Assembly (NCBI GenBank): GCA_016212665.1 | Contig: JACREZ010000009.1 | Coordinates: forward strand, 62,001-126,000 | Length of the DNA stretch: 64,000 nt | Reading direction: 5' to 3' | From: Ignavibacteriota bacterium | GTDB taxonomy: Bacteria > Bacteroidota > Ignavibacteria > UBA10030 > SZUA-254 | Part shown: in pieces, positions 1 to 64,000 of the stretch | Position numbering within the stretch: the stretch's first letter is position 1 | Layout of the letters: every line of letters begins with the position of its first letter | Program-made: the position numbers and the translations under genes | Notes under the pieces: model-generated | Seen by the model: the letters and a program-made list of their open reading frames with translations, nothing else | The model's database searches: none | What the model was told of the DNA's origin: nothing

Positions 1-37
1 TGGCATCACTTTGAACATGAACCTTGACACAAAATTC

Positions 38-108
38 TCATAATCACTAATCACCATTCACTAATCACTAATGACAAATGACCATTGACCAATGACTATT
101 GACAAAGC
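38..108. repeat. degenerate short-period filler repeat
   Basis: A run of near-repeats of the type AATCACTAATC / AATGACAAATGACCATTGAC fills the DNA directly 3' of the phoH stop codon. Closely related sequence recurs near 25.0 kb and 27.1 kb, again touching the stop codon of a minus-strand gene. It has no coding potential that I can see. Confidence 0.6.
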
Positions 109-112
109 ACCC

Positions 113-1111
113 TTAATTTCCTTCCGTTCTCGGTTCATTACGTGAGCCGTATTTATCATACGCCTCAATGATATCCTTCACTAATCTATGCCTGACAACA
201 TCGTGCTTGTCGAAATAGCAGAATGTCACTCCATTGATGCTTTTGAGAACTTCCTGAATCTGAACCAAGCCGGAAACCGTTTTCGATGGTAAGTCTATCT
301 GTGTAACATCGCCCGTAATGATTGCTTTTGAATTTGTGCCGAGACGAGTGAGGAACATTTTCATTTGCATTCCCGATGCATTTTGCGCTTCATCCAGAAT
401 AACGAATGCATTGCTGAGCGTTCGGCCGCGCATGTATGCAAGCGGAACTACTTCAATAACCCGACGCTCGACATATGTCTTTAACTTATCAGGAGGAATC
501 ATATCATCAAGCGCATCGTAGAGGGGACGAAGATACGGGTCAACTTTCTCCTGTAAATCTCCCGGAAGAAATCCCAAACTCTCCCCCGCTTCAACCGCAG
601 GACGGGCGAGAATAATTCTTGTAATTACTCTATCCTTCAATGCGGCGACAGCCATTGCCACGGCAAGATATGTTTTCCCTGTTCCTGCGGGACCAATGGC
701 AAAGACAATGTCGTTCATTCTCATTTGCCGGATGTATTCTTTTTGTCCGGGAGTTTTTGCACGGATTATTCCGTTCCGCGTGAACAAGACTGCCGAATCT
801 CCATCATCGCCGCCGACCTGTTTTGCAACCGATGAAGGAATTGCGCCTTCTCCGTTGATAGCAACCAAATCCATCACGGTATCAACATCGCTCATTGAAA
901 GCGAACCGTTCTTGGTTAAGATGTAGATGAGTTCTTTGAATATCTTTTCGAGTTGTTCGACTTCTCTCTCTTCTCCCCGAAACGTTAACTGATTGCCTCT
1001 CACAAAAATGCTTGCACTGAATCTATCTTCGACTGCATGCAAATTCGCATCGTTCAATCCTAACAGATGAACCATGTCAATTCCCTCCGCCGTAATTTTT
1101 TTATCTACCAA
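113..1111 (-). CDS. phoH: PhoH-family ATPase
   Basis: This is a cytoplasmic P-loop ATPase of the PhoH (YbeZ) family, which is linked to RNA metabolism and to the YbeY/ribosome-maturation neighbourhood. An N-terminal KH-like region (about residues 1-90) precedes the ATPase domain with Walker A GPAGTGKT (residues 140-147) and Walker B VILDEAQN (about 237-244). At 332 residues it is full length. The longest frame opens with TTG at 1111, 12 nt after an AAGGAG. An ATG at residue 13 has its own close GGAGGG, so the true start is uncertain, but the residues before it fit the family N-terminus. It is preceded by a 45-codon ORF and probably shares that ORF's promoter. The family call is firm; the exact cellular role is inferred. 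Confidence 0.93.
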   Translation of the reverse strand: MVDKKITAEGIDMVHLLGLNDANLHAVEDRFSASIFVRGNQLTFRGEEREVEQLEKIFKELIYILTKNGSLSMSDVDTVMDLVAINGEGAIPSSVAKQVGGDDGDSAVLFTRNGIIRAKTPGQKEYIRQMRMNDIVFAIGPAGTGKTYLAVAMAVAALKDRVITRIILARPAVEAGESLGFLPGDLQEKVDPYLRPLYDALDDMIPPDKLKTYVERRVIEVVPLAYMRGRTLSNAFVILDEAQNASGMQMKMFLTRLGTNSKAIITGDVTQIDLPSKTVSGLVQIQEVLKSINGVTFCYFDKHDVVRHRLVKDIIEAYDKYGSRNEPRTEGN

Positions 1112-1135
1112 TGAAGTGATTATCTCCTTAAACGT

Positions 1136-1273
1136 TTAGTGAATTATTCCTGAAATACCTTCTCCACCTCCAAGTTCAAAGGGGCGATTCGTCTCCCCAA
1201 ATGATAAAATATCATTATACGTCAGTTTTACAGATGGTCGTCGGATATCGTGTAATAATTCTGTCGGATTCAT
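1136..1273 (-). CDS. small ORF (45 aa) upstream of phoH
   Basis: An ATG-started 45-codon frame ends 24 nt before the phoH TTG start. The product starts MNPTELLHDIRRP and ends in a glycine-rich tail with GGGEGISG. A good sigma70-like promoter lies 24 nt upstream of the ATG, so the region is probably transcribed, either as a leader or as a real mini-gene. There is no convincing Shine-Dalgarno and I recognise no family. The GGGEG tail loosely recalls a RiPP core, but no maturation genes are nearby. It could equally be a leader ORF with no function as a peptide. Confidence 0.4.
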   Translation of the reverse strand: MNPTELLHDIRRPSVKLTYNDILSFGETNRPFELGGGEGISGIIH

Positions 1274-1296
1274 GTTGCTTATTTTTTATTGATATG

Positions 1297-1325
1297 ATAA
1301 TACAAATCTCATTTCAAAAAGACAA
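1297..1325 (-). promoter_or_regulatory. sigma70-like promoter for small ORF/phoH
   Basis: On the minus strand a -35 TTGTCT (1325-1320) and a -10 TATTAT (1302-1297) are separated by exactly 17 nt. The ATG of the small ORF follows at 1273. This matches the primary-sigma consensus well (4/6 and 5/6). It is a prediction only, and Bacteroidota promoters often differ from this consensus. Confidence 0.5.
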
Positions 1326-1371
1326 ACACTTCGTAGATTAATGATTCAAGATTCCGGGATGGTTTATAATA

Positions 1372-1417
1372 AGTGAAAATAACAAAGCCCATCATCCCGA
1401 TGAGGAATGATAGGCTT
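1372..1417 (-). terminator. rho-independent terminator
   Basis: An imperfect stem with arms at 1385-1398 and about 1403-1417 (AAGCCcATCAT pairing with ATGATaGGCTT) is followed on the minus strand by TTTGTTATTTTC. It lies about 100 nt after the stop of the OmpA-like gene and would end the four-gene operon 6002 to 1518 before the phoH promoter. Confidence 0.55.
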
Positions 1418-1517
1418 GATGACTGACTACTTTTGAAATTTATTTTGGAAGACGCTGGAGCGTTAGATGATACATTCCTTCTCTTGAAAAATAATAGGGT
1501 CGCAAGAATAAGAAAAA

Positions 1518-2339
1518 CTACTTAGAACCATAAATAACAACTATTACATTTTGATTAATCATTTGTTCGCCAAACTTTCTATATTCCTCATTTAGAGACC
1601 ATCTAGATGCAACTTCTTTATTTATTTTTGGTGGTTCCCAGCCAAACCATGTCATACTAATCCTCTCGCGTGGAATTCCATTAGCAACGAATTTATTAAG
1701 TACACTAGTAGCACGTCTGCCAGATAAATTCCTGTTAAACTGTTTTTCACCAACTCTGCTAGCATTTCCAAATAATGCAATTCTTTTAGTCCTATCGCTT
1801 TTTAAAATATTTGAGTAAGTATCAATAATACTTGAATATTTTGAGGGAACAATATCGCTACCAGTGGGGAAAAAGATAAATTCATGTTTTGTATTTGCGA
1901 CAGCGACAGCATAACATGATGATAGATGCGCAATTAAAGGAGAACAAAATTGATCACATTCAACGATGTCACGTATATATTGGATATTATCAATCAAAGA
2001 ATCATTTTTAATAAATTGAAGGAGTTTGGCAACCTTACTCATAGTTGCAATCTGAACCTCGTTTATATCTGCTGTCTCAATCGTTCCTAAAAATTTTTCT
2101 AGAGAAAATTCTACTGCTTCCTTAATACAATCAGCATTCATTATTCTCATCATCCCTCCATACGATTCTGAAGGATTACTCTTTGAATCGGCCTTAGTTT
2201 CGTTTTTAACTGTTTCATGTAACCCCTCTAATTGTTTGATAATCTGATCCCTAAGATCTCCTATATTTGTTTCCTCATTTCCCTGGCCATAACTGAACCA
2301 CATTGGAATTAAAAAAAGAAATAGCAATAATTTTTTCAT
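1518..2339 (-). CDS. OmpA-family envelope protein
   Basis: The protein has 273 residues from the ATG at 2339. The frame extends to a TTG at 2357 that directly abuts the upstream stop, but the ATG gives a classic signal peptide (MKKLLLFLFLIPMWFSYGQ). The C-terminal half (from about residue 150) looks like an OmpA/MotB peptidoglycan-binding domain: a beta strand with HEFIFFPTGSD, a helix, IALFGNASRVGEKQFN, then LSGRRATSVLNKFVANGIP and a terminal VVIYG strand. The middle contains four cysteines (DCIKEA, CDQFCSP, SSCYAV) that could form disulfides. It is the last gene of the operon and is probably periplasmic or attached to the outer membrane. Its partners are unknown; the domain call is good. 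Confidence 0.75.
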   Translation of the reverse strand: MKKLLLFLFLIPMWFSYGQGNEETNIGDLRDQIIKQLEGLHETVKNETKADSKSNPSESYGGMMRIMNADCIKEAVEFSLEKFLGTIETADINEVQIATMSKVAKLLQFIKNDSLIDNIQYIRDIVECDQFCSPLIAHLSSCYAVAVANTKHEFIFFPTGSDIVPSKYSSIIDTYSNILKSDRTKRIALFGNASRVGEKQFNRNLSGRRATSVLNKFVANGIPRERISMTWFGWEPPKINKEVASRWSLNEEYRKFGEQMINQNVIVVIYGSK

Positions 2340-2357
2340 AAATTTGCTGCTCGTCAA

Positions 2358-4028
2358 CTATTTGTTAAGATATCTATTAATTATGGTATTGGTTTCATTT
2401 GCGTTCCAATCTAAAGATTGAAATTTTTCACATCTACCATTTTTATCAATTATCAAAGTAAACGGTATCCCCTCAATTTTTTTATCTGAACTCACAAATC
2501 TTTTATTTGCCCACTCAATACATCTTTGATCCATGATATCAAGCATTACTGGGAAAGTATATCGTTCTCTGCGCATATAATCAATAAGAATATTTGTAGA
2601 GAGATCTGTACTTATTGTTAGAATTTCAACGTCTGCCTCTTTTAGTTCTTTATTTCGCTTGGTATAAAATTGATTAAAAGATTTCAATTCTTTTATACAT
2701 GGTTTACACCAACTAGCCCAAAAATGCATTACTAATACCTTTCCCCTATATTGTTGAAGAATATTTCCATAATCACTCTCGCTTGATATCATTTCAACTT
2801 CATTTTTCTCTGATTTAACATTCTTTTTCTTATCGCATTGCTCAATCTGCAGCACCGCCTCCTGACGATGTTCACTATTCTCCGTAACCAAGGCTAAATA
2901 AATTTTCAACTCCTCACATGACATTGGAATATTATTCATTTGTGAATAGGCAAATCCTAAGTAATAAAACACTTCCGGATATTGGATATTGGTCACGAAT
3001 ATCAACTGCTTAACTAGTAAAAAATAGTTTATACTTTGTTGGAATTCTTGCACGTCGAAATACGATTTTCCAATAAACATAAAGATTCTGAGCATTTCTT
3101 CAAGTTTTGATTTGTGTCTAACATATGCAGTATCAAGTGCCTTTGTTGCAAAATCTATTTCCTCTTTATTTATGTACTCATAAATCAAAGTAGAATCTTT
3201 CAACATCATAGAAATTACATCAGTATTTCGTTTTATAGAATCAACCACAAGAATAAGTGAATCGATTGATTGTTTAAGGTTCTTATTATCTTCATTTAAA
3301 TTCACGATTGTATTCTTTTGTTCATCTATCTGCCTATTCATTTTTTCAATTGTACGTTCGATCTTATTGGGTAGATTCTTTGACCTATTCTGATGATCTG
3401 TAGTCACTGAAGGGGTAACCGATCTATCAAAAGGATAAAATGATGCTTGAATTCCGAAGTAATCATTCGAGTATGTGTTGGTAGAATATTGAATCCCTAT
3501 TTTTAATGGACTATTACTTGCGAAGGTAATTGGTAGCTTAAGATTATATTCAATTGTGCTCCGCCAAGCCCCGTTTGTATTTTTTATATTGAACAATTCA
3601 AATGAGGGTTCAAGCGATAATTCTAAATCACCTAATGAAGTTGTCCTATCACAAATCGTTATTAATGGTACTTGGATTCCAATACCACCCAAAATAATTC
3701 CGCTATGTCTTTCATCACCCATTTGACCTGAAGTACCAAGACCAAGGCGAAAAGCCACGTTGGTTGCCTTTCGAGGTAAAATTTTAACATAGTTTTCTGT
3801 CGAATCATCAGCAACCTGAATTTTATGATCTAGAAGTGGATAGCCGGTTGTTACTGATATTAATTTAAAATAATCTATGAAATCTAATGAAGCGTTGAAT
3901 TTTAATTTCGAACTTTCAAATATTTCTAAATGATTGAACTCAACTAACTTCTCTTGTGAAAATACATTTCCAAGATGAGCAGTAGGTAAAAGTAAGATAA
4001 AAGTGAAGATAATGTTCACGTGTAGCAT
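2358..4028 (-). CDS. secreted coiled-coil/TPR protein with C-terminal TlpA-like thioredoxin domain
   Basis: A 556-residue exported protein with an N-terminal hydrophobic signal. Residues of about 30-200 are beta-rich with alternating polar and apolar stretches, like a small outer-membrane barrel or sandwich. A coiled coil follows (about 220-265; KMNRQIDEQKNTIVNLNEDN). A TPR-like helical section (about 310-390; SYFDVQEFQQSINYF, PEVFYYLGFAYSQ) comes next. A TlpA/ResA-type thioredoxin domain with WCKPC (about 439-443) and a cis-Pro loop GIPFTLIID ends the protein. Such domains act as periplasmic thiol oxidoreductases. The combination with TPR and barrel-like parts is unusual. It sits between the lipoprotein gene (9-nt gap) and the OmpA-like gene. 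Domain calls are good; the biological role is unknown. Confidence 0.7.
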   Translation of the reverse strand: MLHVNIIFTFILLLPTAHLGNVFSQEKLVEFNHLEIFESSKLKFNASLDFIDYFKLISVTTGYPLLDHKIQVADDSTENYVKILPRKATNVAFRLGLGTSGQMGDERHSGIILGGIGIQVPLITICDRTTSLGDLELSLEPSFELFNIKNTNGAWRSTIEYNLKLPITFASNSPLKIGIQYSTNTYSNDYFGIQASFYPFDRSVTPSVTTDHQNRSKNLPNKIERTIEKMNRQIDEQKNTIVNLNEDNKNLKQSIDSLILVVDSIKRNTDVISMMLKDSTLIYEYINKEEIDFATKALDTAYVRHKSKLEEMLRIFMFIGKSYFDVQEFQQSINYFLLVKQLIFVTNIQYPEVFYYLGFAYSQMNNIPMSCEELKIYLALVTENSEHRQEAVLQIEQCDKKKNVKSEKNEVEMISSESDYGNILQQYRGKVLVMHFWASWCKPCIKELKSFNQFYTKRNKELKEADVEILTISTDLSTNILIDYMRRERYTFPVMLDIMDQRCIEWANKRFVSSDKKIEGIPFTLIIDKNGRCEKFQSLDWNANETNTIINRYLNK

Positions 4029-4037
4029 ACTATAAAA

Positions 4038-5015
4038 TCACTCTTTATTTGCGCTGAATACGTACGATAAATTACCTCTATAATTCTTTTTCGTTCCCTC
4101 CTCAATAGAACGTCCATGAAACGATATTCTACATTCCCAAATACCATCTATTAGTGAATCTCTGACTGTTTCAAAAAAAACCAATTTATTATTATCCTGA
4201 ATTGTACCTCTAAAGGAATTAGTAACTGTTCGACTAAAAATAGAATAGTCTAAATTGCCACTAAAGTTCGCTCCCTCTTGACGTGAAACAGTGATTGTTA
4301 AATCATCGAGTTCCTCAGAAACTCTTAGTTGGATCCTTCCTTTCCAAACACCGATAATATTTTCATATGTATTCGGGTTGTAAAGTATGGTATAGGTTCC
4401 AACATTATCCGATTCTTCATTCTTATTCTGTCTAGCTGCTATAAATTGACGTAACGAGTCCATATTATTGAAAGATCGAAACTTATATCCCGCGATCTGT
4501 ATTGAATCTTTTGTAACAGAGTTAGAATAAACAATAATATTTGTTGTTGAAGAGTATAACGAATTTATTAAGTTTTCAGTTATATCTTTTTTATCACCCT
4601 CCATCGACATAGCATTACCAACAACAAAACTTAAAAAATAATCTTTTAAGTTAGAATTATATGTTTCCGCTTTAATATTTTTTATTCCCAACCATTTCGA
4701 TTTTGCAAATTGAATCCAACTAACTGATGGCTCAATGACTAAAGAATCATTAGTAGTCTTATCCACTCTTACTAAAATTACCGAAGGCAATATTTGCAAA
4801 TTGTTTTCAGGTTGTTCTATTACATAACTTAATTTTTGTAAATCCATTGGAAGCCTCTCTGATGGATTATTTCCAAGTTTATTAAAGAGTAATACTTTTA
4901 TGTAAACTTCATCTTGATTGTTTTTTTTTGAACATGAAACAATAAAAACAAGTAAAAATATTAAACATATTTTTTCAATAAGGATCGCTCGATGCTTCAA
5001 AAAATGGGATTTCAT
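4038..5015 (-). CDS. putative lipoprotein of unknown function
   Basis: From the ATG at 5015 the N-terminus is MKSHFLKHRAI followed by a hydrophobic segment and a lipobox-like FIVSC-S, so a type II signal peptide is likely (lipidated Cys around residue 28). I recognise no family. The mature part starts DEVYIKVLLFNK, a beta strand. The last third has an alternating strand pattern beginning IIGVWKGRIQLRV and continuing FSGNLDYS and FRGTIQDNNKLVF, reminiscent of a small barrel that reports binding or inhibition. It is encoded between the 4-TM membrane protein (30-nt gap) and the TlpA-like protein, so the four products are probably one envelope assembly. The gene is AT-rich compared with the housekeeping genes. 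Confidence 0.6.
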   Translation of the reverse strand: MKSHFLKHRAILIEKICLIFLLVFIVSCSKKNNQDEVYIKVLLFNKLGNNPSERLPMDLQKLSYVIEQPENNLQILPSVILVRVDKTTNDSLVIEPSVSWIQFAKSKWLGIKNIKAETYNSNLKDYFLSFVVGNAMSMEGDKKDITENLINSLYSSTTNIIVYSNSVTKDSIQIAGYKFRSFNNMDSLRQFIAARQNKNEESDNVGTYTILYNPNTYENIIGVWKGRIQLRVSEELDDLTITVSRQEGANFSGNLDYSIFSRTVTNSFRGTIQDNNKLVFFETVRDSLIDGIWECRISFHGRSIEEGTKKNYRGNLSYVFSANKE

Positions 5016-5045
5016 AATATGCAATTTGTTTTTTAAAATTTTATT

Positions 5046-6002
5046 TTATGCATTTAACATATCAAGTTGATGCCTCAAACCATATTTTGCTAAAACACTT
5101 TTTTGCTCTACCTCAGGTTGAATTGAAATGAACGCGTGTAAATCCTCATCTGTTAACATTCCCTGTGATTTGAACATATATACATTTTCCATTTTTTTTT
5201 CTTTTATCTCTCCTTCATCATTTTCGACTTTTTCCAAATAATGAAAAGTTCGAACCTGATATGGAACTAACTTCAATTCTTTTTTAACTTTTATAAGTGT
5301 TTTATAACTCCGAACACCATAGGTTTTACCACCACTCGAGGTGAATCTTTTGTAATCTCTGATCACTTTATAAGTTGTATACATCTCTTTATACCAGAAG
5401 CCAGTAATTTTTATGTGCCCAACTGCTACTGTTATATAAATTACTGCCATGGCTATTACATTTACGTCAAAATCTTCATACAGCAACATAAAACCCAATG
5501 TCTTCCCAATAGCGATCAGGATAATAAAGGTAATAAAAACATTATCTAGAATCTTACCTTTTTCTAAAGCCATCTTTATACGTTGGCGAGTAATTTCAAT
5601 TTGTCTGCTACGTTGTGCTGGATCATTTGGATCGACATCTTTATCATCAATTTTTGGACCTAAGAACTCTAAATCAGCCAATTCGTTCCTTGCACGACAT
5701 CTCTCTGCTTCTTTCCTATGAAGTAATATTGCAAAAATAATATCAGCTACAATTGCCAATGGAACCAATACTTGTACAGCAAGCATTCCTCCCTCCTCCA
5801 AGATACGCCAAGCCCCGAATAATTCTCCCATGATAATAAGTATTAATAAGATTTGATCTCTATCTTTTTTACTAGTAGAAAACAACCCAGGCAACTTGAT
5901 TCCTGCACCTGCAATTGGCATTTCTTCTTTTCGTGTTCCGAGCCATTCTAATTTTGCATCTCGTGATGGTTCAAAGTATTCAAGATTTTTAATATCAGGC
6001 AT
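5046..6002 (-). CDS. four-TM membrane protein of unknown function
   Basis: 318 residues, first gene of the operon, with an AAGGAAAG upstream of the ATG. A cytosolic-looking N-terminus (about 1-48) leads into two TM helices (about 50-66 and 74-93). A charged loop rich in Arg/Glu/Asp (about 95-150; DDKDVDPNDPAQRS) follows, then two more TM helices (about 153-175 and 180-200) and a C-terminal soluble part of about 115 residues containing FHYLEKVENDEGEI and MLTDEDLHAFISIQPE. I recognise no family. Placed ahead of a lipoprotein, a thioredoxin/TPR protein and an OmpA-like protein, it could be the inner-membrane part of a trans-envelope complex; that role is inference. Confidence 0.6.
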   Translation of the reverse strand: MPDIKNLEYFEPSRDAKLEWLGTRKEEMPIAGAGIKLPGLFSTSKKDRDQILLILIIMGELFGAWRILEEGGMLAVQVLVPLAIVADIIFAILLHRKEAERCRARNELADLEFLGPKIDDKDVDPNDPAQRSRQIEITRQRIKMALEKGKILDNVFITFIILIAIGKTLGFMLLYEDFDVNVIAMAVIYITVAVGHIKITGFWYKEMYTTYKVIRDYKRFTSSGGKTYGVRSYKTLIKVKKELKLVPYQVRTFHYLEKVENDEGEIKEKKMENVYMFKSQGMLTDEDLHAFISIQPEVEQKSVLAKYGLRHQLDMLNA

Positions 6003-6080
6003 AACTTTCCTTATTGTTTCTGAAAAAACTTAGAATTTCTGAAGTGTAAATAACTTGTTAATTATTTATATATTCCCCCC

Positions 6081-6710
6081 TCACCCCACCCACTTCACCG
6101 CCGGGTCGCTCCACATTCCTCTCCCTTCGGCGCCGACTGCGGCTACGCGGAACCAGTATTTCTTTCCGCTCTCAAGATTTCCTATCGTGAATTTTGCTTT
6201 CGGGGCTATGCCTCCGTGTGTCCATGTCGAGGGTCCTATCGGGTCGGGAGAATATTCCAGCGCATACGACTTTGCCCCCTTGATGCTCTTCCAACGCAAG
6301 TCAACTTCCCCTTCGTTTGTCCCCTGCGAAACACGAACATCCAACACTTGCGGCATCGGCTTCGTAAGTTTCACCGTCGAACGAACTGACATACCGGAAC
6401 TAAGGATGATTACTTCATCTCCATTACTGACATTTTCCACATAACTTGCTAACAAACTTAATGATTCATCCAAGGCTTTCTCTTTTTCTTCCGCCTCGGC
6501 TGCAAGTTGAGCCACTGTTTGTCGTGCCTGTTCCAAATTGCTCAGAACTAATTTCAGGTCATCCTGTTTTTGTTGAACTGTGTTCAAATCAGGATTCGGA
6601 TTTGGAAAATTTGCATTTCCTGTCATCTTTGCCAGAACGTTCGACGAGAACTCTACTTTCTCCTGCGGCTGCATCGTCGCAAGTCCTAATTTAATTTTTG
6701 ATTTTGCCAT
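6081..6710 (-). CDS. coiled-coil plus fibronectin type III domain protein
   Basis: 209 residues from an ATG with a strong AAGGAG 5 nt upstream. The N-terminus has no signal peptide: MAKSKIKLGLATMQP, then KMTGNANFPNPNPDL. A coiled coil covers about 55-100 (LSNLEQARQTVAQLAAEAEEK). The C-terminal 90 residues form an FN3 sandwich: VDLRWKSIKGAKSYALEYS, TIGNLESGKKYWFRVAAVG and a final GRGMWSDPAVKWVG. FN3 domains of this sort bind proteins or carbohydrates; the function here is unknown. The notable context is the 21-bp repeat array starting 103 nt upstream of the start codon. A protein with a similar helix-plus-sandwich plan and ending (at 29564) also follows such an array. Confidence 0.8.
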   Translation of the reverse strand: MAKSKIKLGLATMQPQEKVEFSSNVLAKMTGNANFPNPNPDLNTVQQKQDDLKLVLSNLEQARQTVAQLAAEAEEKEKALDESLSLLASYVENVSNGDEVIILSSGMSVRSTVKLTKPMPQVLDVRVSQGTNEGEVDLRWKSIKGAKSYALEYSPDPIGPSTWTHGGIAPKAKFTIGNLESGKKYWFRVAAVGAEGRGMWSDPAVKWVG

Positions 6711-6768
6711 TGCTTCTCCTTTTGTTGTAATTGTGTTATTTCAGATGTAGTTTTTTTCCTGTGATATC

Positions 6769-6784
6769 TTGATTAAAAAATCAA
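6769..6784. promoter_or_regulatory. 16-bp perfect palindrome upstream of FN3 gene
   Basis: TTGATTAAAAAATCAA is its own reverse complement and lies between the repeat array and the FN3 gene, about 60 nt before the start codon. It could be an operator or a short hairpin in the 5' UTR. It may also arise by chance in AT-rich DNA. Confidence 0.3.
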
Positions 6785-6813
6785 TTATTGTACTTATTAT
6801 TACGTAAAACATG

Positions 6814-7043
6814 CTTGGTTATTCAGAAAACATCCTTAGTTTTTCTAAAAACATACTTGGTTTTTCCGAAATCATACTTGGTTTTTCTAAAAACATACTT
6901 GGTTTTTCTAAAATCATCCTTGGTTTTTCCGAAAACATGCTTGGTTTTTCTATAAACATACTTGGTTTTTCTAAAAACATCCTTAGTTTTTCCGAAAACA
7001 TCCTTGGTTTTTCCGAAGTATGCTTTGTTTTTCCAAATTCTTG
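6814..7043. repeat. 21-bp tandem repeat array A (about 11 units)
   Basis: Ten consecutive units of consensus CTTGGTTTTTCTAAAAACAT plus one variable base start at 6814, 6835, 6856 and so on. The tenth unit is 20 nt long and a degenerate eleventh starts at 7023. Variation is concentrated at the CTA/CCG triplet and the last base, with a two-base block swap between two unit types that suggests exchange between units. Several frames are open because the unit is a multiple of three; on the FN3 gene strand one frame reads as SMFLEKP heptads. There are no unique spacers, so this is not CRISPR. Confidence 0.95.
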
Positions 7044-7240
7044 TTCATGTATGTAATAAATTCAGCCGATTTATTATCTCCATGACAAGAGTAGTATTAA
7101 AACCTTATGTAAAGAACAGTAGATTGGGGTGGCTTTTTCCCTATTTCATGCCGTTTTAGAGGAAATTCTCTCTGTGTTTTGAAATAACGGAATGAAGAAT
7201 TTTTGATGAGGCAAAGGTACGAAGAATAATGAGGCAAGTC

Positions 7241-7264
7241 AATCCCCAGAATTGGGGATTTTTC
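7241..7264 (+). terminator. plus-strand hairpin with T-tract
   Basis: AATCCCC and GGGGATT flank a six-base loop and are followed by TTTTT on the plus strand. No recognised plus-strand gene ends here; the nearest upstream plus-strand frame runs through repeat array A and stops at 7056. The hairpin might end a transcript that crosses the array. The T-tract is absent on the minus-strand side. Confidence 0.45.
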
Positions 7265-7313
7265 AATTTATTTTTACTCTTGTGAGGATTTTGTGGTCGG
7301 AAAAGTTTTTGTT

Positions 7314-7412
7314 ACCACAAAGAACTCAAAGGATGATTCACAAAGTTTCACAAAGAAAGAACAAATTTCGCTTGGTGTAACTTTGTGGAACTATCTTCGT
7401 GTTCTTCGTGGT
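7314..7412. repeat. long imperfect inverted repeat (accacAAAGAAC type)
   Basis: The left arm (7314-7345, starting ACCACAAAGAACTC) and the right arm (7381-7412, ending GTTCTTCGTGGT) pair over 32 positions with roughly three quarters identity, around a 35-nt centre that itself contains CACAAAG repeats. It can fold into one long hairpin and lies in the 400-bp gap between array A and the response-regulator gene. It resembles dispersed palindromic elements more than a regulatory site. Confidence 0.6.
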
Positions 7413-7457
7413 AGAGGTTGTATGCATGACAACGGCAGAGTGGATTCGATGAGCGGC

Positions 7458-8141
7458 TTACAAACCGAAAGTTTTATCCAGTAACCCTTCCCTGAGCGCT
7501 TTGGAGGTTGCTTCGGCGCGGTTGTGGACATGAAGTTTTTCGTAGATGTGCTTCCGGTGGTCGTTGACGGTATTGTAGGAGAGAAATAGTTCGTTGGCAA
7601 TTTGTTGTGCAGTTTTTCCGCCTGCGAAGAGTTGGAGAATTTGCAGTTCCCGTTCCGATAAATCGTATGCGTTTTCTACGCGGGAAAAGGTTTTATTTCG
7701 TTCGATAATTTTCTTTGCGGTAAATGCGTCCATCGGGCATCCGCCGTTCATCACATCGCGCATCATCTCTTCGATGTTGTAGTGTTGCGCCCCTTTCCAG
7801 TAATATCCCGATGCCCCGTTGTTCATTGCATAGATAATTGCTTCGAGTTCGTCGTTGACTGTCATAAAGATAACGTGCGTGCCGGGAGAGTGCTTCTTGA
7901 ACTTATTCAATCCCTGAAGCCCGCTCATGCCGGGGAGATGAATATCGAGCAGGATAATATGCGGCGGCTCGGAAGTTTTCAAGACCTTGAATGCTTCCTC
8001 GCACGATTCGACCGCTAAGGTGCACCGGTAGTTTTCGATTGCCTGCACCTGAGAAACGAGTGTCTTCCGTGTTTCGTGATGGTCTTCGATGATCCAAACA
8101 TTTGTATTCACCGGCTGATGTTGTAAGAAACTATTGTTCAA
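7458..8141 (-). CDS. NarL/LuxR-family response regulator
   Basis: 227 residues from a TTG with AAAGGGAG 5 nt upstream. The receiver domain (about 13-130) has the acidic pair E19/D20, the phosphoacceptor D66 in ILLDIHLPGMSG and the conserved K116 in YYWKGA. The LuxR-type DNA-binding domain (about 160-222) starts LSERELQILQLFAGGKTAQQIA and includes NTVNDHRKHIYEKL. It would act as a cytoplasmic phosphorylation-dependent transcription factor. No histidine kinase gene is adjacent, so it is an orphan in this window. About 350 nt without genes separate it from the divergent RhuM-family gene, so control from that region is possible. Family certain, targets unknown. Confidence 0.93.
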   Translation of the reverse strand: MNNSFLQHQPVNTNVWIIEDHHETRKTLVSQVQAIENYRCTLAVESCEEAFKVLKTSEPPHIILLDIHLPGMSGLQGLNKFKKHSPGTHVIFMTVNDELEAIIYAMNNGASGYYWKGAQHYNIEEMMRDVMNGGCPMDAFTAKKIIERNKTFSRVENAYDLSERELQILQLFAGGKTAQQIANELFLSYNTVNDHRKHIYEKLHVHNRAEATSKALREGLLDKTFGL

Positions 8142-8402
8142 AGGAACTCCCTTTCTGTTCTGTTACATGAAAACCTGATTGATGATGGAGCAAATTATTT
8201 GTTTTTGTATTACAATTTCACACAATGTGTATCATGGAATGGGTGAACGTAAAGAAAAACAGATTAAAAACCAAAATTGTTCGCCGAAGAATTGGCAAAA
8301 TGTATGAATAGTTGGAACAATAGTGGAAGAACTTTGCTCTCGTTTCTTCGTTCCGGGGTGGAGATGGAATAGTTAATAGAAAGTTAATTTATATTTATAT
8401 TT

Positions 8403-8440
8403 CATTCACATGCTCAAAGTAATTATCGGGTATGTGAATG
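8403..8440. promoter_or_regulatory. inverted repeat CATTCACAT-N20-ATGTGAATG
   Basis: Perfect 9-bp arms at 8403-8411 and 8432-8440 lie 52 nt before the RhuM-family start codon, in the 350-bp divergent region. An AT-rich stretch (TTAATTTATATTTATAT) just before it could hold the promoter. This could be an operator for autoregulation by the downstream gene; that is a guess. The rest of 8142-8491 shows nothing recognisable. Confidence 0.4.
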
Positions 8441-8491
8441 GTTTATCTGGCGCTCTTTTGCTGCTGGTATGGCATCTAATCGTGTGAAACA

Positions 8492-9499
8492 ATGGAAAAT
8501 ACATCACAAATACTTATTTATCAATCACCAAACGGCATCACGAAAGTTGAAGTACGGATGGAGGAAGAAACAGTTTGGCTCACGCAAAGCCAACTGGCAG
8601 AACTGTTTCAAACCACAAAGCAAAATATCAGTTTGCACATTCAAAATATTTTTGAGGAAAAAGAATTGCTGGCTGAAGCAACAGTCAGGGATTACTTGAC
8701 AGTTCAAAAAGAAGGTAACCGTGAAGTAAAACGCAAGATGCAATACTTCAATCTTGATGTAATAATATCTGTTGGCTACCGTGTTAAGTCTCATGTGGCA
8801 ACACACTTTCGCATTTGGGCAACACAGCGTCTTAAAGAATACATTGTCAAAGGATTTACGCTCAACGATGAATTATTGAAAAATGCCGGAGGAGGAAATT
8901 ACTTCGAGGAACTGCTTGCGCGCATCCGCGATATACGAAGCAGTGAAAAAATATTCTGGCGCAAAGTACTGGATATTTATGCCACAAGCATTGACTACGA
9001 CCCGAATGAAGAAATTTCAAAAGAGTTTTTCAAAACCGTTCAAAATAAAATGCATTGGGCGGCGCACGGTAACACAGCGGCTGAAGTAATTTACAACAGA
9101 GTTGACGCAGGAAAACCAAATTTAGGATTGACGAATTTCAAAGGGAGTAAGCCAACACCACAAGATATTGAAATTGCGAAAAATTATCTGAGTGAAGAAG
9201 AGCTGAACATTCTCAACAGAATGGTAACTGCCTATCTCGAAGTTGCAGAGTTACAAGCGTTGAACCGAACACCCATGTACATGAAAGATTGGGTAGAACG
9301 ACTGAATGACTTTTTGAAAATGACCGGCAACGAAATACTGCCACATGCGGGCAGTATCAGTCATGAACAAGCAATTGAAAAAGCCCGAATCGAGTACGGA
9401 AAATTCAGGGAGATAAATAAAGATCAACTTTCACGGGTTGAAGAAGACTTTATTAAACAAATTGAGACCACTGCTAAGCAACTGAAAGAGAAGAAATAA
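8492..9499 (+). CDS. RhuM-family protein
   Basis: 335 residues. The N-terminal region contains a winged-helix/HTH-like segment (VWLTQSQLAELFQTTKQNISLHIQNI, about 29-55, seen in two parts) followed by the family core (MQYFNLDVIISVGYRVKS and THFRIWATQRLKEYIVKGF, about 85-125). The C-terminal half is helical, with NRTPMYMKDWVERLNDF near 265. RhuM proteins were first noted on Salmonella pathogenicity islands and are common in mobile or defence regions; their biochemical role is not established. It stands alone on the plus strand among minus-strand genes, which fits acquisition as a single cassette. Confidence 0.88.
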   Translation: MENTSQILIYQSPNGITKVEVRMEEETVWLTQSQLAELFQTTKQNISLHIQNIFEEKELLAEATVRDYLTVQKEGNREVKRKMQYFNLDVIISVGYRVKSHVATHFRIWATQRLKEYIVKGFTLNDELLKNAGGGNYFEELLARIRDIRSSEKIFWRKVLDIYATSIDYDPNEEISKEFFKTVQNKMHWAAHGNTAAEVIYNRVDAGKPNLGLTNFKGSKPTPQDIEIAKNYLSEEELNILNRMVTAYLEVAELQALNRTPMYMKDWVERLNDFLKMTGNEILPHAGSISHEQAIEKARIEYGKFREINKDQLSRVEEDFIKQIETTAKQLKEKK

Positions 9500-9549
9500 T
9501 ATTCTCCTATCCCCCCCCCAGCGCCCTGCCCCCTTGCACTCCTGCAAAA

Positions 9550-10959
9550 CTACAATCCTTCTTGCGCAAGCACATAAGCCAGCACTGCCATCGCCGCCGC
9601 GCCAAGTTCAAGTTCACGCTCGTTCACTTTGTCAATCGTGTCGTTATCGGAATGATGATAATCGAAATACCGATGATTATCCGGTCGTAAACCAATAGTA
9701 ACAACGCCTTTTCTACCAAGCGCAGAAATATCGGCGCCGCCGCCTCCCTTTCGGATTCTGTCGGCATCCACCGGCTCAAATAAATATGCCCATCGTGCAA
9801 TCTTCTCAAACGTTACCGAATCGGTCGAAACGCCAAACCCTTTCGGTGTAAATCCCCCCGCATCCGATTCCATCGCGGCAAGATGTTTATCTTTTGTCAA
9901 ATCCCGCTTCGCATATTCTTCACCGCCGCGCAATCCGTTCTCTTCATTCATAAAAAGGACTGCTCGAATTGTTCGCTTCGGTTTCAATCCCATTTCTTTC
10001 AGCAACCGTAACGCCTCGATTGATTGCATACATCCTGCCCCATCATCATGCGCGCCTTGTCCCTTATCCCAACTATCAAAATGCCCGCCAATCACAATTA
10101 CTTCGTCAGGAAATTCTGTGCCGCGCAGTTCACCAATCACATTTGCCGATTCAACATCGGGCAACGTCTGGCAGGATAATTTGAGATTCACACGAACTGA
10201 TTGTTCTTTCTTCAACAATTCGCTCAGGTAATTTGCATCAACCGTACTTATTGCCGCTGTCGGTACTTTCGGCAACGAATCAACATAGTGCATCGAGCCG
10301 GTATGGGGAACATCATCCAACTGCATCGTCATTGAACGAACAATCGCCGCAACACCGCCGACACTTGCCGCCGCAACTGCGCCGCTTCCCCTCTGGTTCA
10401 CTGCGCCTCCGTATGCTTCAAATGTTCCTAACTTACTTTTATCCATCGGGCGATTGAAGAACACAATCTTTCCTTTCGCTTTCTCTCCCAACGCCTGTAA
10501 TTCTTCAAATGTTTTCACTTCAATCACTTCGGCTGTCACTCCTTCCGCCGGAGTTGCAACGCTTCCACCCAACGCACAGACAGTCAATTCGACATTCTCA
10601 TGTTGTTTCCCATTACTTCCGAATGACGAACCGAGAACATACGCCTGCTCAACATCTCCTCTCACCCAATGCGGAACCATCACCGGTTCGAGATACACGC
10701 TATCAAATCCGAGCGATTCCATTTTCCGTTTCGCCCACGCAACTGCTTTCGCCGCGTTCTCGGAACCGCTTAACCGATGTCCGATTGTTGTACTAAGTTC
10801 ATAGAGAAGTTCGTACGCTTTTCCCGAAGCAAGTCCGGTTTTATGAATGTTCAATGCGAGGGAATCGTACGGACGAGCAACTTTCTCTTGCGAGTAAATG
10901 CAAAATGAAAAATTTAAAATTAAAAAAAGGAGAAGCGACAATCGTTTATTATTATTCAT
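9550..10959 (-). CDS. secreted M28-family metallopeptidase (carboxypeptidase Q-like)
   Basis: 469 residues with an N-terminal signal peptide (LSLLLFLILNFSFCIYSQ). A PA-type insert (about 125-260) sits in front of the zinc-peptidase core. Metal ligands are visible in GGHFDSWDKGQGAHDDGAG (about 290-309), then MNEENG, the Asp in ESDAGGF and the final His in YHHSDNDTI. Enzymes of this family cleave dipeptides or N-terminal amino acids outside the cytoplasm using two zinc ions. A second M28 protein with the same general plan lies at 27139-28773. The frame is complete. Substrate unknown. Confidence 0.9.
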   Translation of the reverse strand: MNNNKRLSLLLFLILNFSFCIYSQEKVARPYDSLALNIHKTGLASGKAYELLYELSTTIGHRLSGSENAAKAVAWAKRKMESLGFDSVYLEPVMVPHWVRGDVEQAYVLGSSFGSNGKQHENVELTVCALGGSVATPAEGVTAEVIEVKTFEELQALGEKAKGKIVFFNRPMDKSKLGTFEAYGGAVNQRGSGAVAAASVGGVAAIVRSMTMQLDDVPHTGSMHYVDSLPKVPTAAISTVDANYLSELLKKEQSVRVNLKLSCQTLPDVESANVIGELRGTEFPDEVIVIGGHFDSWDKGQGAHDDGAGCMQSIEALRLLKEMGLKPKRTIRAVLFMNEENGLRGGEEYAKRDLTKDKHLAAMESDAGGFTPKGFGVSTDSVTFEKIARWAYLFEPVDADRIRKGGGGADISALGRKGVVTIGLRPDNHRYFDYHHSDNDTIDKVNERELELGAAAMAVLAYVLAQEGL

Positions 10960-11009
10960 TTTGATTTCTTATGATAAATTGATATGAAACAGTAGAACAA
11001 GAACTATAC

Positions 11010-11636
11010 TTACCTGATTTCTAATTGACCAAGTTTAAGCAATTGCTGAAGGTCCTTTAATCCATCGGGTTGCCACTCCTGAAATACTTTTTTGGTAGAA
11101 CGAATTAAGGATACATCTGCTTGACCTAACATTCTTGATATATCTGCTAAGTCTTGTGGTCTTCCTGCTTGAAATTTCATTAACACAAGAAAACGAAACG
11201 GTAAAATCGGCAACCCTTGAAGGTCACGATTTTTCTGCGCCTCTTTAATTGCATCGCTAATCCATTCAGCATCAGATTCAAGTAAATCAATATATTTTTT
11301 CTTTGGTGATTTCCATGTACTTCCTCCGATGGTTAGTTCGCCTTCAAATGTAAAACGTGCTTTCAACAACTTTTCTCTCGCCTCATTTGCATCCTCCAAA
11401 GAAATAATTGCATCCAAATCCTGAGTCATTCGTTCAGGCATATAGTGTCTTGTAGCCACCGCACCAACTACTGCCCATTCAATTGGAGAAAGCACTTTTG
11501 TCAAATCTGTCCAAATTGTTACTGCTGTTCTTTTCATAAGAAATTCCTTTGCTGAACCGGAACCGGGATGTTGACGGCGTAAAGCCAAATCAATAAAGAG
11601 TCTCCTTTTTTCCCTTATTGTAATGTTATTTTCCAT
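11010..11636 (-). CDS. nucleotidyltransferase-fold protein (AbiEii/MNT-like)
   Basis: About 208 residues from the ATG at 11636; the frame also opens at a TTG six codons earlier. A polymerase-beta-type nucleotidyltransferase signature is visible as VGAVATRHYMPERMTQDLDAI (seen in parts, about 58-78 of the ATG form) with the DxD-type pair DLD. A later KFQAGRPQDLADI (about 158-170) matches the K-R-KD-DI helix of AbiEii-like and related enzymes. It lacks an obvious AbiEi-type antitoxin partner: the next gene upstream is nadA and downstream is the M28 peptidase. It may be an orphan NTase rather than a toxin. Fold likely, function unknown. Confidence 0.6.
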   Translation of the reverse strand: MENNITIREKRRLFIDLALRRQHPGSGSAKEFLMKRTAVTIWTDLTKVLSPIEWAVVGAVATRHYMPERMTQDLDAIISLEDANEAREKLLKARFTFEGELTIGGSTWKSPKKKYIDLLESDAEWISDAIKEAQKNRDLQGLPILPFRFLVLMKFQAGRPQDLADISRMLGQADVSLIRSTKKVFQEWQPDGLKDLQQLLKLGQLEIR

Positions 11637-11661
11637 CAATATTCTTGATAACAAAAACTAA

Positions 11662-11707
11662 TAAACTGAAAACCGAAAACTGAAAACCGGAAACAGGAAA
11701 CCGAAAT
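11662..11707. repeat. degenerate filler repeat (CTGAAAACCGAAAA type)
   Basis: Near-repeats of AAACTGAAAACCGAAAACTG run right up to the nadA stop codon. It is a different unit from the AATGACC filler but has the same placement, touching the 3' end of a minus-strand gene. Confidence 0.55.
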
Positions 11708-12685
11708 TCAACTCATCTCCATCATCCGTTGCAACGGCTTCAACGCTTTCAATCGTAACTCTTCAGGCAACGTAATTTCAGGAGAACGGTTCTTCATACA
11801 CAGATAGACTTTCTCCATCGTATTGAGTTTCATGTAGGGACATTGATTACATGCGCAACTTTCTTCCGGCGGCGCAGGGATAAACAATTTATCGGGACAT
11901 GCCTTTTGCATCTGATGAATGATTCCCGTTTCCGTTGCGATGATAAATTCTTTGTCAGGACTTTGCTGAACATATTTCAGCAATCCGCTTGTGGATGCGA
12001 TATAATCCGCTTGGTCGAGAACTACTTCTTCACATTCTGGATGTGCAATGAGTTTTGCCTGAGGATAGACGGATTTCAGATGAAGAATCTTTCTATCAGA
12101 AAACGTCTCGTGGACAACACACGTCCCCTGCCAAATCACCATCTTCCTTCCCGTTTTCTTTTGAAGATATTTACCAAGATTTCTATCCGGCGCAAAGATA
12201 ATTGGCTGTCCTTCAGGAATCTGTCGAATAATTTTCTCTGCATTGCTTGATGTACAAATAATATCACTCAACGCTTTCACTTCCGCCGAGCAATTGATGT
12301 ACGAAATAACCGTGTGTCCGGGATGTTGTTCAATAAACTGTTTGAACTCAGGTGCAGGACATCCTTCTGCAAGCGAACAGCCTGCATTCATATCGGGAAG
12401 TAACACTTGCTTTGCCGGATTTATAATCTTCGCAGTCTCTGCCATGAAATGAACACCAGCAAACACGATAACATCGGCATTGGTTGAGGCGGCTTTACGC
12501 GAAAGTTCCAAACTATCCCCAACAAAATCGGCAATATCCTGAATTTCACTCTCTTGATAATAGTGAGCAAGCAAAACTGCGTTGAGTTTCTTTTTGTAGC
12601 GCGCAATTTCCTCTTCGAGATTCAGGGGAATTTCTTCGGCGATTTGCGATTGACGATTGAATGATTGAGTCATTGTTGTTTGCAT
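11708..12685 (-). CDS. nadA: quinolinate synthase NadA
   Basis: 325 residues. NadA condenses iminoaspartate with dihydroxyacetone phosphate to form quinolinate in NAD synthesis, using a [4Fe-4S] cluster in the cytoplasm. Family motifs are clear: [23 protein letters not shown], seen in parts near 37-60, [13 protein letters not shown], the cluster cysteine in [29 protein letters not shown], and the C-terminal [14 protein letters not shown]. The partner gene nadB is not in the window. It lies 12 nt downstream of the glycosyltransferase gene and is probably co-transcribed with it. Confidence 0.97.
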
Positions 12686-12696
12686 AAATATACTTG

Positions 12697-13812
12697 CTAC
12701 AAAGTACTTTTGCTAATTATTTTCTGCACTTCAGAATAGACTTGTTCAATTGAAATTGAATCAATGGTACCATCGTTCGATGCGATGTAATGGTTCTTCA
12801 TACCGATTGGAGCCCATTGCAAAGGATCAGTCGGACCGAAGAGGGATAGCAACGGCATTTTCGTTCCTGCCGCGACGTGCATTATTCCCGTATCATTGGA
12901 AACAAAGACGTCTAGTTCATTAATGATGGCAGCGACATCCCTGATGGATTGTTGTTTCACAACCACATACGGATAATGTAAATGAGCGACCATCCGCTCC
13001 ACTTGTTCTTCATCTTTCGGTCCGCAGGTAATAACAGTCAGCGATTCATATTCCGAATACAGTTGATTTGCAACGGCGGCAAATTTCTCTGCATTCCATT
13101 GGTTCTCTTTTTTTCCCGCCCCAGGATGAAACCCGGCAAACAACTTGTACCGTTCGCGAAATGGTTTCAAAAAATCTTTTGCTCTCGCCTGTTCATCTTC
13201 TGTCAATTCAATCACACAAGACAAATCATCACACGGTAGATGAAGTAATTTTAGAACGTCAATATTTCTTACAGTTTGATGACGGTGCGGTTCGTCTGTC
13301 CAATCAAGTTCCACTGCATGAGTAAAACAGAATGCCGATTGATTCGGTTTACCCGACAAACGTTTCGCCCCGATTCTGATATTCGCTCCCGAAAGCAACG
13401 CAAGCAAATCGCTTGTCACCGAAACGGAAACAGTTGCAGGTACAACTGCCAAATCATATTCTCTTGAACGCAAAGCGCTGAGGAATGAATGTGTCGCCAT
13501 CCATGAACGCCTGAGTATTTCCTTATCATAATTTAACACAACATCAACAAACGGATGGTGTTTCATGATGTGATAATTGACGGGGCTTGCAATAAGTGTT
13601 ACATGAGAATTGTGAAATTGATTTTTCAATGTTCGTAGCAACGGAACAACGCATAACATATCGCCAAGTTGGTCGTGCTGACGAACGACAAGAATATTCT
13701 TGATGTGTTCCGGCTTGAGTTGAGGAATGTGAGAAGGTGTGAGAAAAAACTCCAGGAACCTGACAGCAATGTTCTTGAGTTTATCCTCGAAAGTATAATG
13801 TTGGTTATTCAA
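12697..13812 (-). CDS. glycosyltransferase family 9 (heptosyltransferase-like)
   Basis: 371 residues, starting at a TTG. The GT9/ADP-heptose:LPS heptosyltransferase pattern is visible: [24 protein letters not shown] near 40-65 (in parts), [19 protein letters not shown] in the C-terminal Rossmann half, and [15 protein letters not shown] plus [12 protein letters not shown] near the donor site. Such enzymes add heptose or other sugars to the lipopolysaccharide core on the inner face of the inner membrane. The acceptor is unknown. A one-TM protein gene sits 24 nt upstream. Confidence 0.9.
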
Positions 13813-13836
13813 CGACGGGAAGTTGAAAATGCGGCT

Positions 13837-14028
13837 TTACTTTTTCTCCTCAGAACCGGGAGTTACGTCTTCAAACTCCGCATCTTGTACATGCTTGAAC
13901 GTACCGTCGCGCTGTTGTTGTGGTTGTTGAAACGGTTGCTGACGGTGTTTTGTCACAACAATTTTCGTGTTCCGGATCAATCGCCACACAACCCAGAATA
14001 ACAACAGATAGAGAAGATAGCGCAACAT
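13837..14028 (-). CDS. small single-TM protein (63 aa)
   Basis: A 63-residue protein with one N-terminal TM helix (MLRYLLYLLLFWVVWRLI), then a Gln-rich cytosolic tail (QQPFQQPQQQRD) ending with acidic residues. The tail pattern DAEFEDV is often seen in small conserved Bacteroidota proteins of unknown function. Its ATG lies 2 nt after the stop of the deoxynucleoside kinase gene, so it is translated in the fol/kinase operon. I do not know its role. Confidence 0.65.
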   Translation of the reverse strand: MLRYLLYLLLFWVVWRLIRNTKIVVTKHRQQPFQQPQQQRDGTFKHVQDAEFEDVTPGSEEKK

Positions 14029-14030
14029 GG

Positions 14031-14708
14031 TTATCGAATCAAACTGACAGGATTGTAATATTCAACCGGCGCTTTGTTCGGACGGAAGATTTCATATACG
14101 AGTTCTTCAAAATGAGCATTGTTGTTCACGAAATCAATATTCGACGCGTTTACAATGAGCAACGGCGCGGCTTTATAGCGGAAGAAGAAATAATTGTACG
14201 CCTCATTCAAATCGCGAATGTATTGCTCCGACATGTTCTTCTCCATATCTCTCCCCCGCTTTTTGATGTTCGACATCAATCGTTCAACACTTGATTGAAT
14301 ATATACAACGATATCTGGCGTCGGGATATTATGCTCGATGCTTTGAATCAGCGTTTCATATAACTTCAACTCATCATCAGCAAGCGTGAGATATGCAAAG
14401 ATTTTATCCTTCTCGAAAATATAATCTGAAATAAGAAAGCGATGAAACAAATCAGTCTGATACAACTGCTGTTGCTGTTTGTAGCGGCTCAACAAAAAGA
14501 ATATTTGTGTTTGAAAAGCAAAGCGTTCATTGTCATCATAAAACTTTGGCAGGAACGGATTCTCTTCAAATTTTTCCATAATGAGATTGCCGCTAAGTTT
14601 TTCCGAAAGCATCTGTGCGAGACTTGTTTTTCCCGCGCCAATCACACCTTCGATGGCAATATATCGTATGTCGGTTTCCTGAATAAGAGTTTCGAGTGAA
14701 GGGTTCAA
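14031..14708 (-). CDS. deoxynucleoside kinase
   Basis: 225 residues from a TTG that overlaps the folK stop by 4 nt. Walker A GVIGAGKTS is at residues 21-29. Family motifs include MEKFEENPFLPKFYDD, the substrate-site region FQTQIFFLLSRYKQ, the DRY-like SDYIFEKDKIFAYL, and the lid Arg cluster KKRGRDMEKNM. It phosphorylates deoxynucleosides (dGuo/dAdo-type in similar bacterial enzymes) for salvage in the cytoplasm. Coupling to folate genes is frequent in this phylum. Confidence 0.92.
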   Translation of the reverse strand: MNPSLETLIQETDIRYIAIEGVIGAGKTSLAQMLSEKLSGNLIMEKFEENPFLPKFYDDNERFAFQTQIFFLLSRYKQQQQLYQTDLFHRFLISDYIFEKDKIFAYLTLADDELKLYETLIQSIEHNIPTPDIVVYIQSSVERLMSNIKKRGRDMEKNMSEQYIRDLNEAYNYFFFRYKAAPLLIVNASNIDFVNNNAHFEELVYEIFRPNKAPVEYYNPVSLIR

Positions 14709-15220
14709 GCAATCTCCATAGTTCTATGAAATGGTAAAATAATTTCCGTTCGAGTTACTGTGTGTGTGTCTGAGCAATTCATCAAAAGCGTTGATATTGA
14801 TTGATGCAAAACTGGATGAACAAGTTGTGGTGCAAGTTCATTGAGCGGTTCAAGAACAAATCGTCTGTTCGCGAGTTCAGCATGTGGAATTTCAAGTTGT
14901 TCATCGTTGTAGATGTAGCCATCAACAAGCAAAATATCTATATCGATCACTCTTGGTTTCATGTGCGAAGAAGAGGAACGTCCGAGTTTTGTTTCGATTT
15001 TTTTCAAAGAGTTTAATAACGACTGCGGTTGTTTCTCTGTTGATATTTCAACTGTAAGATTGTAAAAAGGATTTGCATCAGTCATACCGACCGGTTCCGT
15101 TTCATATACAGAAGAAATCTGTTCAATTGTTCCAAACTGCTCAATCATTGAAATTGCCTGAGAAAGAAATTGCACTCTGTCTCCGATATTTGAACCCAAA
15201 CCAAGAAACACTCGAAACAT
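14705..15220 (-). CDS. folK: hydroxymethyldihydropterin pyrophosphokinase FolK
   Basis: 171 residues, complete. HPPK transfers pyrophosphate from ATP to 6-hydroxymethyl-dihydropterin in folate synthesis. Diagnostic motifs are FLGLGSNIGDRV near the N-terminus, SSVYETEPVG, FYNLTVEI, and the metal-binding RVIDIDILLVDG followed by IPHAELANRRFVLEPL. It follows folB with a 6-nt gap and overlaps the kinase start downstream, so the three are translationally coupled. Confidence 0.96.
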   Translation of the reverse strand: MFRVFLGLGSNIGDRVQFLSQAISMIEQFGTIEQISSVYETEPVGMTDANPFYNLTVEISTEKQPQSLLNSLKKIETKLGRSSSSHMKPRVIDIDILLVDGYIYNDEQLEIPHAELANRRFVLEPLNELAPQLVHPVLHQSISTLLMNCSDTHTVTRTEIILPFHRTMEIA

Positions 15221-15226
15221 TGCCGT

Positions 15227-15592
15227 TCATCGTTTCTCCGAAACTTCCACTTCGACATAATCAACCACACCTTTAATGGGCGGATGCGGCTTGCGAATTC
15301 GGACGGTAATTGCATCAACCAAAGAAAACTCCCGCAAGATATTTTTCATAATTGTATCTGCAAGTGTTTCAAGCAAATAATATTTTTTTGCTGTCACTGT
15401 TGTTTGAATAAGGGAATAGATTGTTTCGTAATCAAGCGTCTGTTTGAGACTATCGTGCGAAATGCCGGAAGAAAGGTCGGCATGAAGTTCGACATCCACC
15501 TCGAACTTGCCGCCTAAGTTTTGCTCATCCGTATCTGCCCCGTGATATGCATAAAACGAGGCGTTCTTTATTCTGATAACATCATTGCGCAT
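15227..15592 (-). CDS. folB: dihydroneopterin aldolase FolB
   Basis: About 121 residues from the ATG at 15592; the frame begins four codons earlier with TTG. FolB converts dihydroneopterin to hydroxymethyl-dihydropterin plus glycolaldehyde, the step before FolK. Visible motifs are FYAYHGADTDEQNLGGKFEVD, seen in parts near the N-terminus, the active-site Tyr in TLDYETIYSL, LLETLADTI and the C-terminal VRIRKPHPPIKG. First gene of the folB-folK-kinase operon. Confidence 0.95.
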   Translation of the reverse strand: MRNDVIRIKNASFYAYHGADTDEQNLGGKFEVDVELHADLSSGISHDSLKQTLDYETIYSLIQTTVTAKKYYLLETLADTIMKNILREFSLVDAITVRIRKPHPPIKGVVDYVEVEVSEKR

Positions 15593-15647
15593 AAGACGGT
15601 GCAAATATAGAAGTTTGTCGAACCAGAAGCAAAAGGAACTTTCATTC

Positions 15648-16277
15648 TTAAAGAAAAAGTAGTTTTAGAAACTTACTTATTCCATCAAAACATTCATGGT
15701 CAAAGTTCCAATATCCTTTTTGCGCTCCTAGTCCTAAAGAATTTACTATAGGAGAACGAGAAGCAAGATAAGCTTGGACTCGAGCTTTGGAATCGTTGTA
15801 TATTAATTTTTCACCCTCACGTTGTTGTGATTGAACACACCCGATATAAGTATCGATACATTCATTAATAGAATCACTTGAAATCGTTTGCAAACAAAGA
15901 TTTTCCAACATACCGGGATCTTTATTGTCAGGCATTATAAAAACACCCACATAAATACCATCATTCATCATTATGGCATTTGGATTAATCGGAATAGGAA
16001 GTTTATGCTTTTGTAAAATATTACAAATACTTGAGAATACTGTAAGAGGTTGATTTGTTTCTGCATCCCGCACAAAACCTAATCGTTTTACCGACGAAAA
16101 TCCTTCAATAAGTGTAAGGGCAGGAAATTCCTTGAGGAAATTATCTTTACCTCCAATATCAACTACTTGTACCCCGCTAATTCTTAAATGTGAAAGAAAA
16201 GCGTCAAAAAAATTACATTCGTCCTTACCTTCAACTAGCAATAAATACTTCGATTCAATTTTAATGTTTTTATTCAT
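15648..16277 (-). CDS. DUF3226 (TOPRIM-like) protein, partner of an AAA ATPase
   Basis: 209 residues. The N-terminus LLLVEGKDECNFFDAF (acidic residues E16, D19, E20) and the acidic pair in FVRDAETNQP (D71, E73) follow the TOPRIM pattern of OLD-type nucleases. VGVFIMPDNKDPGMLENL (about 110-127) is the hallmark of DUF3226. The ATG overlaps the TAA of the upstream ATPase gene by one base (TAATG), so the two are translationally coupled. Two-gene ATPase plus TOPRIM sets include the PARIS and AbiL/RloAB phage-defence systems; by analogy this protein would be the nuclease or effector. The family call is good; the defence role is inference. Confidence 0.78.
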   Translation of the reverse strand: MNKNIKIESKYLLLVEGKDECNFFDAFLSHLRISGVQVVDIGGKDNFLKEFPALTLIEGFSSVKRLGFVRDAETNQPLTVFSSICNILQKHKLPIPINPNAIMMNDGIYVGVFIMPDNKDPGMLENLCLQTISSDSINECIDTYIGCVQSQQREGEKLIYNDSKARVQAYLASRSPIVNSLGLGAQKGYWNFDHECFDGISKFLKLLFL

Positions 16278-17341
16278 TAACGTATCTCGAATTCTTTTTC
16301 AATAGTCGTTTTTAATACCTGAGAAGTGGCAGCAATTACTTTTGAATTTTCAGATTCCTTCTGAATACGAAAAAGACGAATATCATCACCTTCTGGTTCG
16401 TTTTCTGAATAACAATCCGAAAGTGCTTCAATACACTCTAATGAATGTGTTGTAGCAATTAGTTGTACATTGTATTCCTTACATGTCGAAAGTATTGCTT
16501 TCCAAGCAACCTTTAACGATGCATAATGAAAACCATTTTCGATTTCATCAATCAACAAAACTCCATTTTTCATATCAGCTAATGCGGCTAAGAATGCCAA
16601 TATTCTTCTCATTCCATCTCCCATTATATTTAATGGCATTAAGTTTTCAGAACCAATATCAACAAAAATCATCCCTCCTGCTCCCATTCTAATATCAGTT
16701 ATAGTTGGTTCTATGCCTTTGAGTATTGCAATCACATTATCTAATTTTTTTTGAACTAACAAACCCTCCATCTGTTTATCAATTTGGAACATTATTGTTT
16801 TTTGGTTTAAATAGGCACACCGTAAGTTTTCTTTATAAGGTGAGGGTACGGTCACTTTACTTTCTTTCAAACTTATTTGCCCATGAAAACGTTGATTCGT
16901 ATGGTTATAACAATCTAATTGAATTCCTTCTACAAGACGTACAAAATTTGTTGAGGCTGTATACTTATCCTGTGAATTAACTATTTCTGTATTTTTCTGC
17001 TTCTTAGTTTGTTGTGGCCTGTAGTCTACATAAAGAGGAGTGATAATCAACTTTCTGTTTCGGTTATCAATCTGACCACTTAAGATTATGGGTGATTCAA
17101 AGTTCATATTCCTAAACATAAAACTAAAATCATCATCGTTCGTCAGAATTAAATCGCGAAAATTGTGAATATTAACAGGAAGTTGAGGATTGGACATACC
17201 TGACAACAAAAAAATAGCCTCTAGTACAGAGGTTTTTCCAGAGTTATTTCTTCCAACCAACAGATTAATTCTTTTTAAATCTGATAACTCAAGTTTGGAA
17301 ATTCCTCTAAAATTTTCAATGATTAAAGACTGATATCTCAT
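16277..17341 (-). CDS. AAA15/AAA21-type ATPase (OLD/PARIS-like sensor)
   Basis: 354 residues with an ABC/SMC-type ATPase split by a central insert. Walker A is GRNNSGKT (30-37). The signature-like NIMGDGMRRILAFLAAL lies near 238-254. Walker B is GVLLIDEIENG (260-270), and the H-loop is TTHSLE (298-302, His299). The N-terminal SLIIENFRGISKLEL is the typical opening of AAA15/AAA21 and OLD-like proteins. It uses ATG with AAAGGAAAAAAG upstream. The gene is AT-rich relative to the flanking housekeeping genes, and the pair sits alone between an orphan antitoxin-like gene and folB, consistent with a horizontally acquired defence cassette. Confidence 0.85.
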   Translation of the reverse strand: MRYQSLIIENFRGISKLELSDLKRINLLVGRNNSGKTSVLEAIFLLSGMSNPQLPVNIHNFRDLILTNDDDFSFMFRNMNFESPIILSGQIDNRNRKLIITPLYVDYRPQQTKKQKNTEIVNSQDKYTASTNFVRLVEGIQLDCYNHTNQRFHGQISLKESKVTVPSPYKENLRCAYLNQKTIMFQIDKQMEGLLVQKKLDNVIAILKGIEPTITDIRMGAGGMIFVDIGSENLMPLNIMGDGMRRILAFLAALADMKNGVLLIDEIENGFHYASLKVAWKAILSTCKEYNVQLIATTHSLECIEALSDCYSENEPEGDDIRLFRIQKESENSKVIAATSQVLKTTIEKEFEIR

Positions 17342-17428
17342 AACTTTTTTCCTTTTATTTCACGAATTAACATTTGTTGTTGAATGAAATCGTTCGGATA
17401 AACAGCATTATACTTCACTCACATTATT

Positions 17429-17659
17429 TTAGTACTGTAAATTCAGGTAGTTAGAAAACCACCATTCACCTCTGCTTTGAGTAATATGTCGTTGCAAATC
17501 ATCTGCAACATCCGGCGGAAGTTTTCCGGCAAACTTCTCAGAGAGATCTTGTTGAGTCTGAAGATTGTTTCTTAACAATTTTATGATGTGCATCTCTTCG
17601 AGTTTTTGTAGCAAACCTAAAGCATTTTGGTTTGTTAATTGAACGACTACTGTTTCCAT
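17429..17659 (-). CDS. antitoxin-like small protein (76 aa), no toxin adjacent
   Basis: 76 residues. METVVVQLTNQNALGLLQKL, then ILDE-less helices, SEKFAGKLPPDVADDLQ and a C-terminal ITQSRGEWW give the look of the small antitoxins that precede PIN-domain toxins in Bacteroidota. No PIN or other toxin follows; the next downstream gene is the AAA ATPase 87 nt away. It may be a decayed toxin-antitoxin module, an orphan antitoxin, or a small regulator of the defence-like pair. The assignment is from memory of the pattern and is uncertain. Confidence 0.55.
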   Translation of the reverse strand: METVVVQLTNQNALGLLQKLEEMHIIKLLRNNLQTQQDLSEKFAGKLPPDVADDLQRHITQSRGEWWFSNYLNLQY

Positions 17660-17720
17660 ACTTTTTGAATAATTTGTTGATGTTTATTTAAATTACAAAT
17701 ATGTTAATTCCGAACCAAAA

Positions 17721-19415
17721 TCAACTTCCACTTTTTTCAATCTTCGCCCAAGTATCTCGTAACGTAACTGCCCGATTGAAAACTAACTTCTCAGATGTCG
17801 AATCCAAATCAACACAAAAATAGCCAAGACGCTCAAACTGAAATCGTTCTTGTATCTTCACACTTGCTAACGCCGGTTCCACCTTCGCGTTTGATAAAAC
17901 TTCAAGCGAGTTCGGATTGATGAATGATTTCCATTCATCTCCGCCCGGATTCTCGACAGTAAACAATCGGTCATATAATCGCACTTCCGAATTAACCGCA
18001 TGTTGAGCAGAGACCCAATGAATCGTCCCTTTCACTTTCCTCTGACTTGTTCCGGTTCCGCTCTTTGTTTCAGGATCGTACGTGCAATGAATTTCTGCCA
18101 CGTTGCCTGATGCATCTTTTACCACATCAACACACTTGATGATGTAAGCATATCGCAATCGTACTTCTCCCCCCGGAAATAATCTGAAATATTTCGGAGG
18201 AGGAACCTCGCGGAAATCATCCTGCTCAATATAAATGACTTTCGAGAACGGAAGTTTCCTCGTTCCCATCGCCGGGTCCTCGGGATTGTTGACCGCTTCA
18301 AGTTCTTCTGTTTGATTGTCGGGATAATTTGTTATAACAACCTTCAACGGACGAAGCACTGCCATCATTCGAGCAGCGCGCTTATTTAAATCTTCGCGTA
18401 GACTGTGTTCAAGCAAACCGACATCAATCATGTTCTCACGCTTTGCAACTCCGACTTTATCCGCAAAATAACGGATTGATTCAGGAGTATAACCACGTCG
18501 TCGTAAACCGGAAATTGTCGGCATTCGCGGGTCATCCCAACCATTGACAATTTTTTCCTCAGCAAGCTGCAACAATTTTCTCTTGCTCATCACCGTAAAT
18601 GAAAGATTCAACCGTGCAAACTCAATCTGTTGCGGATGATGAATTCCCAACTGCTCGATAAACCAATCGTACAGAGGGCGATGGTCTTCAAACTCAAGCG
18701 TACATATCGAGTGTGTAATTCCTTCTATCGAATCCGACTGACCGTGTGCATAATCGTACATTGGATAAATGCACCACTTGTTCCCTGTTCGATGATGCTC
18801 GGCATGGAGAATCCTGTACAACACCGGGTCACGCATGTTCAGGTTCGGATGCGACATGTCAATCTTCGCACGTAGCGTTCTCGTCCCGTCAGGAAATTCT
18901 CCCTTGCGCATCCGCTCAAACAAATCAAGATTTTCTTCCAATGAGCGATTACGAAACGGACTTTCCTTCCCCGGTTCAGTGAGTGTACCGCGATGTTTCC
19001 TTACTTCATCAGCATTCAAATCACAAACAAATGCTTTTCCTTTTTTGATAAGTTGAATTGCCCACTCATACAGTTGGTCGAAATAATCCGAGGCGAAAAA
19101 TTCCCGTTCCTCCCAATCAAACCCAAGCCAGCGTACATCTTGCTTGATGGAATCAACATACTCTTGTTCTTCTTTTGTCGGATTGGTGTCATCGAATCGG
19201 AGGTTGGTCTTTCCTCCGTACTGTTGCGCCAAACCAAAGTTCAGGCAAATAGATTTTGCATGACCGATGTGAAGATAACCATTCGGCTCCGGTGGAAAAC
19301 GAGTGTGAACCCGCCCATCATTTTTGCCGTTCTTCAAATCTTCTTCGATGATTTCCTGAATGAAGTTTTTCGATTTAATAATCTCGTTTGATTTATTGTC
19401 TGTGTTTGTATCCAT
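17721..19415 (-). CDS. glnS: glutaminyl-tRNA synthetase
   Basis: 564 residues, complete. Class I synthetase that charges tRNA-Gln. The HIGH motif is seen as [13 protein letters not shown] (about 44-56) and the KMSKS motif as VMSKRKL (about 270). The catalytic core is followed by the two C-terminal anticodon-binding beta barrels ([19 protein letters not shown] region onward). A tRNA-Gln(UUG) gene is encoded in the same window at 40603-40673. Presence of GlnRS implies direct charging instead of the amidotransferase route. Confidence 0.97.
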
Positions 19416-19441
19416 AAATGTTTTTCTATTCTCATGTGCGA

Positions 19442-19507
19442 CCCACCCCTAACCCCTCCAAGGAGGGGAATTGGAAGTCCCCTCTTGAGAGGGGATTTAG
19501 GGGTGTG
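19442..19507. repeat. nested palindromic element between glnS and gltX
   Basis: The left half contains CACCCCTAACCCCTC with GGAGGGGA and the right half TCCCCTC with GAGAGGGGATTTAGGGGTGTG. The halves are near reverse complements and each is itself a small hairpin. The element ends inside gltX, providing its stop codon and last two codons. It looks like a dispersed REP-type palindrome. Confidence 0.7.
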
Positions 19508-21023
19508 TTATTTTCTCTATTGCAATTTGAATTCTCTTGATTACTTCATCTTTCCCCAAGATAAATAAAATATCATAAAGTCCCGGACCGCCGCTGACTC
19601 CAGAAACCGAAAGCCGAACGCCATGAATCAATTTTCCGTTTCCGATACCGAGTGCTTCTGCTGTTTTATGAAGTGCGGCTTCGAACATTTCTTTTGTCGG
19701 ATTTTCTAAAAAAGAATATTCCTCAATCAGTTTTCTGAGGTGAACCGGAGTATCTTCTTTCCATCGCTTCTTCACAGCATCTTCTTCGTAGTGTGCCGGC
19801 GCTTCAAAAAAGTAGGAACTCTGTTCGATAAAATCCTTAACAAACGAAACACGTGGACGCATCGCTTCGATAACTCGAAGCAAATATTCATCTGCAAATT
19901 GTTTTCCACTGAACTTGCTGTTTGATAATTCAATCTTCAACATTATCAAGACTTCTTCGTCCGGCAATTTTCGGAGATGCTCAAAGTTCAACCAATTTAA
20001 TTTGTCGAGATTAAACACCGCGCCCGCCTGATGAACTCGTTCCAACGAAAACTGTTCGACAAGTTCATTCAGATAAAAGAACTCCTGTTCTGTCCCCGGA
20101 TTCCATCCAAGCAATGCGACAAAATTAATCAGCGCATCTTTCAAAAATCCTTTTGCCCGATAATCTTCCACTGCAACGTCACCCTGCCGTTTGCTGAGTT
20201 TTGATTTATCAGGATTCAACAACAACGGAAGATGGGCAAAGTTCGGTTTCTCCCATCCAAAGGCATCATACAAAAGCACATGCTTCGGAGTCGAAGGCAA
20301 CCACTCCTCGCCTCGAATAACATGAGTTATCCTCATCAAATGGTCATCAACAACATTTGCAAGATGGTATGTCGGGAATCCGTCGCTTTTAATTAACACT
20401 TGGTCATCAATCAAGTTGCTGTTAAACTCAACCCGACCTCGAATCAAATCATCAACAGTAACTGTTTGATTCTGTTCAACATTCAGTCGAACCACGTAAG
20501 GCAACCCTTCAGCAATTTTCTTTTTGAATTCTTCCTCTGAAAGATTCAAACAGAACTTATCATACTTCGTTTGAAGATTTTTCTGTTGCTGTTCATTCCG
20601 AAGTTGTTCTAATCGCTCTGCAGAACAAAAGCAATAGTATGCTTTTTTCTTTTCTATCAGGTGTTGTACATGTTCTTGGTAAATCTCTAATCGTTCCGAT
20701 TGAATATACGAACCAAACTCGCCTACCTGAACAACACCTGGATAATTTATTGAGTTAGAACAATTTGAAATTGACAATCCGCAATCCGAAATTCGCGGTC
20801 CTTCATCATACTCCAATCCAGCCCAAGCAAGAGTCTTCAGAAGATTCTCAACAGCCCCTTCAACATAGCGTGTACGGTCTGTATCTTCAATGCGAAGAAC
20901 AAACACGCCGTTATTTTTTCGGGCGAAAAGATAATTGTAAAGCGCCGTACGCAAACCGCCGACGTGTAAATAACCTGTCGGACTTGGCGCAAAACGGACT
21001 CGGATTTTTTCTGATATTGTCAT
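19497..21023 (-). CDS. gltX: glutamyl-tRNA synthetase
   Basis: 508 residues from the ATG at 21023 (MTISEKIRVRFAPSPTG). The open frame runs 37 codons further upstream, but that part overlaps a terminator hairpin and tRNA-Ser and is not real. Class I motifs are PTGYLHVGGLRTALYN and KLSKRQGDVAVEDY. Between GLEYDEGP and GSYIQSERLEIY there is an extra stretch of about 23 residues (including ISDCGLSISNCSNS) whose DNA resembles the genome's AATCCGCAATCC filler repeats, so the loop seems to have been expanded by repeat sequence. The last residues (THP) and the stop lie in a palindromic element. Confidence 0.96.
   Translation of the reverse strand: MTISEKIRVRFAPSPTGYLHVGGLRTALYNYLFARKNNGVFVLRIEDTDRTRYVEGAVENLLKTLAWAGLEYDEGPRISDCGLSISNCSNSINYPGVVQVGEFGSYIQSERLEIYQEHVQHLIEKKKAYYCFCSAERLEQLRNEQQQKNLQTKYDKFCLNLSEEEFKKKIAEGLPYVVRLNVEQNQTVTVDDLIRGRVEFNSNLIDDQVLIKSDGFPTYHLANVVDDHLMRITHVIRGEEWLPSTPKHVLLYDAFGWEKPNFAHLPLLLNPDKSKLSKRQGDVAVEDYRAKGFLKDALINFVALLGWNPGTEQEFFYLNELVEQFSLERVHQAGAVFNLDKLNWLNFEHLRKLPDEEVLIMLKIELSNSKFSGKQFADEYLLRVIEAMRPRVSFVKDFIEQSSYFFEAPAHYEEDAVKKRWKEDTPVHLRKLIEEYSFLENPTKEMFEAALHKTAEALGIGNGKLIHGVRLSVSGVSGGPGLYDILFILGKDEVIKRIQIAIEKITHP
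20758..20798. repeat. filler-repeat sequence in frame inside gltX
   Basis: GAAATTGACAATCCGCAATC followed by CGAAATTCGCGG has the same texture as intergenic filler repeats in related genomes. Here it codes for part of a loop in GluRS between the DEGP motif and GSYIQSER. Confidence 0.5.
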
Positions 21024-21034
21024 AATATTTGAAA

Positions 21035-21062
21035 TAAAAAATCCCCAAGTGAATGGGGATTT
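21035..21062 (-). terminator. terminator after tRNA-Ser
   Basis: On the minus strand AAATCCCC and GGGGATTT enclose an 8-nt loop and are followed by TTTTTATTTC. It lies 12 nt after the tRNA-Ser 3' end and 12 nt before the gltX start codon, so it would end the tRNA transcript or attenuate read-through into gltX. Confidence 0.7.
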
Positions 21063-21073
21063 CGTTTTATTGT

Positions 21074-21166
21074 TGGCGGAGAAGGAGAGATTTGAACTCT
21101 CGGTACAGGTTGACCCCGTACGGCGGTTTAGCAAACCGCTGGTTTAAGCCACTCACCCACCTCTCC
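21074..21166 (-). tRNA. tRNA-Ser (GCU anticodon)
   Basis: On the minus strand: acceptor GGAGAGG pairing with CTTCTCC, discriminator G and an encoded CCA (21076-21074). The anticodon loop is TTTGCTAAA with anticodon GCT, there is a long variable arm with CCGTACGGGG as in class II tRNAs, and the T-loop TTCAAAT is flanked by GAGAG/CTCTC. It is 93 nt including CCA. It reads AGC/AGU serine codons. Confidence 0.97.
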
Positions 21167-21196
21167 AAGTGTTTTACTTAATTTTTTGAACGGCAA

Positions 21197-21225
21197 AATG
21201 TACAAATTTATCTACTAAGTTACAA
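21197..21225 (-). promoter_or_regulatory. candidate promoter of tRNA-Ser
   Basis: On the minus strand TTGTAA (21225-21220) and TACATT (21202-21197) are 17 nt apart, 31 nt before the tRNA 5' end. The same stretch also contains TAAATTTG, a match to the Bacteroidota -7 consensus. Both readings point to a promoter here; the exact one is uncertain. Confidence 0.4.
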
Positions 21226-21228
21226 ACC

Positions 21229-22470
21229 TCATTTTCGCTCTCCATGTTCTCTGACCTCATATTTTGCATCAATAGTAATTCGTTCTGCATACGAACTATT
21301 CCAACTTTTGTGGAAAATATTTTGAAGTTGTTTAGCAAGCCGATTGTTCTTTACTACAATTCCCAAATTGCGTGAAGTGTAGAAATAACTTTTCTCACAG
21401 TTGCTTGTCCCAAGCCAAAACTCTTTTCCATCAACGAGAATTAATTTGGAATGAACAACCCGTGCATACGAAATATAACCACCTGACCATTCAGGAATAA
21501 CCATATATTTCAATTCGATATTCGGCGTGGTTGATAATGCCTGCAAAGAATCTACTCCGGGATGGTCTTTCTCCCAATCCGAAACAATCATTTTTACCTT
21601 CACACCCCGTGCGGCGGCGTTCTTCATCGCATCCTGAATTAATGAGTAGGTACTTTTGTCCCTTGCCTTTGTCGAGTACGAAAGAAATTGCAAGTACACT
21701 TCTTCTTTTGCACTGTTAATGAGATTGACAATGTTCGGTTCATCCCACAAAAGTGTATCGGCAATGTATGGTTTCGGACTGCATGTCGGTTTGAAAAATA
21801 TCGTATCGTTATTACTCTCAATAATTTCCATTGACGTTGCATATTGTCTCCGTTCGATAAACGGTTTCAATCGTGCTTCCTCTGCATTGCCGGAGAGTCT
21901 CCAATCAAATTCGAAAATATCTTTATAGACCTGAACGGCTTCTTTGTGTTTCAATCGAATTCCTAGTTCTTGAATATGCTTTAACGCCCGCCAATCGAAG
22001 TTCTGACTTCCGAGAAACAATTCTTCATCATCAACAATAAAGAACTTCGCATGTTGAATTCCCCCTCCAATTTTTCCGAAGTCAATGACATGCGTTTCGA
22101 TAGTTCCTTCCAACGGCGTCCCATCATATTTTAATTTATTCTTGTAATTATCAATCACAGCAGGATACGTTTTATACATTCTCGAATCAACAATAATCCG
22201 AACACGAACACCGCGAGCCGCCGCATCTTCAATCGCATAGAGAATGGCATCGAGCGGCTCACCTTTCTCCGGTGAAATATAAAATTGTTCGATGTCGAGT
22301 GATTTCTCTGCCCGTTTTATCATCTCGAGCCAAACATCATACGCATCACGGATGTCGGGATTGTCGAGCGTTGTTTCGATGGGAGTGGTTTCGACAAGTT
22401 CAATTTCGCCTCGTTGCTGCGATAAACTTATAAACGAAAGAAGTAATATCAATAAAAGTATTTTGGTCAT
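21229..22470 (-). CDS. phospholipase D-family protein (two HKD motifs)
   Basis: About 413 residues from the ATG at 22470 (MTKILLLILLLSFISLSQ, a signal peptide). The frame extends upstream to 22539 but that part is the htrA terminator. Two HKD motifs are present: HAKFFIVDDEELFLGSQNFD and HSKLILVDGKEFWLGTSN. In this superfamily each contributes a His and Lys to a phosphohydrolase or transferase site. It is secreted or membrane-attached; its substrate (phospholipid, cardiolipin-type or nucleic acid) is not evident. No cardiolipin-synthase TM pair is present. Confidence 0.88.
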   Translation of the reverse strand: MTKILLLILLLSFISLSQQRGEIELVETTPIETTLDNPDIRDAYDVWLEMIKRAEKSLDIEQFYISPEKGEPLDAILYAIEDAAARGVRVRIIVDSRMYKTYPAVIDNYKNKLKYDGTPLEGTIETHVIDFGKIGGGIQHAKFFIVDDEELFLGSQNFDWRALKHIQELGIRLKHKEAVQVYKDIFEFDWRLSGNAEEARLKPFIERRQYATSMEIIESNNDTIFFKPTCSPKPYIADTLLWDEPNIVNLINSAKEEVYLQFLSYSTKARDKSTYSLIQDAMKNAAARGVKVKMIVSDWEKDHPGVDSLQALSTTPNIELKYMVIPEWSGGYISYARVVHSKLILVDGKEFWLGTSNCEKSYFYTSRNLGIVVKNNRLAKQLQNIFHKSWNSSYAERITIDAKYEVREHGERK

Positions 22471-22497
22471 CATATAGTTGTAATTGGATTGCATCAA

Positions 22498-22530
22498 AAT
22501 AAAAAAGGGTCGGGAATATTCCCAACCCTC
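22498..22530 (-). terminator. rho-independent terminator of htrA
   Basis: On the minus strand AGGGTTGGGAA and TTCCCGACCCT form a strong stem followed by TTTTTTATTTTG. It begins 23 nt after the htrA stop codon. Confidence 0.85.
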
Positions 22531-22552
22531 ATCATTCAAATCTGCGTTGTCC

Positions 22553-24091
22553 TTATTTTGGAATCTGCATCGTGATAAAATTCGTCGTTCCTTCTCTTCG
22601 TTTTACACGAAGTAATACCGCATCACCCGCCTTCTGATTTTCGAGAACCGATTTCAAATCTTTCACCGATTTGATTTGCTTCTTATCGGCTTCGAGAATG
22701 ACATCGCCGGTGCGCAGTGAACGATTTGATGCTTCGCTGAATCGTTTCACATCAGACACAACCACACCATTCTCAACTTCATAATCTTCTTTCTGTTGCG
22801 ATGTTAAATTCTTCACAGAAAATCCGATGTCTTCGAACGAAGCAGTTTTCGTTGGCATTTCCTCTTCATCACTCTCTTTCTTTCTCGGATTTGAATCTCT
22901 TGCAGAAACAGTTTCTGCATCGCGTGAACGGAGAGTTACAGATTTCTTGAATGTTTTCCCGTCACGGAAGATTTCCAACGTAACATTATCTCCGGGATGA
23001 TGTTGTGCAATCATGGATTGCAATTCGTTCGATGCGTTCACTTCTTTTCCATCAATCGAAAGAATAACATCACCATCTTTCAATCCTGCTTCTGCGGCGG
23101 CACCGTCTACCTGAACATTATCAATAAATACTCCGTGTTTGTTTTTTAAGCCCAATGCTTTCGCATCAGTTTCATCAACGCTCCGAATGCTGACCCCGAT
23201 GTATCCGCGACGAACTTTTCCATACTTAATAATATCTGATGCAACCGCCGTTGCAAGATTTATCGGAATTGCAAACCCGTATCCCTGATATCTCGCATTC
23301 GTTGTAGCAATTGCTGAATTGATTCCGACAACTTCGCCGTAAAGATTCACTAAGGGTCCGCCGCTGTTTCCCGGATTGATTGCCGCATCTGTCTGGATGA
23401 AATTTTCAATGCGATATGGATTGCTTGCATCAATAATCCCAATATTTCTTCCAATGAAACTGACAATACCGGCTGTTACCGTTGATTGCAAACCAAGCGG
23501 ATTACCAACTGCAATCACCCACTCGCCCACTTCAAGGCTATCTGAATTTCCAAGTGCGGCGGTCGGTAAATCTTCACCGTCAACTTTCACAACGGCTAAA
23601 TCGGTGGTCGGGTCAGTTCCGACGACTGTTGCTTTCAATCTTCTCGTGTCGTTGAGAATCACTTCAACGCCATCATCTGCCGCGCCTTCGACGACGTGAT
23701 TGTTTGTCAGAATATATCCTTCAGGGTTGATGATAACTCCGGAACCTGCGCCTTGTTGCGGCTCAGGGTTTTCAAACTTAAAGTCCGGTCCGAAGTGTTT
23801 GAAAAATTCCTGAAGTCCCCCATCTTTTGAATCGCCGCTTCCACCTTTGGTTGTCACATTGATATAGACAACAGTCGGCGTTACCGCTTTTGAAACAGCC
23901 ACGAACGATTTCCCCAACGCTTTTGAATCGAAGTTTGAATCGTGAAGTTTACTCGGTGCGCCGAGTTTCACATTCTCATCGCCCGCGAATCCAAATTCCA
24001 CTCCGCCTTTGAAACTCGATACGAGTATCGCTCCAAACACGATTCCGATTGTTACTAAAAATATTGCTGCAAGAACAGATTTTTTATTCAT
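22553..24091 (-). CDS. htrA: HtrA/DegP-type serine protease with two PDZ domains
   Basis: 512 residues. One N-terminal TM or signal-anchor (KSVLAAIFLVTIGIVFGAIL) places it in the periplasm. The trypsin-like domain carries the catalytic triad: H132 in LTNNHVVEG, D164 in TTDLAVVKV and S243 in GNSGGPLV. PDZ1 is at about 290-385 (YIGVSIRSVDE, AEAGLKDGDVILSIDG) and PDZ2 at about 420-510 (LRTGDVILEADK). It degrades or refolds misfolded envelope proteins. It is a monocistronic-looking gene between recO and a terminator; a charged linker (KKESDEEEMP) separates the PDZ domains. Confidence 0.96.
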   Translation of the reverse strand: MNKKSVLAAIFLVTIGIVFGAILVSSFKGGVEFGFAGDENVKLGAPSKLHDSNFDSKALGKSFVAVSKAVTPTVVYINVTTKGGSGDSKDGGLQEFFKHFGPDFKFENPEPQQGAGSGVIINPEGYILTNNHVVEGAADDGVEVILNDTRRLKATVVGTDPTTDLAVVKVDGEDLPTAALGNSDSLEVGEWVIAVGNPLGLQSTVTAGIVSFIGRNIGIIDASNPYRIENFIQTDAAINPGNSGGPLVNLYGEVVGINSAIATTNARYQGYGFAIPINLATAVASDIIKYGKVRRGYIGVSIRSVDETDAKALGLKNKHGVFIDNVQVDGAAAEAGLKDGDVILSIDGKEVNASNELQSMIAQHHPGDNVTLEIFRDGKTFKKSVTLRSRDAETVSARDSNPRKKESDEEEMPTKTASFEDIGFSVKNLTSQQKEDYEVENGVVVSDVKRFSEASNRSLRTGDVILEADKKQIKSVKDLKSVLENQKAGDAVLLRVKRREGTTNFITMQIPK

Positions 24092-24147
24092 TGATTATTC
24101 CTTTTTGTTTTTACTGCACTAATATACTTGATTTTTTCAAACTTGTT

Positions 24148-24927
24148 TCACCGTGTGTCATTGCTTGTGTGATAGATTTTCCGTGAACGTAATTGCTTGA
24201 AACCCGTAACATGCGACTGAAAGTATCGAGCAAAAAATTCTTCAATTTCGTGTTCTTCTTTTTGTTCAAGCGTAAATCCACCAATATCAGAAGTTGTTTT
24301 AAACGATAATTGCTGAAGTTTGTTCAATGCCGCTGCTGAAATTTTAAACAATCCATGTTGTGCAGGTGAACAATGTTCGCACACAGGAGAACCTTTATGC
24401 AAGTCGAACATCAACCATTTGCCTGCGTTCGGCTCCCGGTTGATTTCCTTTTTACAAAGATGACAGTTACCAAACACTGGTGCGAATCCTAAAAGTTCCG
24501 CCAACTTCAGCATGAAGAAAAATAATATCGCAGTGGTGGCGGAAGTTTTATTCACCGTAGCAAGTGAATCTGCCATCAACTCAAACAATGGAATGTTCTG
24601 TTCCTGTTCGTGGGCAATGTCATACACAAGTTCGATGATGGATAAACCGACGGAGAGTTTCTCAAGGTCGGCGGCGAAGTGATGATACGAATAAAGCAAA
24701 GCGCACTGCCCGACCGTTTGAACTTCTCTCCCCTCTTTGATATACAGTACAATCTGCACATGCGACATCGGCTCAAGCGCCGCGCCTATTTTACTGTTTG
24801 CCCGGCGCGCCCCTTTTACAATTGCACCAACGCGCCCCAGTTCTTTCGTGTAGAACGTAACAATCTTACTCGATTCTTTGAACTTGATTGTTCGGAGAAC
24901 AATGGCTTCTGTCTTTACAACTAACAA
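24148..24927 (-). CDS. recO: DNA repair protein RecO
   Basis: 259 residues, starting at TTG. RecO loads RecA onto gaps with RecF/RecR in the cytoplasm. The N-terminal OB-fold region reads KTEAIVLRTIKFKESSKIVTF, seen in parts, then GRVGAIVKGARRANSKIG. A zinc site is formed by CHLCKKE and CEHC in the C-terminal helical domain. Complete compared with the family. The gap upstream holds only filler repeats before mtnA. Confidence 0.93.
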   Translation of the reverse strand: MLVVKTEAIVLRTIKFKESSKIVTFYTKELGRVGAIVKGARRANSKIGAALEPMSHVQIVLYIKEGREVQTVGQCALLYSYHHFAADLEKLSVGLSIIELVYDIAHEQEQNIPLFELMADSLATVNKTSATTAILFFFMLKLAELLGFAPVFGNCHLCKKEINREPNAGKWLMFDLHKGSPVCEHCSPAQHGLFKISAAALNKLQQLSFKTTSDIGGFTLEQKEEHEIEEFFARYFQSHVTGFKQLRSRKIYHTSNDTR

Positions 24928-24961
24928 TGAAAAATTAAAAAAGCAAAATGAAAAATGGCCT

Positions 24962-25031
24962 ATTACACATTATCAATAAATAAATCACTACTGACGAATG
25001 ACTAATAACAAATGACCAATGACCATTGACA
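24962..25031. repeat. degenerate filler repeat
   Basis: AATCACTACTGACGAATGAC-type units end directly at the mtnA stop codon. Positions 25009-25030 are identical over 22 nt to 27072-27093. Confidence 0.6.
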
Positions 25032-26036
25032 TTACAATTGAAACGGCGGGTACTGAATTCCATTCTCAGTAACAATTGCCGAGATTAAATCATGTGGTGT
25101 GACATCGAACGAAGGATTCCAAACTTGAACATCGCTGGGCGCGATGGGAGTCCCAAAGACTTCTCTCACTTCGTTAGCATCCCGTTCTTCGATAGGAATC
25201 TGAGTTCCATCTTCAATTGACGTATCAATTGTTGATGTCGGGGCGATGACATAGAACGGAATTGAATGATGTTTTGCAAGCACGGCCAAGCCGTATGTAC
25301 CGATTTTGTTCGCCGTATCTCCGTTGCGTGCAATTCTGTCGGCGCCGGTCAACACGCAATCAATCTTCTTCGTCTTCATCAACGATGCCGCCATACTATC
25401 AGTTATTAAGGTTACATCAATGCCTCGCTTCATCAATTCCCACGTTGTCAATCGCGCGCCTTGAAGCAACGGTCGGGTTTCACATGCAAACACTTTTATT
25501 TTTTTCTTCTTTGATGCAGTGACAACAACTCCAAGCGCAGTCCCGCCTGCACCGGCTGTAGCCAAATCGCCTGTATTACAAATTGTCAGAACATTTGCCT
25601 GAGCGGGGAGAAGAGTATTTCCATGCTTTCCGAGAAAATAGCAATATGACATTTCTCGCTGATGTATATTCGACGACTCCTCTTGGAGAAGCCCGATGCC
25701 CGTCGGAACATCTTGAATCCTTTCAATTACCTTCTCCATTATTTCAAGGCAACTAAACAAATTCACCGCTGTCGGTCTTGTTGCTTTCAGTTTGTTAATA
25801 ACTTTTTTGAGTTCACTTTTGAATGTCGGAAGGTCTGCCTGAAGCAATCTCTGAGCCGCCAACGCGACTGCATACGTTGCGGCAATCCCGATTAACGGCG
25901 CTCCGCGAATTTGTAATGATACAATCGCCTCAACAATGGTCTGATAATTTACTGTGCGAACATAATATTCTTCAAAGGGAAGTTTCGTTTGGTCAATAAA
26001 TTTTACAACATCATACTCCCATTGTATTGCTTTCAT
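25032..26036 (-). CDS. mtnA: methylthioribose-1-phosphate isomerase (eIF2B-like)
   Basis: 334 residues. MtnA isomerises methylthioribose-1-phosphate to methylthioribulose-1-phosphate in methionine salvage. Motifs are SLQIRGAPLIGIAATYAVAL near 50, the catalytic Cys in TICNTGDLATAGAGGTALG, LTGADRIARNGDTANKIGTY with the catalytic Asp, and TSTIDTSIEDGTQIPIEER. Its start lies 2 nt after the stop of the PfkB-family kinase, so the two are co-translated. Other salvage genes are not in the window. Confidence 0.93.
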   Translation of the reverse strand: MKAIQWEYDVVKFIDQTKLPFEEYYVRTVNYQTIVEAIVSLQIRGAPLIGIAATYAVALAAQRLLQADLPTFKSELKKVINKLKATRPTAVNLFSCLEIMEKVIERIQDVPTGIGLLQEESSNIHQREMSYCYFLGKHGNTLLPAQANVLTICNTGDLATAGAGGTALGVVVTASKKKKIKVFACETRPLLQGARLTTWELMKRGIDVTLITDSMAASLMKTKKIDCVLTGADRIARNGDTANKIGTYGLAVLAKHHSIPFYVIAPTSTIDTSIEDGTQIPIEERDANEVREVFGTPIAPSDVQVWNPSFDVTPHDLISAIVTENGIQYPPFQL

Positions 26037-26038
26037 AA

Positions 26039-26962
26039 TTACGAAAGAGTCAAATCGTCGAACTTCGTTAATTGCCGGAACTCGTGGAAACGGTCCTGAA
26101 TTTCCAAGTACGTCAAATCGTTGAATCGTTCGAGACTAAACCGCTCGACACAAAACGAAGCGAGAGTGCTTCCGTAAATCACTGCACGACGGAAATTCTC
26201 TTCTGATAAATCATCCGTCCGCGCAATCCAACCGATGAAACCGCCGGCAAATGTATCACCTGCACCTGTCGGGTCGTAAATACTTTCTAACGGAAATGCC
26301 GGAGCGGAGAAATATGTTTTCTCAGTGAAGAGCAACGCGCCATGCTCTCCTTTTTTAATGATGAGAACTTTCGGTCCCATTTTCAAAATTTTTCTTGCGC
26401 CCCGAACAAGGTTCGGGTCTTGCGCGAGCAGACGAACTTCGGAATCATTAATGATGAGAATGTCCATCAATTCAAGCGTTTTCATCAACTCTTTATGCTT
26501 TCGGTCTATCCAAAAGTTCATTGTGTCGCCGACAATGAGTCGCGGCTTATCGAGTTGCTCGACAACGCGGCGTTGCAACGTCGGGTCAATGTTGCCGAGA
26601 CAAACGTAGGTTGAACCTTTGTACGATTCGGGAATTATCGGATTGAAATGCTCAAACACATTCAACTCTGTGAACAATGTATCCCTGGCATTCAAATCGT
26701 AATGATAACGACCGCCCCACCGAAATGTTTTTTCATCTTCGATGATTTGTAATCCTTCCGTATCAACATGGCGTTCTTCCAAAAACTCGATTGCGCTCTT
26801 TGGAAAATCGCCGCCGACAACTCCGACCATTCGAATCGGCTCAAGGAAATAACTTGCCGCCGTCGAAATATATGTCGCTGAACCGCCAAGCGCGTCCTTC
26901 ACGCTTCCGAATGGTGTTTCAACTGTATCTAATGCTAAGGAACCTACTACTAATAAACTCAC
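26039..26962 (-). CDS. PfkB-family sugar/nucleoside kinase
   Basis: 307 residues from a GTG. The ribokinase/PfkB fold is shown by SLALDTVETPFG, GGSATYISTAASYF with the glycine-rich substrate site, MVGVVGGDFP, and the catalytic DPTGAGDTFAGGFIG (about 230-244) with the Asp base. Adjacent, near-overlapping placement with mtnA suggests a substrate in purine or methylthioribose/methylthioadenosine salvage, for example an adenosine-type kinase. The substrate is not determined by sequence alone. Confidence 0.88.
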   Translation of the reverse strand: MSLLVVGSLALDTVETPFGSVKDALGGSATYISTAASYFLEPIRMVGVVGGDFPKSAIEFLEERHVDTEGLQIIEDEKTFRWGGRYHYDLNARDTLFTELNVFEHFNPIIPESYKGSTYVCLGNIDPTLQRRVVEQLDKPRLIVGDTMNFWIDRKHKELMKTLELMDILIINDSEVRLLAQDPNLVRGARKILKMGPKVLIIKKGEHGALLFTEKTYFSAPAFPLESIYDPTGAGDTFAGGFIGWIARTDDLSEENFRRAVIYGSTLASFCVERFSLERFNDLTYLEIQDRFHEFRQLTKFDDLTLS

Positions 26963-26970
26963 TTCTTCTC

Positions 26971-27138
26971 AATTCAAAGTTAAAAATTAAAAATTTAAAA
27001 AAGTATTTGAGTATTTGAGTACAAAGTACAGAGTACTAAGCACAAACTCCATGAAGTAAAAATTCTACTATCAAATGACCAATGACCATTGACTAATGAC
27101 AAATGACTTTCAACAAAGGACAAAGTACCAAGTACAAA
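26971..27138. repeat. mixed filler repeats between pfkB-like and M28 genes
   Basis: This stretch contains AAAAATTAAAAATTTAAAA, then GTACAAAGTACAGAGTACTA, then AATGACCAATGACCATTGAC units, ending with CAAAGTACCAAGTACAAATC at the M28 stop codon. Part is identical to the mtnA-side repeat. Confidence 0.6.
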
Positions 27139-28773
27139 TCAATTACTTCCATGCGCCGGGGCTTCTGGTTTCGGCATTGGTTTACGGGGAAACTTCTCGT
27201 CGCGCATTGCCGCGTTGTATGCAAACGCCGCCATGATGACTGATGCTTGTTTCAAATCTTCCGTCTGAGCGCGTTCATACACATCCATCGTTGAGTGATG
27301 TGTGCGTGAACTGTATTCAATTTGGTCTTGAATGAATTGGAAACCGGGGAGTAACATTCCATCGAACGATTGATGGTCTGTCCCGCCCGTATTACGGATG
27401 GTGATTGTTGATGCGCCCATACTTTCAAACGGCTTCAACCACGAACGGAAAATCGGACGGGTTGCTTCGTTTCCTTGCATGTAAATGCCCCGCACTTTTC
27501 CGGTTCCGTTATCATTGTTAAAGTATGCGGAAAACTTTTCTGCATCCGGTTTGTAATTGTATGTCGGTACTCCATTCGGTTCCGTTGCATCAACCCGTTC
27601 TCCGAAATGCGCTTTCACATATTCACGTGAGCCAATCAATCCCTGTTCTTCTCCGCCCCATAATGCGATACGAATTGTTCGTCTTGGTTTCAAGCCGAGC
27701 GTTTTCAAAATTCTCATCGCTTCCATGCAGACTGATGAGCCGGTTGCATTGTCCGTCGCTCCGGTTCCTCCTTGCCACGAGTCGAAGTGCGCGCCTATCA
27801 TCACAATTTCATCTTTCAAATCCGTTCCGGGAATCTCTGCAATAATATTGTATCCTGAATCCGCTTTTGCCATTTCTACTTCGAGATTGATTTCCAACTT
27901 CGGCTTCTCTCCTTTTTGAATCATCCGAACGAGGCGATTGTAATGCTCAACTCCGACGGAAAACTGAGGAAGAATTTTCGGCGCTTTCGGGTCTTGCGCA
28001 CTTACTCGTTTTGTAAACGGAGTATCGGGATGAGCGGCAACACTCGCCCCTTGAACAAATATATTTCCACCATCGCCGCGGCTTATTGTGAGGATTCCAA
28101 GTGCGCCCTCTTTCTCAGCCATTTCCATTTTATGAAAATCAACTAACGCGCGCTTTTTCATTTCCGGAGTCATCTCGAATTGTCTCCGACCGCCGCGCCC
28201 GCGCTGTTGCATATCGGCATTTGCCATTTGTAACAATGTCGAATCTGCTTCACGTGTTGCTTCCGGTTCGAAGTGCGCTTTTACTTCACGCACATCATTC
28301 AATAAAATATATTTCCCTTTCAACTTACCTTTGTATGTATCGAGTGCGCTGTCAGTCGTCGCATCGAGATACAACAACTCTCCTGTTACCGCTCCTTTCG
28401 TTCCGGGCGACCATGCTTTCGGGAAAGAAATCAGCGGAAAGTTTTGCGCGGCAAGCACGTTTGCAGAATATTTTTTTAACGTCCACGGCTTGCCCATTGG
28501 TGTCCACGATTCGATATGAACATCACTCAAATCCATTGCGCTTAATCTCTGCTTTGCCCACTCGGCGGCGCGCATGTAGCCGGGAGAATAGGTCAGGCGA
28601 GGTCCATAGACATCGGTCAGATAACTCATAAATTCCATCACGAGCGAGCGATTCATTCCTTCATCTTTGATTTGAGCAATGGCGGCTGAATCATATTTTT
28701 CCTGCGCACTCACTGATGATAACGTGAGCAACGTTGCAAGAATCAGAAGCGAAAAAAAGTTAAAGCGTTTCAT
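27139..28773 (-). CDS. secreted M28-family metallopeptidase
   Basis: About 544 residues from the ATG at 28773 (MKRFNFFSLLILATLLTLSS, signal peptide); the frame continues 18 codons upstream but without a better start. A PA-type insert (about 130-280) contains GRGGRRQF and a glycine-rich stretch. The di-zinc core has GAHFDSWQGGTGATDNATG, WGGEEQGLIGSREYV and the later Asp in FNNDNGTGK, with TGGTDHQSFD near the C-terminus. It would hydrolyse peptides outside the cytoplasm. It is longer than the M28 protein at 9550 and only moderately similar by eye. Confidence 0.9.
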   Translation of the reverse strand: MKRFNFFSLLILATLLTLSSVSAQEKYDSAAIAQIKDEGMNRSLVMEFMSYLTDVYGPRLTYSPGYMRAAEWAKQRLSAMDLSDVHIESWTPMGKPWTLKKYSANVLAAQNFPLISFPKAWSPGTKGAVTGELLYLDATTDSALDTYKGKLKGKYILLNDVREVKAHFEPEATREADSTLLQMANADMQQRGRGGRRQFEMTPEMKKRALVDFHKMEMAEKEGALGILTISRGDGGNIFVQGASVAAHPDTPFTKRVSAQDPKAPKILPQFSVGVEHYNRLVRMIQKGEKPKLEINLEVEMAKADSGYNIIAEIPGTDLKDEIVMIGAHFDSWQGGTGATDNATGSSVCMEAMRILKTLGLKPRRTIRIALWGGEEQGLIGSREYVKAHFGERVDATEPNGVPTYNYKPDAEKFSAYFNNDNGTGKVRGIYMQGNEATRPIFRSWLKPFESMGASTITIRNTGGTDHQSFDGMLLPGFQFIQDQIEYSSRTHHSTMDVYERAQTEDLKQASVIMAAFAYNAAMRDEKFPRKPMPKPEAPAHGSN

Positions 28774-28877
28774 TTGTTTGATAAGTATTGTGAGAATGTA
28801 TTGCGATTTTGTAACTGATGATTTCAAAATAGGCGTGCAAATATACCTTTTTTAGAGATGATATGCCAAGATGTGTT

Positions 28878-28980
28878 GGTGATTAGTGAGTAGTGAGTAG
28901 TGATTCGGGATTTGTGATTAGACCATCTTGATTTTAGGATTGATTAAATGGTATGATTTACTCACTACTCACAAATCACC
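28878..28980. repeat. 22-bp inverted repeat in filler DNA
   Basis: Arms at 28878-28899 and 28959-28980 are reverse complements with one mismatch (GGTGATTAGTGAGTAGTGAG and its partner). The unit TAGTGAG is also tandemly repeated. The rest of the gap 28828-29263 shows only a short CCGCCTCGGCGG palindrome near 29161 and nothing else recognisable. Confidence 0.6.
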
Positions 28981-29263
28981 ACTCACAAATAGAAAATATT
29001 TTCAATAAAACGCTTGCTTATTTCCAGAACTTTTCTAACATTAGCACCACGTAAAGGGAAGAACAAACTCCCAAGTTATTATCATCAAACAAGCCCGAAG
29101 TATTTCAGGGAAAACGGGCATCGTTCTTTGTCCAAAAATTGTACAAAAAGATGATATTTCCGCCTCGGCGGAAGATAGACTTGCGAGCAGTCCACAAGCC
29201 TACCAATTTCAACAATCATCAAAAATAGCCCATTTTGGGTAAAATAACCTTCAGTGAGCCGCT

Positions 29264-29486
29264 CACTGAGCTTCGGAAATCGCTCACTGAACTTCGGAAA
29301 CCGTTCACTGAACTTCGGAAATGGTTCACTGAACTTAGGAAATGGTTCACTGAACTTCGGAAATGGTTCACTGAGTTTCGGAAACCGTTCACTGAATTAC
29401 GGAAATCATTCACTGATATTGGGAAACCACTCACTGAGTATCGCCGGAGTGTTCCTGAAGTACGGAAGTACCTCACTGAATGGTAG
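29264..29486. repeat. 21-bp tandem repeat array B (about 10.5 units)
   Basis: Units of consensus CACTGAACTTCGGAAATGGT plus T begin at 29264, 29285, 29306 and on to 29474. The central units are nearly identical and the edges decay (unit 9 and 10 are divergent). The unit is a multiple of three, so several frames are open, for example TELRKWF heptads on the plus strand. It ends 78 nt before the likely start of the downstream gene. It shares the TTCGGAAA core with array A read on the gene strand. Confidence 0.95.
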
Positions 29487-29563
29487 AATAGATTTATTGT
29501 CATTGTGAAAGAGTTTTTTTTTAATCAACAATATTCTCAACACATACAGAAGGAATGACAGTC

Positions 29564-30220
29564 ATGGATAATATTCCAGAACCCGATAATGAGTTTGATC
29601 ATTTTCAATCAAACTTTCGGGCGAAAACCGAAGCCGACCACGCAAAGTTCGGCTTAACAGATACCAACAAATCAAACATGCAAACATTGAGCGATGCATG
29701 GCAGGCAAAATACGCCGCCGATATCGTCGCACAAAATGCGGCGCGGGCGGCGAAGCAGGAAAAAAATACTGCACGACAGGCGCTCGAAGCGGAACTCAGG
29801 CGTGACATCAAGAAAGTGTATGCAAGCGAAACCGTTACCAACGATGACCTCGCCGCATTAAACTTACCACAACGCGACACAGTCAAAACCCGCGCGAACC
29901 GCCCATCCACCATCCCGATTGTGCGGATTGATTTTTCTCTTCACCTCCAACACAAAGTATATTTCGTTGACTCGGCAACACCGTTGAAGAAAAAGAAACC
30001 GGATAAATATCGCGGGGTGCAAGTCTATATGAAGATTGGCGGACCGCCGCCTGCCGATTACCGTGAATGTTTCCACGCGGGATTCGATACAAACTCTCCC
30101 TATTTCTACTCGTTCCAACAGTCCGATTTAGGAAAGACGGTCTATTATATTTTGTTCTGGGAAAACACCCGCGGCGAAATGGGAAACCCGAGCGAAATTT
30201 ATAGCGCGGTGGTGGGATGA
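29564..30220 (+). CDS. helical plus beta-sandwich protein of unknown function
   Basis: 218 residues from the ATG at 29564, which has AAGGA 9 nt upstream; an ATG three codons earlier is too close to it. No signal peptide. The N-terminal half is helical and Ala/charge rich (YAADIVAQNAARAAKQEKNT, about 50-70). The C-terminal half looks like an FN3-type or related sandwich: VQVYMKIGGPPPADYRECFH, KTVYYILFWENTRGEMGNPS and a terminal YSAVVG, similar in placement to the end of the FN3 protein at 6081-6710. Both follow a 21-bp array, so they may be one diverged gene-plus-array module. Function unknown. Confidence 0.75.
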   Translation: MDNIPEPDNEFDHFQSNFRAKTEADHAKFGLTDTNKSNMQTLSDAWQAKYAADIVAQNAARAAKQEKNTARQALEAELRRDIKKVYASETVTNDDLAALNLPQRDTVKTRANRPSTIPIVRIDFSLHLQHKVYFVDSATPLKKKKPDKYRGVQVYMKIGGPPPADYRECFHAGFDTNSPYFYSFQQSDLGKTVYYILFWENTRGEMGNPSEIYSAVVG

Positions 30221-30245
30221 TTGATAAATCGTTTAAGTATAAAAA

Positions 30246-30269
30246 ACTGTCGGGACGGAAGTCCCGACA
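30246..30269 (+). terminator. 10-bp perfect hairpin with GGAA loop
   Basis: CTGTCGGGAC and GTCCCGACAG enclose a GGAA tetraloop, 25 nt after the stop of the array-linked gene. The plus-strand side is followed by an AT-rich run without a clean T-tract; the minus-strand side has TTTTT. It probably ends transcription or protects the 3' end. Confidence 0.55.
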
Positions 30270-30364
30270 GGACAATCAATTTATTTCATACAAGCACAAT
30301 ATTTTTTTACTGTACATTATTATCGGTTTACTAACATATATTTAAATTCGAAAGGAGAAACAAA

Positions 30365-31288
30365 ATGGAAATAGCAATCTTTCTCGTACTGACTCTCTTC
30401 ATTATCATAGTCTTATTGAAATCTGCCCGAGTGGTCCCTCAAAAAACAGTTTTTATTATTGAGAGGTTGGGAAAATATCATGTAACTTTTGAGGCAGGTT
30501 TTCATATTTTAATACCATTTTTGGACAAAGTTGCATATAAGCATTCCATGAAAGAGATGGTTGTCGAGGTTCAACCTCAATCATGCATTACAAAAGACAA
30601 CATTGCGGTTGAAGTTGACGGGATATTATACATGCAGATATTCGATCCTGTAAAAGCATCTTATGGAGTAACAAATTATGTGTTTGCAACAACACAACTC
30701 GCTCAGACAACAATGCGAAGTGAAATAGGTAAAATTGAATTAGACAAAACGTTTGAGGAAAGGGGAAATATCAATGCAGAGATCGTTGCAGCAGTAGATA
30801 AAGCATCGTCACCTTGGGGTTTGAAAGTTACCAGACACGAAATAAAAAATATAATACCACCTACAAGTATAAAAGATGCGATGGAGAAACAAATGAGAGC
30901 AGAGAGGGAAAAAAGAGCCTTGATTGCAGAATCAGAAGGCGATAGGCAAGCAAAAATTAATCGTGCTGAAGGGGAGAAACAGCAAGCAATAGCAGTCTCC
31001 GAAGGTGAAAGAATGAAACGAATCAATGAAGCAGAAGGAAGAGCACAGGAAATAGAAAGAGTGGCACAAGCGACGGCAAAAGGAATCCGCGAAATTGCTA
31101 CAGCAATAAATGAACAAGGAGGAATGGATGCAGTTAATCTTCGAATTGCTGAACACTATCTCGACGAATTTGGAAAGTTGGCAAAGACCAACAATACAAT
31201 GATCATACCTTCCGATCTTTCAAATGTTGCCGGAATTGTTGGATCATTTGGAAAAATATTTGATATGATGAAGAAAGAAGTCAAATAA
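30365..31288 (+). CDS. SPFH/stomatin-like membrane protein (slipin, QmcA type)
   Basis: 307 residues with AAAGGAG 8 nt before the ATG. A single N-terminal TM segment (IAIFLVLTLFIIIVLL) is followed by the SPFH/band 7 domain (about 22-190; VVPQKTVFIIERLGKYH, DKTFEERGNINAEI) and an EA-rich coiled coil (about 190-250; AEREKRALIAESEGDRQAKI in part). Proteins of this type form membrane-bound oligomeric cages and act with an NfeD partner in membrane quality control. The NfeD gene follows 15 nt downstream, which supports the assignment. Confidence 0.93.
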   Translation: MEIAIFLVLTLFIIIVLLKSARVVPQKTVFIIERLGKYHVTFEAGFHILIPFLDKVAYKHSMKEMVVEVQPQSCITKDNIAVEVDGILYMQIFDPVKASYGVTNYVFATTQLAQTTMRSEIGKIELDKTFEERGNINAEIVAAVDKASSPWGLKVTRHEIKNIIPPTSIKDAMEKQMRAEREKRALIAESEGDRQAKINRAEGEKQQAIAVSEGERMKRINEAEGRAQEIERVAQATAKGIREIATAINEQGGMDAVNLRIAEHYLDEFGKLAKTNNTMIIPSDLSNVAGIVGSFGKIFDMMKKEVK

Positions 31289-31303
31289 ACGCATCAAATA
31301 ACT

Positions 31304-31762
31304 ATGAATACTTTTTTGACATCAGCATTATTCTGGTTTTTGCTGGGAATATTTTTTTTGTTGGTTGAAATCTATAATTATGGATTCATTTTTTTCTTTT
31401 TTGGAATTGGTGCTTTTATAGTTGCTATGATTACTTGGATAGGAATAATTGATTCACTGACTGTTCAGATATTAATGTTTCTTATCATTTCATTAGTTTC
31501 ACTTGTATTTTTCAGAAATACATTAAGTGATACATTCAAAGGAAAAATATTTGGTAAACTCAAGCCAGGTCAATCCTTTGATGACATCAAAGGAGAAAAA
31601 GCAATAGTATTGTCAAAAATTGAACCCAATAAACTTGATGGGAAGGTAGAATACCACGGAACTGTTTGGTATGCTCAATCAGATGAAATACTTGAAAAAG
31701 GTCATGTGGTCGAAATTGTTGAGCGAGTTGATTTAACATTGAAGGTTAAAAAAGTTAGTTAA
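31304..31762 (+). CDS. NfeD-family membrane protein
   Basis: 152 residues. Three N-terminal TM helices (about 8-25, 27-48 and 53-70; hydrophobic with FFFFGIGAFIVAMITW) are followed by a C-terminal OB-fold soluble domain (about 95-150; GEKAIVLSKIEPNKLDGKVE in part). It is the usual partner of SPFH/stomatin proteins and is encoded 15 nt after one, in the same operon. Confidence 0.92.
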   Translation: MNTFLTSALFWFLLGIFFLLVEIYNYGFIFFFFGIGAFIVAMITWIGIIDSLTVQILMFLIISLVSLVFFRNTLSDTFKGKIFGKLKPGQSFDDIKGEKAIVLSKIEPNKLDGKVEYHGTVWYAQSDEILEKGHVVEIVERVDLTLKVKKVS

Positions 31763-31864
31763 AAACTCGCACGTTATTTTCACTACTCAATAAGTGTTTT
31801 TTTCTCGGGCGTCATCGACCATTCCTTGACGCGACAATAGCAAACAAAATAGGAAATAACTACA

Positions 31865-33064
31865 ATGAAAATACCTTACCTTATAACAATAATCATGATT
31901 GCGTTCACTGTTCAACTCAACGCCCAACAATGGACAACAGCCACAACGCCGTATCCTTCTGTCGAGCAAATGCTCGTTGCCGACAATAAATTATTTATTG
32001 CAACTGCACTCGGCGTCTATTACACAACTGACGGAACTACATGGGTTCATGCTGTTACCGGAATGACTCCCGTGTATTCCAATGTGTATTATAATGTCAC
32101 CATCCATAACTTCAATGGCGTGTTATATTCCGGGGCGATGGGGAAACTCTATAAGTCGGTTGACTTCGGCGCAAACTGGACTGAACTCTCAGGTGCCGCT
32201 CCTAACGCAGGAACATTGAACACCACATTGTATGCAAACGGCGATACCATCATTGCCGGTTGGAAAAGCAACCCGAAAATAACAAAATCCATAGACGGCG
32301 GAACAACCTGGACCTATAGCGAATTGTATGAAGGCATTTCGAAAAACATTGTACGATTGAATGGCAACTTCTATGTACGAGCATACACGGGGATTCATAA
32401 ATCTACTGATGTCTGTGAAACCTTCACGACGCTGAGCAATTCTCCAATCAATACGAAGGATGGCGGTTTAACTGTAAGCAATGGCATCCTCGTTTGCGGA
32501 ACATCCGACAGTAGTCTTTATCGCTCGAGCGATGAAGGGAATACGTGGACAAAAACAACAACATCGAACGAACCGTATTGTTTGGAAGTACATCAGGGTC
32601 TTCTCTTTCTGGGAACAAGAGATAGAAAAGTTTTTACATCAGCCGACAACGGAGCAACGTGGACAAACCGCACAGGCACCGGCATCAACTCGGATGGAGT
32701 AAAAAGTTTCGCACTCTTCAATGGATATGTCTATGCGAGCGCTACCGGCATGCTGTATAAAACCGCCGATATTGTTTCAGTTCAGGAAGAACTCCTTCCA
32801 TCTGATTTTACCTTACAACAGAATTACCCGAATCCATGTAATCCAAGCACCACCATTTCATTTGAATTACCGAAGGCATCATTCGTTACATTGAAGATAT
32901 TCGATATACAGGGGCACGAAATCGAAACTCTGGTGAATGAAAAACGAGATGCCGGAAACTATCAGGAAATGTTTTCAGGTGCAACAGTCCCGACAGGTCT
33001 GTATTTTTTCCGATTGCAAAGCGGGAATTTTGTTGAAACAAAAAAGTTTATGATACTCAAATAG
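31865..33064 (+). CDS. secreted BNR/YCF48-like repeat protein with T9SS type A sorting domain
   Basis: 399 residues. A signal peptide (ITIIMIAFTVQLNAQ) leads to a propeller-like region with several Asp-box/BNR units (SVDFGANWTEL, SIDGGTTWTYS, SSDEGNTWTKT, SADNGATWTNR; about 95-275). The C-terminal 90 residues carry the sorting domain: DFTLQQNYPNPCNPSTTISF, LKIFDIQGHEIETLVN and a final GNFVETKKFMILK. It is exported by the Sec system, moved across the outer membrane by T9SS and anchored or released. The QNYPNP motif usually has Phe after Pro-Asn-Pro; here it is Cys (CNPS). Confidence 0.94.
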   Translation: MKIPYLITIIMIAFTVQLNAQQWTTATTPYPSVEQMLVADNKLFIATALGVYYTTDGTTWVHAVTGMTPVYSNVYYNVTIHNFNGVLYSGAMGKLYKSVDFGANWTELSGAAPNAGTLNTTLYANGDTIIAGWKSNPKITKSIDGGTTWTYSELYEGISKNIVRLNGNFYVRAYTGIHKSTDVCETFTTLSNSPINTKDGGLTVSNGILVCGTSDSSLYRSSDEGNTWTKTTTSNEPYCLEVHQGLLFLGTRDRKVFTSADNGATWTNRTGTGINSDGVKSFALFNGYVYASATGMLYKTADIVSVQEELLPSDFTLQQNYPNPCNPSTTISFELPKASFVTLKIFDIQGHEIETLVNEKRDAGNYQEMFSGATVPTGLYFFRLQSGNFVETKKFMILK

Positions 33065-33104
33065 GTATTCGCATCGTTTCAGTCTTCGAGATCCTTTCAA
33101 AGTT

Positions 33105-33136
33105 GTAGGACAGACATAAGCAAGTGTCTGTCCTAC
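33105..33136. terminator. 12-bp perfect hairpin after the T9SS gene
   Basis: GTAGGACAGACA and TGTCTGTCCTAC are exact reverse complements around an 8-nt loop, 40 nt after the stop. No clean T-tract follows (TATCATTCAACAATTTT). It is either a terminator or a REP-type palindrome. Confidence 0.6.
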
Positions 33137-33241
33137 TATCATTCAACAATTTTAAACTGACTCGAAATCTCTCATACCTTTGTTTATCTTTCGATATTGT
33201 AGCCGCTGTTCACCTCTATTTTCCACTACTACAGTACACAC

Positions 33242-33745
33242 ATGAAATTTTTTCTCATTGCAACATTGATGTTAACGTTCATATCTCCTGTTCTTATATT
33301 CTCACAATCTCCCGCGTGGACGGTCGTAACACGTTCTCTGGATACATTGCGTGAAGTTACGATTAGTAGTTTACAAAGAGATACGGTTGTATTCCAAACG
33401 CAAAATGGTATCGTCTCCCTTCCTGTTGATTCAGTGAAGTCGTTACACCAGTACATAGAATCCTCTTTTTGGAAACGAGCAGGGACAGGAACGCTCGTCG
33501 GTACAGTTGCAGGTGGTGTTATCGGTATTGCTTCGTACACCAAACCCCGCGGCGGTTTTATTGATATCGGACCTGCCGGACATGCGTTAGGGGGAGCGGT
33601 GCTGGGAGCCGCAACAGGTTTTCTTGTCGGAGCAATCAGCGGCGCGTTTTCCGGTGGGGAAACATCCTATGATTTCACGGATAAATCTCTGGAAGAAAAA
33701 ATAAAGATTCTCCGGGAACTTCATAGGGAATATCTGATACAATAA
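33242..33745 (+). CDS. exported glycine-zipper protein of unknown function
   Basis: 167 residues with a signal peptide (MKFFLIATLMLTFISPVLIF). A beta-rich stretch (VTISSLQRDTVVFQTQNGIV) is followed by two glycine-zipper segments (GTGTLVGTVAGGVIGIA and GGAVLGAATGFLVGAISGAF, about 82-135) that could insert in or pack against a membrane. The C-terminus is helical (EEKIKILRELHREY). It lies convergent to the ribosomal protein operon with the operon terminator between them. Function unknown. Confidence 0.7.
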   Translation: MKFFLIATLMLTFISPVLIFSQSPAWTVVTRSLDTLREVTISSLQRDTVVFQTQNGIVSLPVDSVKSLHQYIESSFWKRAGTGTLVGTVAGGVIGIASYTKPRGGFIDIGPAGHALGGAVLGAATGFLVGAISGAFSGGETSYDFTDKSLEEKIKILRELHREYLIQ

Positions 33746-33772
33746 ACGGCAGACCTAAACTATTGACGAGGC

Positions 33773-33806
33773 AAAAAAAAAAGGACTCCACAGTTACGTG
33801 AAGTCC
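33773..33806 (-). terminator. terminator of the ribosomal protein super-operon
   Basis: On the minus strand GGACTTCAC and GTGGAGTCC form a stem (one mismatch) followed by ten T residues. It lies 27 nt past the rplQ stop and marks the 3' end of the 30-kb cluster. On the plus strand it is a weaker hairpin for the convergent gene. Confidence 0.88.
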
Positions 33807-33832
33807 ATTCATTGATAATCTAAGATGACTTA

Positions 33833-34282
33833 TTAAGCGGTCGCTTCGGTTTCCTTTGCTTTCTTCTTTTCCGTCGGTTTCTTCGGCGCTGCCTGCCCGG
33901 TATTATAATCCACCAACTCGACGATAGCAACTTCGCCGCCATCGCCCCAACGTTGACCTAATTTGACCACGCGGGTATAACCGCCCGGTCTCTCGGCAAC
34001 TTTCTGTGCGATTTCAGTGAAGAGTTCTTTAACGACTGCTCTGTCTTTTACGTACCGTGCAACCATTCGGCGTGCATGAACTCCTGCGGCAACATTTTCT
34101 GTTCCGAGTGTGTTCTTTGCCCGCGTGATAAGTTTATCAACAAGCATACGAACTTCCTTCGCTTTGGCAAGCGTAGTTTTCACTTTCTTATGACGAAGAA
34201 CAGAAGTGGAAAGATTCGATAAGAGCGCTTTCCTGTGGCTTGCCGTTCGTTTTAATTTTCTACCTGCTTTTCTGTGACGCAT
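33833..34282 (-). CDS. rplQ: 50S ribosomal protein L17
   Basis: 149 residues, last gene of the cluster. L17 is a large-subunit protein near the exit tunnel. The family start MRHRKAGRKLKRTASHRKAL and GGYTRVVKLGQRWGDGGEVA are clear. Compared with the usual 120 or so residues it has a Lys/Ala/Thr-rich C-terminal tail (KKPTEKKKAKETEATA), which is common in this phylum. It follows rpoA by 23 nt. Confidence 0.97.
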   Translation of the reverse strand: MRHRKAGRKLKRTASHRKALLSNLSTSVLRHKKVKTTLAKAKEVRMLVDKLITRAKNTLGTENVAAGVHARRMVARYVKDRAVVKELFTEIAQKVAERPGGYTRVVKLGQRWGDGGEVAIVELVDYNTGQAAPKKPTEKKKAKETEATA

Positions 34283-34305
34283 TTCTAAATTCTATCCGAT
34301 GATGA

Positions 34306-35295
34306 TTACTTTACAACTTCTTTCAAGTATTTGTCAACGTCCATACCGAACGTGAGACCATTTGTTTCCACGAGTTCTGTCAATTCGGCAAGGGATTTTC
34401 TACCGAAATTCCTGAACTTGAGCAACTCCCCCTCATCCTTTCGAACAAGGTCGGAAATTGTTTTAATGTTTGCCGCACGAAGGCAGTTGTGCGAACGAAC
34501 GGATAATTCCAAATCATCAATATCCGTTGTAAGGATTTTTTTGATACGGGCGTGTTCCATGTCTTTCTCTTTCAATTCCTCTGCGCTTTCGCCGCGGAAT
34601 TGAAACTGGAGAAACAGGTTCACATGCTCATTGAGAATCTTTGCCGATTGTACCAGCGCATCGTCCGGTGTTATGGAACCATCCGTCTCTACTTCAAGAA
34701 TCAGTTTTTCGTAATCGGTCTGTTGACCGACTCGTGTCTGTTCAATAAAATAACGAACGTTTTTAATCGGAGTAAAAATGGAATCAATGGCAATCGTTCC
34801 CATCGGTTGGTCGGGACGTTTATTTTCTTCCGAAGAAACATATCCACGTCCTTTCCCGATATTCAATTCCATATCAATCTCAGCGCCTGCATTCATCGTG
34901 GCAATGTGAAGGTCGGGGTTGAGAATTTCGATTCCCGGATTTGCCTTTTGAAAATCAGCGGCAGTAATTCGTTTCGGACCGGAGAGTTGTAACTCAACAT
35001 TCGAAATTTTCTTGTCCACTAATTTCATACGGACTGATTTCAAATTGAGGATGAGTTCAACGAGGTCTTCAACGACTCCCGGGATGGTTGAGAATTCGTG
35101 CTGAACGCCGCGAATATGGAGACTCGTAAATGCGACGCCGGGGAGTGATGATAACAAAACTCTCCTGAACGCATTTCCGATTGTGACGCCAAATCCTTTC
35201 TCGAGCGGCTGAAGACTGAATCGACCGAATGAATCGGTATAACTCGCTTCATCGAGCTGGATTTTATCCGGCATCTGAAAATTGGGTGTTCCCAT
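34306..35295 (-). CDS. rpoA: RNA polymerase subunit alpha
   Basis: 329 residues. The N-terminal assembly domain (about 1-235; LEKGFGVTIGNAFRRVLLSS in the dimer interface) is followed by a linker and the C-terminal domain (about 255-329; LELSVRSHNCLRAANIKTI) that binds UP elements and activators. Complete, and the same length as the E. coli protein. Alpha operon order rpsM-rpsK-rpsD-rpoA-rplQ is conserved. Confidence 0.98.
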   Translation of the reverse strand: MGTPNFQMPDKIQLDEASYTDSFGRFSLQPLEKGFGVTIGNAFRRVLLSSLPGVAFTSLHIRGVQHEFSTIPGVVEDLVELILNLKSVRMKLVDKKISNVELQLSGPKRITAADFQKANPGIEILNPDLHIATMNAGAEIDMELNIGKGRGYVSSEENKRPDQPMGTIAIDSIFTPIKNVRYFIEQTRVGQQTDYEKLILEVETDGSITPDDALVQSAKILNEHVNLFLQFQFRGESAEELKEKDMEHARIKKILTTDIDDLELSVRSHNCLRAANIKTISDLVRKDEGELLKFRNFGRKSLAELTELVETNGLTFGMDVDKYLKEVVK

Positions 35296-35321
35296 GTGTT
35301 TCCTTTTCGATAATCCTGCAA

Positions 35322-35951
35322 TTACTTTGAATAAAGCTCAACAACAAGTTGTTCGTTTGCATTCAGCGGAATGTCAGCACGCTCCGGAATACTCAAGAAC
35401 GTTCCTGCCATTTTTGCTTTGTCTAAACTTACCCATGTCGGTAGCATTGTATCTTTTATGCGCTTCATCGAAGAATGAAAAACTTCCATTTTCTTACTCC
35501 GCTCCCGGATTTGTACTACTTCACCGGGGCGAATGAGATACGATGGTATTGTTACCACTTTATCGTTGACCAACAAATGTCCATGATTGACAAGTTGCCG
35601 CGCTGCTTTGCGCGATGGAGCAAATCCCATACGGTACACAACATTATCCAACCGACGTTCTAACAATTTCACTAAGTTTTCGCCCGTTCTTCCGGGCTGG
35701 GCTAATGCTTTTTCAAAATACTGATGAAATTGTTCTTCCATTAATCCATACATACGACGGATTTTCTGCTTCTCGCGAAGCTGAACTCCGTACTCCGACG
35801 TTTTCTGACGGCGAGATTGTCCATGCTGGCCAGGAGGATACCCTCTCCGCTCAACCGGACATTTTTCAGTGAAGCACTTTGTTCCTTTGAGGAACAACTT
35901 CGTACGTTCTCTTCGGCATAAACGACAACTTGAATCTAAATAACGACCCAT
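35322..35951 (-). CDS. rpsD: 30S ribosomal protein S4
   Basis: 209 residues. It is the zinc-binding form: C9, C12, C26 and C31 lie in the N-terminal segment SSCRLCRRERTKLFLKGTKC. The S4 RNA-binding domain (RLDNVVYRMGFAPSRKAARQ, about 100-160) follows. In many bacteria S4 represses the alpha operon; no leader was recognised here. Confidence 0.97.
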   Translation of the reverse strand: MGRYLDSSCRLCRRERTKLFLKGTKCFTEKCPVERRGYPPGQHGQSRRQKTSEYGVQLREKQKIRRMYGLMEEQFHQYFEKALAQPGRTGENLVKLLERRLDNVVYRMGFAPSRKAARQLVNHGHLLVNDKVVTIPSYLIRPGEVVQIRERSKKMEVFHSSMKRIKDTMLPTWVSLDKAKMAGTFLSIPERADIPLNANEQLVVELYSK

Positions 35952-35988
35952 ATTTTCCTTACTTGATCAACAATACAATAAAACTGAA

Positions 35989-36393
35989 TTAGACACGACG
36001 GCGTTTTGGTGGTCGGCAACCGTTGTGTGGAATCGGCGTGATGTCCCGAATACTCAGAACTTCCAATCCGCAGGTAGTCAATGAACGAATGCCCGCTTCA
36101 CGACCGGAACCCGGACCTTTGACAAAGACATCCACTTTCCGTAATCCTAAGTCGTACGCTTCCTTTGCGGCGGCTTCTGCTGAAACCTGAGCGGCAAACG
36201 GGGTATTTTTCCGTGAACCTTTGAATCCGTTTCTTCCTGCTGAAGACCAACTGATAACATTGCCATAGACATCGGCAATAGTTACCTGGACATTGTTGAA
36301 TGTTGCCTTGATAAAAACTTTCCCGGTAACATCAACCTGAACGCGGCGTTTCTTTTTTGCTGCAGCCGCAGAAGCACTACTTTGTTTTGCCAT
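35989..36393 (-). CDS. rpsK: 30S ribosomal protein S11
   Basis: 134 residues. Motifs [20 protein letters not shown] and [20 protein letters not shown] are typical, and the C-terminus [10 protein letters not shown] matches the family. The N-terminal tail is basic and Ala/Ser rich. It sits 18 nt after rpsM. Confidence 0.98.
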
Positions 36394-36411
36394 AATAATC
36401 CTGTTCTGAAA

Positions 36412-36795
36412 TTACTTCTTCGCTGCGGCTTTCTTCTTGCCGGCGACTGTCTTACGTTTCCCTTTGCGCGTACGCGAGTTTGTTTTCGTACGTTGTCCGC
36501 GCACAGGTAATCCTTTCCGATGACGGAGACCGCGATAACAGTTAATGTCCATCAATCGTTTGATGTTCATTTGCACTTCACTGCGTAATGCGCCTTCGAC
36601 CTTAAAATCGCTTGTAATAATGGAACGGATTTTTGCTACTTCTTCATCCGTTAACTCACTTACGCGTTTATTAAAATCCACACCTGCAGAAGTAAGAATT
36701 TTCTTCGCACTTGTTCTGCCGATGCCATGGATATATGTCAGACCAATTTCTGAACGTTTTTGTTTTGGTAAATCAACTCCGGCGATACGAGCCAC
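36412..36795 (-). CDS. rpsM: 30S ribosomal protein S13
   Basis: 127 residues. [20 protein letters not shown] and [20 protein letters not shown] are diagnostic. It contacts the head of the 30S subunit and P-site tRNA. First gene of the alpha section, following rpmJ by 32 nt. Confidence 0.98.
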
Positions 36796-36827
36796 GCGGT
36801 ATTACCCTTTCACTTAATTGTTACTGA

Positions 36828-36941
36828 TTAACCCTGACGTTGTTTGTGTTTTGGATTTTTACAAATAATCCGCACAACGCCGTTGCGTTTGATAATTTTA
36901 CAATTATCACATAATTTCTTTACTGATGAACGAACTTTCAT
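36828..36941 (-). CDS. rpmJ: 50S ribosomal protein L36
   Basis: 37 residues read directly from the sequence between infA and rpsM; too short for most ORF listings. It starts [20 protein letters not shown] and ends [11 protein letters not shown]. It is the zinc-binding C+ form with Cys11, Cys14, Cys27 and His32. Start codon ATG at 36941. Confidence 0.97.
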
Positions 36942-36948
36942 TTCTTAC

Positions 36949-37167
36949 TCATTTATATCTGTAGATGATACGTCCTTTAGTCAAATCGTATGGCGACATT
37001 TCGACTGTGACTTTATCGCCAACTAATATTCTTATATAATTCATTCTCATTTTACCGGAGATGACTGCCAATATCTCATGTCCATTGTCGAGTTTCACAC
37101 GGAACATCGCGTTGGGCAATGTATCAGTTATCACTCCATCAATTGTAATGGGACCTTGTTTTGCCAT
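36949..37167 (-). CDS. infA: translation initiation factor IF-1
   Basis: 72 residues with the S1-like OB fold: [40 protein letters not shown] and [17 protein letters not shown]-1 occupies the A site during initiation. It lies 8 nt after map and 7 nt before rpmJ, as in many bacteria. Confidence 0.98.
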
Positions 37168-37175
37168 TCAGTTCC

Positions 37176-37940
37176 TTACACTGTTAATATTTCTGCGCCA
37201 TTTTCCGTTATTAAAACCGTATGCTCAAAGTGAGCAGATGGAAACCCATCTTCTGTTTTTACTGTCCAACCGTCCGAATCGGTAAACACATCGTACGCAC
37301 CTGCATTCACCATCGGCTCAATTGCGATTGTCATGCCCGGCACTAATTTCATCGTCGGGCTTTTTTCTGTAAAGTTCGGGATATTCGGCTTCTCATGAAG
37401 TTGTCTTCCAACTCCATGACCAACTAATTCTCTGACGACCGAGTACCCGTTACTTTCTACATGTGTTTGTACTGCCTGAGAAATATCGCAAACACGATTT
37501 CCGTTTGTCGCTTGCTTTATTCCCTCGTACAGTGACTCTTCTGTTATTCTCAACAGCCGCAGTTTCGCGTCAGATATTCTTCCGACTTGATACGTCCACG
37601 CACCATCACCGAAGTAATTATTTTTCTTTACTCCGACATCAATGGAGATAATTTCCCCTTCTTTTAGATGGTAGTCATTCGGAATTCCATGAACAACCTG
37701 GTCATCAACCGAGGCACAAATACTTGCCGGAAATTTATTATGCTTGTTAAATCCGTAACCTTTGAACGCCGGAACAGCATCTTGCGAGCGAATGAAATCC
37801 TCAGCAAAACTATCTAATTCTTTTGTACTGATTCCCGGGCGAATTATCTGACCTAACAATCTTAATACTTCAGCGACAATCCGACTGCTGTTTCGTATGA
37901 GTTCAATTTCATACGGAGATTTAATTAATGCTTTCGACAT
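37176..37940 (-). CDS. map: methionine aminopeptidase type I
   Basis: 254 residues. It removes the initiator Met from nascent proteins. The five metal ligands are in SIDVGVKKNNYFGDGAWTYQ (two Asp), HGVGRQLHEKP (His), MTIAIEPMVN (Glu) and ahead of the C-terminus FEHTVLIT (Glu). It lies between secY and infA; the adenylate kinase gene often found here is absent. Confidence 0.97.
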   Translation of the reverse strand: MSKALIKSPYEIELIRNSSRIVAEVLRLLGQIIRPGISTKELDSFAEDFIRSQDAVPAFKGYGFNKHNKFPASICASVDDQVVHGIPNDYHLKEGEIISIDVGVKKNNYFGDGAWTYQVGRISDAKLRLLRITEESLYEGIKQATNGNRVCDISQAVQTHVESNGYSVVRELVGHGVGRQLHEKPNIPNFTEKSPTMKLVPGMTIAIEPMVNAGAYDVFTDSDGWTVKTEDGFPSAHFEHTVLITENGAEILTV

Positions 37941-37974
37941 ATCCTGCTGACAAAGAGCAGAACCATCTTACCAA

Positions 37975-39312
37975 TTAAAATCTTCTGCCTTTGAGCTTAC
38001 CGCTCTTCATAAATCCATCGTAGTGGCGCATCAACAAATGAGATTCAATTTGTTGTAATGTATCAAGACCAACGCCAACGATAATCAACAAACTCGTACC
38101 GCCAAAGAAACTTGCAAAACTTGAAGTAACACCCATGTTCATCATGAACCCCGGAAGAATTGCTACGATGGCAAGAAAAATTGAACCGGGAAGTGTAATC
38201 TTCGTGAGAATGTTATCAATAAAATCTGAAGTATGTTTTCCGGGTCGAATACCGGGAATAAAGCCGCCTTGCTTCTGCATGTTTTCAGCAACGTCTTTCG
38301 GGTTGAATGCGACTGCTGTGTAAAAATATGTGAAGAAGATAATCATTAACGCATACACAACCGAATAGGTAATCGAAGTGTATTGAAAATACCCTGCAAT
38401 TGACTGCATAAATTCACTGTCCGGGAAGAATGTCAGAATCGTGTTCGGTATGAACATGAGCGACTGTGCAAAAATAATTGGCATAACGCCTGCTGTATTT
38501 ACACGCATCGGAATGTACTGAGTAACTCCACCGTACACTTTTCGTCCGACCACTCGCTTTGCATATTGAACAGGAATTCTTCGAGTCGCCTGTGTAATCA
38601 TAATAACACCTGCTACGATTAACACCATGAGCGCGAGAATAATTAATTCGATAATCGGTCCACGAACTCCTGAGCGCAATAACTGAAATTCATCGAGTAT
38701 CGCGTTAGGGAAACGAGCAATGATACCAATAAAGATAATCAATGAAATACCATTACCTATTCCTCGTTCAGTTATTTGCTCTCCAAGCCACATGACAAAA
38801 ATTGTTCCTGCAGTGAGAACAATCATCGTCGAGAATTGAAACATAAACGGACTCACCGCCGCATGAACGATGGGAACTCCGCCTGCATTCATACTCATCA
38901 ACTGAACACTCATTCCCCATGCTTGCAGAATGGAGATAAACACGGTTCCATAACGCGTAAGTTGAGTAATCTTTTTTCTTCCTTCTTCTCCTTCTTTTGT
39001 CAATTTCTGGAAATAAGGAATGACAGCGCCAAGTAACTGAATAATAATTGAGGCACTGATGTACGGCATGATACCAAGCGCAAAAACGGCGGCATTACTG
39101 AATGCACCACCGACGAATAAATCATACAAGCCGAAAAGTGTGTCACCTACACGGCTCTTGGTTGCTTCGACAAGCACTTTCCCATCAACACCGGGAAGCG
39201 TAACATGTGAGCCAATACGAACGACAATCAAGAGTAAAGCAGTGTAAATTATTCGCTGCTTTAATTCCTGAATCTTGAAGATATTTCGAAAACTTTCGCT
39301 TAATCTAACCAT
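37975..39312 (-). CDS. secY: protein translocase subunit SecY
   Basis: 445 residues with ten TM helices; the first cytosolic part is ESFRNIFKIQELKQRIIYTA. The plug region and helix 2 (GGAFSNAAVFALGIMPYISA) and the cytoplasmic loop RRIPVQYAKRVVGRKVYGG are typical. It forms the central channel of the Sec translocon in the inner membrane. It lies in the usual place after rplO, 13 nt downstream. Confidence 0.98.
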   Translation of the reverse strand: MVRLSESFRNIFKIQELKQRIIYTALLLIVVRIGSHVTLPGVDGKVLVEATKSRVGDTLFGLYDLFVGGAFSNAAVFALGIMPYISASIIIQLLGAVIPYFQKLTKEGEEGRKKITQLTRYGTVFISILQAWGMSVQLMSMNAGGVPIVHAAVSPFMFQFSTMIVLTAGTIFVMWLGEQITERGIGNGISLIIFIGIIARFPNAILDEFQLLRSGVRGPIIELIILALMVLIVAGVIMITQATRRIPVQYAKRVVGRKVYGGVTQYIPMRVNTAGVMPIIFAQSLMFIPNTILTFFPDSEFMQSIAGYFQYTSITYSVVYALMIIFFTYFYTAVAFNPKDVAENMQKQGGFIPGIRPGKHTSDFIDNILTKITLPGSIFLAIVAILPGFMMNMGVTSSFASFFGGTSLLIIVGVGLDTLQQIESHLLMRHYDGFMKSGKLKGRRF

Positions 39313-39325
39313 CGTGTTTCACTTC

Positions 39326-39802
39326 TTACCGTGAACTTGTTGCAACTGTTTGTGCTGAACCGCCTGCTGATTCAATTTTTTGTTTTGCTGTCTCACTAAA
39401 AGCGTGAGCAACAATGTTCAACTTTGTTTTGATTTCCCCTTCGCCAAGAATCTTAACCGGCTGAGTTCGTGAAGAAATCGCACCTATAGAAAATAAAAAT
39501 GCAGGGTCAATTTTTTCTGCCGTAAGTTTTCCCTTACTTGCAAGTTCTTCAAGACGTGCAACGTTTACCGCTTGATATTCTACCCGGAACGGACTGAAGA
39601 AACCGACTTTAGGGATACGACGGTTTAAAGGCATCTGTCCGCCTTCAAACCAATTACGAAACTTTGCGCCGGAACGTGAGTGCGCTCCTTTGTTTCCTTT
39701 CGTCGCTGTACCGCCATGCCCCGAACCTTGTCCACGACCTATGCGCTTTACGCGTTTCCGTGAACCTTCTGCGTACTGTAAATTATTAAGACCTTTTGTC
39801 AT
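39326..39802 (-). CDS. rplO: 50S ribosomal protein L15
   Basis: 158 residues. The glycine-rich N-terminus (RIGRGQGSGHGGTATKGNKG) and FEGGQMPLNRRIPKVGFFSP are diagnostic. The C-terminus extends a little with Ser/Ala/Gln residues. Confidence 0.97.
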   Translation of the reverse strand: MTKGLNNLQYAEGSRKRVKRIGRGQGSGHGGTATKGNKGAHSRSGAKFRNWFEGGQMPLNRRIPKVGFFSPFRVEYQAVNVARLEELASKGKLTAEKIDPAFLFSIGAISSRTQPVKILGEGEIKTKLNIVAHAFSETAKQKIESAGGSAQTVATSSR

Positions 39803-39826
39803 TGTATTAAACTCTTACTTGTAAAT

Positions 39827-40018
39827 TTAAGCTGCGTCTATTTCTTCGACTTTAATGAGATGTCGTACTCGTGTGATCATCCCGCGAATGATTGGTGTAT
39901 CAGATTTAATCACTGAATATGATGGTCGTCCGAGTCCAAGCGCTTCAATAGTACGTTTTTGTTTTTCCAAACAGTCAATCTGGCTGACAAGCTGTGTTAT
40001 TCGAAGTTTCTTTGCCAT
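39827..40018 (-). CDS. rpmD: 50S ribosomal protein L30
   Basis: 63 residues. KKLRITQLVSQIDCLEKQKR and TIEALGLGRPSYSVIKSDTP fit L30. It begins 4 nt after the rpsE stop and precedes rplO by 24 nt. Confidence 0.96.
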   Translation of the reverse strand: MAKKLRITQLVSQIDCLEKQKRTIEALGLGRPSYSVIKSDTPIIRGMITRVRHLIKVEEIDAA

Positions 40019-40022
40019 AGTT

Positions 40023-40559
40023 TTAGTTCGTCGTTGCTTCTACAGTCATACTGAATAATTTATTAATTGATGTACCGCGGTTCATCGCTACCGCCGCGGC
40101 ATCACGTAAGGTCATTAATCCCTGCATTGTCGCTTTCACGACATTTTGAGGATTCGATGAGCCAATGGATTTCGTTAAAACATCTTTTACACCGGCAGAC
40201 TCCAACACTGCTCTCACACCGCCACCGGCAATAAGTCCTGTTCCGGGTGAAGCCGGTTTCAACATAACTCTTGACGCGCCAAAACGTCCGAGAACTGCAT
40301 GAGGAATAGTTCCTCTGCCTATGTTCACTTTTACAACATTCTTTTTGGCTTCTTCTACGCCTTTTGCGACTGCGTCCTGAACTTCGTTTGCTTTTCCCAG
40401 ACCGATACCTACGTGACCATTTCCGTCACCAACAACAACGAGCGCACTGAAGCTAAAGCGTTTACCGCCTTTCACTACCTTTGCGACACGGTTGATTGCT
40501 ACTAACCGATCCTTGAGGTCTAATTCACTTGCTTTAACTCTTTTCAAACGATTCTCCAA
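40023..40559 (-). CDS. rpsE: 30S ribosomal protein S5
   Basis: 178 residues. [20 protein letters not shown] and [20 protein letters not shown] are typical of S5, a protein involved in decoding fidelity. It is separated from rplR, its usual neighbour, by 144 nt that contain a tRNA-Gln gene. Confidence 0.98.
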
Positions 40560-40602
40560 ATGTAAAACGATGATAGATAAATTTCATACTTTTATTTATT
40601 TG

Positions 40603-40673
40603 CTGCCGGACATGGATTCGAACCATGACTGACGGCTCCAAAGGCCGCTGTCCTACCATTAGACGATCCGGCA
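40603..40673 (-). tRNA. tRNA-Gln (UUG anticodon) inside the spc operon
   Basis: On the minus strand: acceptor TGCCGGA pairing with TCCGGCA plus discriminator G, D-arm GTCTAATGGTAGGAC, anticodon arm GCGGC-CTTTGGA-GCCGT with anticodon TTG, and T-arm CATGG-TTCGAAT-CCATG. The 71-nt gene does not encode CCA (CAA follows), unlike the tRNA-Ser here. It lies between rplR and rpsE in the same orientation, so it must be excised from the ribosomal protein mRNA or have its own promoter. Confidence 0.95.
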
Positions 40674-40703
40674 ATGCTCGAAGCCGTACGAACGGTTGCG
40701 TGC

Positions 40704-41075
40704 TTAGAAAACTAATCCGCCTTCTCGTGCACCTTCTGCTAACGACTTCACGACTCCATGATATTGGTATCCGTTTCTATCGAATACAACTGTCTTGATA
40801 TTATTCTCAATTGCTTTTTTTGCTACCGCAATTCCAACTTGCTTCGCAATTGATTTTTTATCTTTTGCACCTGTTTGTAACACGGTTTTCACACCTTCAG
40901 ACAATGTTGAAACTCCGAGTACTGTTTTTGAACTCGTATCATCAACAAGTTGAGCATAGATGTGTTTCAAACTTCGATACACAACCAAGCGAGGACGTGC
41001 TGTCGTACCGCGAACGGTTTTCTCAATATGCTTTTTTATTCGCTCCCGTCGGGAACTATGTGTTTTTGTACTCAT
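40704..41075 (-). CDS. rplR: 50S ribosomal protein L18
   Basis: 123 residues. The RERIKKHIEKTVRGTTARPR N-terminus and VFDRNGYQYHGVVKSLAEGA C-terminus identify L18, a 5S rRNA binder. It follows rplF by 2 nt and precedes the tRNA-Gln gene. Confidence 0.97.
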   Translation of the reverse strand: MSTKTHSSRRERIKKHIEKTVRGTTARPRLVVYRSLKHIYAQLVDDTSSKTVLGVSTLSEGVKTVLQTGAKDKKSIAKQVGIAVAKKAIENNIKTVVFDRNGYQYHGVVKSLAEGAREGGLVF

Positions 41076-41077
41076 GC

Positions 41078-41629
41078 TTATTTCGCTCCGGCTGTTGCCG
41101 CGGCTTTACCTGCTTTTCTTCTAATATATTCACCTTCATACTTCACTCCTTTACCCTTGTAAGGTTCCGGTGGTCTGAAGGAACGAATTTTCGATGCAAC
41201 CTGACCGACTAATTGTTTATCAATTCCTGAAACTAAAATGTTCGTCGGAATAGGAACTTCAACCTTAACGGAGTCCGGCGGGACGAAAATAATCGGATGA
41301 GAATACCCCAGGTTTAATTGAAGTCTCTTCCCTTTCATTTCAGCCTTGTAACCGACGCCCACAATTTCAAGTTTGCGTTGAAATCCTTCCGAAACACCCT
41401 TTACCAAATTATTAATGAGTGCGCGCCATGTTCCATGTAAAGCACGTTGACTTTTTTCATCAGAAGAACGGGTGATAAATAATTCTGATTCCTTGACTTC
41501 AATACTAATTGAAGTTGGTACTTTTGCCGTTAACTCTCCTTTGGGTCCCTTCACTTTGAGTATGTCAGATGATTTTTCAATCTTCACACCCTTTGCTACC
41601 GGAACAGGTTTTCTGCCAATTCTTGACAC
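41078..41629 (-). CDS. rplF: 50S ribosomal protein L6
   Basis: 183 residues with the duplicated L6 fold. MSRIGRKPVPVAKGVKIEKS and RSFRPPEPYKGKGVKYEGEY are diagnostic. It binds 23S rRNA near the factor-binding site. Confidence 0.98.
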   Translation of the reverse strand: MSRIGRKPVPVAKGVKIEKSSDILKVKGPKGELTAKVPTSISIEVKESELFITRSSDEKSQRALHGTWRALINNLVKGVSEGFQRKLEIVGVGYKAEMKGKRLQLNLGYSHPIIFVPPDSVKVEVPIPTNILVSGIDKQLVGQVASKIRSFRPPEPYKGKGVKYEGEYIRRKAGKAAATAGAK

Positions 41630-41646
41630 TCTTTATCCTTTCAAAT

Positions 41647-42042
41647 CTACCAAACAAAACATAAAACTTCACCGCCGACATTTGCTTCTTTAGCTTGAGC
41701 ATCTGTCAAAATTCCCTTCGATGTGGAAATAATTGCCATGCCTAAACCGTTTAACACGCGGGGAATTTCAGACGATGGAACATACAACCTTCGTCCAGGT
41801 CGGCTAACTCTTTTTAATCCTTGAATCGCATTTGTGCCTGACATATATTTCAATGCAAGCCGAATCGTTCCCTGAGGAGAATCCTGAAGTTCAGTATAGC
41901 CGTTAATAAAATTATGTTCTGCTAAAACTTTTGAGAGCGCTCGTTTCATGTTCGATGCAGGGATATCAACTTTTTTATGTCCTGCTCGAATTGCATTGTT
42001 GATGCGAGCTAAAAAATCTGCAATTGGGTCTGTTGTATTCAT
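41647..42042 (-). CDS. rpsH: 30S ribosomal protein S8
   Basis: 131 residues. TDPIADFLARINNAIRAGHK and ISTSKGILTDAQAKEANVGG with the final GEVLCFVW are diagnostic. In many bacteria S8 represses the spc section by binding near rplE; no such site was recognised. Confidence 0.98.
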   Translation of the reverse strand: MNTTDPIADFLARINNAIRAGHKKVDIPASNMKRALSKVLAEHNFINGYTELQDSPQGTIRLALKYMSGTNAIQGLKRVSRPGRRLYVPSSEIPRVLNGLGMAIISTSKGILTDAQAKEANVGGEVLCFVW

Positions 42043-42052
42043 TCTTTCTTTC

Positions 42053-42238
42053 TTACCAACTTGCTTTCACAATACCGGGTATTTTTCCATCAAGTGCGCG
42101 TGAACGGAAGCATAATCTGCACATGCCGAATTTTCGGAGATATGCCCGCGGACGTCCACATACTCCGCAACGATTATGTTTTCGTACTTCAAATTTTGGT
42201 GTTCGTTTCGCTTTCGCGACCATTGCTAATCTTGCCAT
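42053..42238 (-). CDS. rpsN: 30S ribosomal protein S14 (zinc-binding type Z)
   Basis: 61 residues. The short zinc form with Cys pairs in NRCGVCGRP and [20 protein letters not shown]. It lacks the longer insert of the zinc-free S14. Confidence 0.98.
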
Positions 42239-42247
42239 TGCGGTTCC

Positions 42248-42904
42248 TTACTTTGCTGAAGATTGTTGTTCAACAGGTTCGTCTCGTTTCACAAACGGCA
42301 TCCCGATTGCTTTCAGCATTTCGTATGCTTCCTGATCCGTATTCGCTGAAGTTACAAACGTAATATCCATACCGAACATTCTTGTTACTTTATCAATATC
42401 AATTTCAGGGAAAATAATATGTTCTTTGATTCCAAGCGTATAGTTCCCTCTACCATCAAATGACTTATCGGAGAAACCACGAAAATCTCTAAGACGCGGA
42501 ACAGCGACACTAATAAATCTGTCAAGAAACTCAAACATTCTCTGACGTCGTAAGGTCACCCGAATACCAATCGGGATACCCTCGCGTAACTTAAAATTTG
42601 AAATTGCCTTCTTTGCTTTAGTCGTTACTACTTTTTGTCCTACTATGAGTTCAAGGTCTTTCGCAACAGTATCAACTACTTTTGCATCCTGCGTACCATA
42701 GCCGACACCAACATTTACACAAATTTTCTTGAGATGCGGAACCTGCATAACATTTTTGTAATTAAACCGTTTCATCAAATCGGCAATAACAGTAGTTGTG
42801 TAGAGTTCATACATTCTGGGCGAAATGCCCTTTTCATCACCGTGTTGCTGGGCGGGAGACTTTTTTTCTTCCGCTGCGTCTGTTTTCTTTTTATCTTTTG
42901 CCAT
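42248..42904 (-). CDS. rplE: 50S ribosomal protein L5 with N-terminal extension
   Basis: 218 residues, against roughly 180 normally. The first 30 or so residues are a charged Lys/Asp/Glu extension ([20 protein letters not shown]). The conserved part has [20 protein letters not shown] and [20 protein letters not shown]. It contacts 5S rRNA. Confidence 0.97.
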
Positions 42905-42919
42905 CGTTACTTATTTGTC

Positions 42920-43252
42920 TTAAAACATTTCTTCGCATTTTCTACAAATGCGCATGGTTTTTTTCCTGGCTGAAATAGTATCCTGTATTGATTTATGCCC
43001 GATACGAGTTTGCTTACCGCACTTGGGACAAATCACCATCACATTCGATACATTAATTGGCGCTTCTTTCTGAACTACGCCGCCCTGCGGATTCTTCACA
43101 TTGGGCTTAGTATGACGTTTAATAATATTTACGCCTTCAACGATTACGCGATCCACATCACGAAAAACCTTCAATACCTTTCCGGTTTTTCCACGTGCAT
43201 TTCCTGCAATTACTTTTACTTGGTCATTTTTGTGAATATTCATATCAATCAA
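42920..43252 (-). CDS. rplX: 50S ribosomal protein L24
   Basis: 110 residues. The KOW motif lies near the N-terminus (KNDQVKVIAGNARGKTGKVL). The C-terminal part carries two Cys pairs (VICPKCGKQT and RICRKCEEMF) that form a zinc ribbon, as in many L24 proteins. It initiates 50S assembly. Confidence 0.97.
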   Translation of the reverse strand: MIDMNIHKNDQVKVIAGNARGKTGKVLKVFRDVDRVIVEGVNIIKRHTKPNVKNPQGGVVQKEAPINVSNVMVICPKCGKQTRIGHKSIQDTISARKKTMRICRKCEEMF

Positions 43253-43255
43253 CTT

Positions 43256-43624
43256 TTATAATACTTCAGGCGCTAACGAAATGATTTTCATGTAATTTCT
43301 ATCGCGTAACTCACGCGCAACCGGACCAAAGATGCGGGTTCCTCGTGGTTCGCCCTGAGCATTCAATAATACAGCGGCATTCTCATCAAATCGAATATAA
43401 GAACCATCTTTCCGCTGCGTCTCTTTTGTCGTTCTAACCACGACAGCGCGGGAAACTTCACCCTTTTTCACGCCCGCCCCGGGAATTGCGCTCTTCACAG
43501 ATACGACAATTAAATCTCCGACACCTGCATAGCGTCTGTCATGTCCGCCCAAAATTCTAATGCAACGTACCTTTTTTGCACCGGAATTATCTGCTACAAC
43601 TAAATTCGTTTCTTCCTGTACCAT
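43256..43624 (-). CDS. rplN: 50S ribosomal protein L14
   Basis: 122 residues. [20 protein letters not shown] and [20 protein letters not shown] are diagnostic. It forms an intersubunit bridge. Confidence 0.98.
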
Positions 43625-43635
43625 GGATAGTTCTC

Positions 43636-43896
43636 TTACTTTGCTTTCTCAATAATTTCCACGAGTCTCCATCGTTTTCGCGAACTGATAGGCCGTGTTT
43701 CCATTATCTTCACTTTATCGCCTATGGTAGCCTCTTGTTTTTCATCATGCGCCATAAGTTTTGTTGTGAGTTTATAATATTTTTTAAACAACGCATGTTT
43801 CACACGACGTTCGATTGCAATAACAATACTCTTCTGCATCTTCGTGCTAACAACTTTTCCTACGCGTGTCTTACGTTTGTCGGTTCGTTCAAGCAT
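43636..43896 (-). CDS. rpsQ: 30S ribosomal protein S17
   Basis: 86 residues. [20 protein letters not shown] and the OB-fold end [20 protein letters not shown] are typical. Its start overlaps the rpmC stop by 8 nt, so the two are translationally coupled. Confidence 0.98.
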
Positions 43897-44128
43897 TTTT
43901 CTTTTCCTGCGTCTTGGCTGTTGCAGCCATCTTTGTTTGAAGCTCCTGTAAAACCGTTCTCATGCGAGCAATCGTTCTTCGTGTCGTACGAATTTTAATC
44001 GGGCTTTCAAGCTGACTAGTAGCTTTTTGGAATTTTAAGTGTGCTAAATTTTCTTCTTCTTCAAGAATGCGTTTTGCCAATTCTACTTCGGCCATTCCGC
44101 GCATTTCAGTAACTTTCATTAACGGCAT
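43889..44128 (-). CDS. rpmC: 50S ribosomal protein L29
   Basis: 79 residues, helical. [20 protein letters not shown] and [20 protein letters not shown] identify L29. It overlaps rpsQ by 8 nt. Confidence 0.96.
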
Positions 44129-44131
44129 ATT

Positions 44132-44554
44132 TTAAGCACCCTCATACGTTGGTCGAACAACTACTTTGGTTTTAATAGGCAACTTGTGCATCGCGAGATG
44201 AAATGCTTCTTCTGCAATTTTTTTATTTATTCCACCAAGTTCAAACAAAATCGTCCCTGGTTTCACTACGGCAACCCAAAATTCAGGTGCGCCTTTTCCA
44301 CTACCCATACGGGTTTCAGCAGGCTTTTTCGTCACCGGCTTGTCGGGGAAAATTCGAATCCAAACTTTTCCTTCTCGCTTCATCAAACGTGTTAACGCTA
44401 CGCGCGATGCCTCAATCTGACGCTGGGTTATCCAACCGGGTTCCATTGCTTTCAAACCAAAATCTCCGAAAGAAATAGTTGCCCCGCGCGTGGCAATTCC
44501 ACGCATTCTTCCACGCTGTGCTTTTCGATATTTAACTCTTTTGGGTAATAACAT
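44132..44554 (-). CDS. rplP: 50S ribosomal protein L16
   Basis: 140 residues. [40 protein letters not shown] and [20 protein letters not shown] are diagnostic. It lies near the A-site tRNA elbow. Confidence 0.98.
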
Positions 44555-44571
44555 TTTTTATTTTTCTAAAC

Positions 44572-45210
44572 TTACTTTCCGATTCTTTCAAGAATTTCAC
44601 CACGGCAGATCCAAACCTTGACACCGATTGCACCATAAATGGTTCTTGCAGTCGCCTGTGCATAATCAATATCCGCACGAACCGTATGAAGCGGAACACG
44701 ACCTTCACGATATTGTTCCGAGCGAGCAATTTCCGCACCGCCCAAACGACCGCCGCACATAATTTTTATTCCCTCGGCACCCATCCTCATCGCTGAGGTC
44801 ATTGCCGTCTTCATTGCTCTTCTAAATGAAATCCTTCCCTCCAACTGTGATGCAACATTTTCTGCTACGAGATATGCATCAAGTTCCGGTCTCTTGATTT
44901 CATTAATAAATATTTTAACGTCTTTGTTTGTAATTTTCTTCAGTTCTTCTTCCAACTGACTAATTTCTTTTCCGCTTCTTCCGATGACGATTCCCGGACG
45001 CGAGGTATGTATCGTTATTGCTGCACGCTTGGGTGTGCGTTCAATTAATATTTTTGATACTCCAGCCTTTTTGAAACGGCTACGAATATACTGTCGAATC
45101 TGCTCGTCTTCTTTGAGTTTACCTGCAAAATCTTTTTCATCATACCAGTTTGAGTCCCATGTGCGAATAGTTCCCAAACGAAATCCTATCGGATGTACTT
45201 TTTGTCCCAA
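44572..45210 (-). CDS. rpsC: 30S ribosomal protein S3
   Basis: 212 residues. [20 protein letters not shown], the KH domain with [20 protein letters not shown] and [20 protein letters not shown] are diagnostic. The C-terminus stops soon after the S3 C domain, without a basic tail. Confidence 0.98.
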
Positions 45211-45218
45211 ACGATCTC

Positions 45219-45623
45219 CTATTGTTTTGTTGGTTCGGTTTGTTTCTGCTTTGCGACTGAAGCTTTTTTCACTTTGCGTGGCTTCTGTGCAACAACAATT
45301 GTAACATGGTTTGAACGCTTTAACATTCTGTATGCCCGCCCCATGGGTGCAGGCAACATTCTTTTTGCAGAAGGACCTTCATTAACGTAGGCTTCTTTTA
45401 CAAACATTTCACTCGTTTCCAAACGCGCTCCTTCATCCTTGTTATGAAGATTGGAAACCGCAGACAATAAAACTCGTTCTGCATCTCTCGAGGCATGCTT
45501 TGGAGAGAAATGTAAAATACTCAATGCTTCATCAACCGATTTGCCGCGAATGAGGTCAATAACCAAACGCATCTTTCGAGGCGAAGTACTGATATAACGA
45601 TTTAATGCTCTTGCTTCTAACAT
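45219..45623 (-). CDS. rplV: 50S ribosomal protein L22
   Basis: 134 residues. [20 protein letters not shown] and [20 protein letters not shown] fit L22, which lines the exit tunnel. The C-terminus is a short basic/Gln-Thr tail. Confidence 0.97.
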
Positions 45624-45628
45624 AAAAA

Positions 45629-45910
45629 TTATCCTGTCGCTCCTTCGGTTTTTAGTCCGGGATGTCCGCGAAAGAGTCTCGTCGGTGCGAATTCACCAAG
45701 CTTGTGTCCTACCATACCTTCATGTATGTACACGGGAATAAATTTGTTGCCGTTGTGAACGGCAAATGTGTGACCTACAAAGTCCGGCGTAATCAATGAC
45801 GCTCGCGACCATGTTTTAATTACTTTTTTTTGACCGCCCTTGTTCATCGTCTCTAACTTCTTTGAAAGCTTCGTATCAACAAACGGCCCTTTTTTAACTG
45901 AACGACTCAT
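45629..45910 (-). CDS. rpsS: 30S ribosomal protein S19
   Basis: 93 residues. [20 protein letters not shown] and [20 protein letters not shown] are diagnostic. It sits in the head of the 30S subunit. Confidence 0.98.
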
Positions 45911-45923
45911 GCGATTACCAATT

Positions 45924-46751
45924 TCACTTTCGACGTTTTACAATATATTTGTTTGAGCGCGCCTTTGGATTTCGCGTCTTCATGCCTTTTGTATGCCAAC
46001 CCCAGGGCGAAACAGGATGCGGATTGCCTTGCGGTGATTTACCTTCACCACCACCATGTGGGTGGTCACAAGGATTCTGTACAACTCCACGCGACTGTGG
46101 TCTTATGCCAAGCCATCGTGAACGACCCGCTTTACCGAGACTGATATTTTCATGGTCCAAATTACTTGCAACTCCAATCGTTGCATAACAGTTATTGGGA
46201 ACATTTCTCACTTCACCGGAAGGTAATTTTATTTGAACAAAATTTCCATCCTTTGCCATAATTTGTACTGACGAACCGGCACTTCTTGCAAGCTGCGCGC
46301 CTTTTCCTGCTCGAAGTTCTACATTATGAACAAACGCTCCCGCAGGAATGTTAAGCAACGGAAGACTGTTACCAATTTTAATATCCGCACCGGGTCCCGA
46401 CATTAATTTTTCCCCTACTTTAACTCCATGCGGTGCTATGATATATCGCTTTTCACCATCAGCATAAATCAATAAAGCAATAAATGCCGATCTATTCGGG
46501 TCATATTCTATGGAATTAACCCTTGCTTCAATTCCAACTTTATTTCTTTTGAAATCAATGATGCGATAAAATCGCTTATGTCCTCCGCCGCGATGCCGCG
46601 AAGTAATATGTCCGTTGTTATTTCTTCCGCCGGATTTTTTGAGCGGCTCCAATAACGAACGTTCCGGCTTCGACTGAGTAATCTCGTCGAAATTCAGAAC
46701 TGTCATCCACCGAGTTCCGGGCGTATTTGGTTTTAGTTTTCTGATTCCCAT
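45924..46751 (-). CDS. rplB: 50S ribosomal protein L2
   Basis: 275 residues. [20 protein letters not shown] and the C-terminal [20 protein letters not shown] with the essential His-rich segment are diagnostic. It is needed for peptidyl-transferase activity. Confidence 0.99.
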
Positions 46752-46776
46752 GAAGGTATTCTAACTTTTCTTTTCT

Positions 46777-47067
46777 TTATATATTTTCAAAGAAATCTAT
46801 TTTATCACCGGCTTTCAATGTCACAACAGCTTTTTTGAAGTGTGCCGTTTTTCCGGAGAATCTTCCACGTCGGGTTAACTGTGTTTTTGTTTTGCCCTTG
46901 TAATTCATCGTACGAACATTTTCAACCTTTACATTGAATTTTTTCTGTACTGCTCGGGCGATTTCAATTTTATTTGCAACCGGGTCAACTTCAAAAGCAT
47001 AAATTCCTTTATCTTGGAGTTGGGTTGACTTTTCAGTTACAATAGGTCTGTATATAATTCCAATCAT
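46777..47067 (-). CDS. rplW: 50S ribosomal protein L23
   Basis: 96 residues. IIYRPIVTEKSTQLQDKGIY and VRTMNYKGKTKTQLTRRGRF fit L23, the docking site for trigger factor and SRP at the tunnel exit. Confidence 0.97.
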   Translation of the reverse strand: MIGIIYRPIVTEKSTQLQDKGIYAFEVDPVANKIEIARAVQKKFNVKVENVRTMNYKGKTKTQLTRRGRFSGKTAHFKKAVVTLKAGDKIDFFENI

Positions 47068-47075
47068 ACTATCAC

Positions 47076-47702
47076 TTATGACAACGATTTCACTAACGAT
47101 TCAATAGCGCTCTTCTGAATCAATATCATTTGATTATCCATCAACTCATATGTTGACGCCTTCGATGCCTCAATAATATGTAACTTCGGAAGATTTCTTC
47201 CGGATTTTACAACCGTCGAGACGCTCGCAGGAAGAAGGAGCAATACCTTTTTTTCATTCATTCCAAGAGATTTCAATACTGCGACCATCTCTTTTGTTTT
47301 TGGTGTATCGAAAGAAAAATCTTCAACTACTTTGATATTTCCTTCTTTCGCACGATACGTTAAAGCCGACTTACGAGCAAGCGATTTCATTTTTTGTGGA
47401 ATGGACATCGAATAATCACGCGGAACCGGACCAAAAATTGTTCCGCCGCCCTTCCATAATGGAGAACGTATAGCACCCATACGAGCGCGTCCTGTGTGTT
47501 TCTGTTTCCACAACTTTTTACCGCTTCCGCTCACTTCACCATACGTCTTCGTCTTGTGCGTGCCTTGACGTTGGTTTGCTAAATACACACGTACAGCCTG
47601 ATAAATTGCGTGGTCATTCGGCTCTACTTCAAACACTGAAGCAGGAAGTTCTACCTTCTCACCGGTAACGGAACCATCTTTTTTATAAATGTCAACTTTC
47701 AT
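47076..47702 (-). CDS. rplD: 50S ribosomal protein L4
   Basis: 208 residues. ANQRQGTHKTKTYGEVSGSG and GRARMGAIRSPLWKGGGTIF form the extended tunnel loop. In E. coli L4 also represses the S10 operon; no leader structure was recognised here. Confidence 0.98.
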   Translation of the reverse strand: MKVDIYKKDGSVTGEKVELPASVFEVEPNDHAIYQAVRVYLANQRQGTHKTKTYGEVSGSGKKLWKQKHTGRARMGAIRSPLWKGGGTIFGPVPRDYSMSIPQKMKSLARKSALTYRAKEGNIKVVEDFSFDTPKTKEMVAVLKSLGMNEKKVLLLLPASVSTVVKSGRNLPKLHIIEASKASTYELMDNQMILIQKSAIESLVKSLS

Positions 47703-47705
47703 AGC

Positions 47706-48341
47706 TTACGCTTGTTCCTTGTAAATCTCTACATAACTGTTATTATGTCCGGCGACCGAGCCTTGAACCAACAAAAGATTTGATTCGGGAATTACTTTTA
47801 CTACTGTAAGATTTTTAACGGTGATTTTTTCACCGCCCATTCTTCCAGCCATCAACATTCCTTTGAATACCCTTGAAGGATAGGAACTAGAACCGATAGA
47901 ACCCGGCGCGCGCTCACGATCGCTCTGTCCGTGTGTTCTGAATCCGCCGCCAAAATGATGGCGCTTCACAACACCCTGAAACCCGCGACCTTTGGAAGTT
48001 CCGGTAACAGAAATAACGTCACCTGAAGAAAACAGGGAATCAACCTTTATTTCATCACCCAATTTGAATTGGGATAAGTCGAATCCTTTAAATTCCTTCA
48101 CAACTTTTTTTGCTTTCAAGCCTGCTTTGTCAAAATGACCTTTTTCCGGCTTATTGACCGAGCGTTCTCGTTTTTCGTCAAAGGCAAGCTGAACCGCTTC
48201 ATAACCATCGGTTTCCTTTGTTTTGATTTGAGTAACAAAACAAGGACCTGCTTCGATGACTGTACAGGGAATCATTCTTCCCTTCTCATCGAAGACACTG
48301 GTCATACCAATCTTCTTGCCGAGAATTCCTTTATACCTCAT
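47706..48341 (-). CDS. rplC: 50S ribosomal protein L3
   Basis: 211 residues. [40 protein letters not shown] and [20 protein letters not shown] are diagnostic. Confidence 0.98.
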
Positions 48342-48380
48342 TCTATCAAACTTTCTTTATCCTGTTCGTAGCGTTCTCGA

Positions 48381-48689
48381 TTAAACCTTAATCTCAACAT
48401 CAACACCAGCAGGAAGCTCGAGCTTCATGAGCGAATCAATTGTTTTATTTGAAGAATTCAAAATATCAATCAATCGCTTGTGAGCACGCATCTCAAATTG
48501 TTCGCGTGATTTTTTATCAACATGCGGCGAACGAAGAACAGTATAGACCGACCGACGGGTTGGCAGAGGAATCGGACCGGAGACTATTGCTCCGGTCGAT
48601 TTCACTGTCTTAATAATTTTTTCCGCAGATTTGTCAATCAAACTATGATCGTACGACTTGAGTTTTATGCGTATTTTTTGTCCAGCCAC
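48381..48689 (-). CDS. rpsJ: 30S ribosomal protein S10 (NusE)
   Basis: 102 residues from a [23 protein letters not shown] and [20 protein letters not shown] are diagnostic. It also acts with NusB in antitermination, relevant in a cluster that also encodes NusG. It follows tuf by 30 nt. Confidence 0.98.
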
Positions 48690-48719
48690 CTGAGTGTCCT
48701 TTAATTAACTATCAGTTTC

Positions 48720-49931
48720 TTATTCAATAATCTTCGTAACAACACCGGCACCAACCGTACGACCGCCTTCACGAATAGCGAAGCGCAATCCTTCTTCCAT
48801 AGCAATTTCAGAAATTAACTCGACATACATGTTGTCAACGTTATCGCCTGGCATAATCATTTCCATGCCGCCGGGCAATGTCGCAACTCCAGTAACGTCA
48901 GTCGTTCTAAAATAAAACTGTGGACGGTATCCATTGAAGAACGGTGTGTGTCGTCCGCCTTCTTCTTTTTTCAGGATGTACACCTGGGCATTGAATTTCT
49001 TGTGCGGTGTAATCGAACCCGGCTTTGCAATAACCTGACCGCGTTCCAATTCTGCTTTATCAATACCGCGTAATAACAATCCTGCATTGTCACCGGCTAA
49101 AATTTCGTCAAGTTCCTTACGAAACATTTCAGCTCCGGTAATAACAGTTTTCTTGTGCAAGCCAAGACCAATCACTTCAACTTCGTCTCCGACCTTTGCA
49201 CGACCGCGTTCGCAACGACCGGTACCTACTGTTCCACGACCGGTAATCGAGAACACGTCTTCAACCGGCATTAAGAATGGTTTATCAACTTCACGCTTCG
49301 GGAGAAGAATGTAGTTATCAACCGCATCCATCAATTCATAGATACATTTGAATGCAGGGTCATCCGCTTTCGAAGCAGGGTCACTTGCTTTTTCAAGTGC
49401 TTTCAAACCGCTTCCGCGGATGATAGGAATTTCATCACCTGGAAATTCGTACTTCTTTAATAAATCGCGAAGTTCCATTTCGACTAAATCTAACAGTTCC
49501 GGGTCATCAACCATGTCCACTTTGTTCATGAACACAACCATACGAGGTACGTTTACCTGACGAGCAAGTAAAACGTGTTCACGCGTTTGAGGCATAGGGC
49601 CGTCATTCGCCGCAACGACGAGAATTGCTCCGTCCATTTGCGCCGCGCCCGTGATCATGTTTTTAATGTAGTCAGCGTGACCGGGACAGTCAACGTGTGC
49701 ATAGTGTCGCTTATCTGTTTGATACTCGACGTGAGCAACGTTGATCGTGATTCCACGTTCGCGCTCTTCCGGTGCGTTATCAATACTATCGAATGTACGC
49801 ACCTGGGAAAGACCACGCTTACTTAACGCCATCGTAATGGCAGCGGTTAAGGTTGTCTTCCCGTGGTCAATGTGACCGATAGTCCCAATGTTGACATGGG
49901 GTTTCTCTCTGCTGAATTTTTCTTTTGCCAT
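48720..49931 (-). CDS. tuf: elongation factor Tu
   Basis: 403 residues. The GTPase motifs are [21 protein letters not shown] and the domain 2 barrel. It delivers aminoacyl-tRNA to the A site. It is a little longer than usual, with extra residues around [16 protein letters not shown] in domain 1. Domain 2 reads [13 protein letters not shown] where most EF-Tu have GRGTV-V/A-TGR-V/I-ERG, so a Gly and a Cys replace hydrophobic residues. Placement between fusA and rpsJ follows the str operon order. Confidence 0.98.
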
Positions 49932-49980
49932 ACTGTAGTCCTTGTATTAAGACTGTTATTAAAATAGTGATCTAAAAAAC

Positions 49981-52080
49981 TTATGCTAAAACCGATTCGC
50001 CTTTTACACTTTGAGCAACTTCTTCCGCGACGCTCTTGGGGGCTTCATCGTAATATGCAAACTGCATTGTGTAAATTGCACGACCTTGAGTCATAGAACG
50101 CATATGAGTAGCGTAACCAAACATTTCGGCAAGCGGAACTTTTGCTTTGATGACCTGAGCATCTTTTCTTGGCAACATCCCTTCGATTTTTCCACGACGG
50201 GAATTCAAGTCACCCATAACATCACCTAAATATTCTTCCGGTGTAACAACTTCGACATCCATGATCGGCTCTAAAAGCACCGGACCCGCCTTCCTCGCGG
50301 CTTCCTTGAAGCCGATTGACGCTGCAATTTTGAATGCCATTTCCGAAGAGTCAACTTCGTGATAGGAACCGTCAAACAATTTCACTTTGACGTCCACAAC
50401 CGGATAACCAGCTAACACGCCATTACGCATCGCCTCTTTAATACCTTCCGAGACCGGCTTGATATATTCCTTCGGAACAACACCACCAACGATAGCATTT
50501 TCAAATTCAAATCCCTTGCCTTTTTCGTTAGGTCCGACTTCAAGCCAGACATCTCCAAATTGACCGCGTCCACCACTCTGACGAATAAACTTTCCTTGTT
50601 GCTGAACTTTCTTTCGAATCGTTTCACGATAAGCAACCTGCGGTTTTCCGACATTTGCTTCAACACGAAACTCACGCTTCATCCTATCAATAATAATCTC
50701 AAGATGAAGTTCCCCCATGCCACTAATAATTGTTTGCCCCGTTTCTTCGTTCGTCGAAATTCTAAATGTCGGATCTTCATCAGCCAATTTCGCCATTGCT
50801 TCACCCATCTTTTCCTGATCGGCTTTCGTCTTGGGCTCAATGGCAATCGCTATAACCGGTTCGGGGAAAACCATTTTTTCTAAAATTATCGCGTCATCTT
50901 CAAGACACAACGTATCACCGGTTTTTGTATTTTTTAAGCCGACAGCAGCAACAATATCTCCCGTGTACGCTTCATCAATATCCTCACGATGATTTGCGTG
51001 CATACGAAGAATCCGTCCGATTCTTTCTTTTTTGTCTGACGTAGCATTATAAATATAAGAACCCGGCTTCAACGTACCCGAATAAACTCGGAAATACGTA
51101 ACCTTACCCACATAAGGGTCACTCATAATTTTGAATGCAAGCGCTGTAAACTTTTCTTTGTCCGAAACCTTTCGAATAACCTGGTCCTTCATATTCACAT
51201 GATGACCAACGATTTCAGCATTACTAACATCAAGAGGTGACGGTAAAAAATCAATAACCGAATCAAGCAAATTCTGAACACCCTTATTCTTAAAGGCAGA
51301 ACCGCATAACACAGGTATAATACTAACCTTCAGACACGCGCGGCGCAAAACCGCTCTGACCTCATTCGGTGAAATCTCTTTTCCTTCGAGATACTTTTCC
51401 AAAAGAGAATCATCCTCATCCGAAACCGCTTCCAACATTTTTGTCCGATACTCAGCGGCAAGTTTTTCCAAGTCGTGAGGAATCGGCATTTCATCCCAGG
51501 TAGTACCCTGGTTCGTCTCATGAAAGACACACGCCTTCATGGTAATTAGGTCAATAATACCCGCAAACAAATCTCCTTCACCGATAGGAATATGTACGGG
51601 AACCGCATTTGCCCCCAATCTCTCTTTCATCATTTGAATAACATGAAAGAAATCGGCGCCAACGCGATCCATTTTGTTTACAAAAGCAATTCGCGGTACG
51701 CCATACTTATCTGCCTGACGCCAAACCGTTTCTGACTGCGGCTCTACACCACCGACAGAACAAAATAAAGCAATCGCTCCATCAAGCACTCTCAACGAAC
51801 GTTCAACTTCCGCCGTGAAGTCCACGTGACCCGGAGTATCAATAATATTAATTCGATGATTATCCCAAAAGCATGTCGTAGCAGCACTTGTAATAGTTAT
51901 ACCACGCTCTTTCTCTTGCTCCATCCAATCCATCGTCGCTGCGCCATCATGCACTTCTCCCATGCGATGCAAAACTCCTGTATAAAACAGGATACGCTCT
52001 GTCGTCGTTGTTTTTCCGGCATCAATGTGAGCCATGATACCAATATTTCTTGTTCGTTCTAACGGATATGCTCTGGGCAT
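49981..52080 (-). CDS. fusA: elongation factor G
   Basis: 699 residues with five domains. GTPase motifs: [35 protein letters not shown] and NKMDR. Domain IV contains [20 protein letters not shown]. It catalyses translocation. Full length and a canonical EF-G. Confidence 0.98.
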
Positions 52081-52116
52081 AAAAGATCAATAAACCTGAT
52101 TAAAATATTCCACACA

Positions 52117-52584
52117 CTACCACTTGAAGTGAGCGAACGCTTTGTTCGCCTCTGCCATCTTGTGGGTATCTTCTTTTTTCTTCACAGCGTTGCCTTCATT
52201 ATTTGAGGCAGCCATAATTTCCGATGCCAACTTCAAAGACATTGACTTATCTTTTCGTGCACGCGCATAAATAAGCAACCAACGAAGCGCAAGAGCAATA
52301 CTTCTATCTTGCCGCACCTCGGTTGGAATTTGGTATGTAGCACCACCAACACGACGCGCCTTAATTTCTAACAACGGCCTTAAATTATTCATGGCTTTTT
52401 TGAACACATCCAAGCCAGCCGTCTTACTACGCTCTTCAATAATACTGATTGCATCATACACAATTTTTCGAGCTTGATGCTTTTTCCCGCTCTGCAAAAC
52501 TGCATTGATAAATTTTGAAACCAGAACGTCATTAAATTTCGGGTCCGGTTGTGCTATTCGTTTTTCTGCGCTTTTTCTTCTCAT
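52117..52584 (-). CDS. rpsG: 30S ribosomal protein S7
   Basis: 155 residues. MRRKSAEKRIAQPDPKFNDV, VGGATYQIPTEVRQDRSIAL and the C-terminal EANKAFAHFKW are diagnostic. It nucleates the 30S head. It follows rpsL by 3 nt. Confidence 0.98.
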   Translation of the reverse strand: MRRKSAEKRIAQPDPKFNDVLVSKFINAVLQSGKKHQARKIVYDAISIIEERSKTAGLDVFKKAMNNLRPLLEIKARRVGGATYQIPTEVRQDRSIALALRWLLIYARARKDKSMSLKLASEIMAASNNEGNAVKKKEDTHKMAEANKAFAHFKW

Positions 52585-52587
52585 AAC

Positions 52588-52959
52588 TTACTTCGGTTTC
52601 TTTGCACCGTATTTCGATCTTCCTTGCTTTCTGTCAGTCACACCAGCAGTATCTAACGTACCGCGAATGATGTGATAACGAACGCCGGGAAGGTCCTTAA
52701 CTCTTCCACCACGAATCATTACGATTGAGTGTTCCTGAAGATTGTGCCCCTCGCCAGGAATATACGCGGTAACTTCAATACCGTTTGTAAGTCGAACACG
52801 CGCTACTTTACGTAATGCTGAATTTGGTTTTTTGGGAGTAGTTGTGTACACCCTTGTACATACACCGCGTTTTTGAGGCGAACTTTGAAGCGCTGGAGAT
52901 TTACTCTTCCAAGCGACTTCTTCCCTTTGAAAGCGGATTAATTGATTGATTGTTGGCAC
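52588..52959 (-). CDS. rpsL: 30S ribosomal protein S12
   Basis: 123 residues. [40 protein letters not shown] with the streptomycin-relevant Lys, and [20 protein letters not shown] are diagnostic. The PKKPNSA motif is wild-type by sequence. Confidence 0.98.
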
Positions 52960-53046
52960 TAAAAAGTCTCCAGTTTATGTGAAAAAGCCGAACAATATAT
53001 GAAAATATTTCTAATTGTCAAAACGAGATTTCTGGTTTATTTTTGA

Positions 53047-56000
53047 TTATTCTATTATTACACGCTCTAACTTTGGATCACTACTATATTCGTCATCCGT
53101 TCCAAGGTCCAACAAATCCGATGCTGAAATCGGTGGATTTTCGGCATTAGGAACCACAATGAGATTTTTAAATTTCTTTAAACCAGTTCCCGCCGGGATT
53201 AAATGTCCCATGATTACATTTTCTTTCAAACCCAACAATAAATCAATTTTTCCTTCAATTGCTGCATCTGTAAGTACTTTTGTTGTTTCCTGGAACGAAG
53301 CCGCCGAAACAAAACTATCAGTTGAAAGAGCGGCAGAGGTAATACCTAACAGAACCGGCTCTGTTGTTGTTGGTTCTGCTTCGCGGATTTCAACTACGCG
53401 CTTACTCTTTTTCTTCAATTCCATATTAATTTCACGGATTTTTTTCTTGTTGATAGCCTGACCATTCTTCAATTTTGAATCGCCCTTACTTTCAACAACA
53501 ACCAAATCTTTAAGTTGGTTGTTTTCAATATTAACCTGATGGACATCAACATAATCATCTTCGAGAAAATGAGTATCGCCCGGATCTAAAATATGCACTT
53601 TCTGCATCATCTGCCGCACAATAACTTCTATGTGCTTATCATTAATCTTCACACCTTGCATACGATACACTTCTTGAATTTCGTTTACAAGATATTCCTG
53701 TACGGCACTTACACCTTTGATTCTCAGAATGTCATGGGGGTCAATGGAACCATCCGAGAGCCGTTCACCGGAACGAACAACGTCATGTTCCTGTACGAGA
53801 ACGTGTTTTCCCATAGGAACAAGATAATGGCGTTCATCTTTTCCATCCACACTTGTTACAATGATTTCACGAGCTCCACGCTTTTGAACTCCAAATTTTA
53901 TTGTTCCATCAATTTCAGATACAACAGCAGGATCTGCTGGACTTCGTGCCTCAAACAATTCTGTTACCCGAGGCAGACCACCGGTAATATCTCTCGTTTT
54001 TCCTGAATCTCTGGGAATTTTAACAATAATCGTTCCTGCTTTAATTGCTTCTCCATCGTTGACAACGATGTGTGAACGTGTAGGAATAATATAACTTCCA
54101 ATCTTTTGTCCATCTTCGGCGTTGATAACAATCGTTGGCGTTAACGTCCTGTCACGAGTATCAATAACGACTTTTTGAATGTGACCGGTCTGTTCATCAG
54201 GTTCTTCTCTGTAGGTAACGTTATCCTTCAAATCCTGATATTTAATGACTCCTGCATGCTCAGTAATAATTACAGCATTGTATGGGTCCCATTCATAAAT
54301 CAATTCTCCCTTTTTGATATTTGCGCCATCAACTGCAATCATTGTTGAACCATATGGCACATCATATTTTGTAAGGATTCTATTATCAGAATCTAAGATA
54401 TTGATGATTCCGCTTCGACCGATGACGATATATTTACCCTCACCATCCTCTTGTCTGAGAGCCTTTATTCCCTCGTATTTCACTTTTCCATCAAACTTCG
54501 ACACAATCTGAGATTGTGCCGCAATCAAACTTGCGGTACCGCCGGTATGAAATGTTCGAAGTGTGAGCTGGGTTCCGGGCTCACCAATTGATTGAGCGGC
54601 GATAATTCCTACGGCTGTCCCCATCTCAACAAGAGAAGCATTTGTTAAATCTCTACCATAACATTTCGCACAAACGCCGCGTGGAGCTTCACAGGTTAAT
54701 ACCGAGCGAATTTCAACTGACTCAATTGAAGTTTCTGAAATTGCTGTAGAATTTTCTTCGTCAATTTCTTCTCCGGCTTTCACTAAGACATTTCCCGTTA
54801 TCGGGTCAATAACATCGTGAACTGATACTCTTCCAAGAATACGTTCAGCCAGTGGTTCCTTCACATCTTCGCCTTCCTTCAACGCACTTGTAATAACACC
54901 GCGGATAGTGCCGCAATCATTCATTGCAATGATGCAATCCTGTGAAACATCCACAAGACGACGTGTTAAATACCCTGCATCGGCAGTTTTCAGCGCTGTA
55001 TCGGCGAGACCTTTACGCGCGCCGTGTGTTGAAATAAAGTACTCAAGAATTGATAATCCTTCACGGAAATTTGCAATGATTGGATTTTCAATCAATTCAC
55101 CGGTTGCGCCGGACATACTTTTCTGAGGCTTAGCCATCAACCCGCGCATACCTGCTAACTGACGCACTTGTTCTTTGGAACCACGAGCGCCTGAATCAAC
55201 CATCATGTACAATGCATTGAATCCATTTCTGTCGTGCTGAATATTATCGAACAAACGCTCTGCAACCCTGTTGGTTGCTCTGGTCCAAATATCAATTACT
55301 TTATTATAGCGCTCTCCGTTCGTTATGAATCCGCGCATGTACTGATTTTCAACTTTGTTAACATCAGCGTTTGCTTTCGAGACGACCTCTTCCTTTTCCT
55401 TCGGAATTACAACATCGGATACACTTACGGATAATCCACCCTTTGTCGCATACGTAAATCCAATTTCTTTGATGTCATCAAGAAATGCCGCAGTACGATA
55501 ATTCCCGCATTTTCTGAATACTTCATGCACGAGTGTTATCACTCGCTTCTTATTCAACAGTTCATTAATAAATCCGAGTTCAAGCGGAACAATTCTGTTA
55601 AAAATAATTCTGCCGGTTGTAGTTTCAACCATTTTCCCTTCGATACGAACTTTGATTCGCGCGTGTAAACCGACTTTACCATTGTTATATGCAATATTCA
55701 CTTCGGCTGGGGAAGAGAATGTTTTTCCTTCACCAATATCGCCCGGTTTGGATTTTGTCAAATAGTAACAACCCAATACCTGATCTTGTGTCGGATGGAC
55801 AATCGGTGAACCGTTTGATGGTGAAAGAATATTGTGACTCGACAGCATTAACACACGCGCTTCAAGTTGCGCATCGTATGAGAGCGGAACGTGAACCGCC
55901 ATCTGGTCGCCATCGAAGTCTGCATTAAATGCAGTACAGACCATCGGGTGAATACGAATAGCGCGACCTTCAACCAACACAGGCTGAAACGCCTGTATAC

Positions 56001-57333
56001 CGAGACGGTGAAGTGTAGGGGCGCGGTTAAGAATCACCGGGTGTCCATCAATAATTCTTTCAAGGATTTCATAGACATCCTGTGTTTTCTTTTCAACAAG
56101 TTTTTTCGCGCTCTTTACAGTCTTCACAAGTCCGCGTTCGATTAATTTCCGAATGATAAACGGCTTGAATAATTCGACTGCCATTTCTTTCGGGAGTCCG
56201 CATTCGTGCAACTTTAATTCGGGACCGACAACGATAACCGAACGGCCGGAATAGTCAACTCTCTTTCCGAGCAAGTTCTGGCGGAACCGTCCTTGTTTTC
56301 CCTTCAACATATCGGATAAGGATTTTAATGTATGATTGTTGTCGGAACGGACGGCATTGATGCGACGAGAATTATCAAACAACGCATCGACAGATTCCTG
56401 TAACATGCGCTTTTCGTTTCGGAGAATAACTTCCGGCGCTTTAATTTCAATCAATCGTCGGAGACGGTTATTTCGAATGATAACTCGCCTGTACAAATCA
56501 TTTAAATCGGATGTAGCAAAACGTCCACCTTCGAGCGGAACGAGCGGTCGCAATTCCGGCGGAATTACCGGAATTACATCCAACACCATCCATTCAGGTT
56601 TATTCGGATGCATTTCATCCTGATTACGAAATGCTTCGATAACGCGAAGTCGTTTGAGTGTTTCCATTTTTTTCTGTTGCGAAGTCTCCTCTTTGAGACT
56701 TTCTCTCAACTCAACACTCAACACATCCGGGTCAATTCGCCTTAATAGTTCTTTAATTGCTTCGCCGCCGATACGCGCGATGAATTTCTTCGGGTCATCG
56801 TTTTCTAATTCCTGATTTTTTTCCGGCAGTGAATCAATCACCTGGTAATACTGGTCTTCCGAAAGCAGGTTCATTTTTTGTAACCCGCTCACTCCCGGTT
56901 GAATGACGACATAGGATTCATAGTAAATAATTTTTTCTAAATCCTTATTCGTAATTCCGAGCATTGCGGCAATCTTGGATGGCAACGAGCGGAAATACCA
57001 GATATGAACAATCGGCACAGCCAGTCCGATATGTCCCATACGTTCACGGCGTACGTTCTTCTGCGTTACTTCGACACCGCAACGGTCACAGACGATGCCT
57101 TTGTAGCGGATGCGTTTATATTTTCCGCAATGACATTCCCAATCGCGCACCGGACCGAAAATTTTCTCACAGAACAATCCATCCTTTTCAGGACGAAATG
57201 AACGGTAGTTAATCGTTTCCGGTTTTGTAACTTCTCCGTGAGAACGCGACAAGATAAGGTCAGATGACGCAAGCGAAATCTTGATCTTAGTAAAATTCTT
57301 TTTCACAATCGGTTCGTTCTGAATAAACGACAT
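53047..57333 (-). CDS. rpoC: RNA polymerase subunit beta'
   Basis: 1428 residues. The N-terminal zinc site is [20 protein letters not shown] and the catalytic Mg site is [21 protein letters not shown] second Cys set is in [20 protein letters not shown]. The trigger loop region contains [20 protein letters not shown]. It begins 50 nt after rpoB and is followed by 87 nt before rpsL. The C-terminal tail is acidic and ends [12 protein letters not shown]. Confidence 0.99.
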
Positions 57334-57383
57334 ATCAGTTCTCCAAGTTTAAGCTAATAGTTTTTATTAATCGGGAATTCAAC

Positions 57384-60300
57384 TTATTCTACTTTTACAT
57401 CCAATCCCAAGCCCATCAATTCACGCACAAGTACGTTGAATGATTCAGGAACATTCGGCTCAGGGAGATTTTCACCTTTGACAATACACTCGTATAACTT
57501 CGCACGACCGGTGACGTCGTCGCTCTTCACAGTTAAAATTTCTTGCAGAACGTTCGCCGCGCCGTACGCTTCGAGCGCCCACACTTCCATTTCTCCAAAC
57601 CGCTGGCCGCCAAATTGGGCTTTTCCACCAAGAGGCTGTTGTGTAATTAACGAGTATGGTCCGATTGAGCGTGCATGGATTTTATCATCAACAAGGTGAG
57701 AAAGTTTCATCATATAAATGCAACCGACCGTTACTTGTTGGTCGAATGATTCGCCGGTTCTTCCATCATAAAGCGTAGTGCGTGAAGTTGTACTGAGACC
57801 CGCTTTGGTAAGTTCCGCTTGAACGTCTTCCATCGAAGCGCCATCAAAAATAGGTGAAGCGTAACGTATATTTAACTTCAATCCTGCCATACCTAAGGCA
57901 GTTTCAAATAACTGACCTAAGTTCATACGTGAAGGTACACCTAACGGATTAAGGACGATATCAACCGGGGTTCCATCAGCGAGGAATGGCATATCTTCCT
58001 GAGGAACAATTTTAGAAACTACGCCTTTGTTCCCGTGTCGCCCAGCCATTTTGTCACCGACTGAAACTTTTCGTTTCTTCGCGACATACACTTTTGCCAT
58101 TTGAACAATGCCGGAAGGTAATTCATCTCCAAGCATGATTTTCGTTTTTTCATGCTTGTAATAATCGCCCAGTTCGGTTACACGTCTCGAGTAATTATGA
58201 TACAACTTATGAACTAAACTTGATTTGTGTTTATCTTCAAACCAATCACTTTCAAAGTCGAGTTTATCAAGTTCTTCGATTGCTTCAAACGTATCTTTCT
58301 TTAATTGTACTCCTGCGCGGAACACTATGTCACCCGATGCATCTCGAATACCACTCGTTTTTTCTCCTTCAAGTAACAACCCGAGTTTTCGTGCAAACAA
58401 TGCATGAACTTCTTTCAGGTCTTTCTTCAACATTCTATCAAGATGTTCAACTTGACGCTTCTCTTCTTTTTTCGTATCAGAATCTTTTTTCTTTCGGCTG
58501 AAGAGTTTTGTTCCGATGACAACGCCCTTCATCCCGGGCGGCGCTTTCAACGAAGCATCTTTCACATCGCCTGCTTTTTCACCGAAGATTGCTTTGAGCA
58601 ATTTCTCTTCAGGCGATGATTCGGTTTCTCCCTTCGGAGTGATTTTTCCAATGAGAATGTCGCCTTCTTTTACTTCAGCACCGACACGGACAACACCATT
58701 TTCATCTAAGTCTTTTACTGCTTCTTCGCTTACGTTCGGGATTTCCGCAGTGAGTTCTTCTTCACCGCGCTTTGTATCTCGAACCTGCAATTCAAATTCT
58801 TCGATGTGAATGGAAGTAAAAATATCTTCCGATACAACTTTTTCGTTGAGGATGATAGCGTCTTCAAAGTTGTACCCGCGCCATGGCATGAATGCAACAA
58901 CAACATTACGTCCGAGAGCAAGTTCACCATCTTCCGTCGCACAACCATCGGCAAGAACATCCCCCTTCTTTACTTTTTGTCCAGGTCGAACAACTGCCTT
59001 TTGATTGATCGTCGTATCTTGATTCGTTCTAAAAAATTTAATAAGACGATACTCGACATGTTGCTTATCTTCAAACGATAAAATATTTTCTACGCTTGAT
59101 TCATCAACATTGTAATTCATGATAATACGGTTAGCATCAATAAATTCCACAACGCCATCTTTTTCTGCATAGATAATCGTTCGTGCATCCGATGCAACTT
59201 TCTTTTCCAATCCTGTTCCGACAATCGGAGTTTGTGGACGAATAAGCGGCACTGCTTGCCGTTGCATGTTTGAGCCCATCAATGCGCGGTTCGCATCATC
59301 ATGTTCAAGAAACGGAATTAACGCCGCCGCCGCACTCACAATTTGATTCGGTGCAACATCAATGTACTGGATCTCTTCAGGCTTTTTAATTAAATAATCG
59401 CTTTGGAAACGCGCGCTCAGTCTGTCATTGAGAAAATGACCGTGTTCATCAACAATTCTTCCTGCCTGAACAATGGAATGTTGGTCTTCTTTTTCCGCCG
59501 TCATAAATTCGATTTCGTCAGTCACTTTTTTATTTTTGACTTTTCGATAGGGCGTTTCAATAAATCCAAATTCATTCACGCGGGCATGAATACAGAGCGA
59601 TGAAATCAACCCGATATTCGGACCTTCAGGAGTTTCAATCGGGCAGAGTCGTCCGTAGTGTGTATAGTGAACGTCGCGAACTTCAAAGCCGGCGCGCTCA
59701 CGGGTCAACCCGCCAGGTCCGAGGGCGGACATACGGCGTTTGTGTGTAATTTCCGCAAGAGGATTTGTCTGGTCCATGAATTGCGATAACTGGTTCGTAC
59801 CAAAGAACGCGTTGATTACGCTGGTAATCGTTCGTGCGTTCACCAAATCCTGTGGCGTTATTTTTTCCTGGTCACGAACACTCAATCGTTCACGAATCGT
59901 ACGGGACATTCTCACCAAACCAATATTGAATTGTTGAGAAATTTGTTCTCCCACAGTTCGGACGCGACGATTTCCAAGATGGTCAATATCATCTACCGAT
60001 TTCTTGCCTTGCTGTAAAGCAAGCAAATAATTGATAATCGAAATAATATCTGCTTTAGTTAACGTCGTCGTGGTAACAGGAATATCCAACTGTAATTTCG
60101 CATTCATCCTGTAACGACCAACATCGCCGAGGTCATACCGCTTTTCATTGAAGAATAATCTATCAAGTAAATTCTTCGCGGTGTCAAGGTCAGGCGCATC
60201 ACCGGAGCGCAACTGTTGATAAATTGCATTCAACGCCTCTTCATCCGTACGCGCAGTATCTTTCTGGATTGTGTTAGCAATGACGGAATTTTCTCCCGTT

Positions 60301-61160
60301 CCCTCATGCTTGAAAAATTTTAATTTTTTGATGTTTGATTTTTTTGCCCGCTTTGCAAGGTCGTCATCGAAAATCGTATCCTTCGTAATAATGATTTCGC
60401 CGGTCTTTTTATCAACGACATCGCTACTCACGACGCGATTAAAATACTCGCTTAAGTCTGCTTTTTGTGCATCCACTTCTTCAATTAAATTGAAGAGCAT
60501 TAAAATTTCATCATCAGAAGAATATCCAAGAGCGCGGAGTAACGTTGTCACAGGGAATTTCTTTTTCCGGTCAATATACACGTACATAACATTGCTGATG
60601 TCCGTGGCAAACTCGACCCATGAACCGCGCATCGGAATAATTCGGGCTGTGTAGATGGACATTCCATTGGGATGGATTGTTTCATCAAAAAATACTCCGG
60701 GTGAACGATGCAACTGACTCACGACAACGCGCTCTGCACCGTTGATAATAAACGTTCCGCGATTTGTCATGGCAGGAAGATTGCCAAGATAAACCACTTC
60801 CTCGACAGTCTCAACCCAACTGTTTCCGTCATCGCTTTTTGTTGAAAGACGAAGTTTCGCTTTCAACGGAACGGCGAAAGTTAATCCACGTTCCTGGCAT
60901 TCGATAACGGTGTATTTCGGTTTTTCAACGTAGTACTCGACATACTCCAAAATGTAATTTTCCCGCGCGTCCATAATAGGAAAATTCATTTTGAAACACT
61001 GTTCAAGTCCCTGAATCTTTCGTTTATTTGCGGGGACGGTTGCTTGGAGGAATTGTTCCCACGAATCAAGTTGGACGTTTAACAAATCCGGTGTAATAAC
61101 TACTTCCGGAATTTTTCCAAACGAGATTCTACGGCTCGCTACGTTTGATTGAGTTTTCAC
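57384..61160 (-). CDS. rpoB: RNA polymerase subunit beta
   Basis: 1258 residues. The start is GTG, with AAGGAG 8 nt upstream; an ATG in between is out of frame. The rifampicin region reads GTNQLSQFMDQTNPLAEITH followed by KRRMSALGPGGLTRERAGFE, with no classic resistance change visible. The C-terminal part has KMAGRHGNKGVVSKIVPQED and GGKAQFGGQRFGEMEVWALE. It is shorter than E. coli beta (1342), lacking some lineage inserts. Confidence 0.99.
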   Translation of the reverse strand: MKTQSNVASRRISFGKIPEVVITPDLLNVQLDSWEQFLQATVPANKRKIQGLEQCFKMNFPIMDARENYILEYVEYYVEKPKYTVIECQERGLTFAVPLKAKLRLSTKSDDGNSWVETVEEVVYLGNLPAMTNRGTFIINGAERVVVSQLHRSPGVFFDETIHPNGMSIYTARIIPMRGSWVEFATDISNVMYVYIDRKKKFPVTTLLRALGYSSDDEILMLFNLIEEVDAQKADLSEYFNRVVSSDVVDKKTGEIIITKDTIFDDDLAKRAKKSNIKKLKFFKHEGTGENSVIANTIQKDTARTDEEALNAIYQQLRSGDAPDLDTAKNLLDRLFFNEKRYDLGDVGRYRMNAKLQLDIPVTTTTLTKADIISIINYLLALQQGKKSVDDIDHLGNRRVRTVGEQISQQFNIGLVRMSRTIRERLSVRDQEKITPQDLVNARTITSVINAFFGTNQLSQFMDQTNPLAEITHKRRMSALGPGGLTRERAGFEVRDVHYTHYGRLCPIETPEGPNIGLISSLCIHARVNEFGFIETPYRKVKNKKVTDEIEFMTAEKEDQHSIVQAGRIVDEHGHFLNDRLSARFQSDYLIKKPEEIQYIDVAPNQIVSAAAALIPFLEHDDANRALMGSNMQRQAVPLIRPQTPIVGTGLEKKVASDARTIIYAEKDGVVEFIDANRIIMNYNVDESSVENILSFEDKQHVEYRLIKFFRTNQDTTINQKAVVRPGQKVKKGDVLADGCATEDGELALGRNVVVAFMPWRGYNFEDAIILNEKVVSEDIFTSIHIEEFELQVRDTKRGEEELTAEIPNVSEEAVKDLDENGVVRVGAEVKEGDILIGKITPKGETESSPEEKLLKAIFGEKAGDVKDASLKAPPGMKGVVIGTKLFSRKKKDSDTKKEEKRQVEHLDRMLKKDLKEVHALFARKLGLLLEGEKTSGIRDASGDIVFRAGVQLKKDTFEAIEELDKLDFESDWFEDKHKSSLVHKLYHNYSRRVTELGDYYKHEKTKIMLGDELPSGIVQMAKVYVAKKRKVSVGDKMAGRHGNKGVVSKIVPQEDMPFLADGTPVDIVLNPLGVPSRMNLGQLFETALGMAGLKLNIRYASPIFDGASMEDVQAELTKAGLSTTSRTTLYDGRTGESFDQQVTVGCIYMMKLSHLVDDKIHARSIGPYSLITQQPLGGKAQFGGQRFGEMEVWALEAYGAANVLQEILTVKSDDVTGRAKLYECIVKGENLPEPNVPESFNVLVRELMGLGLDVKVE

Positions 61161-61256
61161 TCTTCATTCTCCTTGGATTATTGCTATGAGATTGTGCGTT
61201 GTCTGACAAAAAGTCAAAAAAAAATATGATTTACTTCTTCAAAATTCTTCACTCAA

Positions 61257-61299
61257 TAAGAAAAGCAAACCGATAACCTGCTCAGAGAGAGGTTATCGG
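61257..61299 (-). terminator. attenuator hairpin between rplL and rpoB
   Basis: CCGATAACCT (61270-61279) and AGGTTATCGG (61290-61299) form a perfect 10-bp stem with a 10-nt loop. On the minus strand it is followed by TTTGCTTTTCTT. It sits 60 nt after the rplL stop and about 100 nt before rpoB. Partial termination here would set more L7/L12 than polymerase, as known in E. coli. The remainder of the gap holds TTGACT, a possible -35, without a good -10. Confidence 0.7.
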
Positions 61300-61358
61300 C
61301 TATACTTTTTTATCGAAAATATGTATTTTCGTATCCTATTGAGCAGAGTTACCGTTCG

Positions 61359-61742
61359 TTACTTCAGTTCGACTGTTGCGCCGGCTTCTTCAAGTTCTTT
61401 TTTGAGCTTTTCTGCTTCGTCCTTATTGATGCTTTCTTTCACCGGTTTTGGTGCACCATCAACGAGGTCTTTTGCTTCTTTCAAGCCGAGTCCGGTAGCG
61501 GCACGTACAACTTTAATCACATTGATTTTTTGTGCGCCTGCTTCTTTAAGAACAACGGTAAATTCGGTCTTCTCTTCTGCTGCCGGTGCTGCTGCTGCTG
61601 CGCCGGGCATCGCGCCTGCCATCATCATTGGGGCTGCGGCGGTTACTCCGAATTTATCTTCTAACGCTTTCTTTAATTCAGATGCTTCGAGTAATGTAAG
61701 CTTCTCAATTTTTTCGACTAATTCTTGAACTATAGGTGACAT
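61359..61742 (-). CDS. rplL: 50S ribosomal protein L7/L12
   Basis: 127 residues. The N-terminal dimerisation part, an Ala/Gly-rich hinge ([18 protein letters not shown]) and the C-terminal factor-binding domain ([20 protein letters not shown]) are all clear. Four or more copies recruit translation GTPases. It is the most expressed ribosomal protein stoichiometrically. Confidence 0.98.
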
Positions 61743-61785
61743 TTCAATTTTCCTTCTTCTTTAATAGTGAATAAATAACAATAAA

Positions 61786-62307
61786 TTACGCGGCTTTCTT
61801 CTTCTCGATTTCGCCGATGACACTCGCCAAATCGCGCATGACTGCAGAGATTGCTCCTGCGAGTCCTGCCATAGGCGATTGGATACCACCGATAATTCCT
61901 GCAATGAGTTCATTGCGTGACGGAAGTTTCGAGAGTGCGTCCAACTGACTGCCATCAAATACTTGCTTGTCGAGAACACAGACTTTCGCCTGAAGTTTGC
62001 CGTGCTTTTCATTGAATTTTTTAATGACCCTTGCAGGTGCCGTGGGATCTTCATACCCGAAGGCAATACCGGTTGGTCCGACAAGTTTTTCATAAACGTT
62101 GTCGTACCCTGTAACTCGTTCGAGCGCTTTCTTGATTAACGTATTTTTGGCAACTCGATAGCCACAACCAGCCTTACGGAATTCGCGACGCAGTTCTGTT
62201 ACTTGCTCTACGGTGATTCCTGAGAAATCAGTAAAGTATAACCCTTGCGCCTTCGAGATCTCTTGCTCTACTTCTGCAATGATCTGGTCTTTTTCAGATT
62301 TTTTCAT
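61786..62307 (-). CDS. rplJ: 50S ribosomal protein L10
   Basis: 173 residues. ITVEQVTELRREFRKAGCGY and VAKNTLIKKALERV are diagnostic; the C-terminal helix binds L7/L12 dimers. It follows rplA after a 96-nt gap. Confidence 0.97.
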   Translation of the reverse strand: MKKSEKDQIIAEVEQEISKAQGLYFTDFSGITVEQVTELRREFRKAGCGYRVAKNTLIKKALERVTGYDNVYEKLVGPTGIAFGYEDPTAPARVIKKFNEKHGKLQAKVCVLDKQVFDGSQLDALSKLPSRNELIAGIIGGIQSPMAGLAGAISAVMRDLASVIGEIEKKKAA

Positions 62308-62403
62308 CTTGACCTTTCATTAACAATTGCCCACTGAGAAGCTCCCCCCGAACATTCGGGAGAACAGCGAGCGTGAATTAATGTATGTGCGTAATAGACA
62401 CTC
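62308..62403 (-). promoter_or_regulatory. rplJ leader region (possible L10-binding site)
   Basis: This 96-nt gap is the largest between nusG and rplL and lies where the L10(L12)4-binding leader is found in many bacteria. It contains a hairpin of CTCCCGAA and TTCGGGGGGAG. The kink-turn itself was not verified. Call rests mainly on position. Confidence 0.35.
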
Positions 62404-63096
62404 TTAATGAACAACTGCCGCCTTGTCAATCATGACACTCGGACCCATTGTCGTTGATAATGCAATACTCTTGATGTATTGACCTTTTGCTGAGGACGGT
62501 TTCACGCGTGCAACCGTACCGAGAAATGCGTTGATGTTATCAACTAATTTTTCTTTTTCGAAGTTTGCTTTCCCGACAGTCGCGTGAAGAATACCGGCTT
62601 TGTCAACACGGAATTCAATCTTTCCTGCCTTCACTTCTTTCACAGTCTTTCCGATTTCGGTTGTGACTGTTCCGCTCTTCGGATTGGGCATCAATCCGCG
62701 TGGACCTAACACTTTACCTAACTTACCGAGTTCTCCCATAACATCGGGCGTTGCAATAATAACATCAACATCTGCCCATCCTGCTTTAATTTTATCCAAA
62801 TAATCCTGGAAACCAGCATGGTCTGCACCGGCGGCTTTTGCCTCTTCATCTTTTGGCGGCTTGGCAATAACCAATACACGAACTTCTTTTCCGATTCCAT
62901 GGGGCAATGAAACTGTTCCGCGAACCGCCTGGTCTGCTTTCTTCGGGTCAACGCCAAGTCGAACAGCGATGTCAACCGATTCAATAAACTTTGCAGTTGC
63001 GGTTTCTTTTACTTTTTGAACAGCCTTTTCAACAGTTAACAATTCGGTAGCATTAACTTTCGTTGCTGTTGCTTTATATCGTTTACTTCTTTTCAT
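62404..63096 (-). CDS. rplA: 50S ribosomal protein L1
   Basis: 230 residues. [40 protein letters not shown] and [16 protein letters not shown] are diagnostic. L1 forms the mobile stalk at the E site and often represses rplK-rplA. Confidence 0.98.
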
Positions 63097-63124
63097 TGAT
63101 AATACTCACTTCAAACTTAGTTTA

Positions 63125-63550
63125 CTATAATTCATCAACGGTAATACCCATACTTCGGGCAGTACCTGCAATCATTTTCATTGCGGCATCAATATCGTTT
63201 GCATTTAAATCGGGCATTTTCATTTGAGCAATTTCACGAACCTGTGCCTTCGATACTCTTCCGACCTTATTTCTATTGGGTTCTCCAGAACCTTTCTCTA
63301 CCTTTGCTGCTTTTGTAAGAAGTACTGCCGCAGGAGGAGTTTTGGTAATAAAGGTGAAAGATTTATCTGAAAAAACAGTAATGACAACAGGAATAATTAA
63401 CCCCTGCTGTCCTTGTGTTCGTGCATTGAATTGCTTACAAAATTCCATGATGTTCACGCCCTTCTGTCCAAGAGCAGGACCAACAGGCGGCGCGGGATTT
63501 GCCGCTCCGGCGGGAATTTGAAGTTTAATATATCCGGTTATTTTCTTCAT
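63125..63550 (-). CDS. rplK: 50S ribosomal protein L11
   Basis: 141 residues. [20 protein letters not shown] and [20 protein letters not shown] are diagnostic. The C-terminal domain binds the GTPase-associated rRNA. It begins 20 nt after nusG. Confidence 0.98.
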
Positions 63551-63570
63551 AGTTGATTTCGCTTTCTAAA

Positions 63571-64000
63571 TTACTTCTCTGCTTCTACCTGACTAAAGTC
63601 AAGTTCGATGGGAGTTTTGCGACCGAAAATACTCACCATCACTTTCAATTTCATTTTATCTTCATGAACTTCCTGAACAACACCACTGAAGTTGTTGAAC
63701 GGTCCATCAATAACCTTTACGGGGTCGCCTAACATAAACGGAGTGGAAAGCACTTCCACGTCTTTCCGTTCTTCAATTTTTCCAATGAGTCGCTTTACTT
63801 CCTCAAACTGTAACGGCTGAGGTTCACTCCGTGTACCTTCTCCCCGATTTCCAATAAACCCTAACACTGAAGGAGTTTCAAGAATAAAGTGTTTCGATTC
63901 TTTATCTAAGATTGCTTCGATTAAAATATAACCGGGGAAAAACGTGCGAACACGGCTTTTTTTCTTTTTATCTTTTACTTCAACAATTTTCTCGGATGGT
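63571..64000 (-). CDS. nusG: transcription antitermination factor NusG, truncated by window end
   Basis: The frame continues to the window edge, so the N-terminus is missing. Visible are a Lys-rich stretch (VKDKKKKSRVRTFFPGYILI), then TPSVLGFIGNRGEG and the KOW domain (PFMLGDPVKVIDGPFNNFSG, VMVSIFGRKTPIELDF). The insert KDKKKKSR before FFPGY is typical of this phylum. NusG couples RNA polymerase to the ribosome through S10, which is encoded in the same cluster. Confidence 0.97.
   Translation of the reverse strand, partial: PSEKIVEVKDKKKKSRVRTFFPGYILIEAILDKESKHFILETPSVLGFIGNRGEGTRSEPQPLQFEEVKRLIGKIEERKDVEVLSTPFMLGDPVKVIDGPFNNFSGVVQEVHEDKMKLKVMVSIFGRKTPIELDFSQVEAEK

Follow-up and report, generated by a model that had tools for sequence, protein, structure and literature searches.

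Arrays of about ten non-coding 21-base repeats nearly always precede genes for small two-domain proteins in the bacteria examined

In the bacteria that we examined, a little-known family of small two-domain proteins is encoded by genes that almost always follow an array of some ten non-coding repeats of 21 bases each. Two such loci lie in the stretch of DNA analysed here (64,000 nucleotides, hereafter the window), and in both of them an array of strict 21-bp period stands close upstream of its gene. A scan of the whole 64-kb window at lags of 12-42 bp (threshold 0.62) detected lags 21 and 42 alone, confined to the two arrays, A and B. The features discussed below are the following.

6081..6710, minus strand: gene A, 209 aa, with a helical N-terminal half (by profile match to B) and an fn3 domain at residues 122-204
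6806..7013, minus strand: array A, which lies upstream of gene A and has about 10 units of 21 bp in tandem
29264..29484 (outer limits about 29260-29484), plus strand: array B, about 10.5 tandem 21-bp units, non-coding, with degenerate edge units
29485..29563, plus strand: gap between array B and gene B, AT-rich, with a T9 run and an AGAAGGA ribosome-binding site (read directly)
29564..30220 (start 29555 or 29564), plus strand: gene B, with a helical N-terminal part and a C-terminal fn3 domain
30247..30270, plus strand: perfect GC-rich hairpin CTGTCGGGAC-GGAA-GTCCCGACAG, directly after gene B (read directly)

Tandem Repeats Finder (TRF) placed array A at 6806-7013 with period 21 and 9.9 copies. 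For array B it gave 29263-29437, period 21, 8.3 copies and 86% matches, and under looser scoring 29260-29480 with 10.5 copies, which bears out the first-pass annotation of a 21-bp period and about 10.5 units. The motif that the same annotation found common to both arrays, TTCGGAAA followed by CC, turned out to be a weak likeness: the stretch reads TTCGGAAAAACC in array A and TTCGGAAACC in some units of array B, and the two consensus units match at 11 of 21 positions, the chance level. Gene B encodes 221 aa if started at 29555 and 218 aa if started at 29564, the latter having, in our reading, the better spacing to the ribosome-binding site, and it is present in three copies in its own genome. 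The intergenic region with array B is common to gene B and a divergent peptidase gene; for the SPFH gene beside gene B, a search at E 1e-60 of the 14 other genomes with these protein families gave nothing. The hairpin after gene B has a GGAA loop and, in the sense direction, no T run behind it. TRF also reported separate short repeats of period 7 or 14 in the window (41-111, 11663-11706, 27072-27108, 28879-28921 and 28962-28990), two of the five inside the intergenic region preceding array B.

The two proteins share their architecture, as had been proposed from the letters alone: a helical N-terminal half followed by a beta-sandwich, which is an fn3 domain by sequence in A and by fold in B. 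In protein A, Pfam assigns fn3 (PF00041) to residues 122-204 (E 9e-8, 32.6 bits against a gathering score of 25); a single-sequence structure model of this protein was too poor (pLDDT 43) and was discarded. Protein B has no convincing Pfam match and no fn3 row at E up to 1. Its AlphaFold2 model, built on an alignment of 16 sequences, is of good local quality (mean pLDDT 86.9, pTM 0.50) and predicts three long helices (8-24, 33-55 and 61-87), one short helix and then eight strands. Compared with fn3 chains, residues 111-218 of the model gave a best Z of 12.0 (rmsd 2.2, 96 residues aligned), and the C-terminal half of protein B is thus predicted to be an fn3 sandwich. The fold check, which could have revealed unrelated folds, instead joined the two proteins through this common domain and through a profile match of the families B and A over 186 columns (probability 92.7, E 4e-7). 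Families B and D match over 193 columns (probability 97.6, E 3e-12), and because the profile comparison joins B to A as well as to D, the three families look like one diverged superfamily. Family E resembles them only at its fn3-like end. No relation to family B was detected for family C (237-241 aa), which by eye is helical and has a proline-rich tail. Searches of Pfam, NCBIfam, PHROGs and PDB sequences found no known family covering the N-terminal part, and among five proteins searched against defence families the one match was weak (PDC-S26, E 0.006, to the D1 protein).

To the gene-side count we admitted 49 loci: 16 in the window's own genome (two of family A, three of B, three of C, seven of D and one of E), 19 in ten further genomes from the phylum, and 14 in MAG records that carry names (Prevotellaceae, Tannerella, Dysgonamonadaceae and two uncultured Umea bins). 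Dropped beforehand were four loci with less than 100 bp upstream (L084, L094, L095 and L100), six whose match was confined to the fn3 portion of A (L059-L064), two weak matches within other proteins of the own genome (L006 and L007) and repeat hits to the same places in genome G212; a D-family gene of genome G002, found later, is outside the 49. For each locus we recorded the best self-match lag, from 10 to 63, within at most 700 bp on each side of the gene. Upstream, the best lag was 21, 42 or 63 in 44 of the 49 loci, against 3 of 48 downstream, where one locus had too little sequence. When the six genes discovered through their arrays (A1, B1, C1, D1, D2 and E1) were removed, the upstream count was 39 of 43, and a match of at least 0.60 at lag 21 or 42 was found upstream of 38 of the 49. 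The five misses were D2 and D4 of the own genome, G309a, G090 and the Prevotellaceae locus L093, at which the top alternative lag reached merely 0.45-0.52; in G090 it was lag 41 at 0.52, with lags 21 and 42 at 0.50-0.51. D2 and D4, two of the 16 own genes, have their array 3' of the gene, and upstream arrays are weak at C2, D6, D7, G009, G309b and G299. Among 46 other window genes of at least 150 aa, which served as control, the only one with an upstream match of at least 0.6 at lag 21 or 42 was the divergent peptidase gene that shares array B, and in one further gene lag 21 came top at just 0.45. Family C, unrelated to B, has arrays at 3 of its 3 genes.

The association was also counted from the array side. 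Pattern searches of the own genome for a GGAA-like core every 21 bp yielded at least 21 non-coding arrays, an array split between contigs C15 and C19 being taken as one and coding repeats at contig C38 and probably C37 being excluded. Ten of the 21 arrays listed have a gene of families A-E within about 600 bp (that of the D2 array on its 3' side). Since the C and E genes were first noticed through arrays, we also counted families A, B and D alone, and 6 of the 21 arrays listed lie near such a gene; by our own arithmetic, about 0.2 of 21 would be expected. The preference of arrays for such genes, an expectation of the first-pass annotation, therefore holds in the own genome, and together with the profile match and the common fn3 domain it upholds the idea of array plus gene as a repeated, diverged module. 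Against a simple one-module reading stand the 11 of the 21 listed own arrays that are solo, with no recognised family gene, and the array-bearing unrelated family C. Behind some solo arrays are what we take to be genes for a secreted protein, rplM and a YjbQ-like gene. A search of 12 own-genome solo-array loci for pseudogene remains gave nothing beyond 26-residue hits with E about 0.03.

In 14 relatives the same pattern matched in G002, G014, G012 and G007, the matches in G012 and G007 looking coding. The G002 array, found by this gene-blind search, has 146 bp downstream the D-family gene mentioned above, which is 49% identical to D3 of the own genome. Three arrays of G014, two of them at contig ends, have no recognised partner gene, so that of the four arrays fetched in relatives 3 lack one; G009, whose D gene is accompanied by a weak array, gave no match to the GGAA-type pattern. 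Contig breaks fall in or near 21-bp arrays at the end of own contig C15, the starts of C19, C20 and C37, the end of C34 and near the end of C25, and in G014 near the ends of C29 and C48; long arrays may thus be collapsed and under-counted in these assemblies. Two 21-bp repeats look coding, at L067 2782-3100 (own contig C38) and L066 1-423 (own contig C37, at the contig start); the former would encode what we read as a coiled coil with NAEL heptads and a helix-turn-helix-like end, and the latter is similar. A recurrent neighbour gene was rejected: the neighbour genes of 32 loci, module genes aside, formed only one group of six loci, one of four and one of three, the first of which shares what looks to us like a common C-terminal sorting domain. 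The Tannerella loci L091 and L087 have one downstream gene in common, placed alike in both at about 756 to 1955 bp past the gene start.

Across loci the arrays consist of roughly 6-24 tandem 21-bp units and usually end 40-125 bp before the start codon; among the 37 arrays of at least 100 bp that we analysed further, the distance from array end to ATG was 40-122 bp in 28. The best TRF period of these 37 was 21 (16 arrays), 42 (8), 63 (8) or 84 (5), and never 20, 22, 41 or 43, the periods allowed being 20-22, 41-43, 63 and 84; this is partly by construction, since the arrays were picked by lag 21 or 42. A less biased measure comes from all 49 loci, where non-multiples of 21 never exceeded 0.52 as best upstream lag. 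The pooled self-match was 0.74 at lag 21 and 0.22-0.23 at lags 10-11, and a hidden period of 7 or 14 bp within the units was rejected, lags 7 and 14 being at background. The arrays carry no coding signal: divergence is flat over codon positions (1 of 37 arrays at p < 0.05), and no frame is consistently open.

Folding energy was below that of column-permuted versions at z < -1.645 in 17 of 37 arrays per strand. Both strands behaved alike in this, which points to DNA and not to one RNA strand. Intrinsic curvature, computed with a dinucleotide wedge model, did not distinguish the arrays from column-permuted versions (3 of 37 at p < 0.05; means 1.18 and 1.13), and palindromes in the consensus unit reached p < 0.05 in 3 of the 21 arrays scored. 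A known RNA family was likewise rejected, as Rfam found four tRNAs alone in nine sources totalling 113 kb, and so was a CRISPR array: there are no unique spacers, and the units are contiguous with 0-8% indels. Between array and gene, promoter-like motifs were mildly enriched (6 of 37, with 2.6 expected).

The unit sequence itself is nearly free. GGAA or TTCC occurs in 9 of 10 unit consensuses of the own genome, where 1.2 are expected; four of these ten arrays (C1, C3, D1 and E1) had been found by searching for GGAA. Once more edge units are included, the count drops to 7 of 10, and conservation of the core exceeds that of the remaining positions only mildly. Of nine consensuses from G212, 5 have these words, as does 1 of 9 in the Prevotellaceae, Tannerella and Dysgonamonadaceae set, in which the commonest four-letter word is CAAA (8 of 9), conserved no better than other positions of the unit. 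No core motif is common to all arrays; a binder specific to a lineage may exist. Three arrays that otherwise differ begin on the 5' side with the same 25 bp, perhaps a conserved leader (L040 2892-2916, L047 2750-2774 and L145 4910-4934). Unit pairs of the own genome (26 of 45 listed) match at 8-16 of 21 positions, mostly chance level, and there is no one common repeat. The units of near-identical proteins match at 11 of 21 (L083/L086, proteins 89% identical), 12 of 21 (L085/L086, 90%; L089/L092, 93%) and 13 of 21 (L089/L090, 95%), the 95th and 99th percentiles of shuffles being 12 and 13 of 21; the exception is L090/L092, with proteins 92% identical and units matching at 16 of 21. For the named B pairs, protein and unit similarity correlate at 0.49; within G212 the value is 0.22 and within the own genome 0.12. 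The unit sequence is only loosely tied to protein identity.

The exceptional pair shows how an array changes. L090 and L092 are paralogues in one genome, and the 347 bp upstream of the array are 88.8% identical. Each consensus unit occurs about 13 times in its array, yet the two units disagree at 5 of 21 positions: the array has changed as a block, in concerted fashion, and roughly twice as fast as its flank. Over the 37 arrays TRF counted about 101 indel positions and 1477 substitutions. We infer that the 21-bp unit length is under selection, because other strong periods would be expected at some loci if indels were fixed as readily as substitutions and 0 of 49 loci show one; the argument rests on the counting by TRF and on few genomes.

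The families are patchy across the phylum and often multi-copy where present. Own genome included, family A was found in 8 of 395 genomes at E 1e-8 (matches in G294, G313 and G347 covering the fn3 part only), family B in 2 of 395 at E 1e-10 and family D in 6 of 395 at E 1e-6. The own genome holds at least seven copies of D (7 of 18 candidates scored), and G212 has nine distinct family places. Paralogues often cease to match at an array edge (L039/L041, L070/L072, window A/L049 and L045/L146) or at a gene edge (D1/D3 and D2/D4), and in own B2 and B3 the match spans array and gene (1168 bp, 71%). Arrays of gene-bearing families are also found alone, and array and gene families can separate. The earlier suggestion that the module is mobile has so far found no support: we noticed no transposase at the loci and found no clean empty site, a comparison of G009 with G014 giving the right flank alone, and families A and B had no tblastn match at E 1e-3 in plasmid and phage collections and none confirmed in viral contigs. 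The flanks of the D module in G009 (L111, about 724-859 and 2184-2324) match many places in G014 and are dispersed repeats.

Searches of openly accessible full texts turned up no account of such genes paired with 21-bp arrays. One of the three nearest counterparts is BrickBuilt, a minisatellite or MITE of P. gingivalis, which the available part of its description (PMC4596501) presents as contiguous, spacerless, short tandem repeats in intergenic places with many copies per genome, as here, and with leader and tail segments, which we count as a likeness; that part also mentions small inverted-repeat ends and gives a 23-nt unit of one sequence, whereas our units are 21 bp long, mostly differ from locus to locus and have a recurring gene family beside them. 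The TAACTGA heptamers of Beggiatoaceae, cyanobacteria and some Bacteroidetes, according to the portion of PMC4679880 at hand, are intergenic direct repeats with a proposed regulatory role, comparable to ours, and in one genome lie mostly just upstream of start codons; they are one fixed 7-bp word, and the 21-bp arrays have neither a fixed word nor a 7- or 14-bp period. In the SPADE survey, tandem heptamers are the most abundant DNA repeats of prokaryotic intergenic regions and are unexplained (PMC6344855, in the excerpt available). This intergenic periodicity in many prokaryotes recalls the present case; its period is 7 and that excerpt describes no gene association, whereas the arrays here have period 21 and a gene-family partner. 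Type III toxin-antitoxin systems (ToxIN, CptIN and TenpIN; PMC8860590) are a further counterpart. Like our loci, such systems have tandem repeats directly upstream of one small-protein gene. The present loci differ in unit length, unit sequence and the fn3 domain, in the lack of a terminator found at most of them and in units largely uncoupled from protein identity. The array-gene pair fits none of these known kinds, a statement about kind and not about any shown function.

Our preferred reading, which we hold tentatively and with somewhat less than even confidence, is that the array is a DNA-level cis-element at the promoter, locked in length and helically phased. Twenty-one base pairs are two turns of the DNA helix. 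The recurrent locus has two parts, the non-coding array and then the gene for a protein of helical bundle and fn3 domain (A, B and D), and the array would form a row of putative docking sites exactly two helical turns apart, so that the binder would sit on one face of the DNA. Helical phasing would be the reason for the unit length, and the bound array would control or mark the promoter that follows. Renewal of the array by unequal exchange or slippage would let the unit sequence drift as a block with the unit length kept. In favour of this reading we count the gene-side counts with their control, the distance of the arrays from the ATG, the lack of a 7- or 14-bp sub-period and of a codon-position signal, the equal folding of both strands, the GGAA excess in the own genome and the gene-blind find in G002. 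Against it weigh the missing universal core, the curvature no higher than in permuted arrays, the 3' arrays of D2 and D4, the arrays with no recognised gene and the mild enrichment of promoter-like motifs. What the data establish is the association, the strict period, the upstream position, the lack of coding signal, the nearly free unit sequence, the concerted change in a recent duplicate and the architecture of proteins A and B.

A different possibility is that the arrays are a dispersed and perhaps MITE-like satellite that multiplies within the genome, does nothing for the gene and adjoins it through common permissive intergenic places or joint transfer. This seems to us unlikely, though it has points in its favour. 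Array families occur with and without the gene, paralogue homology often ends where array or gene ends, and BrickBuilt, in the part of PMC4596501 available, is a precedent of 23-nt tandem repeats at 19 intergenic places. Such hitch-hiking does not readily account for the same association recurring in distant genomes with unrelated units and nearly always on the 5' side, or for the other window genes lacking an array of their own; nor do the missing transposase and the absence of A and B from plasmid and phage collections favour it. An RNA like the antitoxins of type III systems fits poorly and appears improbable. The layout is the same, the tandem repeats immediately preceding a gene for some 210 aa (in those 44 of 49 loci), the array-gene gaps of own B2 and B3 contain hairpins that resemble terminators and have T runs, and about half of the arrays are highly self-complementary. 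Yet near-identical proteins go with unrelated or barely related units, even though L090/L092 and the correlation among the named B pairs depart from this, and a simple home-made scan found terminator-like sites in merely 3 of 37 gaps, with 1.4 expected from shuffles. No toxin family was matched: Pfam, NCBIfam and PADLOC scans showed no ToxN-like family, and the whole-protein fold lists were filled by fn3. The defence match, single and weak, and the two genes whose array lies 3' also speak against the toxin-antitoxin reading.

A contingency locus, in which slippage alters the number of units and switches expression of the protein (phase variation, which the first-pass annotation had raised as a possibility), strikes us as quite improbable. 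Block-wise change, as in L090/L092, implies that units are probably gained and lost frequently, but the arrays lie beside the gene and not within it, and changes by whole 21-bp units, which keep the helical phase, should switch little. Most improbable of all is that the arrays are translated, 21 bp being seven codons, into heptad-repeat peptides. In many arrays one frame or more is open, as chance would give for any period divisible by three, and by eye an ORF runs into the array at L096 and L097; the flat codon-position divergence, single-base indels inside arrays and 2 of 37 arrays with no open frame speak against it. A small share of our confidence goes to none of the readings named here.

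Beyond the phased cis-element, a broader view is possible, held with rather less than even confidence: the arrays could be a bacterial equivalent of satellite DNA that is repeatedly found with a partner gene, their function hanging on unit length and tandem repetition and hardly on sequence. Each copy would then bear its own fast-changing 'address', and the partner protein, a helical bundle with fn3 or an unrelated helical protein, would stay recognisable across scattered genomes of the phylum. Regulatory DNA is usually recognised through conserved sequence. What is kept here across distant genomes is length and position, with the sequence nearly free, and ordinary motif searches would miss such arrays. 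If the helical-phase reading is true, the arrays would be a natural test case for promoter control that tolerates sequence and depends on spacing, as well as a handle on a patchy family of fn3 proteins, and they may bear on the unexplained intergenic tandem repeats of many prokaryotes.
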